From an uncultured Bacilli bacterium (lineage in GTDB: Bacteria > Bacillota_I > Bacilli_A > RF39 > UBA660), in the NCBI GenBank assembly GCA_947627915.1, contig CANQXT010000006.1, forward strand, positions 1 to 40,414: a DNA stretch of 40,414 bases, written 5' to 3'. Below are positions 1-40,414 of the stretch, one piece after another. The stretch's first letter is position 1, and the number at the start of each line of letters is the position of its first letter. Below the pieces are notes generated by a model. The model searched no databases. It saw only the letters and a list, made by a program, of their open reading frames with translations, and had not been told where the DNA came from. The position numbers and the translations under genes are program-made.

Positions 1-150
1 ACTTGGTTGTCTCACAAACCCTTATAAATAAAGGGTTTCAACAAAAATGGAGCGCTATTGCGCTCCTTCAGGGGGTTTTGGTTGATTCACTCTCACCTTT
101 GAATTCGTAAGAGTAATCAAGGTAGCATGACTTGTATCATGCTATATTAA
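1..150. other. Cluster of four hairpins at the window edge, function unknown
   Basis: Four stem-loops follow one another with no open frame: AAACCCTT/AAGGGTTT (16-23 with 31-38), GGAGCGC/GCGCTCC (49-55 with 60-66), TTGATTcACTCT with AGAGTAATCAA (82-93 with 110-120, one bulged base), and AGCATGA/TCATGCT (124-130 with 137-143). On the minus strand the second hairpin is followed by ATTTTTG, so it could serve as a weak terminator downstream of recG. The phrases TTGGTTGtctcac (3-15) and TTGGTTGattcac (78-90) are near-repeats. It could be the end of a mobile element, a structured RNA, or stacked terminators; nothing recognised fits well. Confidence 0.4.
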
Positions 151-203
151 TATTATAATAATTATTTATCTTTGTCAAATAAAATTTTACAAAAAGTGTC
201 TAG

Positions 204-2186
204 TTAATTTATAAAATTTATTTTTTCAATCATTTTTTGATAATAATCCATATCTTCATATCCTTTATTATCTATAAATTCCATTGAATCTTTCTTTGCT
301 TGAAGTAATATTTTATAGTCTTCTTTTAAATTAGCTATTTTAAAAGTTGCTTCTCCACTTTGTTTAACCCCAAATAAATCTCCCTGACCTCGCATTTCAA
401 AATCTTTTTCACTAATATAAAAACCATCATTACTTTCTTCTAATACTTTTAATCTTTGGGTATCTTTATTACTAACTAAGTAACAATAACTTTGAACACT
501 ATTTCTTCCTACTCGGCCACGTAATTGATGAAGTGTTGCAAGACCAAACCTTTCAGCATTATAAATAACCATCATTGTTGAATTAGGAACATCTACTCCA
601 ACTTCAATAACTGTTGTAGATATTAATATTTTTATTTCCCCAGTTTTAAACTTTTCCATTATTTCATCTTTTTCTTTATTTTTTAATTTACCATGTAAAA
701 TACCAATACTAATTTTATTATTAAATGCCACATTAAATTTTTCTTCTAAATCTAAAACACTTTTTAAATCTAAACCATCATTATTTTCAATTAATGGTGA
801 TACAACATATATTTGATGACCTAATTTTAATTCCTCTAACATTTTATATAGAACATCTTTTATTTCATCTTCTTTTTTTACTTTGGTAATTATTTCTAAT
901 CTACCACTTGGTTTTGTTTTAATAATTGATAAATCTAAGTCACCATAAATAGTTAAAGCATAAGTTCTTGGAATTGGCGTTGCTGATAAATATAATACAT
1001 CGGGTACATTTCCCTTGTCTCTTAAAGTATTTCTTTGCCCAACCCCAAAACGATGTTGTTCATCAGTTACTACTAGTCCTAAATTATGAAATTCTACTCC
1101 TTCACTAATTAGAGCATGAGTTCCAATAATTAAATTTATTTCGCCATTTTTAAGACTAGTTAATATTTTACTTTTTTCATTTTTTTTCATTGAACCAGTT
1201 AGTAAAGCTACTTTTACATTTAACTTTTCTAAATTTTTCTTAATACTTTCAAAATGTTGAGATGCTAGTATTTCAGTCGGGGCCATTAAAGCACTTTGAT
1301 AACCACTTAAATAATTTAAATAAATAGCATAAGTAGCAATAACTGTTTTACCACTGCCAACATCTCCTAAAACTAAACGATTCATTCTATTTTCATTAGT
1401 TAAATCATTATATATATCTTTCGTCGCATTTATTTGATCACTAGTAAGTTCAAATGGTAAATTCAAAATAAATTTATTAGCATCTTCCCATTTAACATCT
1501 CTTTTTATACCTTTTGCTTTACTGTTAATTTTTTTTAAATAATTGATTTTAAACATAAAGTTAAATAACTCTTCATATTTAAGTCTAATACTAGCTTTTT
1601 TTATATCATCAATATTATTTGGTTTATGAATTAAATTTAAAGCATCTCTTTTACTTAAAAAATGATATTGTTTATTTAAATAATCAGGAATATAATCAGG
1701 TATACCATCTACTTCTTGTAAAGCACTATCAACAAATTTAATTATATTATTATTGGTAATTCCCTCAACTAAATGATATACAGGTTCTATTTTATTATCC
1801 GTAATATTAAATTTTATATCACTAGCTATAAAAGAATTTTTAAGTTTATTATATTTACCTACTAAAACCACTTCTCTATTAATAGTTAAATTATTTTTTA
1901 AAAAAGCTCTGTTAAAAATAGTAACATTTAAAATAATATTATTAGTAATCGCTTTAAAATTTAAACGATTAAAATTTCTTTTGATATATTGAACTTTCGC
2001 TTCTCCAACTATATTAGCTTTTAGCATACAAGTTTCATTTTCTACAGCATTGTTAATATCAATAATATTAATAAAATTATATTTATAAGGATAATTTTCT
2101 AACAAATCATCTATAGTATATATATTTAAAGAATTTAATTTTTTTAATAAATTATTACCAATTCCTTTTATATCTTCTAATTCCAT
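204..2186 (-). CDS. recG: ATP-dependent DNA helicase RecG
   Basis: RecG unwinds and remodels stalled replication forks and Holliday junctions in DNA repair. The 660-residue product has an N-terminal OB/wedge region beginning MELEDIKGIG, the Walker A motif LGDVGSGKT, the DEQH box (TDEQHRFGVGQR), the SATPIPRT motif III, and the C-terminal motifs VIEVGVDVPN and LRGRVGR, ending in the usual RecG region (RGQGDLFGVKQSG). A longer frame is open to 2267, but the start at 2186 is preferred: GGAGAT lies 5 nt before it and the product then begins as RecG does. The length is close to the usual 670-690. It is divergent from the XRE regulator. In Bacillus recG sits near fatty-acid genes; that context is not present here. 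Confidence 0.95.
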   Translation of the reverse strand: MELEDIKGIGNNLLKKLNSLNIYTIDDLLENYPYKYNFINIIDINNAVENETCMLKANIVGEAKVQYIKRNFNRLNFKAITNNIILNVTIFNRAFLKNNLTINREVVLVGKYNKLKNSFIASDIKFNITDNKIEPVYHLVEGITNNNIIKFVDSALQEVDGIPDYIPDYLNKQYHFLSKRDALNLIHKPNNIDDIKKASIRLKYEELFNFMFKINYLKKINSKAKGIKRDVKWEDANKFILNLPFELTSDQINATKDIYNDLTNENRMNRLVLGDVGSGKTVIATYAIYLNYLSGYQSALMAPTEILASQHFESIKKNLEKLNVKVALLTGSMKKNEKSKILTSLKNGEINLIIGTHALISEGVEFHNLGLVVTDEQHRFGVGQRNTLRDKGNVPDVLYLSATPIPRTYALTIYGDLDLSIIKTKPSGRLEIITKVKKEDEIKDVLYKMLEELKLGHQIYVVSPLIENNDGLDLKSVLDLEEKFNVAFNNKISIGILHGKLKNKEKDEIMEKFKTGEIKILISTTVIEVGVDVPNSTMMVIYNAERFGLATLHQLRGRVGRNSVQSYCYLVSNKDTQRLKVLEESNDGFYISEKDFEMRGQGDLFGVKQSGEATFKIANLKEDYKILLQAKKDSMEFIDNKGYEDMDYYQKMIEKINFIN

Positions 2187-2306
2187 AACTATCTCCATTA
2201 AAATATTATCATAAACTAATTTACAATTCAAATTTCTTCTTAGGAGGACATACCAGTTACCGGACAAATAGATTACTAAATGTCATAATTAGGATGGTGG
2301 TAAATT

Positions 2307-2546
2307 GTGGTTTATAAAAGAGAATTTAAATTTGATAATGAAATTAGAAAGAAAATATCTTTGAATATTAAAAAATATCGAGAAAAAGCAGGAATAACTC
2401 AAGAACAATTAGCAGTTGATATAGGAAAATCTTATGATTTCACTAGAAGACTAGAATTTAAAAAAGGAAAAATAGGTTGTTCAATAGATACATTATATAA
2501 AATATCTGTTGTTTTAAATACTAGAATCGATAAATTTTTTGAATAA
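2307..2546 (+). CDS. Small XRE-family helix-turn-helix regulator
   Basis: A 79-residue protein consisting almost entirely of one Cro/C1-type HTH domain: IKKYREKAGITQEQLAVDIG, then a recognition-helix region and the typical closing helix (SIDTLYKISVVLNTRIDKFF). It should bind DNA as a dimer and repress or activate local promoters. The start is GTG, with AGGATGGTGG 6 nt upstream as a ribosome binding site. It stands alone between divergent recG and a tiny minus-strand gene, so its target is not evident; its own promoter or the recG promoter are the obvious guesses. A hairpin terminator follows directly. There are no phage genes around it. Confidence 0.8.
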   Translation: MVYKREFKFDNEIRKKISLNIKKYREKAGITQEQLAVDIGKSYDFTRRLEFKKGKIGCSIDTLYKISVVLNTRIDKFFE

Positions 2547-2549
2547 TTA

Positions 2550-2590
2550 AAAAAGCTAAATAAATCAACATTATTTAACTTTTTTATTTT
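2550..2590. terminator. Bidirectional hairpin terminator
   Basis: A 14-bp stem with one mismatch (2550-2563 with 2571-2584) and a 7-nt loop is followed by T runs on both strands. It ends the XRE gene and also the minus-strand peptide gene, whose TAA stop lies inside the stem. Confidence 0.7.
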
Positions 2591-2681
2591 TATTTTTTGC
2601 TATAAATTTTACTTTTACGCCTTTAACAGTAGCAAATTGTTTTTTTACACCTTTTGGTAAATTTTTCTTATAAACTTTCAT
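2571..2681 (-). CDS. 36-residue lysine-rich basic peptide
   Basis: A small frame with good signals: ATG at 2681, GAGGAG about 9 nt upstream, and an extended -10 box TGTTATAAT at 2704-2712, so it has its own promoter. The peptide begins MKVYKKNLPKGVKKQF and ends in a run of K and N (KNKNKKVK). About 40% of residues are Lys, there is no membrane segment and no Cys, and it should be strongly positively charged. It could bind nucleic acid or ribosomes, or be a toxin or antimicrobial peptide; I recognise no family. It sits between the XRE gene and the SleB-type hydrolase. Translation is inferred from signals only. Confidence 0.5.
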   Translation of the reverse strand: MKVYKKNLPKGVKKQFATVKGVKVKFIAKNKNKKVK

Positions 2682-2703
2682 TAAATTTCACTCCTCGCCC
2701 GTA

Positions 2704-2712
2704 ATTATAACA
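2704..2712 (-). promoter_or_regulatory. Extended -10 promoter of the basic peptide gene
   Basis: TGTTATAAT read on the minus strand, 23 nt before the start codon of the 36-residue peptide. There is no good -35 box, but the TGn extension can compensate. Confidence 0.45.
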
Positions 2713-2736
2713 CATTTTTTTAAAATATGATATACT

Positions 2737-3156
2737 TTAATACAATTCGTTACAAATACCAGCATTAGGACGATAAAAGCAATGATTTTTATAACGACCT
2801 GCTAGAGGTTGACTATACCATGTACTTTGGCAATTATTATTACCTGGTGCATAAAACCATAAAGCGTGAGTCGCTGGATAATAATACTCTCCTCTTAAAA
2901 TTCTTTCGGCTAATCTTTTTTCAGTTGTTGTAGGACTACCTTGAAAAAGAGAACCATTTATCCCAGAAAATTGATTTTTTTGATATATAGCATCAGTTAT
3001 TGAATCTACATCTTTAAAAGTATAACAATTAGCTATTACACGATTAACAACGACATTACCAACCATAAGCATACCAAGTTCACCTTCATTTAATGCCTCA
3101 GCACGCATAATTCTCGCTAATAATTCTAATTCTTTATCGGTATAATTAATAAGCAT
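2737..3156 (-). CDS. SleB/CwlJ-type cell wall hydrolase
   Basis: A 139-residue protein that is just the SleB/CwlJ hydrolase domain (family Hydrolase_2), which cleaves peptidoglycan; in spore formers it degrades cortex during germination. The motif RIMRAEALNEGELGMLMVG (residues 16-34) carries the catalytic Glu, followed by NVVVNRV and the C-terminal signatures FSGINGS, ALWFYAPG and CFYRPNAG. No signal peptide and no peptidoglycan-binding domain are present, so it may be released by another route or act with a partner. The ATG at 3156 is chosen over a GTG three codons upstream because AGGTGG lies 5 nt before it. Whether it acts on spores or on the vegetative wall cannot be told. Confidence 0.85.
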   Translation of the reverse strand: MLINYTDKELELLARIMRAEALNEGELGMLMVGNVVVNRVIANCYTFKDVDSITDAIYQKNQFSGINGSLFQGSPTTTEKRLAERILRGEYYYPATHALWFYAPGNNNCQSTWYSQPLAGRYKNHCFYRPNAGICNELY

Positions 3157-3201
3157 TTTTACCACCTATTGTATATTATGCTAGTATTTCAAAAAAATTT
3201 A

Positions 3202-3210
3202 TGCTATAAT
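3202..3210 (+). promoter_or_regulatory. Promoter of tRNA-Trp
   Basis: Extended -10 box TGCTATAAT ending 14 nt before the tRNA. No clear -35 box is visible. Confidence 0.5.
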
Positions 3211-3224
3211 TGACTTGTGCCTTT

Positions 3225-3298
3225 AGGGGATTAGTTAAATGGTATAATAGGAGTCTCCAAAACTTTAGTTGGGAGTTCGATTCTCTCATCCCCTGCCA
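3225..3298 (+). tRNA. tRNA-Trp (anticodon CCA)
   Basis: All arms fold: acceptor AGGGGAT with ATCCCCT, D arm with GG in the loop, anticodon loop CTCCAAA giving CCA, and a T arm with TTCGATT. The 3' CCA is encoded. It lies 63 bp upstream of trpS on the same strand. Confidence 0.95.
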
Positions 3299-3361
3299 TT
3301 TTTTATTTTATATAAAAAATGTTTGAATCAGGTACTTTTATTTTAGAATAAAGGTGATTTT

Positions 3362-4354
3362 ATGAAAAGAATTTTAACTGGATTAAAACCTACCGGAGAT
3401 TTAACTTTAGGAAATTATATTGGGGCCATTAAACAAATGGTAAAAATGCAAGATGAATATGAATCTTTTTTATTTGTAGCAGATTTACATGCCCTTACCA
3501 TTTATCAAGATCCGAAAGAATTAAATGAAAGAATCCGTAAATTTATTGCAATGTATATAGCTTGTGGTATTGATCCAAATAAAAATACAATATATATTCA
3601 ATCAGAAAACGAATATATACCTGCCATTTCCTTTTTATTAGAGTGCAATACAACTTATGGCGAAGCATCAAGAATGATTCAATTTAAAGAAAAAAGTAAA
3701 CAAAATGCTAATTTTTCTGTGGGATTACTCACATATCCTGTTTTAATGGCAGCAGATATTTTATATTGTGATAGTGATTATGTCCCAGTTGGTATTGATC
3801 AAAAACAACATGTTGAATTAGCTCGAAATATAGCAATAAGATTTAATAATCGTTATGGAGAAACATTCAATTTACCTGAACCTTTATTAAATAAAAATGG
3901 GACTAAAATATATGATTTAAAAAATCCTGATAAAAAAATGAGTAAATCAGAAGAAAATCCTGTCGGAGTTATAAGTATGTTTGATGATCGAGAAAGTATT
4001 ATTTCTAAAATTATGAAAGCAACTACGGATAATTATAATAAAGTTTGTTTTGACCGGGAAAAACAACCAGGTATATCTAACTTATTAACTATTGCTTCGG
4101 AATTATCTAACATTCCAATCTCAGAATTAGAACAACAATTTGCTAATAAAGGCTATGGTGAATTCAAAAAATATGTTGCTGAATTAACTGCTAATCATAT
4201 TGAAAATATTCAAAAAAAATATAATCAAATATTAAATAGTGATATTTTAGAAGATATATTAAATAAAGGTAAAGAAAAAACTAAAAAAATTGCGCAAGAG
4301 AAATATAAAATAATGAAAGAAAAAATTGGTGTAACCAGAAACATCATAAAATAG
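3362..4354 (+). CDS. trpS: Tryptophanyl-tRNA synthetase
   Basis: A class I aminoacyl-tRNA synthetase of 330 residues, normal for bacterial TrpRS, charging tRNA-Trp in the cytoplasm. The start shows LKPTGDLTLGNYIGA, where the TLGNY part is the HIGH-equivalent, and KKMSKSEEN is the KMSKS loop. The tryptophan pocket region (DLHALT; LLTYPVLMAADILYCDSDYVPVG) is intact. The start codon has AAAGGTGA 5 nt upstream. The cognate tRNA-Trp gene lies just ahead and may be co-transcribed. I found no T-box leader between tRNA and gene (no AGGGTGG-type element). A strong terminator follows. Confidence 0.97.
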   Translation: MKRILTGLKPTGDLTLGNYIGAIKQMVKMQDEYESFLFVADLHALTIYQDPKELNERIRKFIAMYIACGIDPNKNTIYIQSENEYIPAISFLLECNTTYGEASRMIQFKEKSKQNANFSVGLLTYPVLMAADILYCDSDYVPVGIDQKQHVELARNIAIRFNNRYGETFNLPEPLLNKNGTKIYDLKNPDKKMSKSEENPVGVISMFDDRESIISKIMKATTDNYNKVCFDREKQPGISNLLTIASELSNIPISELEQQFANKGYGEFKKYVAELTANHIENIQKKYNQILNSDILEDILNKGKEKTKKIAQEKYKIMKEKIGVTRNIIK

Positions 4355-4357
4355 ATA

Positions 4358-4388
4358 AACTTCATCTGAAAAAATGAAGTTTTTTTAT
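4358..4388 (+). terminator. trpS terminator
   Basis: Stem AACTTCAT / ATGAAGTT with an 8-nt loop and a run of T, just after the trpS stop. Confidence 0.9.
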
Positions 4389-4435
4389 ATTTTTTTACTT
4401 TATATGTATACTAAATATAGAATAGGAATAAAATT

Positions 4436-5848
4436 ATGAAAAAAGTAATATTTATTATTATACTAATATTTATCTATGGGAGATTTATGTTAAATAATAA
4501 TATTTTTAAAAGAAATAACACTGATGATTTAGTAATTAAAGATAATACTGTTTATTGTAATAATATTGAAGAAATAATATATGAAGATGATAATTATATT
4601 TATTACTTTGAATGTGAAAAAAGTAAGAATATTTCCATTATTATTAAAGGAAAAGAATATACTTTACAAGATACTTTAAAAAATAATATAGTCAGTATTG
4701 ATACTTTAATTAATAATGGTTTAGATATTAAAAAGAAATTAAAAAATATAGATATAGTTGAAGATAATAATTTAATTTTTAATTTAGAACAAATTAATTT
4801 ATATAATAAGAAGATAAAAGATAAAACAAATAAAATCTATGATATGAATATTTTAAGTATTACCAAAGAAGAAATTTATAATTATATTAATAGTTATCAA
4901 ATAGAATTTCCTAAGTATAATGGTAGAGAAAAATTAACTATAGAAAAAACAAAAGATATTTTTAATAATCGTAATTTAGATAATATTCAAGATTTAGAAA
5001 ATATACCTAAAGGAATAATCATAAATAGAGCTAATCTAAGAAGTTTTCCTAGTGATAAATGTATTTATGATAAATTAAATGTTACAATTCATGATAAAAT
5101 GCAAGAAACAGAATTATTAGTTAATACACCAGTCTTAATACTTCATGAGAGTAAAGATAAATTATGGAACTTTGTAATAACTCCATATTATGTTGGATGG
5201 GTCAAAAAAGAAAATATTGCTTTAACTACCGATGATACTTATAACTATTTTATTAATCCAAATAATTTTGGAATAATTACAACAAATCATATTATAGTAA
5301 ATGATATCGTATTAGATATGAGTGTTAAGTTACCTTCTATAGGTAATAATGAATATATTTTACCAATTAAAGATAAAGATGGATATGTCGTTAAAAAAGT
5401 GGTCTATATTGATAGTACTGATATTAATAATGGCTATTTACCATATACAATTGATAATATAATTATACAAGCTAAAAAATATTTAAATGAACCTTATAGT
5501 TTTGGAGGTAAAAATGGAATAGATTGTTCCAGTTATATAGGAAATATTTTTCGCACCTTTGGTCTCTATTTTCCTAGGAATACAGCCGATCAAAAAGATA
5601 GTGTTGGGGAAATTATCACTTTAGAAGGTAAAAGTAATCAAGAAAAATTAAATATAATTTCTGAACATATGCCTTGTTTATTATATAAAGATGGACACGT
5701 TATGTTATATATAGGAATTAATGATAATACTAATTACATTATTCACGCTAATGGTAAAGATATGAAAGTAGCTATTACTAAATTAGATAACTCAACATAT
5801 TTAAAAGAAATTAATCGTATTGTATTAATAGATAGTTTAAACTTTTAA
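4436..5848 (+). CDS. Secreted or membrane-anchored SH3b / NlpC-P60 cell wall endopeptidase
   Basis: A 470-residue protein with an N-terminal hydrophobic segment (residues 3-15; signal peptide or anchor), a poorly conserved region to about 180, an SH3b1-type domain starting NRANLRSFP (about 190-265), a second SH3-like stretch (about 275-330), and a C-terminal NlpC/P60 papain-like domain. The predicted catalytic residues are Cys364 in GIDCSSYI, His421 in DGHVMLYIG and the polar third position His437 in IIHANG. Domain order matches YkfC/YgiM-like gamma-D-glutamyl-diamino-acid endopeptidases, which cut peptidoglycan stem peptides. The organism's MurE looks meso-DAP type, which would suit this substrate. 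The gene is monocistronic between two terminators. Exact bond specificity is inferred. Confidence 0.87.
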   Translation: MKKVIFIIILIFIYGRFMLNNNIFKRNNTDDLVIKDNTVYCNNIEEIIYEDDNYIYYFECEKSKNISIIIKGKEYTLQDTLKNNIVSIDTLINNGLDIKKKLKNIDIVEDNNLIFNLEQINLYNKKIKDKTNKIYDMNILSITKEEIYNYINSYQIEFPKYNGREKLTIEKTKDIFNNRNLDNIQDLENIPKGIIINRANLRSFPSDKCIYDKLNVTIHDKMQETELLVNTPVLILHESKDKLWNFVITPYYVGWVKKENIALTTDDTYNYFINPNNFGIITTNHIIVNDIVLDMSVKLPSIGNNEYILPIKDKDGYVVKKVVYIDSTDINNGYLPYTIDNIIIQAKKYLNEPYSFGGKNGIDCSSYIGNIFRTFGLYFPRNTADQKDSVGEIITLEGKSNQEKLNIISEHMPCLLYKDGHVMLYIGINDNTNYIIHANGKDMKVAITKLDNSTYLKEINRIVLIDSLNF

Positions 5849-5851
5849 AAA

Positions 5852-5874
5852 AAAGAACTTAAAGCAAGTTCTTT
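5852..5874 (-). terminator. Terminator of the minus-strand secreted protein gene
   Basis: Stem AAAGAACTT / AAGTTCTTT with a 5-nt loop. On the minus strand it is followed by eight T, and it lies directly at the stop of the gene at 5874-6542. Confidence 0.75.
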
Positions 5875-6542
5875 CATTCTGTACTTTGTTTATCAAAGTA
5901 TGCACGGCATTTACTTTTTTCAGTTGATGTTACAGTACATTTTTGATTCTCGCATGTAACAGTACCTTTACTATTATCACAAACACCTGTATTAAAAGTA
6001 TAATCTGTTGGGTAATCGTTAACTAATCTATAATTTTTATTATTATAAATTCTATCAATATGATCATCATCTTCAACATACATATATAAGTTAACATCAC
6101 TTTCTATACTTCTTTTAAAATAAAATTCACATGTCACCTTTTGATTACTTGTTAAAGATAAATCAGCGGTATCAGCATTATAAGAATAATGACAATCTCC
6201 TGTATTATTATTGTTACAAGTTATTTGTACTTTTGTAATTGTATTATAACAAAAAGTTTTCGAATCTTCAAAAGTATATCCAACAGATGGAACGCCATAT
6301 GTTAATACATATTCATCTGAATCAGCTGGTTGTTTATAAATTTTCATATTAATATCACCTTTAGCAGGATCAAAATCACCAATTGTAGCTCCAATCATTG
6401 AGTAAGAATCAGAATCATTATAATAAGCATAAGTAAACTTAATACTTATCATTAGAACAATAACTATGAATATTAACAATCCATATGTACAAAATTTTCT
6501 TTGAGTTGACATTTTTTTAAAATCATTATACATTCTAGTCAC
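5874..6542 (-). CDS. Cys-rich extracellular protein with one N-terminal membrane segment
   Basis: A 222-residue protein: a short basic start, a hydrophobic helix (about residues 20-40) ending TYAYY, then an exterior domain. The stretch after the helix (YSMIGATIGDFDPAKGDI) resembles TasA/camelysin-type surface proteins, which begin with a beta strand right after the signal, but the match is too weak to name the family. At least eight Cys occur in the ectodomain, several spaced as CNNNNTGDC, CDNSKGTVTC and CENQKC, suggesting disulphides. The start is GTG at 6542 with GGAAG upstream; an ATG three codons later (MYNDF) is possible. No neighbour suggests a role. Confidence 0.6.
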   Translation of the reverse strand: MTRMYNDFKKMSTQRKFCTYGLLIFIVIVLMISIKFTYAYYNDSDSYSMIGATIGDFDPAKGDINMKIYKQPADSDEYVLTYGVPSVGYTFEDSKTFCYNTITKVQITCNNNNTGDCHYSYNADTADLSLTSNQKVTCEFYFKRSIESDVNLYMYVEDDDHIDRIYNNKNYRLVNDYPTDYTFNTGVCDNSKGTVTCENQKCTVTSTEKSKCRAYFDKQSTE

Positions 6543-6669
6543 ATTAATTCACTTCCTATTCTTCTTTTTCTGACATTATTCGACATTTTGTCTATCTAGT
6601 TTGATTATATTATACACTTTTTAAAATGTAAATAATTTATGTTAATAAAAATTGAAATATGTCAAATAT

Positions 6670-6698
6670 TTTACATTATTTATTTAGTGGTTTACTAT
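6670..6698 (+). promoter_or_regulatory. Promoter of the 108-residue protein gene
   Basis: TTTACA (6670-6675), a 17-nt spacer, then TACTAT (6693-6698); the gene starts 32 nt further on behind AAAGGAGG. Confidence 0.5.
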
Positions 6699-6729
6699 TT
6701 ATCATATTATTTAATAAAGGAGGGATATT

Positions 6730-7056
6730 TTGCAATTTTTACCAAAAAATGTTCCTCCTAAAATTTTTACCGCTAGTGCAGTAGTAGTTGCTTACCTGTT
6801 AATTGACGACACATCCGCAAACGAGCAGAATGCACTAGGTAACTGGCTTATGCTAGCAGCCCAAGTATTATGTACAAATGCTGCTTATAAACAATTTCAA
6901 CAAGGATTTCAAAGCACTCAATCTGGTGTTGTTACAGGTGGAAATGCTAACAATACTAATCAAAATGATAATTTATCTAGTGATGAGACAATTCAAATGT
7001 TAAAAAAAATGATCAATGCTCTTAATGAAGAAATAGAAGAACTTAAAAAGTCGTAA
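6730..7056 (+). CDS. Small membrane-associated protein with a coiled-coil tail
   Basis: 108 residues starting at TTG, fixed by a near-perfect ribosome binding site (AAAGGAGG, 6 nt spacing). The first half has two apolar stretches (IFTASAVVVAYLLID, residues 12-26; LGNWLMLAAQVLC, 36-48) separated by DDTSANEQNA. Then comes a Gln/Asn/Gly-rich linker and a C-terminal amphipathic helix (IQMLKKMINALNEEIEELKK), a likely coiled coil. The apolar half is also richer in GC than its neighbours, with unusual codons such as GACGACACATCC, suggesting constraint or transfer. Similar short proteins seem familiar from other Firmicutes, but I cannot name the family or a function. Confidence 0.65.
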   Translation: MQFLPKNVPPKIFTASAVVVAYLLIDDTSANEQNALGNWLMLAAQVLCTNAAYKQFQQGFQSTQSGVVTGGNANNTNQNDNLSSDETIQMLKKMINALNEEIEELKKS

Positions 7057-7090
7057 TTACGTCTTAAATAAACTAATTCTTCAAAAAAAT

Positions 7091-7118
7091 TTGACAAATA
7101 AAATAATTATGCTATAAT
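7091..7118 (+). promoter_or_regulatory. Near-consensus sigma-A promoter
   Basis: TTGACA (7091-7096), a 16-nt spacer and TATAAT (7113-7118) with TGC in front of the -10 box. It is the best promoter in the window and drives the gene at 7146. Confidence 0.8.
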
Positions 7119-7145
7119 ATGTAATTGTTTTTGAGGGGGATTAGT

Positions 7146-7862
7146 ATGAAAAAATATAATGATATATGTTTTGAAATGTTAATAAACAAGAATATCCATG
7201 TTAACATAGTACTAAAAATGGAAAGAGATATCTATGCTTTTTATAAAGTATTAGAAAATATAGATACCAAAGATAATTTAATAATGTCTAAACACAGTAT
7301 ATTAGAAATTTGTAAATATGCTCTTAAATTATTAGAATTTATGAAACTTAACATAAAACAAGATAATAATTTGAGTAGATTATTAAAAAGTAATTTAAAT
7401 TCATGTGAATATAGTAAAACTAATTATGATGCTAAAATTGACTTTCCATTTTGGAATGAAAGTTCTAATGCATTTCATAGCCTAAATGGTTTTATAAGTA
7501 GCATTGATAGTATTCATGATAGTGAACTAGCTATTAACACTGCTCACGCATTTATAGATGATTTAGTAGATAAAAATTTACCATTTATAAATCATGTTGA
7601 CACATATAACTCTAATGTTGTTTATGAATTTAAAAATTACTATAACAATAAAATGAATTTAACAGAATCATTAAATATGGCTATTATTAATTTTTATGAT
7701 TTATATACATATATTACATCATTAACTAAAAATTTAATTTATAGTAAAAATGCTTCTATATATGTTAGCGATCATAATTTTGATAATGTTATAAATGATT
7801 GGCGTTATGCCGTTGAGAAGCAACATGAAGTAGTTTCAAAACAACCTGTTTTAACACGTTAA
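7146..7862 (+). CDS. Hypothetical protein behind a very strong promoter
   Basis: 238 residues from ATG 7146, which has GAGGGGG 7 nt upstream; the frame is open 21 nt further but without ribosome site. No signal peptide, transmembrane segment or known motif is visible. The composition suggests an all-alpha protein with long helices (KHSILEICKYALKLLEFMKL; AINTAHAFIDDLVDKNLPFI). It is monocistronic: a consensus promoter ahead and a hairpin terminator behind. Strong expression of a soluble helical protein would fit a structural, stress or RNA-binding role, but that is only a guess. Confidence 0.6.
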   Translation: MKKYNDICFEMLINKNIHVNIVLKMERDIYAFYKVLENIDTKDNLIMSKHSILEICKYALKLLEFMKLNIKQDNNLSRLLKSNLNSCEYSKTNYDAKIDFPFWNESSNAFHSLNGFISSIDSIHDSELAINTAHAFIDDLVDKNLPFINHVDTYNSNVVYEFKNYYNNKMNLTESLNMAIINFYDLYTYITSLTKNLIYSKNASIYVSDHNFDNVINDWRYAVEKQHEVVSKQPVLTR

Positions 7863-7885
7863 AAATCATTTTTATGTGATTTTTT
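7861..7885 (+). terminator. Terminator of the 238-residue protein gene
   Basis: Stem AAAAATCA / TGATTTTT with an 8-nt loop directly after the stop codon, ending in a T run. Confidence 0.7.
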
Positions 7886-7921
7886 ATTTATATAAAATAC
7901 TATTAAAAATTTAAGCAAAGA

Positions 7922-7950
7922 AAAAATCCCATATATTAGGGATTTTTTTA
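7922..7950 (-). terminator. Terminator of the minus-strand tRNA operon
   Basis: Stem AAAAATCCC / GGGATTTTT, loop of 8 nt. Read on the minus strand it closes the Ser-fMet-Asp-Phe tRNA operon with a T run; it could act on both strands. Confidence 0.8.
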
Positions 7951-7960
7951 TAATCTAAAC

Positions 7961-8036
<76 letters not shown>

Positions 8037-8039
8037 GAA

Positions 8040-8116
8040 TGGCGGTTCGTACGGGATTCGAACCCGTGATCTTCTGCGTGACAGGCAGACGTCATAGGCC
8101 TCTAGACTAACGAACC
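8040..8116 (-). tRNA. tRNA-Asp (anticodon GTC)
   Basis: Acceptor starts GGTTCGT; anticodon loop CTGTCAC; T loop TTCGAAT; CCA encoded. Three bases separate it from tRNA-Phe. Confidence 0.95.
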
Positions 8117-8117
8117 A

Positions 8118-8195
<78 letters not shown>

Positions 8196-8220
8196 ATATT
8201 AATTGTCACGCTCTAATAAA

Positions 8221-8312
8221 TGGCGGAGGAAAAGGGATTCGAACCCCTGCGCCAGTTACCCGACCTTCCGGTTTTCAAGACCGGTCCCTTCAACCAACTT
8301 GGGTATTCCTCC
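8221..8312 (-). tRNA. tRNA-Ser (anticodon TGA)
   Basis: A 92-nt class II tRNA with a long variable arm; acceptor GGAGGAA; anticodon stem CCGGT/ACCGG with loop CTTGAAA; CCA encoded. It is first in the minus-strand tRNA operon. Confidence 0.95.
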
Positions 8313-8331
8313 ATCTCCAAAGAACAAGTAG

Positions 8332-8361
8332 ATTATACCACATAAGAAAACTATATGTCAA
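8332..8361 (-). promoter_or_regulatory. Promoter of the tRNA-Ser/fMet/Asp/Phe operon
   Basis: On the minus strand, consensus TTGACA (8356-8361), an 18-nt spacer and TATAAT (8332-8337) with TGG in front. It lies 20 nt before tRNA-Ser. Confidence 0.85.
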
Positions 8362-8394
8362 CAATAATAAGTTAAAAAAAATAACAAAAAGTAC

Positions 8395-8423
8395 TTGCAA
8401 TTATTCCTAAAACATATTATAAT
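8395..8423 (+). promoter_or_regulatory. Promoter of tRNA-Leu
   Basis: TTGCAA (8395-8400), 17-nt spacer, TATAAT (8418-8423), followed 33 nt later by the tRNA. Confidence 0.8.
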
Positions 8424-8455
8424 CAATATTGTCTTAAACATTTAAGACTGTGCCT

Positions 8456-8544
8456 GCCCAAGTGGCGGAATAGGTAGACGCACAGGACTTAAAATCCTGC
8501 GAGATTCAACCCTCGTGCCGGTTCAAGTCCGGCCTTGGGCACCA
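8456..8544 (+). tRNA. tRNA-Leu (anticodon TAA)
   Basis: An 89-nt class II tRNA: acceptor GCCCAAG with CTTGGGC, anticodon loop CTTAAAA, long variable arm, T loop TTCAAGT, CCA encoded. Confidence 0.95.
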
Positions 8545-8556
8545 CTTTGAATGTTG

Positions 8557-8579
8557 ACTCTCTTTATGGGAGTTTTTTT
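8557..8579 (+). terminator. tRNA-Leu terminator
   Basis: Stem ACTCTC / GGGAGT with a TTTA loop and a T7 run, just after the tRNA. Confidence 0.8.
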
Positions 8580-8635
8580 ATGCGATTGTATTATAAAATA
8601 TTAAAAAAGAAATATACTATTTTATTAAATATACT

Positions 8636-8995
8636 TCATTTTTGCTTATTATAATATTGTATTTTTTCTTCTATCCAATTATCTAAATTTTCTTTTAATG
8701 GCAAAAATCCCTTTCTTGTTTCTTTAATTGGGGAATTATTATTATCAGCTTTATAATTTATATTTTTTATTGATAGTTTTAACTGTAAATTTTCTTCATC
8801 AACATCTAATACTTGGCAATAAATTGTTTCACCAATTTTAACATAATCATGAATATCTTTAACATAATCAAAAGATACTTCAGATATATGAATAAGTCCG
8901 TCATACCATGGATCAACATTAACAAATATACCGTATTTTTCAATTCCTGTAACTTGTCCCTTTATAATGTCATCAACTTTATAATCCTCTGTCAT
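8636..8995 (-). CDS. S1-domain RNA-binding protein (YugI / general stress protein 13 type)
   Basis: 119 residues. The first 77 form one S1 OB-fold domain: KVDDIIKGQVTGIEKYGIFV, then GLIHISEVSF and the closing strand LQLKLSIKNIN. The charged tail (residues 80-119) is not conserved-looking. Such small S1 proteins (YugI/GSP13, CvfD) associate with ribosomes or mRNA and act in translation or stress control; this is family knowledge. The ribosome site TAGGAG precedes ATG 8995. It is divergent from the NifU-like gene, sharing an 80-bp spacer. Confidence 0.85.
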   Translation of the reverse strand: MTEDYKVDDIIKGQVTGIEKYGIFVNVDPWYDGLIHISEVSFDYVKDIHDYVKIGETIYCQVLDVDEENLQLKLSIKNINYKADNNNSPIKETRKGFLPLKENLDNWIEEKIQYYNKQK

Positions 8996-9032
8996 AAATA
9001 CTCCTACACCATTAGTATATCATATATTTTTC

Positions 9033-9061
9033 TTTACTTCCAAAAAAATGTCACTTATAAT
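9033..9061 (+). promoter_or_regulatory. Promoter of the NifU-like gene, giving a very short leader
   Basis: TTTACT (9033-9038), 17-nt spacer, TATAAT (9056-9061). Transcription would start near 9068, only about 10 nt before the ATG, and no good ribosome binding site is seen in between. Confidence 0.5.
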
Positions 9062-9077
9062 AATGTTGTGATTAATT

Positions 9078-9320
9078 ATGGAAGAAAAAAATAATATTGA
9101 AGAAAAAATAAAAGAAATGATTACCAATATAAACCCATATCTCAATATGGATGGTGGCAATATGGAATTTATTAAATATGAAGATAATTATCTTTATATT
9201 AAATTAACCGGTAATTGCAATAATTGTCTTTTAAGAAACGAAGAAATAGACAATGGTTTATTAGAAATGTTTCAAGAAGAAATACCTGAAATTAAAGGAA
9301 TTATAAACATCCCCTTATAA
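9078..9320 (+). CDS. NifU-like Fe-S cluster scaffold protein (YutI type)
   Basis: 80 residues matching the NifU C-terminal domain: an INPYLNMDGGNMEFIKYED segment and the cluster-binding CxxC in GNCNNCLLR (residues 46-54). Usually the second Cys is followed by Pro; here it is Leu. These proteins hold and pass on iron-sulphur clusters. The 3' end overlaps the convergent YutH-like gene by 6 bp. In Bacillus subtilis the yutI homologue also lies in the yut region with yutH and yutD, so the neighbourhood supports the call. The leader appears very short. Confidence 0.85.
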   Translation: MEEKNNIEEKIKEMITNINPYLNMDGGNMEFIKYEDNYLYIKLTGNCNNCLLRNEEIDNGLLEMFQEEIPEIKGIINIPL

Positions 9321-10244
9321 TTCTTTTTTTATGATCCAATCTATTCTTTCTAAACTCGTATATTTACTTATTTCAATATATGCTTGTTTTAAAAATTCTT
9401 CATACTCATCTACTTTATTAATAATTTTCAACAATTTTTGCTCATCACCATTATTATTCATAACATCTTCATAAGCATCAAAATAATAAGTTGGGTATAA
9501 CAAACGAGCATACAACATATGATAACTATATGGTGTTAATTTTTTCATTTTTAAATATGTCATCAAATCTAAAATACTATCTTCATCGTTAAAAAATTCT
9601 ACTTTTAAATATTCTGCTATATCACGAACTTCTAAATCAAAAATAAAACTCAACGGATTTAAATAATTTAGATTAGTATTAGGATAAAAAATTCTTCTAT
9701 GCGAAAGAACAATATTATCTTTATCACTTAATCCAATCACAGTATTGATTTTATTTACATAACTGATTGCATTTTCAGAAAGACCAACATAATAACTAAA
9801 AGAATTTATAATTATTTCTTTATCTTTTCCTAATTCTCTTATTTGATATTCAAAATAATCTATTTTTTTACTCCAAAGATTACCCCAGTTATTTCGATAT
9901 AGCTTACTATTAGCATTATTTAATTTCAATTTAGCAATATTATCACATATTGAAATAAAATTAATAGTCTCATCTTTTATAGCATTTAATTTTAATAATA
10001 TATAATAATTATCCCCAATTTTAGTTAACAAATTACCTTGAATATTATATATTAAATCGTGTACTCTAAAACCTTTAAATTTTAATTCATTACATATAGT
10101 AATAATATCTTTTAATTCATCTTCTGTTCTATTAAAAAAAACAAAATAAAAATAATCACCATAATATTTAAATGATGTATAAGTGCTTTCTTCCTTTACT
10201 TCTTCTAAATCAAAATTGTAATAATAATTAATAATTTCTTTCAT
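9315..10244 (-). CDS. YutH/CotS-like phosphotransferase-fold protein
   Basis: 309 residues. The pattern is that of the aminoglycoside-phosphotransferase/CotS fold: an N-terminal beta-rich lobe (residues 20-90), then a helical lobe with the signature segment NIVLSHRRIFYPNTNLNYLN and PLSFIFDLEVRDIAEYLKVE. In active kinases the first is HGDxHxxN and the second contains the metal-binding Asp. Here the HGD is replaced by SHRR, so it is probably a pseudokinase, as in Bacillus YutH, a spore-coat associated protein. Its neighbours (NifU-like, YutD, YunB) match the Bacillus yut/yun cluster, which is the main support for the assignment. Confidence 0.55.
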   Translation of the reverse strand: MKEIINYYYNFDLEEVKEESTYTSFKYYGDYFYFVFFNRTEDELKDIITICNELKFKGFRVHDLIYNIQGNLLTKIGDNYYILLKLNAIKDETINFISICDNIAKLKLNNANSKLYRNNWGNLWSKKIDYFEYQIRELGKDKEIIINSFSYYVGLSENAISYVNKINTVIGLSDKDNIVLSHRRIFYPNTNLNYLNPLSFIFDLEVRDIAEYLKVEFFNDEDSILDLMTYLKMKKLTPYSYHMLYARLLYPTYYFDAYEDVMNNNGDEQKLLKIINKVDEYEEFLKQAYIEISKYTSLERIDWIIKKEL

Positions 10245-10261
10245 ATCCTAATATCATAATA

Positions 10262-10296
10262 TGAAAAAAACCGAGAATATTTTACTCAGTTTTATT
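10262..10296 (-). terminator. Terminator of the repeat-protein gene
   Basis: Read on the minus strand, AAAACTGAG and CTCGGTTTT form a stem with one mismatch, then a T run. It sits between the repeat-protein stop and the YutH-like start, so the latter may need its own promoter or readthrough. Confidence 0.6.
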
Positions 10297-11557
10297 TTTT
10301 TTCTAATTCCTTTTCAAATTTTTGAACTAAAGCATCAAACATATTTTCACAAGCTTGCATAAATGCTTCTTTTTGTTCAGCAAAAGGATTAATATTATTT
10401 AAATCAGTAGTTGGATTATTAACAGGAGTACTCTCTACAACTGGAGATGCTATATTGGAATTTGGTATATTTACATCTGGCATAACCGGATTATTAACTG
10501 GTTCACTTACACCAACATTTACTTCTGTATTTAATGGTGTTTGTTCTAAACTAGGACTATTTACTGGTTCAGATGTATTATTTATTGTTGGTCCAACTTC
10601 AACTGTAGGGATTGGATTAATATCTACTTGTGGAGTTTGAACTGGTGTTGGTTCAACGATTGGTTGGTTTAAATTAATTTGAGGTTCAACATAAGATTCA
10701 ACACTTGGTTCTACACTTGGTTCAACACTTGGTTGTGGAGCAATATCAACAGGTTGTGCTGGATTTACAACTGAATCAGGATTTGATACAGGATTAACAT
10801 TTGGTTCTACATTAATTGTTGGGTTTACAACTGGTTGGTCAACTGGACTAACTGGAGCATCAGGTGTTACAGGAGTCACAGGAGTTACTGGTGTTACAGG
10901 TTCAACTGATACCGGTTCAGAATTAACTGGCTCTGGATTAACAATTGGAGCGCTCATATATACTGAATTTACTGTATCTGTAGGATTTACTGTTGAATTT
11001 ACTGTTGAATTTACTGTTGAATTTACTGTTGAATTTACTGTTGAATTTACTGTTGAATTTACTGTTGGTTGTACAGGTTCTACTTGTTGTACTTGAGGTA
11101 TTGGTTCTGGTTGCACTATATTTTGAGAAACATTTTCAACATTATTATTTGGCATAACATTATTAATTTGATTATCACTAACTGGTGTAGAATTTACATT
11201 ACTAGCAGTTTCTACTTGATAAGCATTTTTAAGAGCATCAAAAGAAGGTACTGGTAAAGTTAATTGTGTATAATAAATATCATCAGCTTTAATTTCATTA
11301 TTTAAAGCAATACATTCAACTTTTTGACCAGCAATAATATTTTTTAAATATTCTTTTACTAATTGCCACTCCTCTTGATCATTAATTTTTACTAATTTAT
11401 CTTGATCTAATTTGCAAACTAAAATAATAGGAAGTCCCATAGATCCATTCATTTCATTATCTAATACAACATAACTTGCATTATTTGTTTTAAACGCATT
11501 TAAGATTGGTTTCTCAACTACTCCACCTGAAACCAAATTTAATTTTATTTTTCCCAT
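10292..11557 (-). CDS. Low-complexity Pro/Val/Asn/Ser/Thr repeat protein
   Basis: 421 residues in three parts: a folded N-terminal domain (about 1-115, starting MGKIKLNLVSGGVVEKPILN), a long disordered centre (about 115-385) built from short repeats (VNST in tandem, TPVTPVTP, SVEPSVEP, and many PVVNP-like phrases), and a short acidic/basic C-terminal helix (EAFMQACENMFDALVQKFEKELEKK region, a likely coiled coil). There is no signal peptide, so it is probably cytoplasmic, acting as a tether between two folded ends. I do not recognise the N-terminal domain. It has its own promoter (11589-11617). The repeats are prone to copy-number change. Confidence 0.7.
   Translation of the reverse strand: MGKIKLNLVSGGVVEKPILNAFKTNNASYVVLDNEMNGSMGLPIILVCKLDQDKLVKINDQEEWQLVKEYLKNIIAGQKVECIALNNEIKADDIYYTQLTLPVPSFDALKNAYQVETASNVNSTPVSDNQINNVMPNNNVENVSQNIVQPEPIPQVQQVEPVQPTVNSTVNSTVNSTVNSTVNSTVNSTVNPTDTVNSVYMSAPIVNPEPVNSEPVSVEPVTPVTPVTPVTPDAPVSPVDQPVVNPTINVEPNVNPVSNPDSVVNPAQPVDIAPQPSVEPSVEPSVESYVEPQINLNQPIVEPTPVQTPQVDINPIPTVEVGPTINNTSEPVNSPSLEQTPLNTEVNVGVSEPVNNPVMPDVNIPNSNIASPVVESTPVNNPTTDLNNINPFAEQKEAFMQACENMFDALVQKFEKELEKK
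10989..11060 (-). repeat. 12-bp tandem repeat (six perfect copies) coding VNST
   Basis: Unit actgttgaattt on the plus strand, starting at 10989, 11001, 11013, 11025, 11037 and 11049, followed by a degenerate copy at 11061. Each unit adds four residues, so copy changes keep the frame. Confidence 0.95.
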
Positions 11558-11588
11558 TTTTAGTCAATCCCTTCGTACTATCTATATC

Positions 11589-11617
11589 ATTATAACAAAA
11601 CAATTATGTTTTTTCAA
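11589..11617 (-). promoter_or_regulatory. Promoter of the repeat-protein gene
   Basis: On the minus strand TTGAAA (11612-11617), 17-nt spacer, TATAAT (11589-11594), 32 nt before the start codon. Confidence 0.7.
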
Positions 11618-11632
11618 TTGTATTTTATCTAA

Positions 11633-11905
11633 TTATAATTTTTTTAAAATAAAATATTTGCATCCATAAGCACATTTATTTTGAATATAATCATCAACAT
11701 TATCTATATTATTATGTTCTTTACAATTCTTATTTTCTTTATTATAAAATCCTTTTAAACGTACTTTACCATATGCAAAATCTCCCACTATAAAATCAAA
11801 GTTATCAAAATAATCAGTAACTATTTCATTTAAGTCTAAAGTCTTTATTAAATCTCCTGTATCTTTTAAGATTTCATATTCCTTATCACTTATTTTTATA
11901 TTCAT
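11633..11905 (-). CDS. yutD: YutD-family conserved protein (DUF1027)
   Basis: 90 residues with the diagnostic YutD pattern: FDFIVGDFAYGKVRLKGFY (residues 36-54) and, after a variable loop, VDDYIQNKCAYGCKYFILK. The two Cys in KCAYGCKYF are typical. The function is unknown, but the gene is conserved across Bacilli, usually near yutC/yunB, and here it lies three genes from a YunB homologue. It is 9 nt downstream of the next gene, so it is probably the last gene of an operon running from 14358. The start is preceded by GGAGGG. Confidence 0.85.
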   Translation of the reverse strand: MNIKISDKEYEILKDTGDLIKTLDLNEIVTDYFDNFDFIVGDFAYGKVRLKGFYNKENKNCKEHNNIDNVDDYIQNKCAYGCKYFILKKL

Positions 11906-11914
11906 TTAACCCTC

Positions 11915-12751
11915 CTAAAATGCTAAAACACTAACAACAGCAATCACCATAATTGTCGTAACTATAACACTCATAATAAGTAGTATATCTACATAACCAT
12001 TACCTGTCGTAATGGGATGATTTTTTCTATATATAGCCTCCAATTTTTCTTTTAATAAATAATCTTTATTAATAGCATTTTCACTAATATCTAAAGAATC
12101 ATATATTTGTTTATTTAAATTTTTAACTTCATCATTGTTCATTTTACTTAAATCAGCAACACTTATATTAAATTGTTTATAGACATCAAACTCTAACAAT
12201 TGCTTTTCTGGAACATTTTCTTTTTTACTATCAATAGTTAATTTTTGCTTATAGTATTCTGCTATTTCATATGGATCATCAGCATATTTATAATTTATAG
12301 ATATACGATAAGCATTTGGACAACCAGGGGTATATAATAATTCAAAGAAATTCTTTTGTTCTTCATCAGTTACCCCAAAATTAACTCTTTTTATTGTGAA
12401 TAAGTCAATTAAACATTTTTGAACTTCAATAAAATATATATTATCTTCTTTATCAACTACATTCATATTTTTTTTATATATTTTATAAAAACCATCAATT
12501 AATCTTTTTAAATTATTAATTTCTGTAATAGTAGCGCCATATTTCATAAGATTTTCATCTAAAGCATCTTCATTTTTGATTGAAAATGGATTAATTATAT
12601 CAAGTTCACTATAAATATTAATAAGCATTCTTATAACTACAACTAAAAAAGAATTATATAAAATACTTTCTTGTTTATTTTTACTTTCTAAATAATCATT
12701 TATTGCTTTTTCAAACGCTTCATTTACAAAATATGTTTTCACACGACTCAC
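11915..12751 (-). CDS. Tail-anchored hypothetical protein
   Basis: 278 residues, mainly helical, with a single hydrophobic segment at the very C terminus (about 252-277, YVDILLIMSVIVTTIMVIAV and on), preceded by a basic stretch. That is the layout of a tail-anchored membrane protein with its body in the cytoplasm. No enzymatic motif is seen; a lone Cys-Pro (YTPGCPNAY, residues about 139-147) is the only striking feature. It sits between yunB and yutD in one transcriptional direction with short gaps (15 and 9 nt). I do not recognise the family. Confidence 0.65.
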   Translation of the reverse strand: MSRVKTYFVNEAFEKAINDYLESKNKQESILYNSFLVVVIRMLINIYSELDIINPFSIKNEDALDENLMKYGATITEINNLKRLIDGFYKIYKKNMNVVDKEDNIYFIEVQKCLIDLFTIKRVNFGVTDEEQKNFFELLYTPGCPNAYRISINYKYADDPYEIAEYYKQKLTIDSKKENVPEKQLLEFDVYKQFNISVADLSKMNNDEVKNLNKQIYDSLDISENAINKDYLLKEKLEAIYRKNHPITTGNGYVDILLIMSVIVTTIMVIAVVSVLAF

Positions 12752-12766
12752 CCTATTTTAAGTATA

Positions 12767-13513
12767 TCACACATTTTCTATTAAAGGAAGATTAAATAAA
12801 CTACTATTTGCTTCATATCCATTACCATATATAGAGGGAACACTACCATTAACAACCATTGCGCCAATTAAAATATCATAAACAAAATTACTCTCATCTT
12901 CTTTAAGTGGGGTAATGATTGTTTTTTTTAGTTCCGTCACCACATAAATTTCTAATAAAGCATTGTTAAAGCCATAACTTCTTACTTTTGTCTTAATATT
13001 AGTTAAAAGGGTTTCATTGAATGCTACTAAAACAGGAATTTTAGGTCCTAAACTATTTAAAAAAATATTATTACTTGTGACAAAAAAAGGAACATTTAAA
13101 ATTAAACCAAAGGGACCACTTTCTAAATACTTATCATATGTTTGAACATTAATTTTACCATTTTCTAAATCATTAACGCTTTTTTTTAAAAGAACTGCTA
13201 TATCATTTAATATTTGATAAGTCTTTTCTAGATTATAATTTACGGTTAATATTTCTCCCCGACTATTTTTAGTTATTTCTAATATATCATTAATATTTTC
13301 TTTAGTTATTATATCTTTAGTTATCTTTTCATCAAATATTTGATATAAATATTTATTAATTTTAGCATCAATTAAAACAGTTATTTTTTTATTACTATTT
13401 TTAGTATATCCTAGAAATAAAATTATTGCCCCTAAAATAGCACAAAAAAATACAACAAACATTCTATTTATTGTATTTTTCTTTTTATTAGTTTTTAACT
13501 TAATCTTCTTCAT
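12767..13513 (-). CDS. yunB: YunB-like sporulation protein
   Basis: 248 residues: a basic N terminus, one transmembrane helix (about 18-38), then an exterior domain. The order of conserved phrases follows YunB: IDAKINKYLYQIFDEKI, NSRGEILTVNYNLEKTYQI, SGPFGLILNVPFF, LGPKIPVLV, SYGFNNALLEIYV and AMVVNGSVPSIYG. In Bacillus subtilis YunB is made in the mother cell under sigma-E and affects spore formation; its biochemical role is not known. Position near yutD matches Bacillus order. It suggests that this bacterium sporulates, or descends from spore formers. Confidence 0.8.
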   Translation of the reverse strand: MKKIKLKTNKKKNTINRMFVVFFCAILGAIILFLGYTKNSNKKITVLIDAKINKYLYQIFDEKITKDIITKENINDILEITKNSRGEILTVNYNLEKTYQILNDIAVLLKKSVNDLENGKINVQTYDKYLESGPFGLILNVPFFVTSNNIFLNSLGPKIPVLVAFNETLLTNIKTKVRSYGFNNALLEIYVVTELKKTIITPLKEDESNFVYDILIGAMVVNGSVPSIYGNGYEANSSLFNLPLIENV

Positions 13514-13521
13514 ATTATATT

Positions 13522-14358
13522 TTATGAAAAGAATAAAATTTTAATTAATAAAACCAAACCAACTGCAAAAATAAGGGAAATTAAAACAATTGCAACTTTA
13601 ATAAAACTATTACCATTATTAATATCTTTAGCAAAATTTGTATCTTCTTCTAAATCTTTATTAGCAATAGAATTTGAATTAGTATAAAAAGAATTAGTTA
13701 AAGTAATTTCATTATCATCTTTTTCTTCTTTACTTTCATCTTTTTCTTTAACTTCTTCTTTATCTTCTGTTTTTATTTCTGAAACATTATCAAGATCTTC
13801 TTTTAATCCCTCTAACACTTCAGTATCATCACTACCTTTTAAATCACTCAATAAATCTAAATCTAAATTAGTTTTAGAGTTTTTTTCATTAAAAGCAATT
13901 GTATTTATTAAACTTTCTAATTCTTCACTTTTGGGAATTTCTTTTTCCTCTTTTTCTTCTTTAGCTACATTTAAACTATTCAAAATATCATATTGGGTAT
14001 TTTTAATTTTCTTTAGTCTTTCTTCTTCATAATTCTCTGTTTTATTTTCTTTGGCTTTTTCTAAAACAACATTAATATCATATTCTTTAGTAATTTCTTT
14101 TTCTTCAACTTCTTCATTTGTTTCTTCTAAACGAATACTTTTTCTTTTGGGAATTTCATTGTATTTAGTATCTAAAATTTTTTTTATTTTTTCAACATCT
14201 ATTTCTGCTTTAGTTTCTCCTAAAACAGTACTATTACTTTTTATTTCATAATTATCAATATCATTTTTATTTATTTCTTTATATAAATCTTCATTTTTTT
14301 TAGTCCTAGAAGTAGGAATTTCTTCTTCTTCATAGTATTTATTCATTCGTGTTTCCAT
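13522..14358 (-). CDS. Acidic, coiled protein with C-terminal membrane anchor
   Basis: 278 residues. The first 250 are highly charged and rich in Glu, Lys and Asp, with low complexity (KEEKEEKEIPKSEELE; DKEEVKEKDESKEEKDDNE), probably disordered or coiled coil. The last 25 residues (SFIKVAIVLISLIFAVGLVL and on) form one transmembrane helix. There is no signal peptide, so the charged part should face the cytoplasm. AGAGGTGT precedes the ATG. It is the first gene of a run with yunB, the tail-anchored protein and yutD, only 8 nt from yunB. A scaffolding or divisome/sporulation-septum role is conceivable but unsupported. Confidence 0.65.
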   Translation of the reverse strand: METRMNKYYEEEEIPTSRTKKNEDLYKEINKNDIDNYEIKSNSTVLGETKAEIDVEKIKKILDTKYNEIPKRKSIRLEETNEEVEEKEITKEYDINVVLEKAKENKTENYEEERLKKIKNTQYDILNSLNVAKEEKEEKEIPKSEELESLINTIAFNEKNSKTNLDLDLLSDLKGSDDTEVLEGLKEDLDNVSEIKTEDKEEVKEKDESKEEKDDNEITLTNSFYTNSNSIANKDLEEDTNFAKDINNGNSFIKVAIVLISLIFAVGLVLLIKILFFS

Positions 14359-14440
14359 AATAACACCTCTAACATAATAATAACATATCCCCTCTTTATT
14401 TAAAAGTTAAATCCATCATTATTTGACATTTAAAGTCAAT

Positions 14441-16252
14441 TTATTCGACCGTAACTGATTTTGCTAAATTTCTTGGTTTGTCAATATCACAATTTCGTAA
14501 TTTAGCTACTTCATATGATATTAATTGTAAAGGAATAATAGCTAATAATGGATTAATATATTTATTTATATCTTTAACTTTAATAATCTCATTAGCAAAT
14601 TCAAAATCATTTATTAAATCATCAATAGTAATTAAAATAACATAAGCTCCTCTTGCTTTTACTTCTTTAATATTACTAATTGTTTTTAAATAAATATCTT
14701 TATCAGTTATAATTGCTATAACTTTTGTTTTATCGCTTATTAAAGAAATTGTTCCGTGCTTTAATTCACCAGCTTGATATGCTTCACTATGAATGTATGA
14801 TATTTCTTTTAATTTTAAACTACCTTCCATACCAATAGCATAGTCTATACCCCTACCAATAAAGAAAATATCTTCATCTTGATATATTTTTTTGGCAATA
14901 GCAGAATATTTTTTTTCATCTGTTATTAATTCTTGCAAATAATTTGGTGTTTTTTTTAAATCTAGTAAAAGTTCTTGTAATTTATCCTTGGTAATTAAAT
15001 CTCTATCATATTGTAATTTTAAATTTAATAATATTAACATTAAGACTTGTAATAAATAAGCTTTAGTGGTAGCAACAGCAACTTCAACACCAGCCTTAAT
15101 ATACAAAATATGATCTACTTCTCTTGCAATAGTGGATGAGACAACATTAACAATACCTAATGTATCAATTCCATCGGCCTTAGCTTTTCTTAAAGATGCA
15201 ATTGTATCAGCCGTTTCCCCTGATTGACTAATTAAAATAACTAAAGTTTTTTCATCATAAAATACTTTTTTATAACGATATTCACTAGCAACTTCCACTA
15301 ATACTTCAATATTAGCATCATTTTCCATAATGTATTTGCCAATTAAACCAGCATGCATTGCTGAACCACAAGCAACAATATGAATTTTATTATACTTATT
15401 TAAATTAGGCATTTTAGTTAAAAAATCATCAACATTAAGAAAATCATTTAATGTATTTCTAAATACTAATGGTTCTTCATTAATTTCTTTTAACATATAA
15501 TGATCATAACCACATTTATCTTGATTATCAATATTCCAATTTACCTCAGAAATATCTTTAGTAATTTCTTGTAATTTATTATTATAGAAAAGAACTTTAT
15601 CTTTACTTAATTTAATTATTTCTTTATTATCAATAATAACATATTTTTTAGTAAAATTAGTTATTGCAGAAACATCTGACGCAATTAAATTTTCTTCTTT
15701 TCCTAATCCTATTATTAAAGGACTATCATTTTTTGTGGCATATAACGTTTCTAAATCATCATCAAAAATTATACCTAAAGCATAGCTTCCTTCAATATAA
15801 GTTTGAAATTCTTTTATAACTTCTAAATTATTATTATTATTTTGTTTTTTTAAATAATCAAGTAATGCACAAGCAACTTCGGTATCCGTTGCACTTTGAA
15901 AAGTATATCCTTCTTTTATTAATTTACTTTTTAACTCTAAATAATTTTCAATAATACCATTATGGACAATTGTAACCTTTCCTACTTTATGAGGATGAGA
16001 ATTAATGTCTGTTGCATCTCCATGAGTTGCCCATCTAGTATGAGCTATACCTAAATTACTAACAATATCTTCTTTAATATTTTCTTCAAGATTACTTATT
16101 CTACCTGCTTTTTTAACTATATTTACTTTATTGTCCAAAACATAAGCTATTCCTGATGAATCATACCCCCTATACTCTAAAGCTTTTAAATTATCAATTA
16201 AACTTTTTTGGATACTTATTTTTTTCCCTACATATCCAACAATTCCACACAT
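14441..16252 (-). CDS. glmS: Glutamine-fructose-6-phosphate aminotransferase
   Basis: Makes glucosamine-6-phosphate from fructose-6-phosphate and glutamine, the first step towards UDP-GlcNAc for the wall. At 603 residues it is full length. The N-terminal glutaminase domain starts MCGIVGYVG with nucleophile Cys2, and ALEYRGYDSSG and THGDATDINSHPH follow. Two SIS sugar-binding domains follow (HIVACGSAMHAG; ILISQSGETADT), and the C terminus ends DKPRNLAKSVTVE as expected. GGAGG lies 7 nt before the ATG. The leader carries a glmS ribozyme, so the gene should be shut down when glucosamine-6-phosphate accumulates. Confidence 0.98.
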   Translation of the reverse strand: MCGIVGYVGKKISIQKSLIDNLKALEYRGYDSSGIAYVLDNKVNIVKKAGRISNLEENIKEDIVSNLGIAHTRWATHGDATDINSHPHKVGKVTIVHNGIIENYLELKSKLIKEGYTFQSATDTEVACALLDYLKKQNNNNNLEVIKEFQTYIEGSYALGIIFDDDLETLYATKNDSPLIIGLGKEENLIASDVSAITNFTKKYVIIDNKEIIKLSKDKVLFYNNKLQEITKDISEVNWNIDNQDKCGYDHYMLKEINEEPLVFRNTLNDFLNVDDFLTKMPNLNKYNKIHIVACGSAMHAGLIGKYIMENDANIEVLVEVASEYRYKKVFYDEKTLVILISQSGETADTIASLRKAKADGIDTLGIVNVVSSTIAREVDHILYIKAGVEVAVATTKAYLLQVLMLILLNLKLQYDRDLITKDKLQELLLDLKKTPNYLQELITDEKKYSAIAKKIYQDEDIFFIGRGIDYAIGMEGSLKLKEISYIHSEAYQAGELKHGTISLISDKTKVIAIITDKDIYLKTISNIKEVKARGAYVILITIDDLINDFEFANEIIKVKDINKYINPLLAIIPLQLISYEVAKLRNCDIDKPRNLAKSVTVE

Positions 16253-16330
16253 AAAATTTCCTCCATAGCAAAAATTAAGTGGGATATATTTTTTGTTATA
16301 ATGTTGATTTTATTTTTTATTATATATCTA

Positions 16331-16420
16331 ACGATTTCACTTTTAACCGTAGTAGTACCCGCCGAATATTTCGATTACCTACTATCCTCGTCATCAATTA
16401 AGACCTGGCGCTCAATTAAG
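16331..16420 (-). ncRNA. glmS ribozyme / riboswitch
   Basis: On the minus strand the conserved core is plain: GAGCGCCAGG at the 5' cleavage site, TGATGACGAGGATAGTAGG, then ATCGAAATATTCGGCGGGTA and the closing hairpin ACGGTT/AATCGT. This matches the Bacillus glmS ribozyme, in which glucosamine-6-phosphate acts as cofactor for self-cleavage just 5' of the GCGCC. Cleavage is predicted between 16412 and 16411. About 80 nt separate the ribozyme from the glmS start. Confidence 0.95.
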
Positions 16421-16453
16421 TAATGCATCCTTTCTATACCTTAATCTACTTAT

Positions 16454-16483
16454 AGTATATTATATATTTAGGTATTTGTGCAA
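16454..16483 (-). promoter_or_regulatory. Promoter of glmS
   Basis: On the minus strand TTGCAC (16478-16483), 18-nt spacer, TATACT (16454-16459), about 42 nt upstream of the ribozyme cleavage site. Confidence 0.55.
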
Positions 16484-16537
16484 TCAATATTGGAAAATAA
16501 TATCAAGTTATAATATAATTATATTGGAAGTGATAAA

Positions 16538-17887
16538 ATGTTATATGAAACAAATTCAAAATTAGTTAAAGAAGGGCAAGTCTTTGTAGCTATCAAAGGT
16601 TACACAGTTGATGGACATGATTTTATTTCGGAAGCAATTAAGAATGGTGCTAGTAAAATAGTTGGTGAAAGAGATTTAAAGTTAGATATTCCTTATGAAA
16701 AAGTAGCCGATTCTAAAAAGTATTTAGATGAACATTTAGTTAGTGAATATGGAAAAGAAATAAATAAATTAAAAATTATTGGTGTAACCGGTACTAATGG
16801 TAAAACTACTACTTGTTTTTTAACTTATCAAATTTTAAAAAAATTAGGTAAAAAAGCTGCCTACTTAGGAACTATAGGTTATTATTACAATGATAAACAT
16901 ATTGAACTTAATAATACTACCCCAGATATTTTAACATTATATAAATTATTACTTGATGCTGTTAATGATGACGTAGAATATTTAGTTATGGAAGTTTCCA
17001 GTCACGCTTTATCTTTAGAAAGAATTAAGGGATTACATTTTGTAGGTGCTGGTTTTACTAATTTAACTGAAGATCATTTAGATTATCACAAAACAATGGA
17101 AAATTACTTAAATGAAAAATTAAAAATAGTTAATTATTTAAATGATGATGCATATATATTATTAAATAGCGATGATTTAGCTTCTGAAAAATTTAAAATA
17201 GCTAAACATTACAAAACATATGGTTTAAATGGAGATTATAAAATATTAAACTATGAAATATTACCTGATCATACTAATTTAGAATTTAGTTATAATAATC
17301 ATAATTATAAAGTTACTACTAATTTAACAAGTAAATTCAATATCTATAATTATTTAACGAGTTTATCTATTTTAAATAGTATTGATTTTAAAATTGAAGA
17401 TATTATAAAAGTCACAAAAGATATATATCCTCCAAAAGGTAGATGTGAAACATATAAAGTTAAAAAGGGATATGCTGTAGTTGATTATGCGCATACACCT
17501 GATGCTGTAGAAAAAGTTATTTTAGCTTATACAGAACTTAAAAAGAATAGAATTATTACAATTATTGGTTGTGGTGGAGATCGTGATCCGATTAAAAGAC
17601 CTATAATGGGTAATATTGCAACTAAACTTAGTGATTATGTTATTTTTACTAATGATAATCCTAGAACAGAAGATCCTAAAAAGATTATGAATGATATAAC
17701 AAAAGATAATAAAAATACTAATTATGAAATAGTATTTGATCGTAAAGAAGCTATTACCAAAGGAATTAATATGTTAGATAATGATGATATTTTATTAATA
17801 TTAGGTAAAGGACACGAAGATTATCAAATTATCGGTCACGAAAAAATACATTTAGATGATGCAGAAATAGTTAGAAGTTTTATATAA
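16538..17887 (+). CDS. murE: UDP-N-acetylmuramoyl-tripeptide synthetase MurE
   Basis: Adds the third amino acid to the peptidoglycan stem peptide, using ATP. Of 449 residues, the N-terminal domain is short (typical MurE about 490), then GVTGTNGKTTT (82-92) is the ATP loop, VMEVSSHALSL the metal/nucleotide region, and DYAHTPDAVEKV the C-terminal domain start. NDNPRTEDP at about residue 371 contains the DNPR motif that selects meso-diaminopimelate rather than lysine. The ribosome site GGAAGTG precedes the ATG. It is divergent from glmS, so two wall-precursor genes share one spacer of 285 bp. A terminator shared with plsC follows. Confidence 0.95.
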   Translation: MLYETNSKLVKEGQVFVAIKGYTVDGHDFISEAIKNGASKIVGERDLKLDIPYEKVADSKKYLDEHLVSEYGKEINKLKIIGVTGTNGKTTTCFLTYQILKKLGKKAAYLGTIGYYYNDKHIELNNTTPDILTLYKLLLDAVNDDVEYLVMEVSSHALSLERIKGLHFVGAGFTNLTEDHLDYHKTMENYLNEKLKIVNYLNDDAYILLNSDDLASEKFKIAKHYKTYGLNGDYKILNYEILPDHTNLEFSYNNHNYKVTTNLTSKFNIYNYLTSLSILNSIDFKIEDIIKVTKDIYPPKGRCETYKVKKGYAVVDYAHTPDAVEKVILAYTELKKNRIITIIGCGGDRDPIKRPIMGNIATKLSDYVIFTNDNPRTEDPKKIMNDITKDNKNTNYEIVFDRKEAITKGINMLDNDDILLILGKGHEDYQIIGHEKIHLDDAEIVRSFI

Positions 17888-17915
17888 AAAAGGATTGAAT
17901 TTTTATCAATCTTTT
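17886..17915. terminator. Convergent terminator between murE and plsC
   Basis: An A-rich strand AAAAAGGATTGA pairs with TCAATCTTTTT (one bulged G); T runs on both sides. The plsC stop codon lies within it. Confidence 0.75.
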
Positions 17916-18463
17916 TCTTTGATTAAATCTTTTATAACATTTTCTAAATATTTTATTTTATCTGTTTTTATTTTCGTGATATCAATTGGTTTTCCCCATT
18001 TAATGGTAGGATTTCCTCTAAACTTAAATTCACCAGTTATAGCAAATGGAATAATTAAAGAATTTGTTTTACTAGCAAAACTTATTACTCCTGGTTTAAA
18101 GGGTAATAATATATCTTCTTTATGAAATGTTCCTTCAGGAAATATACCAATTACTTCATCTTTATTTAACAAATTAATTGTAGTTTTTTTAGCAATACTT
18201 GTATCACCTTTTCTATCTACAGGAATTAATTTCATCATTTTAAAAATAAAACCAAAAGGACCATTAAAAAGTTCTATTTTACCTAAAATATGAATTGTCC
18301 TCTTTGTACTTTTAAACAGTAAATAAGAATCAAAATTACCAGTGTGATTACCTGCTAAAATAACTCTTCCTTCTTTAGGAATATTTTCTTTACCTATAAC
18401 TTTACCACCAAACCATATATTACCAAGTAAAATAATTAATTTTGAAATAATTTTATATCCCAT
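17906..18463 (-). CDS. plsC: 1-acylglycerol-3-phosphate O-acyltransferase (PlsC family)
   Basis: Transfers a fatty acyl group to lysophosphatidic acid, the second acylation in phospholipid synthesis, at the inner face of the membrane. The 185-residue protein has the catalytic NHTGNFD motif (His40, Asp45), the substrate-binding block FPEGT (108-112) and the PFKPG motif. A weak hydrophobic helix opens the protein. It follows the E2-like acyltransferase gene with a 1-nt gap and has only a poor ribosome site, so it is probably translated by coupling. A role on another acyl acceptor cannot be excluded. Confidence 0.9.
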   Translation of the reverse strand: MGYKIISKLIILLGNIWFGGKVIGKENIPKEGRVILAGNHTGNFDSYLLFKSTKRTIHILGKIELFNGPFGFIFKMMKLIPVDRKGDTSIAKKTTINLLNKDEVIGIFPEGTFHKEDILLPFKPGVISFASKTNSLIIPFAITGEFKFRGNPTIKWGKPIDITKIKTDKIKYLENVIKDLIKEKD

Positions 18464-18464
18464 A

Positions 18465-19295
18465 TTATTTCTCTATTTCTATTAAATTAGATACTTTATC
18501 TTCTAAAAGTTCAGGATTATCTAGAATATGTTGCATTAAATGAATTGATTTGATAAAATAAAATCCATCGGCTATTCTTTCATCCATTGTAATTCCAAAA
18601 TCACAATAATATTTAGTTTTGTTATTTTCTTTAACTTCTTTAATTTCCCCAATAGTAATTAAACTAGAACAAGTTCCAAAATCAGTAATATTATGATATA
18701 TTCCATCACAATGAAGAGAACCAATATCTGATATTATAATACTACTATAATAGATATTATCCTTTATTAATGAACTTGGTAATATTTGATATTTATCAAA
18801 TAACTTTAATAAACCAACAATAGGTACTCTTAAAATATTGGGAAGTTTACTTAAAATATTAATGGCATTATTAGCACCAATCCCACTATCATTTTTACTA
18901 CGGACATTTTCAACTTTCTCTTTTATTTTTTTACTAATACTAAAAATATTATCATCCTCTAATATAGGCATTACTACCATAACTTCTTTAGATAGATCTT
19001 CAAAACTTACTTTCATTACATATGATATAGTAACGTCATTATGTTCATACATATGACGATTACTTATATATCTATTTAAAAGAGGTCTATTATATAATAC
19101 TTTACCAACCATTGTTGAAAAAGCATGAAAATAAGTTATTTTTTCTGTTTCTTTTAATTTTTTTATATAATTTACAAAATTAGTAACATCCATTTCTTGA
19201 TCAATGTATACTTCTCCTAGGGAACGTTTTGGTTTTATATCAATCATTATTTGATTTAAACCATTTATATTTTTACATCTTTTAGCTTGAGGCAT
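18465..19295 (-). CDS. Stand-alone E2-type acyltransferase domain, catalytic His replaced
   Basis: 276 residues belonging to the 2-oxoacid-dehydrogenase acyltransferase catalytic domain family (PF00198, the fold shared with chloramphenicol acetyltransferase). Visible landmarks: TYFHAFSTMVGKVL, RPLLNRYI, IIISDIGSLHCDG and, in the active-site position, MDERIADG (237-244). The family normally has DHRxxDG; here His is Glu239, so classic acyl transfer from lipoyl or CoA should fail. There is no lipoyl domain and no E1/E3 gene nearby. It is co-transcribed with plsC (1-nt gap), hinting at a role in lipid acylation or as a structural or regulatory relic. AAGGAGATGG precedes the ATG. The family assignment is firm; the function is open. 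Confidence 0.75.
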   Translation of the reverse strand: MPQAKRCKNINGLNQIMIDIKPKRSLGEVYIDQEMDVTNFVNYIKKLKETEKITYFHAFSTMVGKVLYNRPLLNRYISNRHMYEHNDVTISYVMKVSFEDLSKEVMVVMPILEDDNIFSISKKIKEKVENVRSKNDSGIGANNAINILSKLPNILRVPIVGLLKLFDKYQILPSSLIKDNIYYSSIIISDIGSLHCDGIYHNITDFGTCSSLITIGEIKEVKENNKTKYYCDFGITMDERIADGFYFIKSIHLMQHILDNPELLEDKVSNLIEIEK

Positions 19296-19363
19296 AGTTC
19301 TACCATCTCCTTAGTTTCATTTAGCACAATTATAACAATTATTCAAAATATTATCAAATTTTG

Positions 19364-19392
19364 TTGCAAATCTGCCTAAAATTTGGTATTAT
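19364..19392 (+). promoter_or_regulatory. Promoter of tRNA-Gly
   Basis: TTGCAA (19364-19369), 17-nt spacer, TATTAT (19387-19392), followed 18 nt later by the tRNA. Confidence 0.7.
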
Positions 19393-19409
19393 TTACTTGT
19401 GCTTTAAAT

Positions 19410-19483
19410 GCAGGTGTAGTTTAATGGTAGAACTATAGCCTTCCAAGCTATTAACGTGGGTTCGATTCCCATCACCTGCTCCA
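19410..19483 (+). tRNA. tRNA-Gly (anticodon TCC)
   Basis: Acceptor GCAGGTG with CACCTGC; anticodon loop CTTCCAA; T loop TTCGATT; CCA encoded. Its last six bases (GCTCCA) begin a 30-bp sequence that recurs 1.8 kb downstream. Confidence 0.95.
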
Positions 19484-19507
19484 TTAGATAATTCTGTTCG
19501 AACTTTT
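19478..19507 (+). repeat. Direct repeat copy 1 (probable att site at the tRNA-Gly 3' end)
   Basis: Begins GCTCCATTAGATAATTC in the tRNA acceptor end and is identical over 30 bp to 21287-21316. A duplication of a tRNA 3' end is the usual trace of site-specific integration. Confidence 0.85.
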
Positions 19508-19524
19508 CGGACTAAAATATATTT

Positions 19525-19552
19525 CATCTCTATTTAGAGATGATTTTTTTGT
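19525..19552 (+). terminator. Terminator downstream of tRNA-Gly
   Basis: TCATCTCT / AGAGATGA with a 4-nt loop and T7, located inside the putative insertion. Confidence 0.85.
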
Positions 19553-19680
19553 TGCCGAAAAATTGATAAATAAATTGATAAAAATTTTTATAATAATATT
19601 CTTTATTTCATAATGAGATCTTGCTACATCTTATATAATTGCTCCAAACACTTTATAACCTATTAAAATTATACTATACA

Positions 19681-21033
19681 TTATCTACTGTTATAATTAA
19701 CTTTAGAAACATTTATTATATTACTCATTATTTGACACATATTATCTTTATTTAAATTTCCTTCTTTTTTCAAAGTCAAAAAAATTTCTGCTAATTGGTC
19801 TTTATAAATATTAATGAGATTATCTATTTCTGTATAACAATTATTTTGTTCTATTTGATTTGCTAATTCATCTCTAGACATTCCTAAATAAGACATTATT
19901 GAATGAAATGCTATATAGTATTTATCAACTTCTGATAAATCATTTTTATATTGCATAGTATCTATATAATGTAGTGGTAAATTCATTTGTAAAGAAAGCA
20001 TTTTTGCTTCTTGATAGTCAATATTCAAATCATTTTCGCCTAATCCAATCATTACTATTCCACAAGGTTTAGCATTAACAAGTACTTCATTATAACAACT
20101 TGATGAATATATATCTTCACCATTTTTAACTGCTCTTAATCTCCCTATTCTTTCAAGAATTTGTGGAGTAGCTAGAGTCGTTCCTTTTTCCTTATTAATT
20201 AAACCATTCCCAAAAACATTAGAGCCAAGATCATATGCACTAGCCATAATTATATTTGAATCACTTGGATATATAAAACCAATTCTTCTAGTTTCACCTT
20301 GATAAGTTGCTATAAAATTAGAACTAATCATACTACAAGATGATTGATCTTCTCTATTAATTAATCTATCAGCTTGTCGTCTTAAATCAAAATCATTGGA
20401 GATATTTGAAAAGAGCATTCTAAAATTTCCATTCTCATCCACTTTATCTGACAACGAATGCTCCCATATTTGCTTTATAATTTCTTTATACTTTGACTCA
20501 AGTGTTGCAATATTAACAACACCATTATTTAATCTAATACAATCTTTAATTATTTCATTAATTTGATTACTATTTAATAATCGCCTATATTCATCATTGG
20601 AAATTAATGATTTTAAAGATTCAACTGCTAAATATAGTCCTTCTTTCTCTTGAATATCTAAATATTTATTCGTAATAAAATCTATATTTTTTATTCTACT
20701 AATATAATTGTTATACACAGTAGATACATAGTTATATTGATTAATTATATCATTACTATTTAATGAAATATCTTCAATTATTTTTTTTAGATTTTCAAGC
20801 TCTGGATTGGTGTTTACTGCTACACTTTCAAAACCATATTTAAATCTAATCATTCCAATCAATGCTATTAACTTGTCATATAATGGTTTTGGATTTTCTT
20901 CATTTACTTTTTTTATTTCGTTTTCAACAGAATAAATGTACTGCATATCATTATCTAAATTATCGCTATTTTTATATTTCCATGTTTCTGCTTCAAAACT
21001 GTTTATTAAATCTAAAATATCTTTCTTTAGCAT
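19681..21033 (-). CDS. Hypothetical 450-residue protein, sole gene of the tRNA-Gly insertion
   Basis: A long helical N terminus (1-200), then a mixed alpha/beta domain (about 204-362) with the phrases SSCSMISSNFIATY, RRIGFIYP (250-256), YNEVLVNAKPCGIVMIG (314-330) and EAKMLSLQMNLPLHYID, and a helical tail. The same phrases, in the same order and at nearly the same spacing, recur in the 762-residue protein at 24403-26691. Conserved Cys233, an NE pair (315-316) and a PxGI turn look like an active-site or ligand-binding arrangement, but I cannot name the family. There is no signal peptide or membrane segment. GAGGTGA precedes the ATG. It lies alone between the 30-bp repeats, so it is the cargo of the insertion. 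A toxin, effector or phage-defence role is speculation. Confidence 0.65.
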   Translation of the reverse strand: MLKKDILDLINSFEAETWKYKNSDNLDNDMQYIYSVENEIKKVNEENPKPLYDKLIALIGMIRFKYGFESVAVNTNPELENLKKIIEDISLNSNDIINQYNYVSTVYNNYISRIKNIDFITNKYLDIQEKEGLYLAVESLKSLISNDEYRRLLNSNQINEIIKDCIRLNNGVVNIATLESKYKEIIKQIWEHSLSDKVDENGNFRMLFSNISNDFDLRRQADRLINREDQSSCSMISSNFIATYQGETRRIGFIYPSDSNIIMASAYDLGSNVFGNGLINKEKGTTLATPQILERIGRLRAVKNGEDIYSSSCYNEVLVNAKPCGIVMIGLGENDLNIDYQEAKMLSLQMNLPLHYIDTMQYKNDLSEVDKYYIAFHSIMSYLGMSRDELANQIEQNNCYTEIDNLINIYKDQLAEIFLTLKKEGNLNKDNMCQIMSNIINVSKVNYNSR

Positions 21034-21286
21034 AATTATTTCACCTCAAATTTTATCAAACAATGTATCAATATTTATTTTGTATTTATATAGTATTAAT
21101 TTAACAAATTCGTCTAAATTATTAAATTTTCAACAATGTCTATCGTTTCATATATTAAATTATTACTAAATCCATTATACTATATTACCTATTAAATTTC
21201 CTAATAAAATTTGTTAAAATATTGCAAACTAAATAGTATTTGCATTATTAATTTATTATAAAGTGTGCATAACTCTTTTAATAATC

Positions 21287-21316
21287 GCTCCATTAGATAA
21301 TTCTGTTCGAACTTTT
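21287..21316 (+). repeat. Direct repeat copy 2 (probable second att site)
   Basis: Identical over 30 bp to 19478-19507, beginning GCTCCATTAGATAATTC. Unlike copy 1 it is not preceded by a tRNA (ATAATC instead of CACCT). Confidence 0.85.
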
Positions 21317-21329
21317 TCGAGCATTGTAA

Positions 21330-21360
21330 ATGCCAATCATTTGATTGGCATTATTTATAC
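21330..21360 (+). terminator. Hairpin terminator next to the second repeat
   Basis: AATGCCAATCA / TGATTGGCATT, 11-bp stem, then a T-rich tail. It may be the original terminator of tRNA-Gly before the insertion. Confidence 0.65.
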
Positions 21361-21500
21361 TTAATTAATCATTTTGATATATGTTAATATTAATAAAAAA
21401 GTTAATAATATATAGAGACACCAAGTTATTATGTATTATAAAAAATATACTATTTCTTTTTTTATATTATTTTAATTTATCCATATTACCTTTATCTTGT

Positions 21501-24173
21501 TTAATTAATGTTTTTTAATCTTTTAACAAGTTTAGCATCATTATTTTGTGGCTTTTTTTCAAATTGCTTTCTAAATTCTATTAAAGTAATATTGTATTCT
21601 TTTTCAGCTCTTTCATCATATTTTAAATATTCACTATAAATTTTTCCATCATAAGTAATTAAAATATACCAGTCTTCATTAAAAACACAATAACTTATTC
21701 CAAATCTATCACATAATCTAAAGTTTTCTAATTTTTCTAAATCAGTGTTAGCATATCTTACAGCATTTATTATTTTTAACGCTTTTTCTTTCTCTGCATC
21801 TGATGAATTTTGAAAATCACAAGATAATATTGAGTTTCTTGGATCTTGATAACTACATTTAGGATTACCATATTTTATATTATGTAAATCTAATTCTGGA
21901 TTTTTATAAATAATTGTTAAATCACTATGATATGAATCAGTATTTTCATATATTGGATCATTTTTTTCATATATAGTAGGTGTTGTTATATCATTAGGAA
22001 AAGGAATTCCAGTTGATCTAGCATAAGCTTCAGTTCCAATACAAACGAGATTTATTGGTGATACTTCTAAAGTATTAGATTGTGATGCTAATACTATATC
22101 TTTAACTGCTTCAGAAAATGCTTCTATAGCTTTTTCATTTCTCTTTTTATGTAAACATTCTATACTATTTGCAATCAATACCTCGCCATTTCTTTTTAAT
22201 GGTACGAAGCCCGCTAAGTTATGAGATTCATCATAAATTAACAATATTCTACCATTTCTACATAAAGTTGCATGTAACAAATGATTATGAGCTATATCAT
22301 TTATTCTTATACAACAATTACCTTTATAACCTAAAGTAAAGGCAATAGGATCATTTAATTTCATCATTTCATAAAAATAGCCATTTGAAGCTTCTCCTTT
22401 TATATAAGGAATACTTGACTCTGTCCTCTTTTTCATCTTCTCATATATATCTAATAAGATTTTATAAATTTCTTCATTAGATTTTCTTGTCTTATTACCT
22501 AAACAAACATCATTTAATATGTCATTGTCATTTAATTTATAATTATCTGGAGATACATCACTAATATCTCTAGATGGAGATAATTGTTTGAATATTATGT
22601 TTAATTTTTTTAATGTTATCACATTATGACATTTTTCTTTTAATTCATTAAAATTATTATATAAATAACTCCAATATTCATTTAGGTTACTTGTTGGATT
22701 ATTTAGCATATACATAAAATGATTACTTCTTTGATTAGCAAACATAAATCCTATAAATTCTTTTGAAATATCGGGAATATACTTATTACCCTCTTTAACT
22801 AAATTTACCTTACTAACATTTAAAGCACTTACATTATCAAAGAAAGACCTATTTAAATTACCATAATCACCATTTAAAATTTTTAATGTTCTTTCTAATC
22901 CAAAAACTAAATATAATTTTATAGAATAAGAATAAGTATTTGATATTTCATCTTCATTTTCCAAATCTAGTAATTTTATAATTTGATTAATATGTTTGAC
23001 ATTTAAATACATAATTTGTTTCAATGATATACCATTTAGATAATCCATTCTTCGTGATGTTTTTGCAAATCTTAAATAAAAAATAGTTTTTAAAGGCTCT
23101 GGTGAATAAAATAATTTTCTATAATCTGATTTTGATATATTATTTAATAATATTCTTTCATATAATTCCTTTTTAATAACTTCTATCTCATTTTCATTTA
23201 ATCCCTGTGTATTACATAAAATCCCATATATAAAATCAATAAATTTTTTCTTAATAACTTCATTTTTTTCACATTCTTCAATTAACACTCTAAAATACAC
23301 ACAAGTAAGGCCACTAAAACAATTATAACTTCCAGTTAATAGATTGGAAAATATTTTATTAAAATCATAATCATTACTTTTAATTTTTAACAAAATATCA
23401 TTTTTTAAACATTCTTTTATAAACTCATTATCAATATTTTCAAATTCTAAAAGTTCTTCTATCATTTCATTCGAAAACAAAGATAAAGTTCTTTTATCAA
23501 CATAAACTTTTTCATACTCCCTTGAACTCCATCTTTTGCTTCTAATAAAATCTACTGGATTAACAATAATTTTATTATAATCATCAGATAACAAAATATG
23601 ATCACTGACATTGTTAAATATTTTTAAAATATTTCTTCTTCTATTAGCTCTAGTCTTAAAAATTTCATCATCAGATATTATATTATTAAACAATTTAACT
23701 TCATCAATTCCTTTAAAAAAAGATTTTTTTAATTGTTTATCATAGCATAGAGCTATAATTCTTTGAAAAAATTTACTTTCAATTAATTGTTCATAAATTT
23801 TAGGACTTTTAATTGAATAGAGAAAAACTTCTAATTGCCTTAAATCATCATTAGAAAATACATAGTCTTTTTTATTATAATTTGTAAATAATTCCTTTCT
23901 GCTTAAAGATTTTCTTGGAGATACTAATATATCTTGAATCTTTTCATTTTCAAACATTACTTCTTGAAAAAATGCAGGACTTTTTCTAAAAATAGTTCTT
24001 AAGACATCAACATCATCAATTTTTAAAATAGTTTCTTGCACAATTGAATCAGATAAAACGATTTGTTTTTCTTTTTCGGTCATTGAAGATAATATTTTAA
24101 TGGCTGTCTTACTTTCAGAATAATTATACATTTTTGATAGTTTATTGATTTTTTGTTGAACTTCATATTCCAT
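21501..24173 (-). CDS. Very large hypothetical protein with GNAT-like C-terminal region
   Basis: 890 residues. The first 600 are almost wholly helical with repeated 30-40 residue spacing, like a HEAT/armadillo-type solenoid. A distinct globular part follows: TLGYKGNCCIRINDIAHNH (613-631) with a double Cys, then the strand pairs RILLIYDESHNLAGFVPL and RNGEVLIANSIEC (642-673), reminiscent of GNAT acetyltransferases, and a beta-rich C terminus (about 790-870). No signal peptide or membrane helix. It is flanked by spacers on both sides and is divergent from the 762-residue gene. I have the impression of related unnamed proteins in gut Firmicutes, but can assign no function; the GNAT resemblance is weak. 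Confidence 0.6.
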   Translation of the reverse strand: MEYEVQQKINKLSKMYNYSESKTAIKILSSMTEKEKQIVLSDSIVQETILKIDDVDVLRTIFRKSPAFFQEVMFENEKIQDILVSPRKSLSRKELFTNYNKKDYVFSNDDLRQLEVFLYSIKSPKIYEQLIESKFFQRIIALCYDKQLKKSFFKGIDEVKLFNNIISDDEIFKTRANRRRNILKIFNNVSDHILLSDDYNKIIVNPVDFIRSKRWSSREYEKVYVDKRTLSLFSNEMIEELLEFENIDNEFIKECLKNDILLKIKSNDYDFNKIFSNLLTGSYNCFSGLTCVYFRVLIEECEKNEVIKKKFIDFIYGILCNTQGLNENEIEVIKKELYERILLNNISKSDYRKLFYSPEPLKTIFYLRFAKTSRRMDYLNGISLKQIMYLNVKHINQIIKLLDLENEDEISNTYSYSIKLYLVFGLERTLKILNGDYGNLNRSFFDNVSALNVSKVNLVKEGNKYIPDISKEFIGFMFANQRSNHFMYMLNNPTSNLNEYWSYLYNNFNELKEKCHNVITLKKLNIIFKQLSPSRDISDVSPDNYKLNDNDILNDVCLGNKTRKSNEEIYKILLDIYEKMKKRTESSIPYIKGEASNGYFYEMMKLNDPIAFTLGYKGNCCIRINDIAHNHLLHATLCRNGRILLIYDESHNLAGFVPLKRNGEVLIANSIECLHKKRNEKAIEAFSEAVKDIVLASQSNTLEVSPINLVCIGTEAYARSTGIPFPNDITTPTIYEKNDPIYENTDSYHSDLTIIYKNPELDLHNIKYGNPKCSYQDPRNSILSCDFQNSSDAEKEKALKIINAVRYANTDLEKLENFRLCDRFGISYCVFNEDWYILITYDGKIYSEYLKYDERAEKEYNITLIEFRKQFEKKPQNNDAKLVKRLKNIN

Positions 24174-24294
24174 AACAATTCCCCCTCAAAGTTATAAATT
24201 GTAATTAATATTTTAACACAAAAGCTGAAAAAAATCTCCAATAATTTAAAACAATTATGAATATAGAGAAAAATAATATACTAAAATAAATATT

Positions 24295-24328
24295 AAGCAA
24301 ATAGATGACTAAATGATTTGCTTTTTTT
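24295..24328 (+). terminator. Hairpin with T tail in a divergent spacer
   Basis: AAGCAAAT / ATTTGCTT stem (24295-24302 with 24316-24323) and T7 on the plus strand, 75 bp ahead of the 762-residue gene. No plus-strand gene precedes it, so it may end a short RNA or attenuate the downstream gene. Confidence 0.55.
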
Positions 24329-24402
24329 AAAAGTAATTATTTACTGTATGTAAATTGATTTTTAGAATTGTTTTCTTTATAATTATGATTGAGGAATAAA
24401 AT

Positions 24403-26691
24403 ATGAGTGCTATTAAAATATTAGAAGAAAATACAAAATATAAAATACATACTTATATTAGAGTAGATAAAAATACTATACAACAAATATCTACTATTTT
24501 CAGAAGATATAATAGTTATATTCCTTTAGAACTTAATAATAAAATTAATGAAGATAGGGATTTTTATGATTTATCAGTTAATGAATTTGCAACTTTATTT
24601 GAAAAATTAATTCATCATGCTAGGTATTGTCTAGTTACTTCTAATGATGTTACATTAGATGCTAAAACCAACGAACATTATCTTAATACAGCATCCAAAT
24701 TTAAAAATGCTATATCATCTATTAAAGATACCAACTCTATAAGTGATGCTTTATTATATAGTTATCTTGATGGAGAAATAGATATTGAACCAATAATTAA
24801 TTATACTATAGAAATAAATAATTATAAATTTTTATGCTATAAAGCAAGAGATTTATTAACTGCAAAAGATAATTTATTAGAAAATTTAAAGTATTTATCT
24901 TCTAGTGAAGAAATAAGTAAAATTAATATAGAATATGAACAAGCTTTAAATAATCTTGATATTGCTAAAATGGAAAAAATATTAAATTCAATAAATTTAA
25001 TAATAACCAATCATTGGGCTGAATTTATTACTAAACCAGAAGATATAGAAGATGACATTAAAAATAATAAACCTATTTATTTTTTAGGACATAGTACTAA
25101 TAGTACAGAATTTAATACCCCATTTCATTCACGATTTGTTTCAAATTCCCTTTTGACTAATGATTTAACTGATACATATCATGGTGGATATGGTTTTATT
25201 ATTGCACCTGTTAATATAGTTGGGGCTAAAAGTAAAGATATGCACGTTGATAATGATGCTCAAGATGTTGAAAATATTGCTTTTTACTCTTCTATTCCTT
25301 TAATTGATACACCAGAAAAAATAATAAAAGAATGTTTAGATTTAAAAAAAGAAAATAAAAAAAATAAGATTAATTTCAAAGTTTATTCAGAAATCGTAAC
25401 TGATGGTTTTAATCCAATTGGTATATTTTGTATTACTGATGGAAGTAAAACCTTAAACTCTAATTATACTAACGCCCTTAAATTACATAAAAGTTTTCCT
25501 AATTTACCTTTTGTAGAGGTAGATAAAACATTATTAACAAATGATAATTTAGAAAATTGTTCTCATCTTATTGATGTAATAATAGAAAAATTTGATAATC
25601 ATTATTATTCTGCTAGTACTCATCGTGATTTACGTTTTCGATTATTTTGGGAAAAGTTTATGGCATTAAAAAAACAAGGTGACTATACTGAAGAAGATAT
25701 TTTAAAAATATATAAAGAAAATGAAGAATATATTACTATGACAAATTTTAAAGATTTAGATAAAAAGGGATATGATGATAAAACATTAAAATATATTTTA
25801 TTAAAAAACTTTTACACTAATATTGAATATATTTTTAAACGAGAAATTTATAATCCAAAAATTTATGAAGATTTATATTATTACTTAAAAGATTTACCAA
25901 CTGATTTTTTAAACAATATTATTCCTAATTTAGGAGATTTTATCAAATTATATACTGTTATTAAAATTGATTCTAAAATGGTATTTGAAATTAATAATTT
26001 AGATACTATTAACTTTAAAAATATTAATCAAATATTAACAACTAAAATAGCAGATAAACAAATGGATATACAAACAAGATTACAAGAAATGTTAGAAACA
26101 GAAGAAAATTTAAAACAAAAATTAACAGAAACACAAAATTTAGCAAATAATTATCAAAAAGCTAAAAAAATTACTGATAGTGAATATCAATATGAATTAG
26201 CAGATAATGAAGTAAAAAGATTAACAAAAGAAATTAATGAAGAAGAAGATAGCAAAAGAAAATGGAAAGATAAAAATAATATTTTAAAAAGTAAATTAAC
26301 AGAAACAGAACAAGAACAATTAAAATACAAAAAAGTATTCTTTCTATTCCTATTGAAATTAAAAAAATTAAAACAGACTATAGCTAAATTAAAAGATGAA
26401 ATAAAAGAAAATGAAGTAAATATTAAAAATATAAATGAAAAAATAGTTGATTTAAAGCAAGAACTTTCGACTAATTATTTATATTTTAAAGAACAAATTG
26501 GTTGTGACTTTAATGAATATCCTCAAGCTTTAACTGAATCTTTAGCATTATTAGAAACGACTAATCCAAATGATTTAGATATAACAAATATTAAAAGTAA
26601 TTTAGAATATTTCCAAGGCCAAATAGAATATTATAAAATGCGTATAGAAGAATTAGAAAGTATTAAAAGAGAGGACAATATAAAAAGGTGA
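24403..26691 (+). CDS. Hypothetical 762-residue protein with a domain shared with 19681-21033 and a long coiled coil
   Basis: Three parts: an N-terminal helical region (1-220); a mixed domain (about 224-375) with SRFVSNSLLTND, GYGFIIAPV (262-270), VYSEIVTDGFNPIGIFCI and LHKSFPNLPFVEVD; and, after a middle helical region, a long coiled coil (about 560-735, for example LQEMLETEENLKQKLTETQN). The mixed domain matches the 450-residue protein in motif order and spacing (GFI to the YxE motif 66 against 64 residues). Its Cys and the NE of the other protein are not kept; here the motif is SE. No ribosome site better than the GAGGA before the ATG is needed. Stop is TGA. It is followed at 4 nt by a small membrane protein, so the two probably work together. 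Confidence 0.65.
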   Translation: MSAIKILEENTKYKIHTYIRVDKNTIQQISTIFRRYNSYIPLELNNKINEDRDFYDLSVNEFATLFEKLIHHARYCLVTSNDVTLDAKTNEHYLNTASKFKNAISSIKDTNSISDALLYSYLDGEIDIEPIINYTIEINNYKFLCYKARDLLTAKDNLLENLKYLSSSEEISKINIEYEQALNNLDIAKMEKILNSINLIITNHWAEFITKPEDIEDDIKNNKPIYFLGHSTNSTEFNTPFHSRFVSNSLLTNDLTDTYHGGYGFIIAPVNIVGAKSKDMHVDNDAQDVENIAFYSSIPLIDTPEKIIKECLDLKKENKKNKINFKVYSEIVTDGFNPIGIFCITDGSKTLNSNYTNALKLHKSFPNLPFVEVDKTLLTNDNLENCSHLIDVIIEKFDNHYYSASTHRDLRFRLFWEKFMALKKQGDYTEEDILKIYKENEEYITMTNFKDLDKKGYDDKTLKYILLKNFYTNIEYIFKREIYNPKIYEDLYYYLKDLPTDFLNNIIPNLGDFIKLYTVIKIDSKMVFEINNLDTINFKNINQILTTKIADKQMDIQTRLQEMLETEENLKQKLTETQNLANNYQKAKKITDSEYQYELADNEVKRLTKEINEEEDSKRKWKDKNNILKSKLTETEQEQLKYKKVFFLFLLKLKKLKQTIAKLKDEIKENEVNIKNINEKIVDLKQELSTNYLYFKEQIGCDFNEYPQALTESLALLETTNPNDLDITNIKSNLEYFQGQIEYYKMRIEELESIKREDNIKR

Positions 26692-26695
26692 TAAT

Positions 26696-27025
26696 ATGAA
26701 AAAATATTTACAAGAATTTATAAAAAAATTAGAAAAGGAAATAGCTGAAAATCATAAGTTTACTTCTAAAGAAATAGAGTTAATTCGAGAAAAAATTAAT
26801 GATTTTCAACATGAAAGATTAATTCATCTATTAGTAACATTATTCTATGTTATATTTACTTTAACTTTTATGGGATTTGGTATGATATCTCCTATCTTTT
26901 TAATACCATTTTTTATTGGTATTATATTTCTTATCTTTTATATTAAACATTATTTCTTCTTAGAAAATGGTATTCAATATATTTATAAACTATATGATAA
27001 AATAACTAATTATAATTCGTTATAA
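26696..27025 (+). CDS. Small two-helix membrane protein
   Basis: 109 residues: an amphipathic, charged N-terminal helix (1-45), then two transmembrane helices (about 43-63 and 64-87) in hairpin arrangement, and a short tail. The start has AAAGGTGA 5 nt upstream, and it lies 4 nt behind the 762-residue gene, so it is in the same operon and could anchor that coiled-coil protein at the membrane. It overlaps the convergent chaperonin-like gene by 16 bp. No family recognised. Confidence 0.65.
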   Translation: MKKYLQEFIKKLEKEIAENHKFTSKEIELIREKINDFQHERLIHLLVTLFYVIFTLTFMGFGMISPIFLIPFFIGIIFLIFYIKHYFFLENGIQYIYKLYDKITNYNSL

Positions 27026-28473
27026 TCATTTATTTTATTCATATTATTTTGATATTCATTAATAACTAGACTAGTAGTAGAAAGAAGCATACTGGCAATA
27101 GATGTTGCATTTTTGATACAACTTAAGACTATATCTAAAGTATCTAAAACCATCGTATTCTCTTTAGTTTCATATTTATTTGTTAAAATATTATAAACAA
27201 TATCATAATTATTTTCTTTTATCTTACTTATAATATTGTTATTTAGACCAGCATTACTTATTATTTGCTCTAAAGGTTTTTTTAGAGCATTTTTATATAT
27301 TTTAGAAGCATTATTATCTTCTTTAAGTTCTTCACTTATCTTATATAAAGTAACACCTCCTCCAAGTAATACTCCATTTTGCGAAGAAAAAATAGCTTCT
27401 TTAGCATCATCATAACGCATCTTTAATTCTCTTCTTTCGGTTGTAGTTAATGCTCCAACATTAATTTCGATTAAACCTTTACTTAAATTTTTTATTCTTT
27501 TATTAGTAATTAATTCTTTATCAAAACTAATAAGACATTCATTTTCTTTTATTTTAATATTGTTGATAACTCCTAAGTTTTCAACATTAATATTATTTAA
27601 TTCTGACTTACTAATTAAACATAAATCGTTAATAACATTTATTTTTTCAATACCATAACCGGGTATCTTTAAAAGGTATATATCCAAATTATTTTGTAAA
27701 TTCAAACTAACAAGATCATTACTAAATTTATCACTGAAATCTTCTGCCCAAATAACTAAACTTTTTTTATTATCCACAACAAAATTTATGATATTAGATA
27801 TATCTTCAATATCTGTAAGAAAAGAATTAAATATCAAAATATATGGATTATCTAATTCAATACATTTTTTATTTTGAAAATAATAAGGAGATATCATTGA
27901 TTCAATAACGTATCCTTTTTTATATATAACTTCTGTATTATAGTTTCCTTCTTTTATTTTAATTTTATCTTTATCCTTAACTTTTAAATAAGCATCACAA
28001 ATAATTTTTCCTATTTCAGCACTACCACCAGCTATAGTAGCTATCTTTTTTAATTCTTCTTTACCTACTTGCCAAGATTCTTTTTTTATTTTTCCTTCTA
28101 CTATCTTTAAATAATTACTTAATTCATTCTTTATAATAATTGGATTAATACCATTATTAATTAATTTTATACCTTCGTGATAAATACTTTGTAATAAAAC
28201 TAAAGTTGTTGTTGTTCCATCCCCTACTAATTCATTAGTTTTTATTGATGATTCTTTAGCTAATGTTAAAATGGTATTAATTACTTCATCATCACTTTCA
28301 ATATTTTCGGCAATAGTAACACCATCATTGGTTATAAAAGGGTTAAATGCTGAATGATCAATTATAATATTACTACCCTTTGGACCTAATGTTGTTTTTA
28401 CTGTATCACATAATAAATCTATAGCACTAGTCATCTTTTCTCTTAGTTCATCATTACTTACTACTTTTTTCAT
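27010..28473 (-). CDS. Divergent GroEL-like chaperonin (Cpn60)
   Basis: 487 residues against about 540 for GroEL. ATPase landmarks are kept: TLGPKGSNIIID (28-39), TNDGVTIAE (48-56, catalytic Asp50), VGDGTTTTLVL (83-93, Asp85), and YDDAKEAIFSSQNGVLLGGG near the C-terminal end of the equatorial domain. The apical domain is shortened and poorly conserved, and the C-terminal Gly-Gly-Met tail is absent. No groES lies nearby. The ATG overlaps the stop of the DUF4130-type gene by 4 nt (ATGA), so it belongs to the radical-SAM operon, not a groESL operon. It is either the only, fast-evolving GroEL of a reduced genome or a dedicated chaperone for the upstream proteins; the operon structure favours the latter. 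Confidence 0.85.
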   Translation of the reverse strand: MKKVVSNDELREKMTSAIDLLCDTVKTTLGPKGSNIIIDHSAFNPFITNDGVTIAENIESDDEVINTILTLAKESSIKTNELVGDGTTTTLVLLQSIYHEGIKLINNGINPIIIKNELSNYLKIVEGKIKKESWQVGKEELKKIATIAGGSAEIGKIICDAYLKVKDKDKIKIKEGNYNTEVIYKKGYVIESMISPYYFQNKKCIELDNPYILIFNSFLTDIEDISNIINFVVDNKKSLVIWAEDFSDKFSNDLVSLNLQNNLDIYLLKIPGYGIEKINVINDLCLISKSELNNINVENLGVINNIKIKENECLISFDKELITNKRIKNLSKGLIEINVGALTTTERRELKMRYDDAKEAIFSSQNGVLLGGGVTLYKISEELKEDNNASKIYKNALKKPLEQIISNAGLNNNIISKIKENNYDIVYNILTNKYETKENTMVLDTLDIVLSCIKNATSIASMLLSTTSLVINEYQNNMNKINDYNEL

Positions 28474-29225
28474 CTTTCATCACTCACTTCTAATATATAT
28501 TGCCAATATTTTTTTGGCATAAAATTCATACGACATCTATCATTTTTTCTTTCTTTAATCCCAATAGTTTGATAAAATTCTTTCCATAACTCTTCAAATT
28601 TCATTTCCTTATTGGAATATTCATTTAATTCTATTTTTATATCTTCACAATTTTTAAGAATAATATCTTTTTTATCATAAATTGCTATTATATTTCTTTT
28701 AACATCTTTAATTAACCAATATTCATTTTTTAAACGTTCTTTAAAATGTTTTACTAAAAGAGGTAAAATGTTATTTTCAGGATTTATTTCAGCATATAAA
28801 ATATTATTCTTTAATTCTTTAAATCTTAAAAATCCTTTTATTTTATGATTTTCATTTTGTACATACTTACCTACTTTTAAACACTCATTAATTACAGGTA
28901 TATTACGCATATAATAAATATTATTGTGATATTTTATACTATATATAGTAAAATAATAAATCAATAATTCTTTATTATTATGGTTTGATAAATATAATTT
29001 ATATATTGTATTAAAAATATTTATTCCTAAATTATCAATTATATTTTTAATTATCTCTTCATCTTCATTTATTTTTAAAGTAACTAGTTTATCAAAAAGA
29101 TTAGCATTATAACTATTATCTTTAATATTTAAAGGTATTATTTTATGTTTAATTAATTCTCTTATTAAATTTAAGAGAGTAATAAAATTACCATTATAAA
29201 TATAGATATAATCTACCTTTTTCAT
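28470..29225 (-). CDS. DUF4130-type partner of the radical-SAM protein
   Basis: 251 residues. The C-terminal half shows the family signature: FLRFKELKNNILYAEINPEN, LPLLVKHFKERL, and the end motif FEELWKEFYQTIGIKERKN followed by RMNFMPKKYWQYI. This family (TIGR03915, probable DNA metabolism protein) is nearly always next to the HhH radical-SAM protein, as it is here, with a 1-nt overlap upstream (TGATG). In some bacteria it is fused to a uracil-DNA-glycosylase domain; no such domain is present here. The pair is thought to act in nucleic-acid modification or repair, but the reaction is not known. Confidence 0.85.
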   Translation of the reverse strand: MKKVDYIYIYNGNFITLLNLIRELIKHKIIPLNIKDNSYNANLFDKLVTLKINEDEEIIKNIIDNLGINIFNTIYKLYLSNHNNKELLIYYFTIYSIKYHNNIYYMRNIPVINECLKVGKYVQNENHKIKGFLRFKELKNNILYAEINPENNILPLLVKHFKERLKNEYWLIKDVKRNIIAIYDKKDIILKNCEDIKIELNEYSNKEMKFEELWKEFYQTIGIKERKNDRCRMNFMPKKYWQYILEVSDER

Positions 29226-30433
29226 CAGAATAATGTTAATTGCTCCATTCTATTATCTTTTATTATTTTTTCTTCTAAAACTAAATTACTTTCAATAAAT
29301 CTTTTATTTAATAATTCTTTATCAATATAAAACTCTTTATTACAAGTTATAAAATACTTAGCTCTTTTTAAAACAATACCCATTCTTTTTAAATCTTTAA
29401 AAGTTATTTTAAAATGTTTTCTCGATGTTATTATTCTTTTAGCAGATGTTACACCTATACCAGGTATTTTTAATAAATCATTATATGAACAAGTATTAAT
29501 TTCTTTTGGAAATTCATTCATATGTCTAAGTGCCCAATCAGCTTTTGGATCCAGTAAGACATTAAAATTGGGATTATCTATACTTAATATATCTTCAACT
29601 TTAAAATTGTAATAGCGAAGTAACCAATCAGCTTGGTATAAACGATTTTCTCTTTTTAATGGTGGTATTTTTAGACTAGGTAAAAATTTATCATTATTTA
29701 CTGGAATATAAGCTGAATAAAAGACTCTTTTTAAATGATACTTTTGATACAAATCATCGCATTTTTTCATTATATCTAAATCCGTTTCTTTAGTTGCGCC
29801 GATTACCATTTGGGTGCTTTGACCTGCTGGAGTAAATTTTTGACTACGATTATCTTTAACATATTGCATTATTTTTGTGACATTTTTACTATCTTTATTT
29901 GGAGCAAGTAATTTAATACCATTATCTGTTGGTAGTTCAATATTGGCACTAAGTCTATCAACAAGTAAGCCCAGTTTTTTAACTAAATATTCACTAGCAC
30001 CAGGTATTGCTTTACAATGGATATAACCACCAAAATGATATTTATGACGTAAAAGGGATATTGTCTCAATTAATAAATTCATTGTATAATCTGGACTTTT
30101 AATAATCCCAGAACTTAAAAATAATCCTTCAATATAATTTCGACGATAAAAATTAATGGTTATCTCACATATTTCTTCCGGAGTAAACATTGCTCTTTTA
30201 ACATTATTACTTACTCTATTAATACAATATTTACAATCAAAAATACATGCATTAGTTAAAAGAATTTTTAAAAGAGAAATACATCTTCCATCACTAGCAA
30301 AAGAATGACAAATTCCAGAGTATGCTACATTACCTATTTTGCCACTACTTTTTCTTGTACTGCCACTTGATGAACAAGAAGCATCATATTTTGCTGAATC
30401 TGCGAGAATAGTTAATTTTTCTTTTAATTCCAT
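29225..30433 (-). CDS. Radical-SAM protein with helix-hairpin-helix domain, putative DNA modification/repair
   Basis: 402 residues (ATG 30433 chosen over GTG three codons upstream because AAGGG is then 8 nt away). The radical-SAM cluster is ligated by Cys63, Cys67 and Cys70 in ACIFDCKYCINR. The TIM-barrel continues with LFLSSGI, GGYIHCKAIPG and SANIELP. A helix-hairpin-helix DNA-binding motif follows (LLKIPGIGVTSAKRII, about residue 320). This matches TIGR03916, the partner of the DUF4130-type protein just downstream. An N-terminal Ser/Cys-rich piece (YDASCSSSGS) is typical of the family. It is first in the operon and has its own promoter. Confidence 0.9.
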   Translation of the reverse strand: MELKEKLTILADSAKYDASCSSSGSTRKSSGKIGNVAYSGICHSFASDGRCISLLKILLTNACIFDCKYCINRVSNNVKRAMFTPEEICEITINFYRRNYIEGLFLSSGIIKSPDYTMNLLIETISLLRHKYHFGGYIHCKAIPGASEYLVKKLGLLVDRLSANIELPTDNGIKLLAPNKDSKNVTKIMQYVKDNRSQKFTPAGQSTQMVIGATKETDLDIMKKCDDLYQKYHLKRVFYSAYIPVNNDKFLPSLKIPPLKRENRLYQADWLLRYYNFKVEDILSIDNPNFNVLLDPKADWALRHMNEFPKEINTCSYNDLLKIPGIGVTSAKRIITSRKHFKITFKDLKRMGIVLKRAKYFITCNKEFYIDKELLNKRFIESNLVLEEKIIKDNRMEQLTLF

Positions 30434-30450
30434 TGCTATCACCCTTATTA

Positions 30451-30479
30451 ATTATAACTTATTATTTTTAAAAAGTAAA
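30451..30479 (-). promoter_or_regulatory. Promoter of the radical-SAM/DUF4130/GroEL-like operon
   Basis: On the minus strand TTTACT (30474-30479), 17-nt spacer, TATAAT (30451-30456), 17 nt before the start codon. Confidence 0.65.
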
Positions 30480-30515
30480 CATTTGTTTGCAAAATATATT
30501 TAGAAATTTTTGGTA

Positions 30516-30540
30516 ATTAAAAAGACACAATAAGTGTCCT
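30516..30540 (-). terminator. Terminator of the 255-residue paralogue gene
   Basis: Minus-strand stem AGGACAC/GTGTCTT (core GACAC/GTGTC) followed by TTTTTAATT, just past the stop at 30549. Confidence 0.65.
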
Positions 30541-30548
30541 AAAAATAT

Positions 30549-31316
30549 TTATTTAGTCAATTTTCTACTATTATTTGGATATAAAATATTAGCATTTAAT
30601 TGATTTACTGGAATATTTAAATCTTCTTTCATTTCTCTTAAAAATAAATTAGCTCTTTCAAATCCTATAACAGGGTTTGTTTCTGAATAAAGTATTTTTA
30701 ATGCCGTTAATTCTAGAATTTCTCTTCTTAAATTATCAGTTGACTTGTGTTGCCAAATACATTTTTTTAAACTATCAAGATTATATTCTCCTTCATCTAA
30801 TTTTAATAAATCAGTAATACTTTTATGGTATAAATCAGTACTCAATTCTGTAACATCATTTATTAATCCAGTTTTACTACTTATATAGGCAATTCTATGT
30901 AATCCACTAAAATCAACACCTAAATAAATAGGTAAAATATAATCATTATTAACTTCTTCTCCATTCATATCTTTTGTTGTTCCAGAAAAACCATTTGATG
31001 AACGATAATAATTATGAAGAAAAATATTAGCGTTACTTCCAAGACGTGATAACAATTGTTTTGTATCCATATATTTAGCAATTGGTTCAACAATTAAATC
31101 TTCATCAATTCGATAACCTCTGCTAATTTCATTATTTGGATATTTTATTTTATACCAATTAGTAATATCATCTATTAATTGTTGCATATCATATGTACTT
31201 AAAACTGGTATATATCCATTGTTAAGTAATTCTTTGAATTTTTTTAAAAATTCTTTATTATTTTTCAATATATATAATTTTTTGTCTTGCTTTTTAATTT
31301 CATCTTCATTTAACAT
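30549..31316 (-). CDS. Hypothetical protein, paralogue of 32275-33171
   Basis: 255 residues. The first 90 align with the protein at 32275-33171: both start with a KKQDKxLYxLxxNK pattern, then NGYxPxLS, MQxLxDxIxxWYxIKYP and PIAxYMDTKQLLSRL. The middle of each contains a beta-rich part (YILPIYLGVDFSGLHRIAYI here) and the end a helical ALKILYSE(T/D) block with FLREMKEDLNI. There are no membrane segments or catalytic motifs that I can identify. It is in the same direction as the unknown gene at 31361 and its paralogue, forming a three-gene group. The family is not known to me. Confidence 0.6.
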   Translation of the reverse strand: MLNEDEIKKQDKKLYILKNNKEFLKKFKELLNNGYIPVLSTYDMQQLIDDITNWYKIKYPNNEISRGYRIDEDLIVEPIAKYMDTKQLLSRLGSNANIFLHNYYRSSNGFSGTTKDMNGEEVNNDYILPIYLGVDFSGLHRIAYISSKTGLINDVTELSTDLYHKSITDLLKLDEGEYNLDSLKKCIWQHKSTDNLRREILELTALKILYSETNPVIGFERANLFLREMKEDLNIPVNQLNANILYPNNSRKLTK

Positions 31317-31360
31317 AAGTGTTCCTCTTTCTTACAGATTTTTATTATATTATAATTAGA

Positions 31361-32272
31361 TTATTTCTTCTTAAAATATTCTCGATATTTTCTTATTAAT
31401 TTTTCATTACTTTCTAAATTTGATTCATTTATTGATTCAATAAATGAATCAACACAAATTTTATCAATAGCGTTTAAATGCGTAATAGCCATTTCTATTT
31501 CTAATTGAACATCACCATATTTATCTCTAACTTTTTCTTTTTTTAATTTATTAATAAATGCTTGCGGATTATATGGCTTGTTGACTAAACGTATATATCT
31601 TAAAGTAATAACAATATCAGCTTTTTCAAGAATAATTTTTTCCATTTCAAAACTAGTAGTTTTAAAATTCAATACATATTCATAAATAGCCAATGGTGAA
31701 TTTAAGTTTATAATAGTTAATCTTGTGTTTTCAATTCTTTGATAAGCATCTTCCATTTTATCTTCATTCTTCATTAAAATATTTATATAAGAAATCATAT
31801 TACTATAACTTTTACTTGTTAAAATAACATTTTCAAGTATATCAAGTTTATTTTTACTAAGTAGAGAAAAATTCACTATTTCTAGTAAATGGACAGCACT
31901 ATAATCATTTTTTTCAATTTCTATTTTGTTAATTAATATTTGTAATCCATAGTCTATATTCTTATAAAATTTTAATATTTGGTTTGCATTAATTTCATCC
32001 CAATTAATATTTTTCATAACTTTATCTATATTATATGAATATGGATAATAATATTTTAAATATTTTAAAAATAAAGTTAATTTTTCTAAATTTTTAGTAT
32101 TATTAGAATAAGAAATAAAGCCATCTAGTAAATAATCTATTTCAATAATTTTATTTTTCATAATTGTATCAATTATTAATATTGATTGATTATTGAATTC
32201 GAAATTTTCATAATTGTAACCACTATAATTTAATTTCAATTTATCTATTAAATCTATGATATTTTGATTCAT
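31361..32272 (-). CDS. Hypothetical helical protein between the two paralogues
   Basis: 303 residues, all-helical, with regular hydrophobic spacing suggesting helical repeats (MKNKIIEIDYLLDGFISYSN; LEKLTLFLKYLKYYYPYSYN; YSAVHLLEIVNFSLLSKNKL). It ends in a basic tail (RKYREYFKKK). The ATG follows the stop of the upstream paralogue by 2 nt, with AGAGGAAA inside that gene's end, so it is translationally coupled. Its location between two members of the same family suggests a shared complex or pathway. Function unknown. Confidence 0.6.
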   Translation of the reverse strand: MNQNIIDLIDKLKLNYSGYNYENFEFNNQSILIIDTIMKNKIIEIDYLLDGFISYSNNTKNLEKLTLFLKYLKYYYPYSYNIDKVMKNINWDEINANQILKFYKNIDYGLQILINKIEIEKNDYSAVHLLEIVNFSLLSKNKLDILENVILTSKSYSNMISYINILMKNEDKMEDAYQRIENTRLTIINLNSPLAIYEYVLNFKTTSFEMEKIILEKADIVITLRYIRLVNKPYNPQAFINKLKKEKVRDKYGDVQLEIEMAITHLNAIDKICVDSFIESINESNLESNEKLIRKYREYFKKK

Positions 32273-32274
32273 TA

Positions 32275-33171
32275 TTATTTCCTCTCATCATTTTTTCTTT
32301 TAACTACTACTTTTTTAGGTTTATTTTCTAGCACTAATTTTTTAGGTTCATCTAATAAATCTTTATTCTTATCATTAACTAACATACTTTTTATTTTTAC
32401 ATTAGGCAATTCTTTATCTATAAGATTTTCTATTTTACTTTCTATAAATTTAATATTTAAATCTCTTTGAATTTCTTCAAGAAATATTTTAGTTCTTTTA
32501 ATTCCTAAATTAAGTACTGTATCATCAGAATAAATCATTTTTAATGCTGTAAAATACATTAAGTCATTACATAAATCCCAATCGTCTTGAGATAATTTAG
32601 TAACTTTTTCAAGTTCTTCAATATTATATTTACTTTTATCTATATTAGCTAATTCATATATATAAAGTTCATCATTTTTACGATAACCAAAATAGTCATA
32701 AATTTCTTGATCATATTCAACTAAGCCATTGGTTGTATTTACATAAACATTTTTCCAACTATCTTTACCAATATTTATAGCAATAACGCCATATCCTCCG
32801 ATTTCTTCACCTTGAGCATTAACAAGTCTTCTATAACCACCAGCACATCCTCGATATAGTCTTCTCATAAAAGTTACCATTCGATCACTAAGACGAGATA
32901 ATAATTGTTTCGTATCCATATAAGGCGCAATAGGTTTAACGGCATATTCACCTACCCTTTCCATATATTCTTGAAGTTCTACATCCGGATATTTAATTTC
33001 ATACCATCTAACAATATAATCAAGTAAATATTGCATTCCATCAATACTTAATATTGGATCATAACCATTTTTAATCATTTCTTTATATTTTTTTAAAAAA
33101 TCTTTATTTTTATTTAAATCATATAATTGTTTATCTTGTTTTCTAATTTTTTCTTCTTCCTCTACAGTCAC
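32275..33171 (-). CDS. Hypothetical protein, paralogue of 30549-31316, with basic tail
   Basis: 298 residues. Shares with the 255-residue paralogue the N-terminal block (RKQDKQLYDLNKNKDFLKK; NGYDPILSIDGMQYLLDYI; PIAPYMDTKQLLSRL) and the later ALKMIYSDD and FLEEIQRDLNI blocks. It differs by a C-terminal extension of about 55 residues that is rich in Lys, Pro and Val (PKKLVLENKPKKVVVKRK), which may bind nucleic acid or an acidic partner. First gene of the three-gene run. The start with GTAGTGACTG upstream has only a weak ribosome site. Family unknown. Confidence 0.6.
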   Translation of the reverse strand: MTVEEEEKIRKQDKQLYDLNKNKDFLKKYKEMIKNGYDPILSIDGMQYLLDYIVRWYEIKYPDVELQEYMERVGEYAVKPIAPYMDTKQLLSRLSDRMVTFMRRLYRGCAGGYRRLVNAQGEEIGGYGVIAINIGKDSWKNVYVNTTNGLVEYDQEIYDYFGYRKNDELYIYELANIDKSKYNIEELEKVTKLSQDDWDLCNDLMYFTALKMIYSDDTVLNLGIKRTKIFLEEIQRDLNIKFIESKIENLIDKELPNVKIKSMLVNDKNKDLLDEPKKLVLENKPKKVVVKRKNDERK

Positions 33172-33229
33172 TATGTATCCTTCTTTCTTGTAGAGTTTAT
33201 TCTAACATAATAATTATTTTATTGCAATT

Positions 33230-33253
33230 AAAAAACCAACAAATTAATGTTGG
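33230..33253 (-). terminator. Terminator of the 142-residue protein gene
   Basis: Minus-strand stem CCAACA / TGTTGG with a 6-nt loop and T6. Confidence 0.8.
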
Positions 33254-33682
33254 CTATAAATATTTTTTTAAGGTTTCAACTGCTTTTTCTTGCATATCAA
33301 CATAGGCTTTAACAATTGAACTTACTTTATTATCCATTTTCTTTTTATTTAATATTTTCTTTCCTTCAATAATACCCATATTAACACCTTGAAGTAATAA
33401 CTCTGCTATTTTAGAATTAGTCTTATCATTAAATGTTCTAATCTCTATACCATACCAAGTCATTACTTTATTACCTAAAGATGTACTATGAGGTTTACCT
33501 TCATTATATTTAGGATATATTTTTTCAATATCTTTAGCTATCTTTTTATAATCATCCAGTTCAATTTCTAATACTTCTTTTAAACTATTATCTTCTACTT
33601 TATCCATTATAAAGTTAATAGCGTCAATACCCATTGTAGTCCCCTTATGAATTTCATCTAAAGCATTTATATTTTCTTCCAT
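33254..33682 (-). CDS. Small helical protein, possibly ferritin-like fold
   Basis: 142 residues that read as four helices: LDEIHKGTTMGIDAINFIMD, LKEVLEIELDDYKKIAKDI, SKIAELLLQGVNMGIIEGK and VSSIVKAYVDMQEKAVETL. The spacing of Glu and Asp residues on helices 1 and 2 is like that of DUF2383/ferritin-like proteins, but clear EXXH motifs are absent, so metal binding is doubtful. No signal peptide. It has its own terminator and lies 37 nt downstream of the DNA ligase stop in the same direction, so it might be expressed with the NHEJ genes. Confidence 0.55.
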   Translation of the reverse strand: MEENINALDEIHKGTTMGIDAINFIMDKVEDNSLKEVLEIELDDYKKIAKDIEKIYPKYNEGKPHSTSLGNKVMTWYGIEIRTFNDKTNSKIAELLLQGVNMGIIEGKKILNKKKMDNKVSSIVKAYVDMQEKAVETLKKYL

Positions 33683-33719
33683 AATATCACCATTCTTATT
33701 ATTGCCAATATTTTAATAA

Positions 33720-34610
33720 TTATTCTTTAATTTTTCTAAATACAGGATGTCTTAAGTGATTGCTTTTTGTTCTTTCTAAATATTCTATTTCACATATAAT
33801 ATTATCATCTATATAATATATACCTTGTTCATTATAATCAGCAAAAACAGATTTCTTATTTTTAAATTTTTTTAATTTTTCATATAATTCTTTTTTCTTA
33901 CTCATTACTACTTTACCTACATAATATAATTTATTATTGCGCTTTTCTCCTAAAATTAAAGATACTGTATTATTTTTATTGTTGGTATATCCACCAATTA
34001 CAAAATCTTCCATTTTAATATTTTTAATCTTAATCCAGTTATTACTTCTTTCATTAATATCATAAGTACTATTTTTATCTTTAGCAACAATTCCTTCTAA
34101 ACCAAGTTTTTTAATTTTCTTAAACAAATTAATTCCTTCTTCATTAATATATTTAGTTTTAATAAAAACGTCATTATCTAAATATTTATCTAAAATTTTC
34201 TTTCTTTTTATAAGAGTTAAATTAGTTAAGTCTTCATCTTGATATAAGATATCGAAACAAACAAAGACAACGGGATTATCGATACTTTGACTTTTTATTG
34301 TTAATTTATTTTTTAATCTATTTCTTTGTTGTAATTTATTAAATGATGGTTTATCTTTATCGAATGCTACTATTTCACCATCAAAGATAACTTTTCCTTT
34401 AACTAAGTTTTTTATTTCTTGTAATTCTGGAAACAAATAAGTTAAATCTTGTTTATTACGACTTTGTATAACTACTTCATTTGGAGTAGCAAATACAATA
34501 GCTCTTATGCCATCAAATTTCATTTCATAAATGTAATTACTTGAATCAAATGGTTCATCAATTTCTTTTAGTAACATTGGTTGCCAATCTCTATTTTTCC
34601 ATATATTCAT
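33720..34610 (-). CDS. ligD: ATP-dependent DNA ligase (LigD ligase-domain type)
   Basis: Seals DNA breaks in bacterial non-homologous end joining. The 296-residue protein contains the nucleotidyltransferase motif YEMKFDGIRAI with the AMP-accepting Lys30, the downstream motifs FDGEIVAFD, FVCFDILY, LEGIVAKDKNS and NWIKIK, and a C-terminal OB domain (VIGGYTNNKNNTVSLILGE). The polymerase and phosphoesterase domains of full LigD are absent, so other proteins must process ends. Its ATG overlaps the end of the Ku gene by 4 nt (ATGA), giving translational coupling of the two NHEJ partners. Confidence 0.92.
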   Translation of the reverse strand: MNIWKNRDWQPMLLKEIDEPFDSSNYIYEMKFDGIRAIVFATPNEVVIQSRNKQDLTYLFPELQEIKNLVKGKVIFDGEIVAFDKDKPSFNKLQQRNRLKNKLTIKSQSIDNPVVFVCFDILYQDEDLTNLTLIKRKKILDKYLDNDVFIKTKYINEEGINLFKKIKKLGLEGIVAKDKNSTYDINERSNNWIKIKNIKMEDFVIGGYTNNKNNTVSLILGEKRNNKLYYVGKVVMSKKKELYEKLKKFKNKKSVFADYNEQGIYYIDDNIICEIEYLERTKSNHLRHPVFRKIKE

Positions 34611-35353
34611 TTTTTCTTCAGACTCTTTTCTAGGGCTTCCATTAAATCACTGACTTTTTGTTTTGGTTTCTTTTTTACTTTTTTAACACTTTTACCATCT
34701 AATTTGTCTTCAATAGCGTCTTTAATATTATTTTGATATTCATCTTGATATTTGTTTGGTTCAAATTTACCGGATCTTTCTTCAATAATTTTGATAGCTA
34801 AAGCAAGTTCTTTTTCATCTACTTTATCTATAGTATCTTTTTCAGGTAGTAATACCTCTTCTTGAAAAAATAAAGTAGTCATAACTATACCATAGGGTGT
34901 AAATCTTAAAATGCAATAATAGAATTTACTGCCAATAACTGTTTTAGCTAGAGCGACTTTTTTCACCTTTTTTAAAGCTTCACAAAACAAGTTATAGGCT
35001 TTATTTTTCTTTTCAACATCTAATAGATAACTCTTTTCAAAATAAGTGGGATCTACTTCTTTAATATCAATAAAAGAAACAATATCTATTTCATGTTCAT
35101 TTTCTGGTTTTAATTTATCTAATTCTTCTTTAGAAAAAGTTAAATATTTATTTCTTTCATATTCATAACCTTTGATAATATCTTTTTCTTTAATATTCTT
35201 TTTACAATGTTCACAATATTTAACATACTTAATTCGATGTAAACAACTTTTATGTAATTGATTAAAAGAAGTATCATTATTTTTAATTATTGGATTCATT
35301 ACAACCGGAATATTAACTAGTCCAAAAGAAATATTATTTTTTATATTGGGCAT
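34607..35353 (-). CDS. ku: Ku DNA end-binding protein
   Basis: Homodimeric ring that binds double-strand break ends and recruits the ligase. 248 residues, slightly shorter than usual. Landmarks: ISFGLVNIPVVMNP at the start, then CLHRIKYVKYCEHCKK (the common Ku entry to the bridge, here with a CxxC that could bind zinc), DIIKGYEYERNKYLTFSKEE, and FYYCILRFTPYGIVMTTLFF. The C-terminal tail is very basic (KSVKKVKKKPKQKVSDLMEA), usual for bacterial Ku. Translation starts at ATG with GGTGAT upstream. NHEJ pairs are typical of bacteria with non-dividing stages such as spores. Confidence 0.93.
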   Translation of the reverse strand: MPNIKNNISFGLVNIPVVMNPIIKNNDTSFNQLHKSCLHRIKYVKYCEHCKKNIKEKDIIKGYEYERNKYLTFSKEELDKLKPENEHEIDIVSFIDIKEVDPTYFEKSYLLDVEKKNKAYNLFCEALKKVKKVALAKTVIGSKFYYCILRFTPYGIVMTTLFFQEEVLLPEKDTIDKVDEKELALAIKIIEERSGKFEPNKYQDEYQNNIKDAIEDKLDGKSVKKVKKKPKQKVSDLMEALEKSLKKK

Positions 35354-35418
35354 ATTATCACCAAGTATATTATGAGAAATATTTTTATTTTTTAATCAAA
35401 AAAAGTCTATATTAGCCC

Positions 35419-35853
35419 CTAATTAGGTAAAATTAAAGTTTGACCAATACTTAAAGTATTACTTTTTAAATTATTTAATTCTTTTATTTTATCTACTGTT
35501 GTATTATAAGTTCTAGCTATACTATATAGTGTATCACCACTTTTAACTGTATATGTTAATTTATTATTACTTGAATCAGGTATTTTTAAAACTTGACCAA
35601 TTGATAAAGTGTTACTATTTAAATTATTTAAAGATTTTAAGTCATTTACTGATACGCCAAATTTATTAGCAATACCATACAATGTATCACCTTTCATAAC
35701 TGTATATGTTTTAGCTTTTTCCGTACTAGATGAAGAAATTATTAATTTTTGACCAACACTTAAAGTATTATTTTTTAAATTATTTAAACTTTTTAATTCA
35801 TCAACTGAAATACCAAATTTTCGCGCTATACCATATAATGTATCACCTGATAC
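35419..35853 (-). pseudogene. 5'-truncated LysM protein gene, three LysM repeats remaining
   Basis: Three LysM peptidoglycan-binding repeats are open in one frame: SGDTLYGIARKFGISVDELK, then KGDTLYGIANKFGVSVNDLK and SGDTLYSIARTYNTTVDKIK, each ending with a NTLS(I/V)GQ block. The only in-frame ATG (35697) is inside the second repeat with no ribosome site. Upstream of the first repeat the expected V-K-S-G-D register is lost (KKVSGD) and within 7 codons the stop of the neighbouring gene appears. So the gene has lost its signal peptide, any catalytic domain and its start. The break lies at the palindrome GTATCACCTGATAC, suggesting element insertion. A short two-repeat product from 35697 (92 residues) is possible but unlikely. 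Confidence 0.75.
35840..35853. other. Candidate attachment-site core (palindrome with non-palindromic centre)
   Basis: GTATCACCTGATAC: six-base arms GTATCA/TGATAC around a central CC. Large serine recombinases cross over at a central dinucleotide between imperfect inverted arms, and this lies precisely where the LysM reading frame loses its register, on the recombinase side. Confidence 0.5.
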
Positions 35854-35868
35854 CTTTTTTATGTAGTA

Positions 35869-36255
35869 TTATAGATTAAAATTATCCATGAATTCCATCA
35901 TTTTTTTCATAAATTCTTCTTCATCAAAAAATATATCATTTGGAATACAAATATTATATTTTTCACTAAACTTATGTATAAAATCATCACTAGGCATATC
36001 GTCACTATAACCATTTGTAATATAATCATTATATATAACTTCTTTTATTTCTTCTCTTAATGCTTCGGCATTATCTTTATGTGCATAAACTATACCATAC
36101 ATTATTCCATAACTCACATATATTTCATAATTGTTTATATCTGCGCATGAATATAAATTAACTTCTATTTTATCGTCTAAAATTTCACATTGAATTAAAT
36201 GCTTATCTTTCCAATCTCTTGTTTCAAAATCATCTGTTTTATCTATCCAATTCAT
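35869..36255 (-). CDS. Acidic hypothetical protein adjacent to the element end
   Basis: 128 residues, acidic, alpha/beta with no membrane segment: MNWIDKTDDFETRDWKDK, then YVSYGIMYGIVYAHKDNAEA, and a helix EEFMKKMMEFMDNF at the end. The ribosome site GGGAGG lies 9-10 nt before the ATG. It lies 36 nt downstream of the recombinase gene and 15 nt from the attachment palindrome. Its TAA stop is followed in frame by the truncated LysM repeats, so readthrough would give a fusion. It could be an immunity, anti-restriction or directionality protein of the element; there is no motif to choose between these. Confidence 0.6.
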   Translation of the reverse strand: MNWIDKTDDFETRDWKDKHLIQCEILDDKIEVNLYSCADINNYEIYVSYGIMYGIVYAHKDNAEALREEIKEVIYNDYITNGYSDDMPSDDFIHKFSEKYNICIPNDIFFDEEEFMKKMMEFMDNFNL

Positions 36256-36291
36256 AATATTGTACCTCCCAATAATAACGATTATTCTACA

Positions 36292-37851
36292 CTAAATTTT
36301 ACTAAATGTAAATATAATATCTATCGTTTTATCTTGATAGACATAGATCTTTTCAACTAAATTTATGATTAATTCTCTTGTCGGATTATCTAGTGATAAA
36401 AACTCATTGATGTATTTTTCTATTTTTTTATTATCTATTTTACTCGAGTTTACTTGTTCGCTTTTTAGATTATCAATACTAGCTTTATTATTTGCTATGT
36501 CTTTTTTTAGGCTTTCACTAACTCTTAAATACTGTAATTCATCAATAATACCTTTCAATCTATCCATGTAAGTTTTATCTAAATTTTCAGTTATTTTATT
36601 ATTCACTATTTCCAAATTTTCTATTTGTTTCTTAATACTTAAAGTATCATCACTAAACTCTATATTTCCTATAGAATCTTTAATAGCTTTTTTATCTAGA
36701 TACTTCATACATACATCCTTAATATTATCTAAAATAACTCTTTCTAATGTTTCATAATTATTTGTATGCGTTGTGCAAACATGATATTTTGAATATGTTC
36801 TATAATAATCGCAAGTCGTATAGCTTCTACCAGTCTTATTTTGATATCTTATAGTTATTCGATGTTTACAATCTCCACAATACAAAAGTCCATCTAATAA
36901 ATAAAATCTTTTCTTTTCTGGTCTTTTCACGTTCTTTGGAAGTAAGTACTGCACATAATTAAAAATATTTCTATCAATAATTGCTTCATGCATATTCGGG
37001 ACAATAATATACTCACTAGCATTGTTTTTAACAGTCTTTTTAAGTTTATAATTTATTTTTTTAGTCTTGCCTTGAACTAAATCTCCAACATAAATCTGAT
37101 TAGTTAAAATTGCTTTTATTGTTGTATCAACCCATACACCTTGTGCTTGCGAAATACATTTACCGCGACTCTTTGTATTCCAAATATAATTGTAATAAGA
37201 TGCTGGTGTTTTAATTTTCCTTTTTGTAAGTTCATCTGCAATAGAATGACAAGTATTTCCTTTAAGAGCTAAATCAAATATTAGTTTAACAGTTCTAGTT
37301 TGTTCCTCATTTATTATTAGATGATTTTTATTATTAGGATCTTTCATATACCCAAAAGGACATCTACCCGATACATATAAACCATCTTTCATTCTTGAAT
37401 GCAAACTTGTTTTTACTTTTTTTGAAATATCCTTTGCATACATATCATTCATTATGGCTTTAAAAGGTGCAATATCATTATTAGTATTATCTAAAAAAGT
37501 ATCAATACCATCATTTATAGCAATATACCTTATATTATTATTTGGAAAATATTTTTCAATAAGTTCACCAGTACCAATATAATCTCTACCTAATCTTGAC
37601 ATATCTTTAGTAATAATCATATTTATTTTACCATTTTCAATATCCTTAATCATTCTTTTAAAAGCAGGTCTTTCAAAATTAGTTCCCGTAAATCCATCAT
37701 CAACATACTCATCTATAACATTATAATTATTTTCTTTTACATATTGATTAAGTAAAGTTCTTTGACTAACAATACTATCAGATTCAATATTTCCATCATC
37801 TCTTGATAATCTTATATATAATCCTACATTAAAACTACTATTCCCATTCAT
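36292..37851 (-). CDS. Large serine recombinase (site-specific integrase)
   Basis: 519 residues. The catalytic domain begins VGLYIRLSRDDGN with nucleophile Ser16, followed by YVDDGFTGTNFERPAFKRMI and MSRLGRDYIGTGE. Then come the recombinase domain (GRCPFGYMKDPNNKNHLI), a zinc ribbon (LYCGDCKHRI and later CDYYRTYSKYHVC) and a coiled coil (about 405-470). This is the layout of TndX/TnpX/CcrA-type transposon integrases, which excise and insert elements without host factors. The start overlaps the stop of a 58-residue ORF by 1 nt (TAATG). It is the engine of the element at the right of the window; its target is probably the LysM gene. Confidence 0.95.
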   Translation of the reverse strand: MNGNSSFNVGLYIRLSRDDGNIESDSIVSQRTLLNQYVKENNYNVIDEYVDDGFTGTNFERPAFKRMIKDIENGKINMIITKDMSRLGRDYIGTGELIEKYFPNNNIRYIAINDGIDTFLDNTNNDIAPFKAIMNDMYAKDISKKVKTSLHSRMKDGLYVSGRCPFGYMKDPNNKNHLIINEEQTRTVKLIFDLALKGNTCHSIADELTKRKIKTPASYYNYIWNTKSRGKCISQAQGVWVDTTIKAILTNQIYVGDLVQGKTKKINYKLKKTVKNNASEYIIVPNMHEAIIDRNIFNYVQYLLPKNVKRPEKKRFYLLDGLLYCGDCKHRITIRYQNKTGRSYTTCDYYRTYSKYHVCTTHTNNYETLERVILDNIKDVCMKYLDKKAIKDSIGNIEFSDDTLSIKKQIENLEIVNNKITENLDKTYMDRLKGIIDELQYLRVSESLKKDIANNKASIDNLKSEQVNSSKIDNKKIEKYINEFLSLDNPTRELIINLVEKIYVYQDKTIDIIFTFSKI

Positions 37852-38027
37852 TAATTCATACTCCTTTCACTTTGGGAATAATGAGTATGCTTGAATGGTA
37901 CCTCCTTATTTAAAATATTGCAAGTCATATATTGTTTTTCTATTTCTATTTTTAATACATTAGTTATTATTTCATTTAAAGATTTCCCATTTTCTTTAAA
38001 TTTTAAATTAACTTTGTATTTAACCAT
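37851..38027 (-). CDS. 58-residue ORF translationally coupled to the recombinase
   Basis: Starts ATG 38027 (MVKYKVNLKFKENGKSLNEI) behind GGAGG with an 11-nt spacer and ends SERSMN with TAA sharing its last A with the recombinase ATG. The first 30 residues look like a small alpha/beta or amphipathic-helix protein; the tail is rich in His and Lys. Comparable tiny ORFs precede serine recombinases in Firmicute transposons and some act as directionality factors. I cannot assign the family. Coding is supported by the 1-nt overlap. Confidence 0.55.
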   Translation of the reverse strand: MVKYKVNLKFKENGKSLNEIITNVLKIEIEKQYMTCNILNKEVPFKHTHYSQSERSMN

Positions 38028-38110
38028 AGAGTTCTATACCTCCAATAAATTCTATGGCTTTAATTTTTAAATTAGTAATATTATTTGGTGTAATAGTACA
38101 CCTAACAATA

Positions 38111-38191
38111 TTACTTATTATTATAAACCTCCTGATTGTTCATTATTTGATTAAGTATTTTTTCTCTTAAATTAAAATTAAATCTTAGCAT
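38111..38191 (-). CDS. 26-residue ORF upstream of the recombinase
   Basis: Starts MLRFNFNLREKILNQIM and ends NNQEVYNNK. Its ATG directly follows the TAA of an 8-residue ORF (38192-38218; MHQEKEMI) which has a fine ribosome site (GGAGG, 5 nt from its ATG). AAGGAGATG is embedded in that leader and serves the 26-residue ORF. Such a chain of tiny coupled ORFs suggests translational control rather than functional proteins. Confidence 0.45.
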   Translation of the reverse strand: MLRFNFNLREKILNQIMNNQEVYNNK

Positions 38192-38218
38192 TTATATCAT
38201 CTCCTTTTCTTGATGCAT
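38192..38218 (-). CDS. 8-residue leader peptide
   Basis: MHQEKEMI, started at ATG 38218 behind GTGGAGGT and stopped by TAA immediately before the next ATG. Probably a leader peptide whose translation opens the downstream ORFs. Confidence 0.35.
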   Translation of the reverse strand: MHQEKEMI

Positions 38219-38227
38219 GATACCTCC

Positions 38228-38466
38228 ACTAAAAAGAAGAGTCAAGTCATTAAGTAAAGAAAGTTTTGTCTATCATCCTATAATACTTACAAATGTATTA
38301 ATTTTTAAAAAAGCAGGATAAGATGTTTACACATCAATACTAAACTATCACTTATTTCATAAGAGTTTAGCATTGTGTAAAACTTATTTCGTACTTACGA
38401 AATTCATCCTACTTTGTAGGTTACTATAAAGGATAAAGTTAATAATATCAATACATTAGAGCATAA
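38228..38466. other. Structured non-coding leader or transfer/recombination region of the element
   Basis: About 240 bp without coding potential. It holds a 50-nt imperfect palindrome (38329-38378; outer arms ACACAtcAAT/ATTGTGT, CTAAACT/AGTTTAG, inner CTTAT/ATAAG), a hairpin ATTTCGT/ACGAAAT (38387-38404), a hairpin CCTAC/GTAGG (38409-38421), and the repeated motif TCATCCTA at 38273 and 38406, with further copies in the adjoining terminator. It may be the long leader of the recombinase transcript, a regulator binding region, or an origin of transfer. Confidence 0.5.
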
Positions 38467-38467
38467 A

Positions 38468-38517
38468 AAAATCATCCTATTTTTTATTTTTATATAATTT
38501 TTATAGGATGATTAAAA
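38468..38517 (-). terminator. Terminator of the restriction-modification operon
   Basis: Minus-strand arms ATCATCCTAT and ATAGGATGAT, loop of about 23 nt, then T7. It follows the DpnII-type nuclease gene by 3 nt. Confidence 0.8.
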
Positions 38518-38519
38518 TT

Positions 38520-39377
38520 TTATAAATTTTCTAAAACACCATGTTCAAGATCATCAATATTATATAAAGTATCTAATTCATTAAATGTTTCTTCAAGATT
38601 TTTTCTAGCACTATTCCAACCAGTTCCATCAGTAAACCAAATAAATGTTACTCCATCGACGTTTTTAGATTCTTGAGCTAACATTTTATAACTTCTAGCA
38701 GTCTCATTTAATTTAGAGCCACCACCAGAATAAAAATTAGTTTCAATAACATATACTTGTTTTTCGGTTTTAATAACGAAATCAAATCTTTTGGTTGATG
38801 TATTATTACCTGACATTTCACTTAAATCAAGATCCCATTTATTTTCTATATCTTTTAAGTACATTTCTTTAAAATAGTTAACATCCTTTTTATAACCTGC
38901 TTTGATGATATATGATTCAACTAAATTTTCCATTAGATGTCCACCACGATTTTTTCTTCCATTTGAATCAAGACCAACTTCAATACCTAGAACATAATCA
39001 TATAAATTATTTATAATGTGATTTTGTAATAAATCAAATAATCCTGTTTCTCGCATAAATCTAATATAATCTTGCATAGAATATACCATTTTATTAAATT
39101 TAAATAAATATTCATTAATTTCATCTTTAACAAAAATTTCTCTTGAACGAACTGCAAGCAAAAGTGGAATACATTCTAAAGTTTCTGGGTATTTAACCAA
39201 AATATTTTGAAATTCTTTCTCAATATTTTTACTACCTATTAAAGAATTTAAAATATTGAGTTCTACTTTTACTTTATCTACATTTTTATAAATCTTTTCA
39301 AAATCAACATAATAAGTATAATCAGATATACTAGTTTTAAATTTGCTTAACCATTCATTAAAATTTCTTTTATTCAT
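38520..39377 (-). CDS. DpnII-type GATC restriction endonuclease
   Basis: 285 residues from ATG 39377 (a TTG three codons upstream is also possible). The family signature is plain: LYDYVLGIEVGLDSNGRKNR followed by GGHLMENLVESYI, and the PD-(D/E)XK core RFDFVIKTEKQVYVIETNFY, then GGSKLNETARSYK and GVTFIWFTDGTGW. DpnII cuts unmethylated GATC. The ATG overlaps the end of the preceding small gene by 8 nt (ATGAATAA). It is the last gene of a DpnII-type operon and, as usual, the methylases come first. Confidence 0.93.
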   Translation of the reverse strand: MNKRNFNEWLSKFKTSISDYTYYVDFEKIYKNVDKVKVELNILNSLIGSKNIEKEFQNILVKYPETLECIPLLLAVRSREIFVKDEINEYLFKFNKMVYSMQDYIRFMRETGLFDLLQNHIINNLYDYVLGIEVGLDSNGRKNRGGHLMENLVESYIIKAGYKKDVNYFKEMYLKDIENKWDLDLSEMSGNNTSTKRFDFVIKTEKQVYVIETNFYSGGGSKLNETARSYKMLAQESKNVDGVTFIWFTDGTGWNSARKNLEETFNELDTLYNIDDLEHGVLENL

Positions 39378-39729
39378 AATTATCAAAAACCTCCAATAAT
39401 TTTTTTACTGCTACTTCTTTTAGTTTATCTTGAAAACATTTATTTATTAAGGTATCAATATCATTTATTATAGTATCAATTGTAACAATATAATTATCTA
39501 AATATTTATAATTTGTTTTGTATTTATCATTGACTTGATTTACTAATTCAATTACAATTCTATCTATATTTTCTTTACTTATTTTATTTTCTAATTTTAA
39601 AAGTGCTATTCCTCTTTCTATTCTTTGTAAATATTCTTTATCTTGTTTATATCCACGAGTTTTTTTATCTAAAGAATATACCGCTTCCATAAATTCACCT
39701 ATTTTTTTTAGGAATTCTCTTTCATCCAT
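39370..39729 (-). CDS. Small helical protein inside the DpnII-type operon
   Basis: 119 residues from ATG 39729, whose first codons overlap the end of the methyltransferase gene by 8 nt (ATGGATGA), with a second 8-nt overlap into the nuclease gene. The protein is all helical: FLKKIGEFMEAVYSLDKK, YLQRIERGIALLKLENK, YIVTIDTIINDIDTLINK, VAVKKLLEVFDNYE. No HTH signature is clear. The classic DpnII operon has dpnM, dpnA and dpnB with nothing between the last two, so this gene is an insertion in the order. Possible roles are control protein, nuclease inhibitor or companion subunit. Confidence 0.6.
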   Translation of the reverse strand: MDEREFLKKIGEFMEAVYSLDKKTRGYKQDKEYLQRIERGIALLKLENKISKENIDRIVIELVNQVNDKYKTNYKYLDNYIVTIDTIINDIDTLINKCFQDKLKEVAVKKLLEVFDNYE

Positions 39730-40414
39730 TATTATCACTTTCCTTTCTTCTTATTGTTAAATCTAAAAATTCTTTTTCTTTTTCTATACCAATATATTTT
39801 CTATTTAATCTACTTGCAACAATTCCAGTGGTACCACTACCATTAAAAGGATCTAGAATTAAATCCCCTTCATCAGTCGAAGCCAAAATTATTTTTTCTA
39901 ATATTTCCATAGGTTTTTGTGTGGGATGTTTTCCACATTTTTTCTCACTAGGCTTTGTTAAAGATGATTCCCAAACATCTTTCATTTGCTTTCCACCATT
40001 TAATTCTCTCATTAAAGAATAATTAAATTTATGTTTAGCTTTCTTTATATCCTTTTTTGCCCAAAGAATAGTTTCTGTAGAATGTACAAAATATCTACAA
40101 CTTATATTTGGCGGTGGATTTAATTTTTTCCAAGTTATATTATTTATTATTTTAAATTCCTCTTGTTCTAATGCCATACCTATTGAATAAATATTATGCA
40201 TTGTACCGCTAATCCAAATAGTACCATCATCTTTTAAAACTTGATGACATAATTTAATCCATTTTTGATTAAACTTATGTTTTTCTTCTATGTTAATAGA
40301 TTTATCCCAATCACCTTTATTAACAGATACCATTTTTCCACCACTACAAGAAATACCATCACTAGACAAAAAATAAGGAGGGTCTGCAAATATCATATCA
40401 ATACTTTTAGGTTC
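39722..40414 (-). CDS. DpnA-type DNA adenine methyltransferase (partial, runs off the window)
   Basis: The 5' end lies beyond the window; 230 residues are visible, open to the last base. It is a beta-class N6-adenine methylase: the catalytic DPPYFLSSDG comes first, and the AdoMet-binding motif LDPFNGSGTTGIVA comes near the C terminus, with KHPTQKPMEILEKII before it. This fits DpnA (M2.DpnII), which methylates GATC, also on single strands. The adjoining DpnII-type nuclease supports that. A DpnM homologue is expected just outside the window. Confidence 0.9.
   Translation of the reverse strand, partial: EPKSIDMIFADPPYFLSSDGISCSGGKMVSVNKGDWDKSINIEEKHKFNQKWIKLCHQVLKDDGTIWISGTMHNIYSIGMALEQEEFKIINNITWKKLNPPPNISCRYFVHSTETILWAKKDIKKAKHKFNYSLMRELNGGKQMKDVWESSLTKPSEKKCGKHPTQKPMEILEKIILASTDEGDLILDPFNGSGTTGIVASRLNRKYIGIEKEKEFLDLTIRRKESDNNG

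Follow-up and report, generated by a model that had tools for sequence, protein, structure and literature searches.

How does a chain of very small open reading frames come to stand before a large serine recombinase gene, and could it set how much of the enzyme is made? The question is raised by contig C6 of an uncultured Bacilli bacterium whose genome assembly comprises 1.29 Mb in 90 contigs; the whole stretch of this contig that was analysed, 40,414 nucleotides, is called the window here. A preliminary description, drawn from the letters of the window, had listed ORFs of 8, 26 and 58 codons leading into the recombinase and a further frame with GGAGG and only ATA/ATT starts. All of them lie on the minus strand where it had placed them (Table 1), and so do the TAA-ATG abutment of the 8- and 26-codon ORFs, the TAATG overlap of the 58-codon ORF (ORF58) with the recombinase, and the stop of the further frame inside the ORF58 start. 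The arrangement is real and unusual. From the comparison with relatives set out below, we consider it reasonably probable that the chain serves an integrase operon as its control leader and acts as a serial coupling relay, carried by a small integrative and probably mobilizable element.

Table 1. Features of the recombinase operon and its surroundings in the window
Feature	Position	Strand	Details
Three LysM repeats	35415..35848	-	3′ part of interrupted target gene; LysM recognised by eye; own small HMM
attR	35841..35864	-	Right attachment arm fused to LysM coding sequence
128-aa ORF	35869..36255	-	Between recombinase stop and right end
Large serine recombinase	36292..37851	-	519 aa; operon end; PF00239 3.4e-22, PF07508 2.9e-21, PF13408 2e-9
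H2	37837..37882	-	Possible hairpin TATTCCCA..TGGGAATA around recombinase start
ORF58	37851..38027	-	Conserved small protein, 58 codons; TAATG one-base overlap with recombinase start
Middle ORF (ORF35)	38020..38124	-	34 codons in the window; start ATA; stop inside ATGGTTAA of ORF58
H1	38022..38059	-	Hairpin CCATAGA..GGAGG..TCTATGG; ORF58 start in 3′ arm, its ribosome site in loop
H0	38074..38115	-	42-nt palindrome/hairpin right after middle-ORF start
Leader ORF	38111..38191	-	26 codons; ends 14 nt into middle ORF
8-codon ORF	38192..38218	-	Abuts (TAA-ATG) the 26-codon leader ORF
Likely promoter	38217..38245	-	TTGACT-N17-TATCAT; 10/12 consensus matches
R1	38265..38421	-	Covarying structured element; probable oriT
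Cargo	38520..40414	-	DpnII-type restriction endonuclease, 122-aa ORF, N6/N4 DNA methylase (runs off contig)

The recombinase carries resolvase, recombinase and zinc-ribbon domains in this order, all three above the Pfam cut-offs. A contig scan yielded 510 relatives; the analysis used the best 80 (L080-L159), with 79-92% identity. Leader counts refer to 69 loci: besides the window, these are the 68 relatives in which 450 nt or more precede the recombinase. The other 12 of the 80, with less than 450 nt upstream, were left out, and L114 was omitted from one alignment (A5) owing to a deletion. A leader is called full when the left half of the palindrome H0 is present, as in 47 loci, and truncated in the other 22. 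All these sequences share descent, so that p-values overstate.

A start equivalent to that of ORF58 precedes the recombinase in all 69 loci (ATG in 68, ATC in L102). The end of ORF58 runs into the recombinase start in 63 of them, with an overlap of one base in 48 and of 4-17 bases in 15; in the remaining six (L094, L098, L116, L147, L148, L149) it stops 4-5 nt short. The comparison of synonymous with non-synonymous change, which the preliminary description had proposed as a check, points to purifying selection on ORF58 in its own frame, with a pN/pS of 0.58, whereas the two shifted frames give 0.92 and 1.25 (54 sequences; 15 of the 69 with no stop before the assumed recombinase start were omitted). 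Split by position, the same 54 sequences give 0.39 in codons 1-32 and 0.84 in the remainder; over codons 3-32 the ratio is 0.34 in the 47 full-leader loci and 0.40 in the 22 truncated ones. Because pN/pS is low over about the first 32 codons, the first half of ORF58 is, by this measure, a genuine conserved protein; the second half, which carries the recombinase ribosome site, is by the same measure loosely held.

The middle ORF (ORF35), the frame that had been described as having ATA/ATT starts, is real, but its relatives begin it with ATG: among the 47 full leaders the start codon is ATG in 40, ATA in three (window, L085, L112) and ATT in one (L099). On this ground the ATA of the window looks derived, and since the middle ORF lacks an ATG there, the relay may be weaker or damped in this copy. 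The frame is open in 42 of the 47 (35, 33 and 34 codons in 23, 13 and 6 loci, respectively), is preceded by a ribosome site in 45, and is both open and ATG-started in 39, the other eight including the window; it is broken in L099, L106, L124, L131 and L144. Its stop falls inside the ORF58 start in 67 of all 69 loci, within ATGGTTAA in 62, ATGGTTGA in three, and ATCGTTAA and ATGGGTAA in one each. The pN/pS of ORF35 is 1.04 (39 sequences), with 0.76 and 0.60 in the shifted frames. These values suggest a frame that is maintained without visible residue selection, as expected if its reading matters; RNA structure limits silent change and lowers pS in ORF35, so that residue selection may act there nonetheless.

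Upstream of this, the leader ORF runs into the middle ORF and stops after 14 nt of it in 41 of the 47 full leaders. Its length varies, with 9-13 codons in many loci and 15-20 in others, 26 in the window, L081, L085, L089 and L090, and 54 in L084, L096 and L122. Since the 26-mer of the window matches both ends of the 54-codon form, it is apparently an internal-deletion relic of a ribbon-helix-helix (RHH)-like gene. The longer leader ORFs resemble RHH proteins, and searches with RHH-clan profiles gave matches below the cut-off for L115 (RHH_5, E 0.0016; CopG_antitoxin, 0.002) and weaker ones, likewise below it, for L108, and no match for L084 and L106. The 8-codon ORF, which the preliminary description had counted as part of the chain, drops out of it: a unit abutting the leader ATG occurs in only three of the 69 loci (window, L081, L085), and the ORF is probably untranscribed because its ATG stands within the second hexamer (TATCAT) of the likely promoter, the −10 box, upstream of the expected transcript start. 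A scan of 801 nt found 10 promoter-like sites, compared with 6.8 ± 2.6 in shuffles, one other of which also has 10/12 matches. The case for the listed promoter therefore lies not in its score but in its recurrence in full leaders, where it is matched in 35 of 47, as against one of 22 truncated leaders (L145).

The RNA predicted for this region is highly structured. The window leader folds at −78.4 kcal/mol, compared with −56.2 ± 4.7 in shuffles (z −4.75; 0/100), and RNAalifold recovers both H0 and H1 from the 47 full leaders. In the inner helix of H0, five of seven pairs show changes on both sides, and when the partner is slid along, pairing drops from 95% to 45% or less. H1 has 97% of its cells paired and is nearly invariant in the close set. 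When the columns of H0 and H1 were shuffled, the 22 cells with changes on both sides were exceeded in none of 500 shuffles, and the six pairs changed on both sides were reached in 58 of 500 (mean 4.3). H2, with 87% of cells paired and weak covariation, was not chosen by RNAalifold and is kept as a possible hairpin. An Rfam search returned one sub-threshold match, elsewhere. The predicted probability that the ORF58 start codon is unpaired is 0.0007 in the window and 0.001 as the median of the 69 loci, in contrast to a median of 0.47 for control start codons, drawn from 250 further genes in the same loci. The recombinase start has a median of 0.10 and, in the window, a value of 0.37 (37th percentile), at which it is not unusually paired. 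Among 15 distant relatives, six have a small-ORF start with an unpaired probability below 0.15 (p 0.048 against the controls). Hairpins of other sequence hold this start in L016, L017, L018 and L024, and it is mostly paired in L025 and L029. No occlusion of the start codon was seen in L015, L022, L027, L028, L031 and L033. The recombinases of L016 and L018 show 55-56% identity, and in L016 an H0-like palindrome is present as well, along with an ORF of 36 codons that ends inside the small-ORF start.

It is conceivable that H0 and H1 act as DNA rather than RNA, either as an operator for the RHH-like protein or as single-strand structures of a transfer region next to oriT. H0 is a 42-bp palindrome near an oriT-like element, and in pLS20, a MOBL system, oriT is a binding site of RHH proteins, as far as the available text of the source goes (PMC5675868). 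We regard such a role as doubtful, because the inner arms of H0 vary in sequence yet stay complementary, in L016 as well, and H1 sits on a start codon. The position of H0 between the promoter and ORF58, along with the truncated loci, first suggested that it was an attachment site; this was ruled out by the conserved ends of the element, which sit at the recombinase stop and in LysM genes.

The promoter-like site, leader ORF, ORF35, ORF58 and recombinase thus form a series in which stop and start signals overlap, and most full-leader relatives keep this arrangement. As this chain of overlapping frames is kept in many related elements, it suggests a step-by-step throttle on integrase production. 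Ribosomes would load on the leader ORF, finish just inside ORF35 and start on it; the reading of ORF35 would melt H1, the hairpin hiding the ORF58 start; ribosomes would stop inside that start and then reinitiate there; and the reading of ORF58 would bring them to the recombinase start. Little recombinase would be made because each hand-over would pass only part of the ribosomes, and the enzyme would always be made together with ORF58. ORF35 would have to be read, with no need for a useful peptide. Coupling with a sequestered ribosome site is classic in the MS2 replicase and in ribosomal protein operons. The modelled leader is alike in that upstream reading would open a hairpin over the next start, and it differs in having several steps in series and one ORF without visible residue selection. 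Such a leader is a candidate for how small mobilizable elements hold their integrase low.

Stop-start overlaps are common in bacterial operons, and those of the leader could simply reflect an ordinary compact operon in a small AT-rich genome, without any control function; the relaxase gene of pLS20 overlaps its upstream gene in the same manner, according to the text available (PMC5675868). An operon of this kind is an unlikely explanation, given that frame, stop position and ribosome site of ORF35 are maintained with no selection visible on its residues and that the ORF58 start is predicted to be far more occluded than the starts of the control genes. As a conserved architecture, the translational relay put forward in the preliminary description is well supported by the three linked overlaps, the kept frame and the predicted occlusion of the ORF58 start.

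Relatives that keep the recombinase and lose the leader ORFs had been named there as evidence against a relay, and they do exist in part: neither the left half of H0 nor the ORF35 start is present in the 22 truncated loci. These loci nevertheless keep ORF58 together with the recombinase, and the other 47 of the 69 keep the full leader. On the tree, the truncation trait requires 13 changes, at least six of them on well supported branches. The end branches of the recombinases have a median of 0.165 with truncated and 0.065 with full leaders (Mann-Whitney p 9e-6, relatedness ignored), and by this sequence measure the recombinases with truncated leaders evolve faster. This fits a decay of the truncated copies after leader loss, an order of events that we infer. 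An R1 match lies immediately upstream of two truncated loci (L105, L145). The leader of the window copy could itself be a relic, decaying and without function, as its RHH-like gene is down to 26 codons and its ORF35 starts with ATA. This seems improbable, since the copy retains its promoter-like site, its ribosome sites and frames and both hairpins, H0 and H1, and the recombinase is complete in frame and domains.

For the ORF58 product the likeliest role would be that of a recombinase partner, either a directionality factor or a stabiliser; a conserved small protein beside the recombinase fits a directionality factor or such a partner. If ORF58 is a directionality factor or obligatory partner of the serine integrase, the overlap may just fix the stoichiometry of the two. 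Purifying selection on ORF58 even behind truncated leaders is in its favor, and so is a precedent, the 72-residue directionality factor CD1234 of the C. difficile skin element, in the text available (PMC5025042). Moreover, among 16 distant recombinases examined (37-56% identity), 15 are preceded by a small ORF judged similar by eye; the sixteenth, L020, has an unlike 73-aa ORF ahead of it and was omitted from the distant set. A profile of the close-set ORF58 compared with an alignment of the 15 distant upstream ORFs gave 97.5% probability, a score to which four of the 15 are close enough to contribute. Against this stand profile and homology searches, which found no known family above threshold and no homology to a known directionality factor, and an AlphaFold model (pLDDT 68.6, pTM 0.37, one helix) too weak to serve for fold comparison. 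A search in plasmids gave no match to ORF58. The available part of a 2017 review of IMEs likewise reports no directionality factor identified or proposed for serine-integrase IMEs and states that the Tn4451 enzyme needs none (PMC5704250). We hold this explanation, in which the overlap merely sets the ratio, as possible and short of even chances, and a recombinase-partner role of ORF58 as such is entertained with the same tentativeness; the relay and such a role are mutually compatible. A broader combination, in which a relay situated immediately behind oriT holds down the integrase of a mobilizable element lacking a relaxase, and in which ORF58, the one clearly coding step, acts as directionality factor or partner of the integrase and has counterparts before many serine recombinases of gut Bacilli, appears rather less likely. 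ORF58 in any case represents a conserved small-protein family beside serine recombinases, a setting for which the review, in the part available, reports no directionality factor (PMC5704250).

TnpW (PF14202), encoded near TnpX-like recombinases, resembles ORF58 in being short, with a strand followed by a helix by eye. The identification of ORF58 as TnpW was rejected; ORF58 has no profile match at E ≤ 1. TnpW has no match at the ORF58 position in the source genome (G000). TnpW-like small ORFs do occur near serine recombinases in loci of another genome (G072), and hhalign against five of them gave 0.2% for ORF58 and 26.5% for the 15 distant upstream ORFs.

The sequence comparison indicates that the recombinase belongs to a small integrative element of gut bacteria that inserts into LysM genes. 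A conserved right end, ACATAAAAAnTGTATCnGGnGATA, is found in 78 of the 80 loci and a left end, GATACnnTTTTTATGGGGAATAATGAG, in 49, with up to 5-6 substitutions allowed in the searches. Of the 68 relatives with leaders, 45 have both ends around the recombinase, which delimit elements of 1.8-7.9 kb; LysM adjoins the right end in 41 of these and the left end in 20. The left end of the window's own element was not found on the contig, which ends. The two ends, read together, suggest a palindromic attP with the core GG and, as target, the GDT codons of LysM genes. An integron-like cassette array was ruled out, the 150-nt repeats beside the recombinase being LysM codons. Cargo genes of the window match PF04556 (2.3e-110) and PF01555 (3.4e-63). 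Ten cargo proteins from nine other loci were scanned, and defence-like families appeared in four (OLD/AriA-like ATPase, PDC-S05, PDC-M33A and Fic/PDC-S72). Natural recombinase/att pairs with a repeated and well defined target, the LysM GDT codons, may be at hand. The serine-integrase IMEs of the Tn4451 type and those inserted into rumA in streptococci are similar in having a single serine recombinase, a short shared core and a dispensable-gene target, as described in the available part of the review (PMC5704250). The present element differs from them in its target, in its leader with linked ORFs and in the conserved ORF58, and no relaxase was recognised in it. No LysM-targeting serine-recombinase element and no such leader is named among the open-access literature matches listed.

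R1, a strongly covarying structure upstream of the promoter, shows changes on both sides in 10 of its 26 RNAalifold pairs (42 sequences) and a fold z of −4.38; CCTAC, GTAGG, ATCCTGC and TAGGAT offer possible alternative pairings. Its covariance model has 29 matches in 17 of 100 genomes, the source genome included, one match being an opposite-strand echo; four (G007, G057:C12, G002, G081) were left out of the inspection of context. Among 14 further regions, R1 stands ahead of mobilization genes in six that resemble conjugative elements (L207, L208, L212, L213, L216, L217); a serine recombinase lies nearby in L206, L209, L211 and L215 (the last two by eye), an HTH-like ORF in L205; L204 is a LysM-flanked copy with no recombinase, and L210 and L214 have no clear assignment. 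Two of the four candidate relaxases tested exceed the MobL cut-off (L207, L212) and those of L216 and L217 have no MobL match; the coupling protein of L207 is clear. Because it precedes mobilization genes in MobL-type conjugative elements, R1 is probably an oriT. With no relaxase recognised in any of the small elements, these are probably mobilizable without a relaxase of their own. The relaxosome region of pLS20 (oriT, aux1, aux2, rel) is alike in several respects: R1 stands upstream of RHH-like and MobL-like genes in the ICE-like relatives, some small elements have an RHH-like ORF behind R1, and stop-start overlaps of genes occur in both. It differs in that the small elements show no relaxase and the integrase operon comes after the putative oriT.

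Several further observations concern the surroundings. The 128-aa ORF at 35869-36255 (−) is absent from the same place in many relatives, which have a direct junction there; additional DNA between the recombinase stop and the right end also occurs in L080, L081, L083 and L105, among others. Directly behind the interrupted LysM gene, at 33720-35353 (−), lie Ku-like and ATP-dependent DNA ligase-like ORFs, an NHEJ pair by eye. After the cargo gene, a terminator-like hairpin was seen by eye at 38471-38511 (−); the scan that gave the promoter-like sites has none on its list. R1 shares the TAGGATGA motif of this hairpin, and in several relatives the cargo ends in hairpins of a similar kind. On the 6668-base contig of L099, two recombinase-end/LysM copies, 71% identical over 953 nt, stand 5715 bases apart, a spacing that therefore indicates two related junctions side by side and not a circle. 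The source genome holds a second DpnII-like restriction-modification copy by ORF likeness (L204; contig C48, 2238-4700), with R1 and then a LysM gene; it is LysM-flanked, with no recombinase and no recognised ends. Finally, a broken relative of the recombinase, 44% identical in its front part, lies on contig C54 of the same genome at 7042-7797 (L003, L004).
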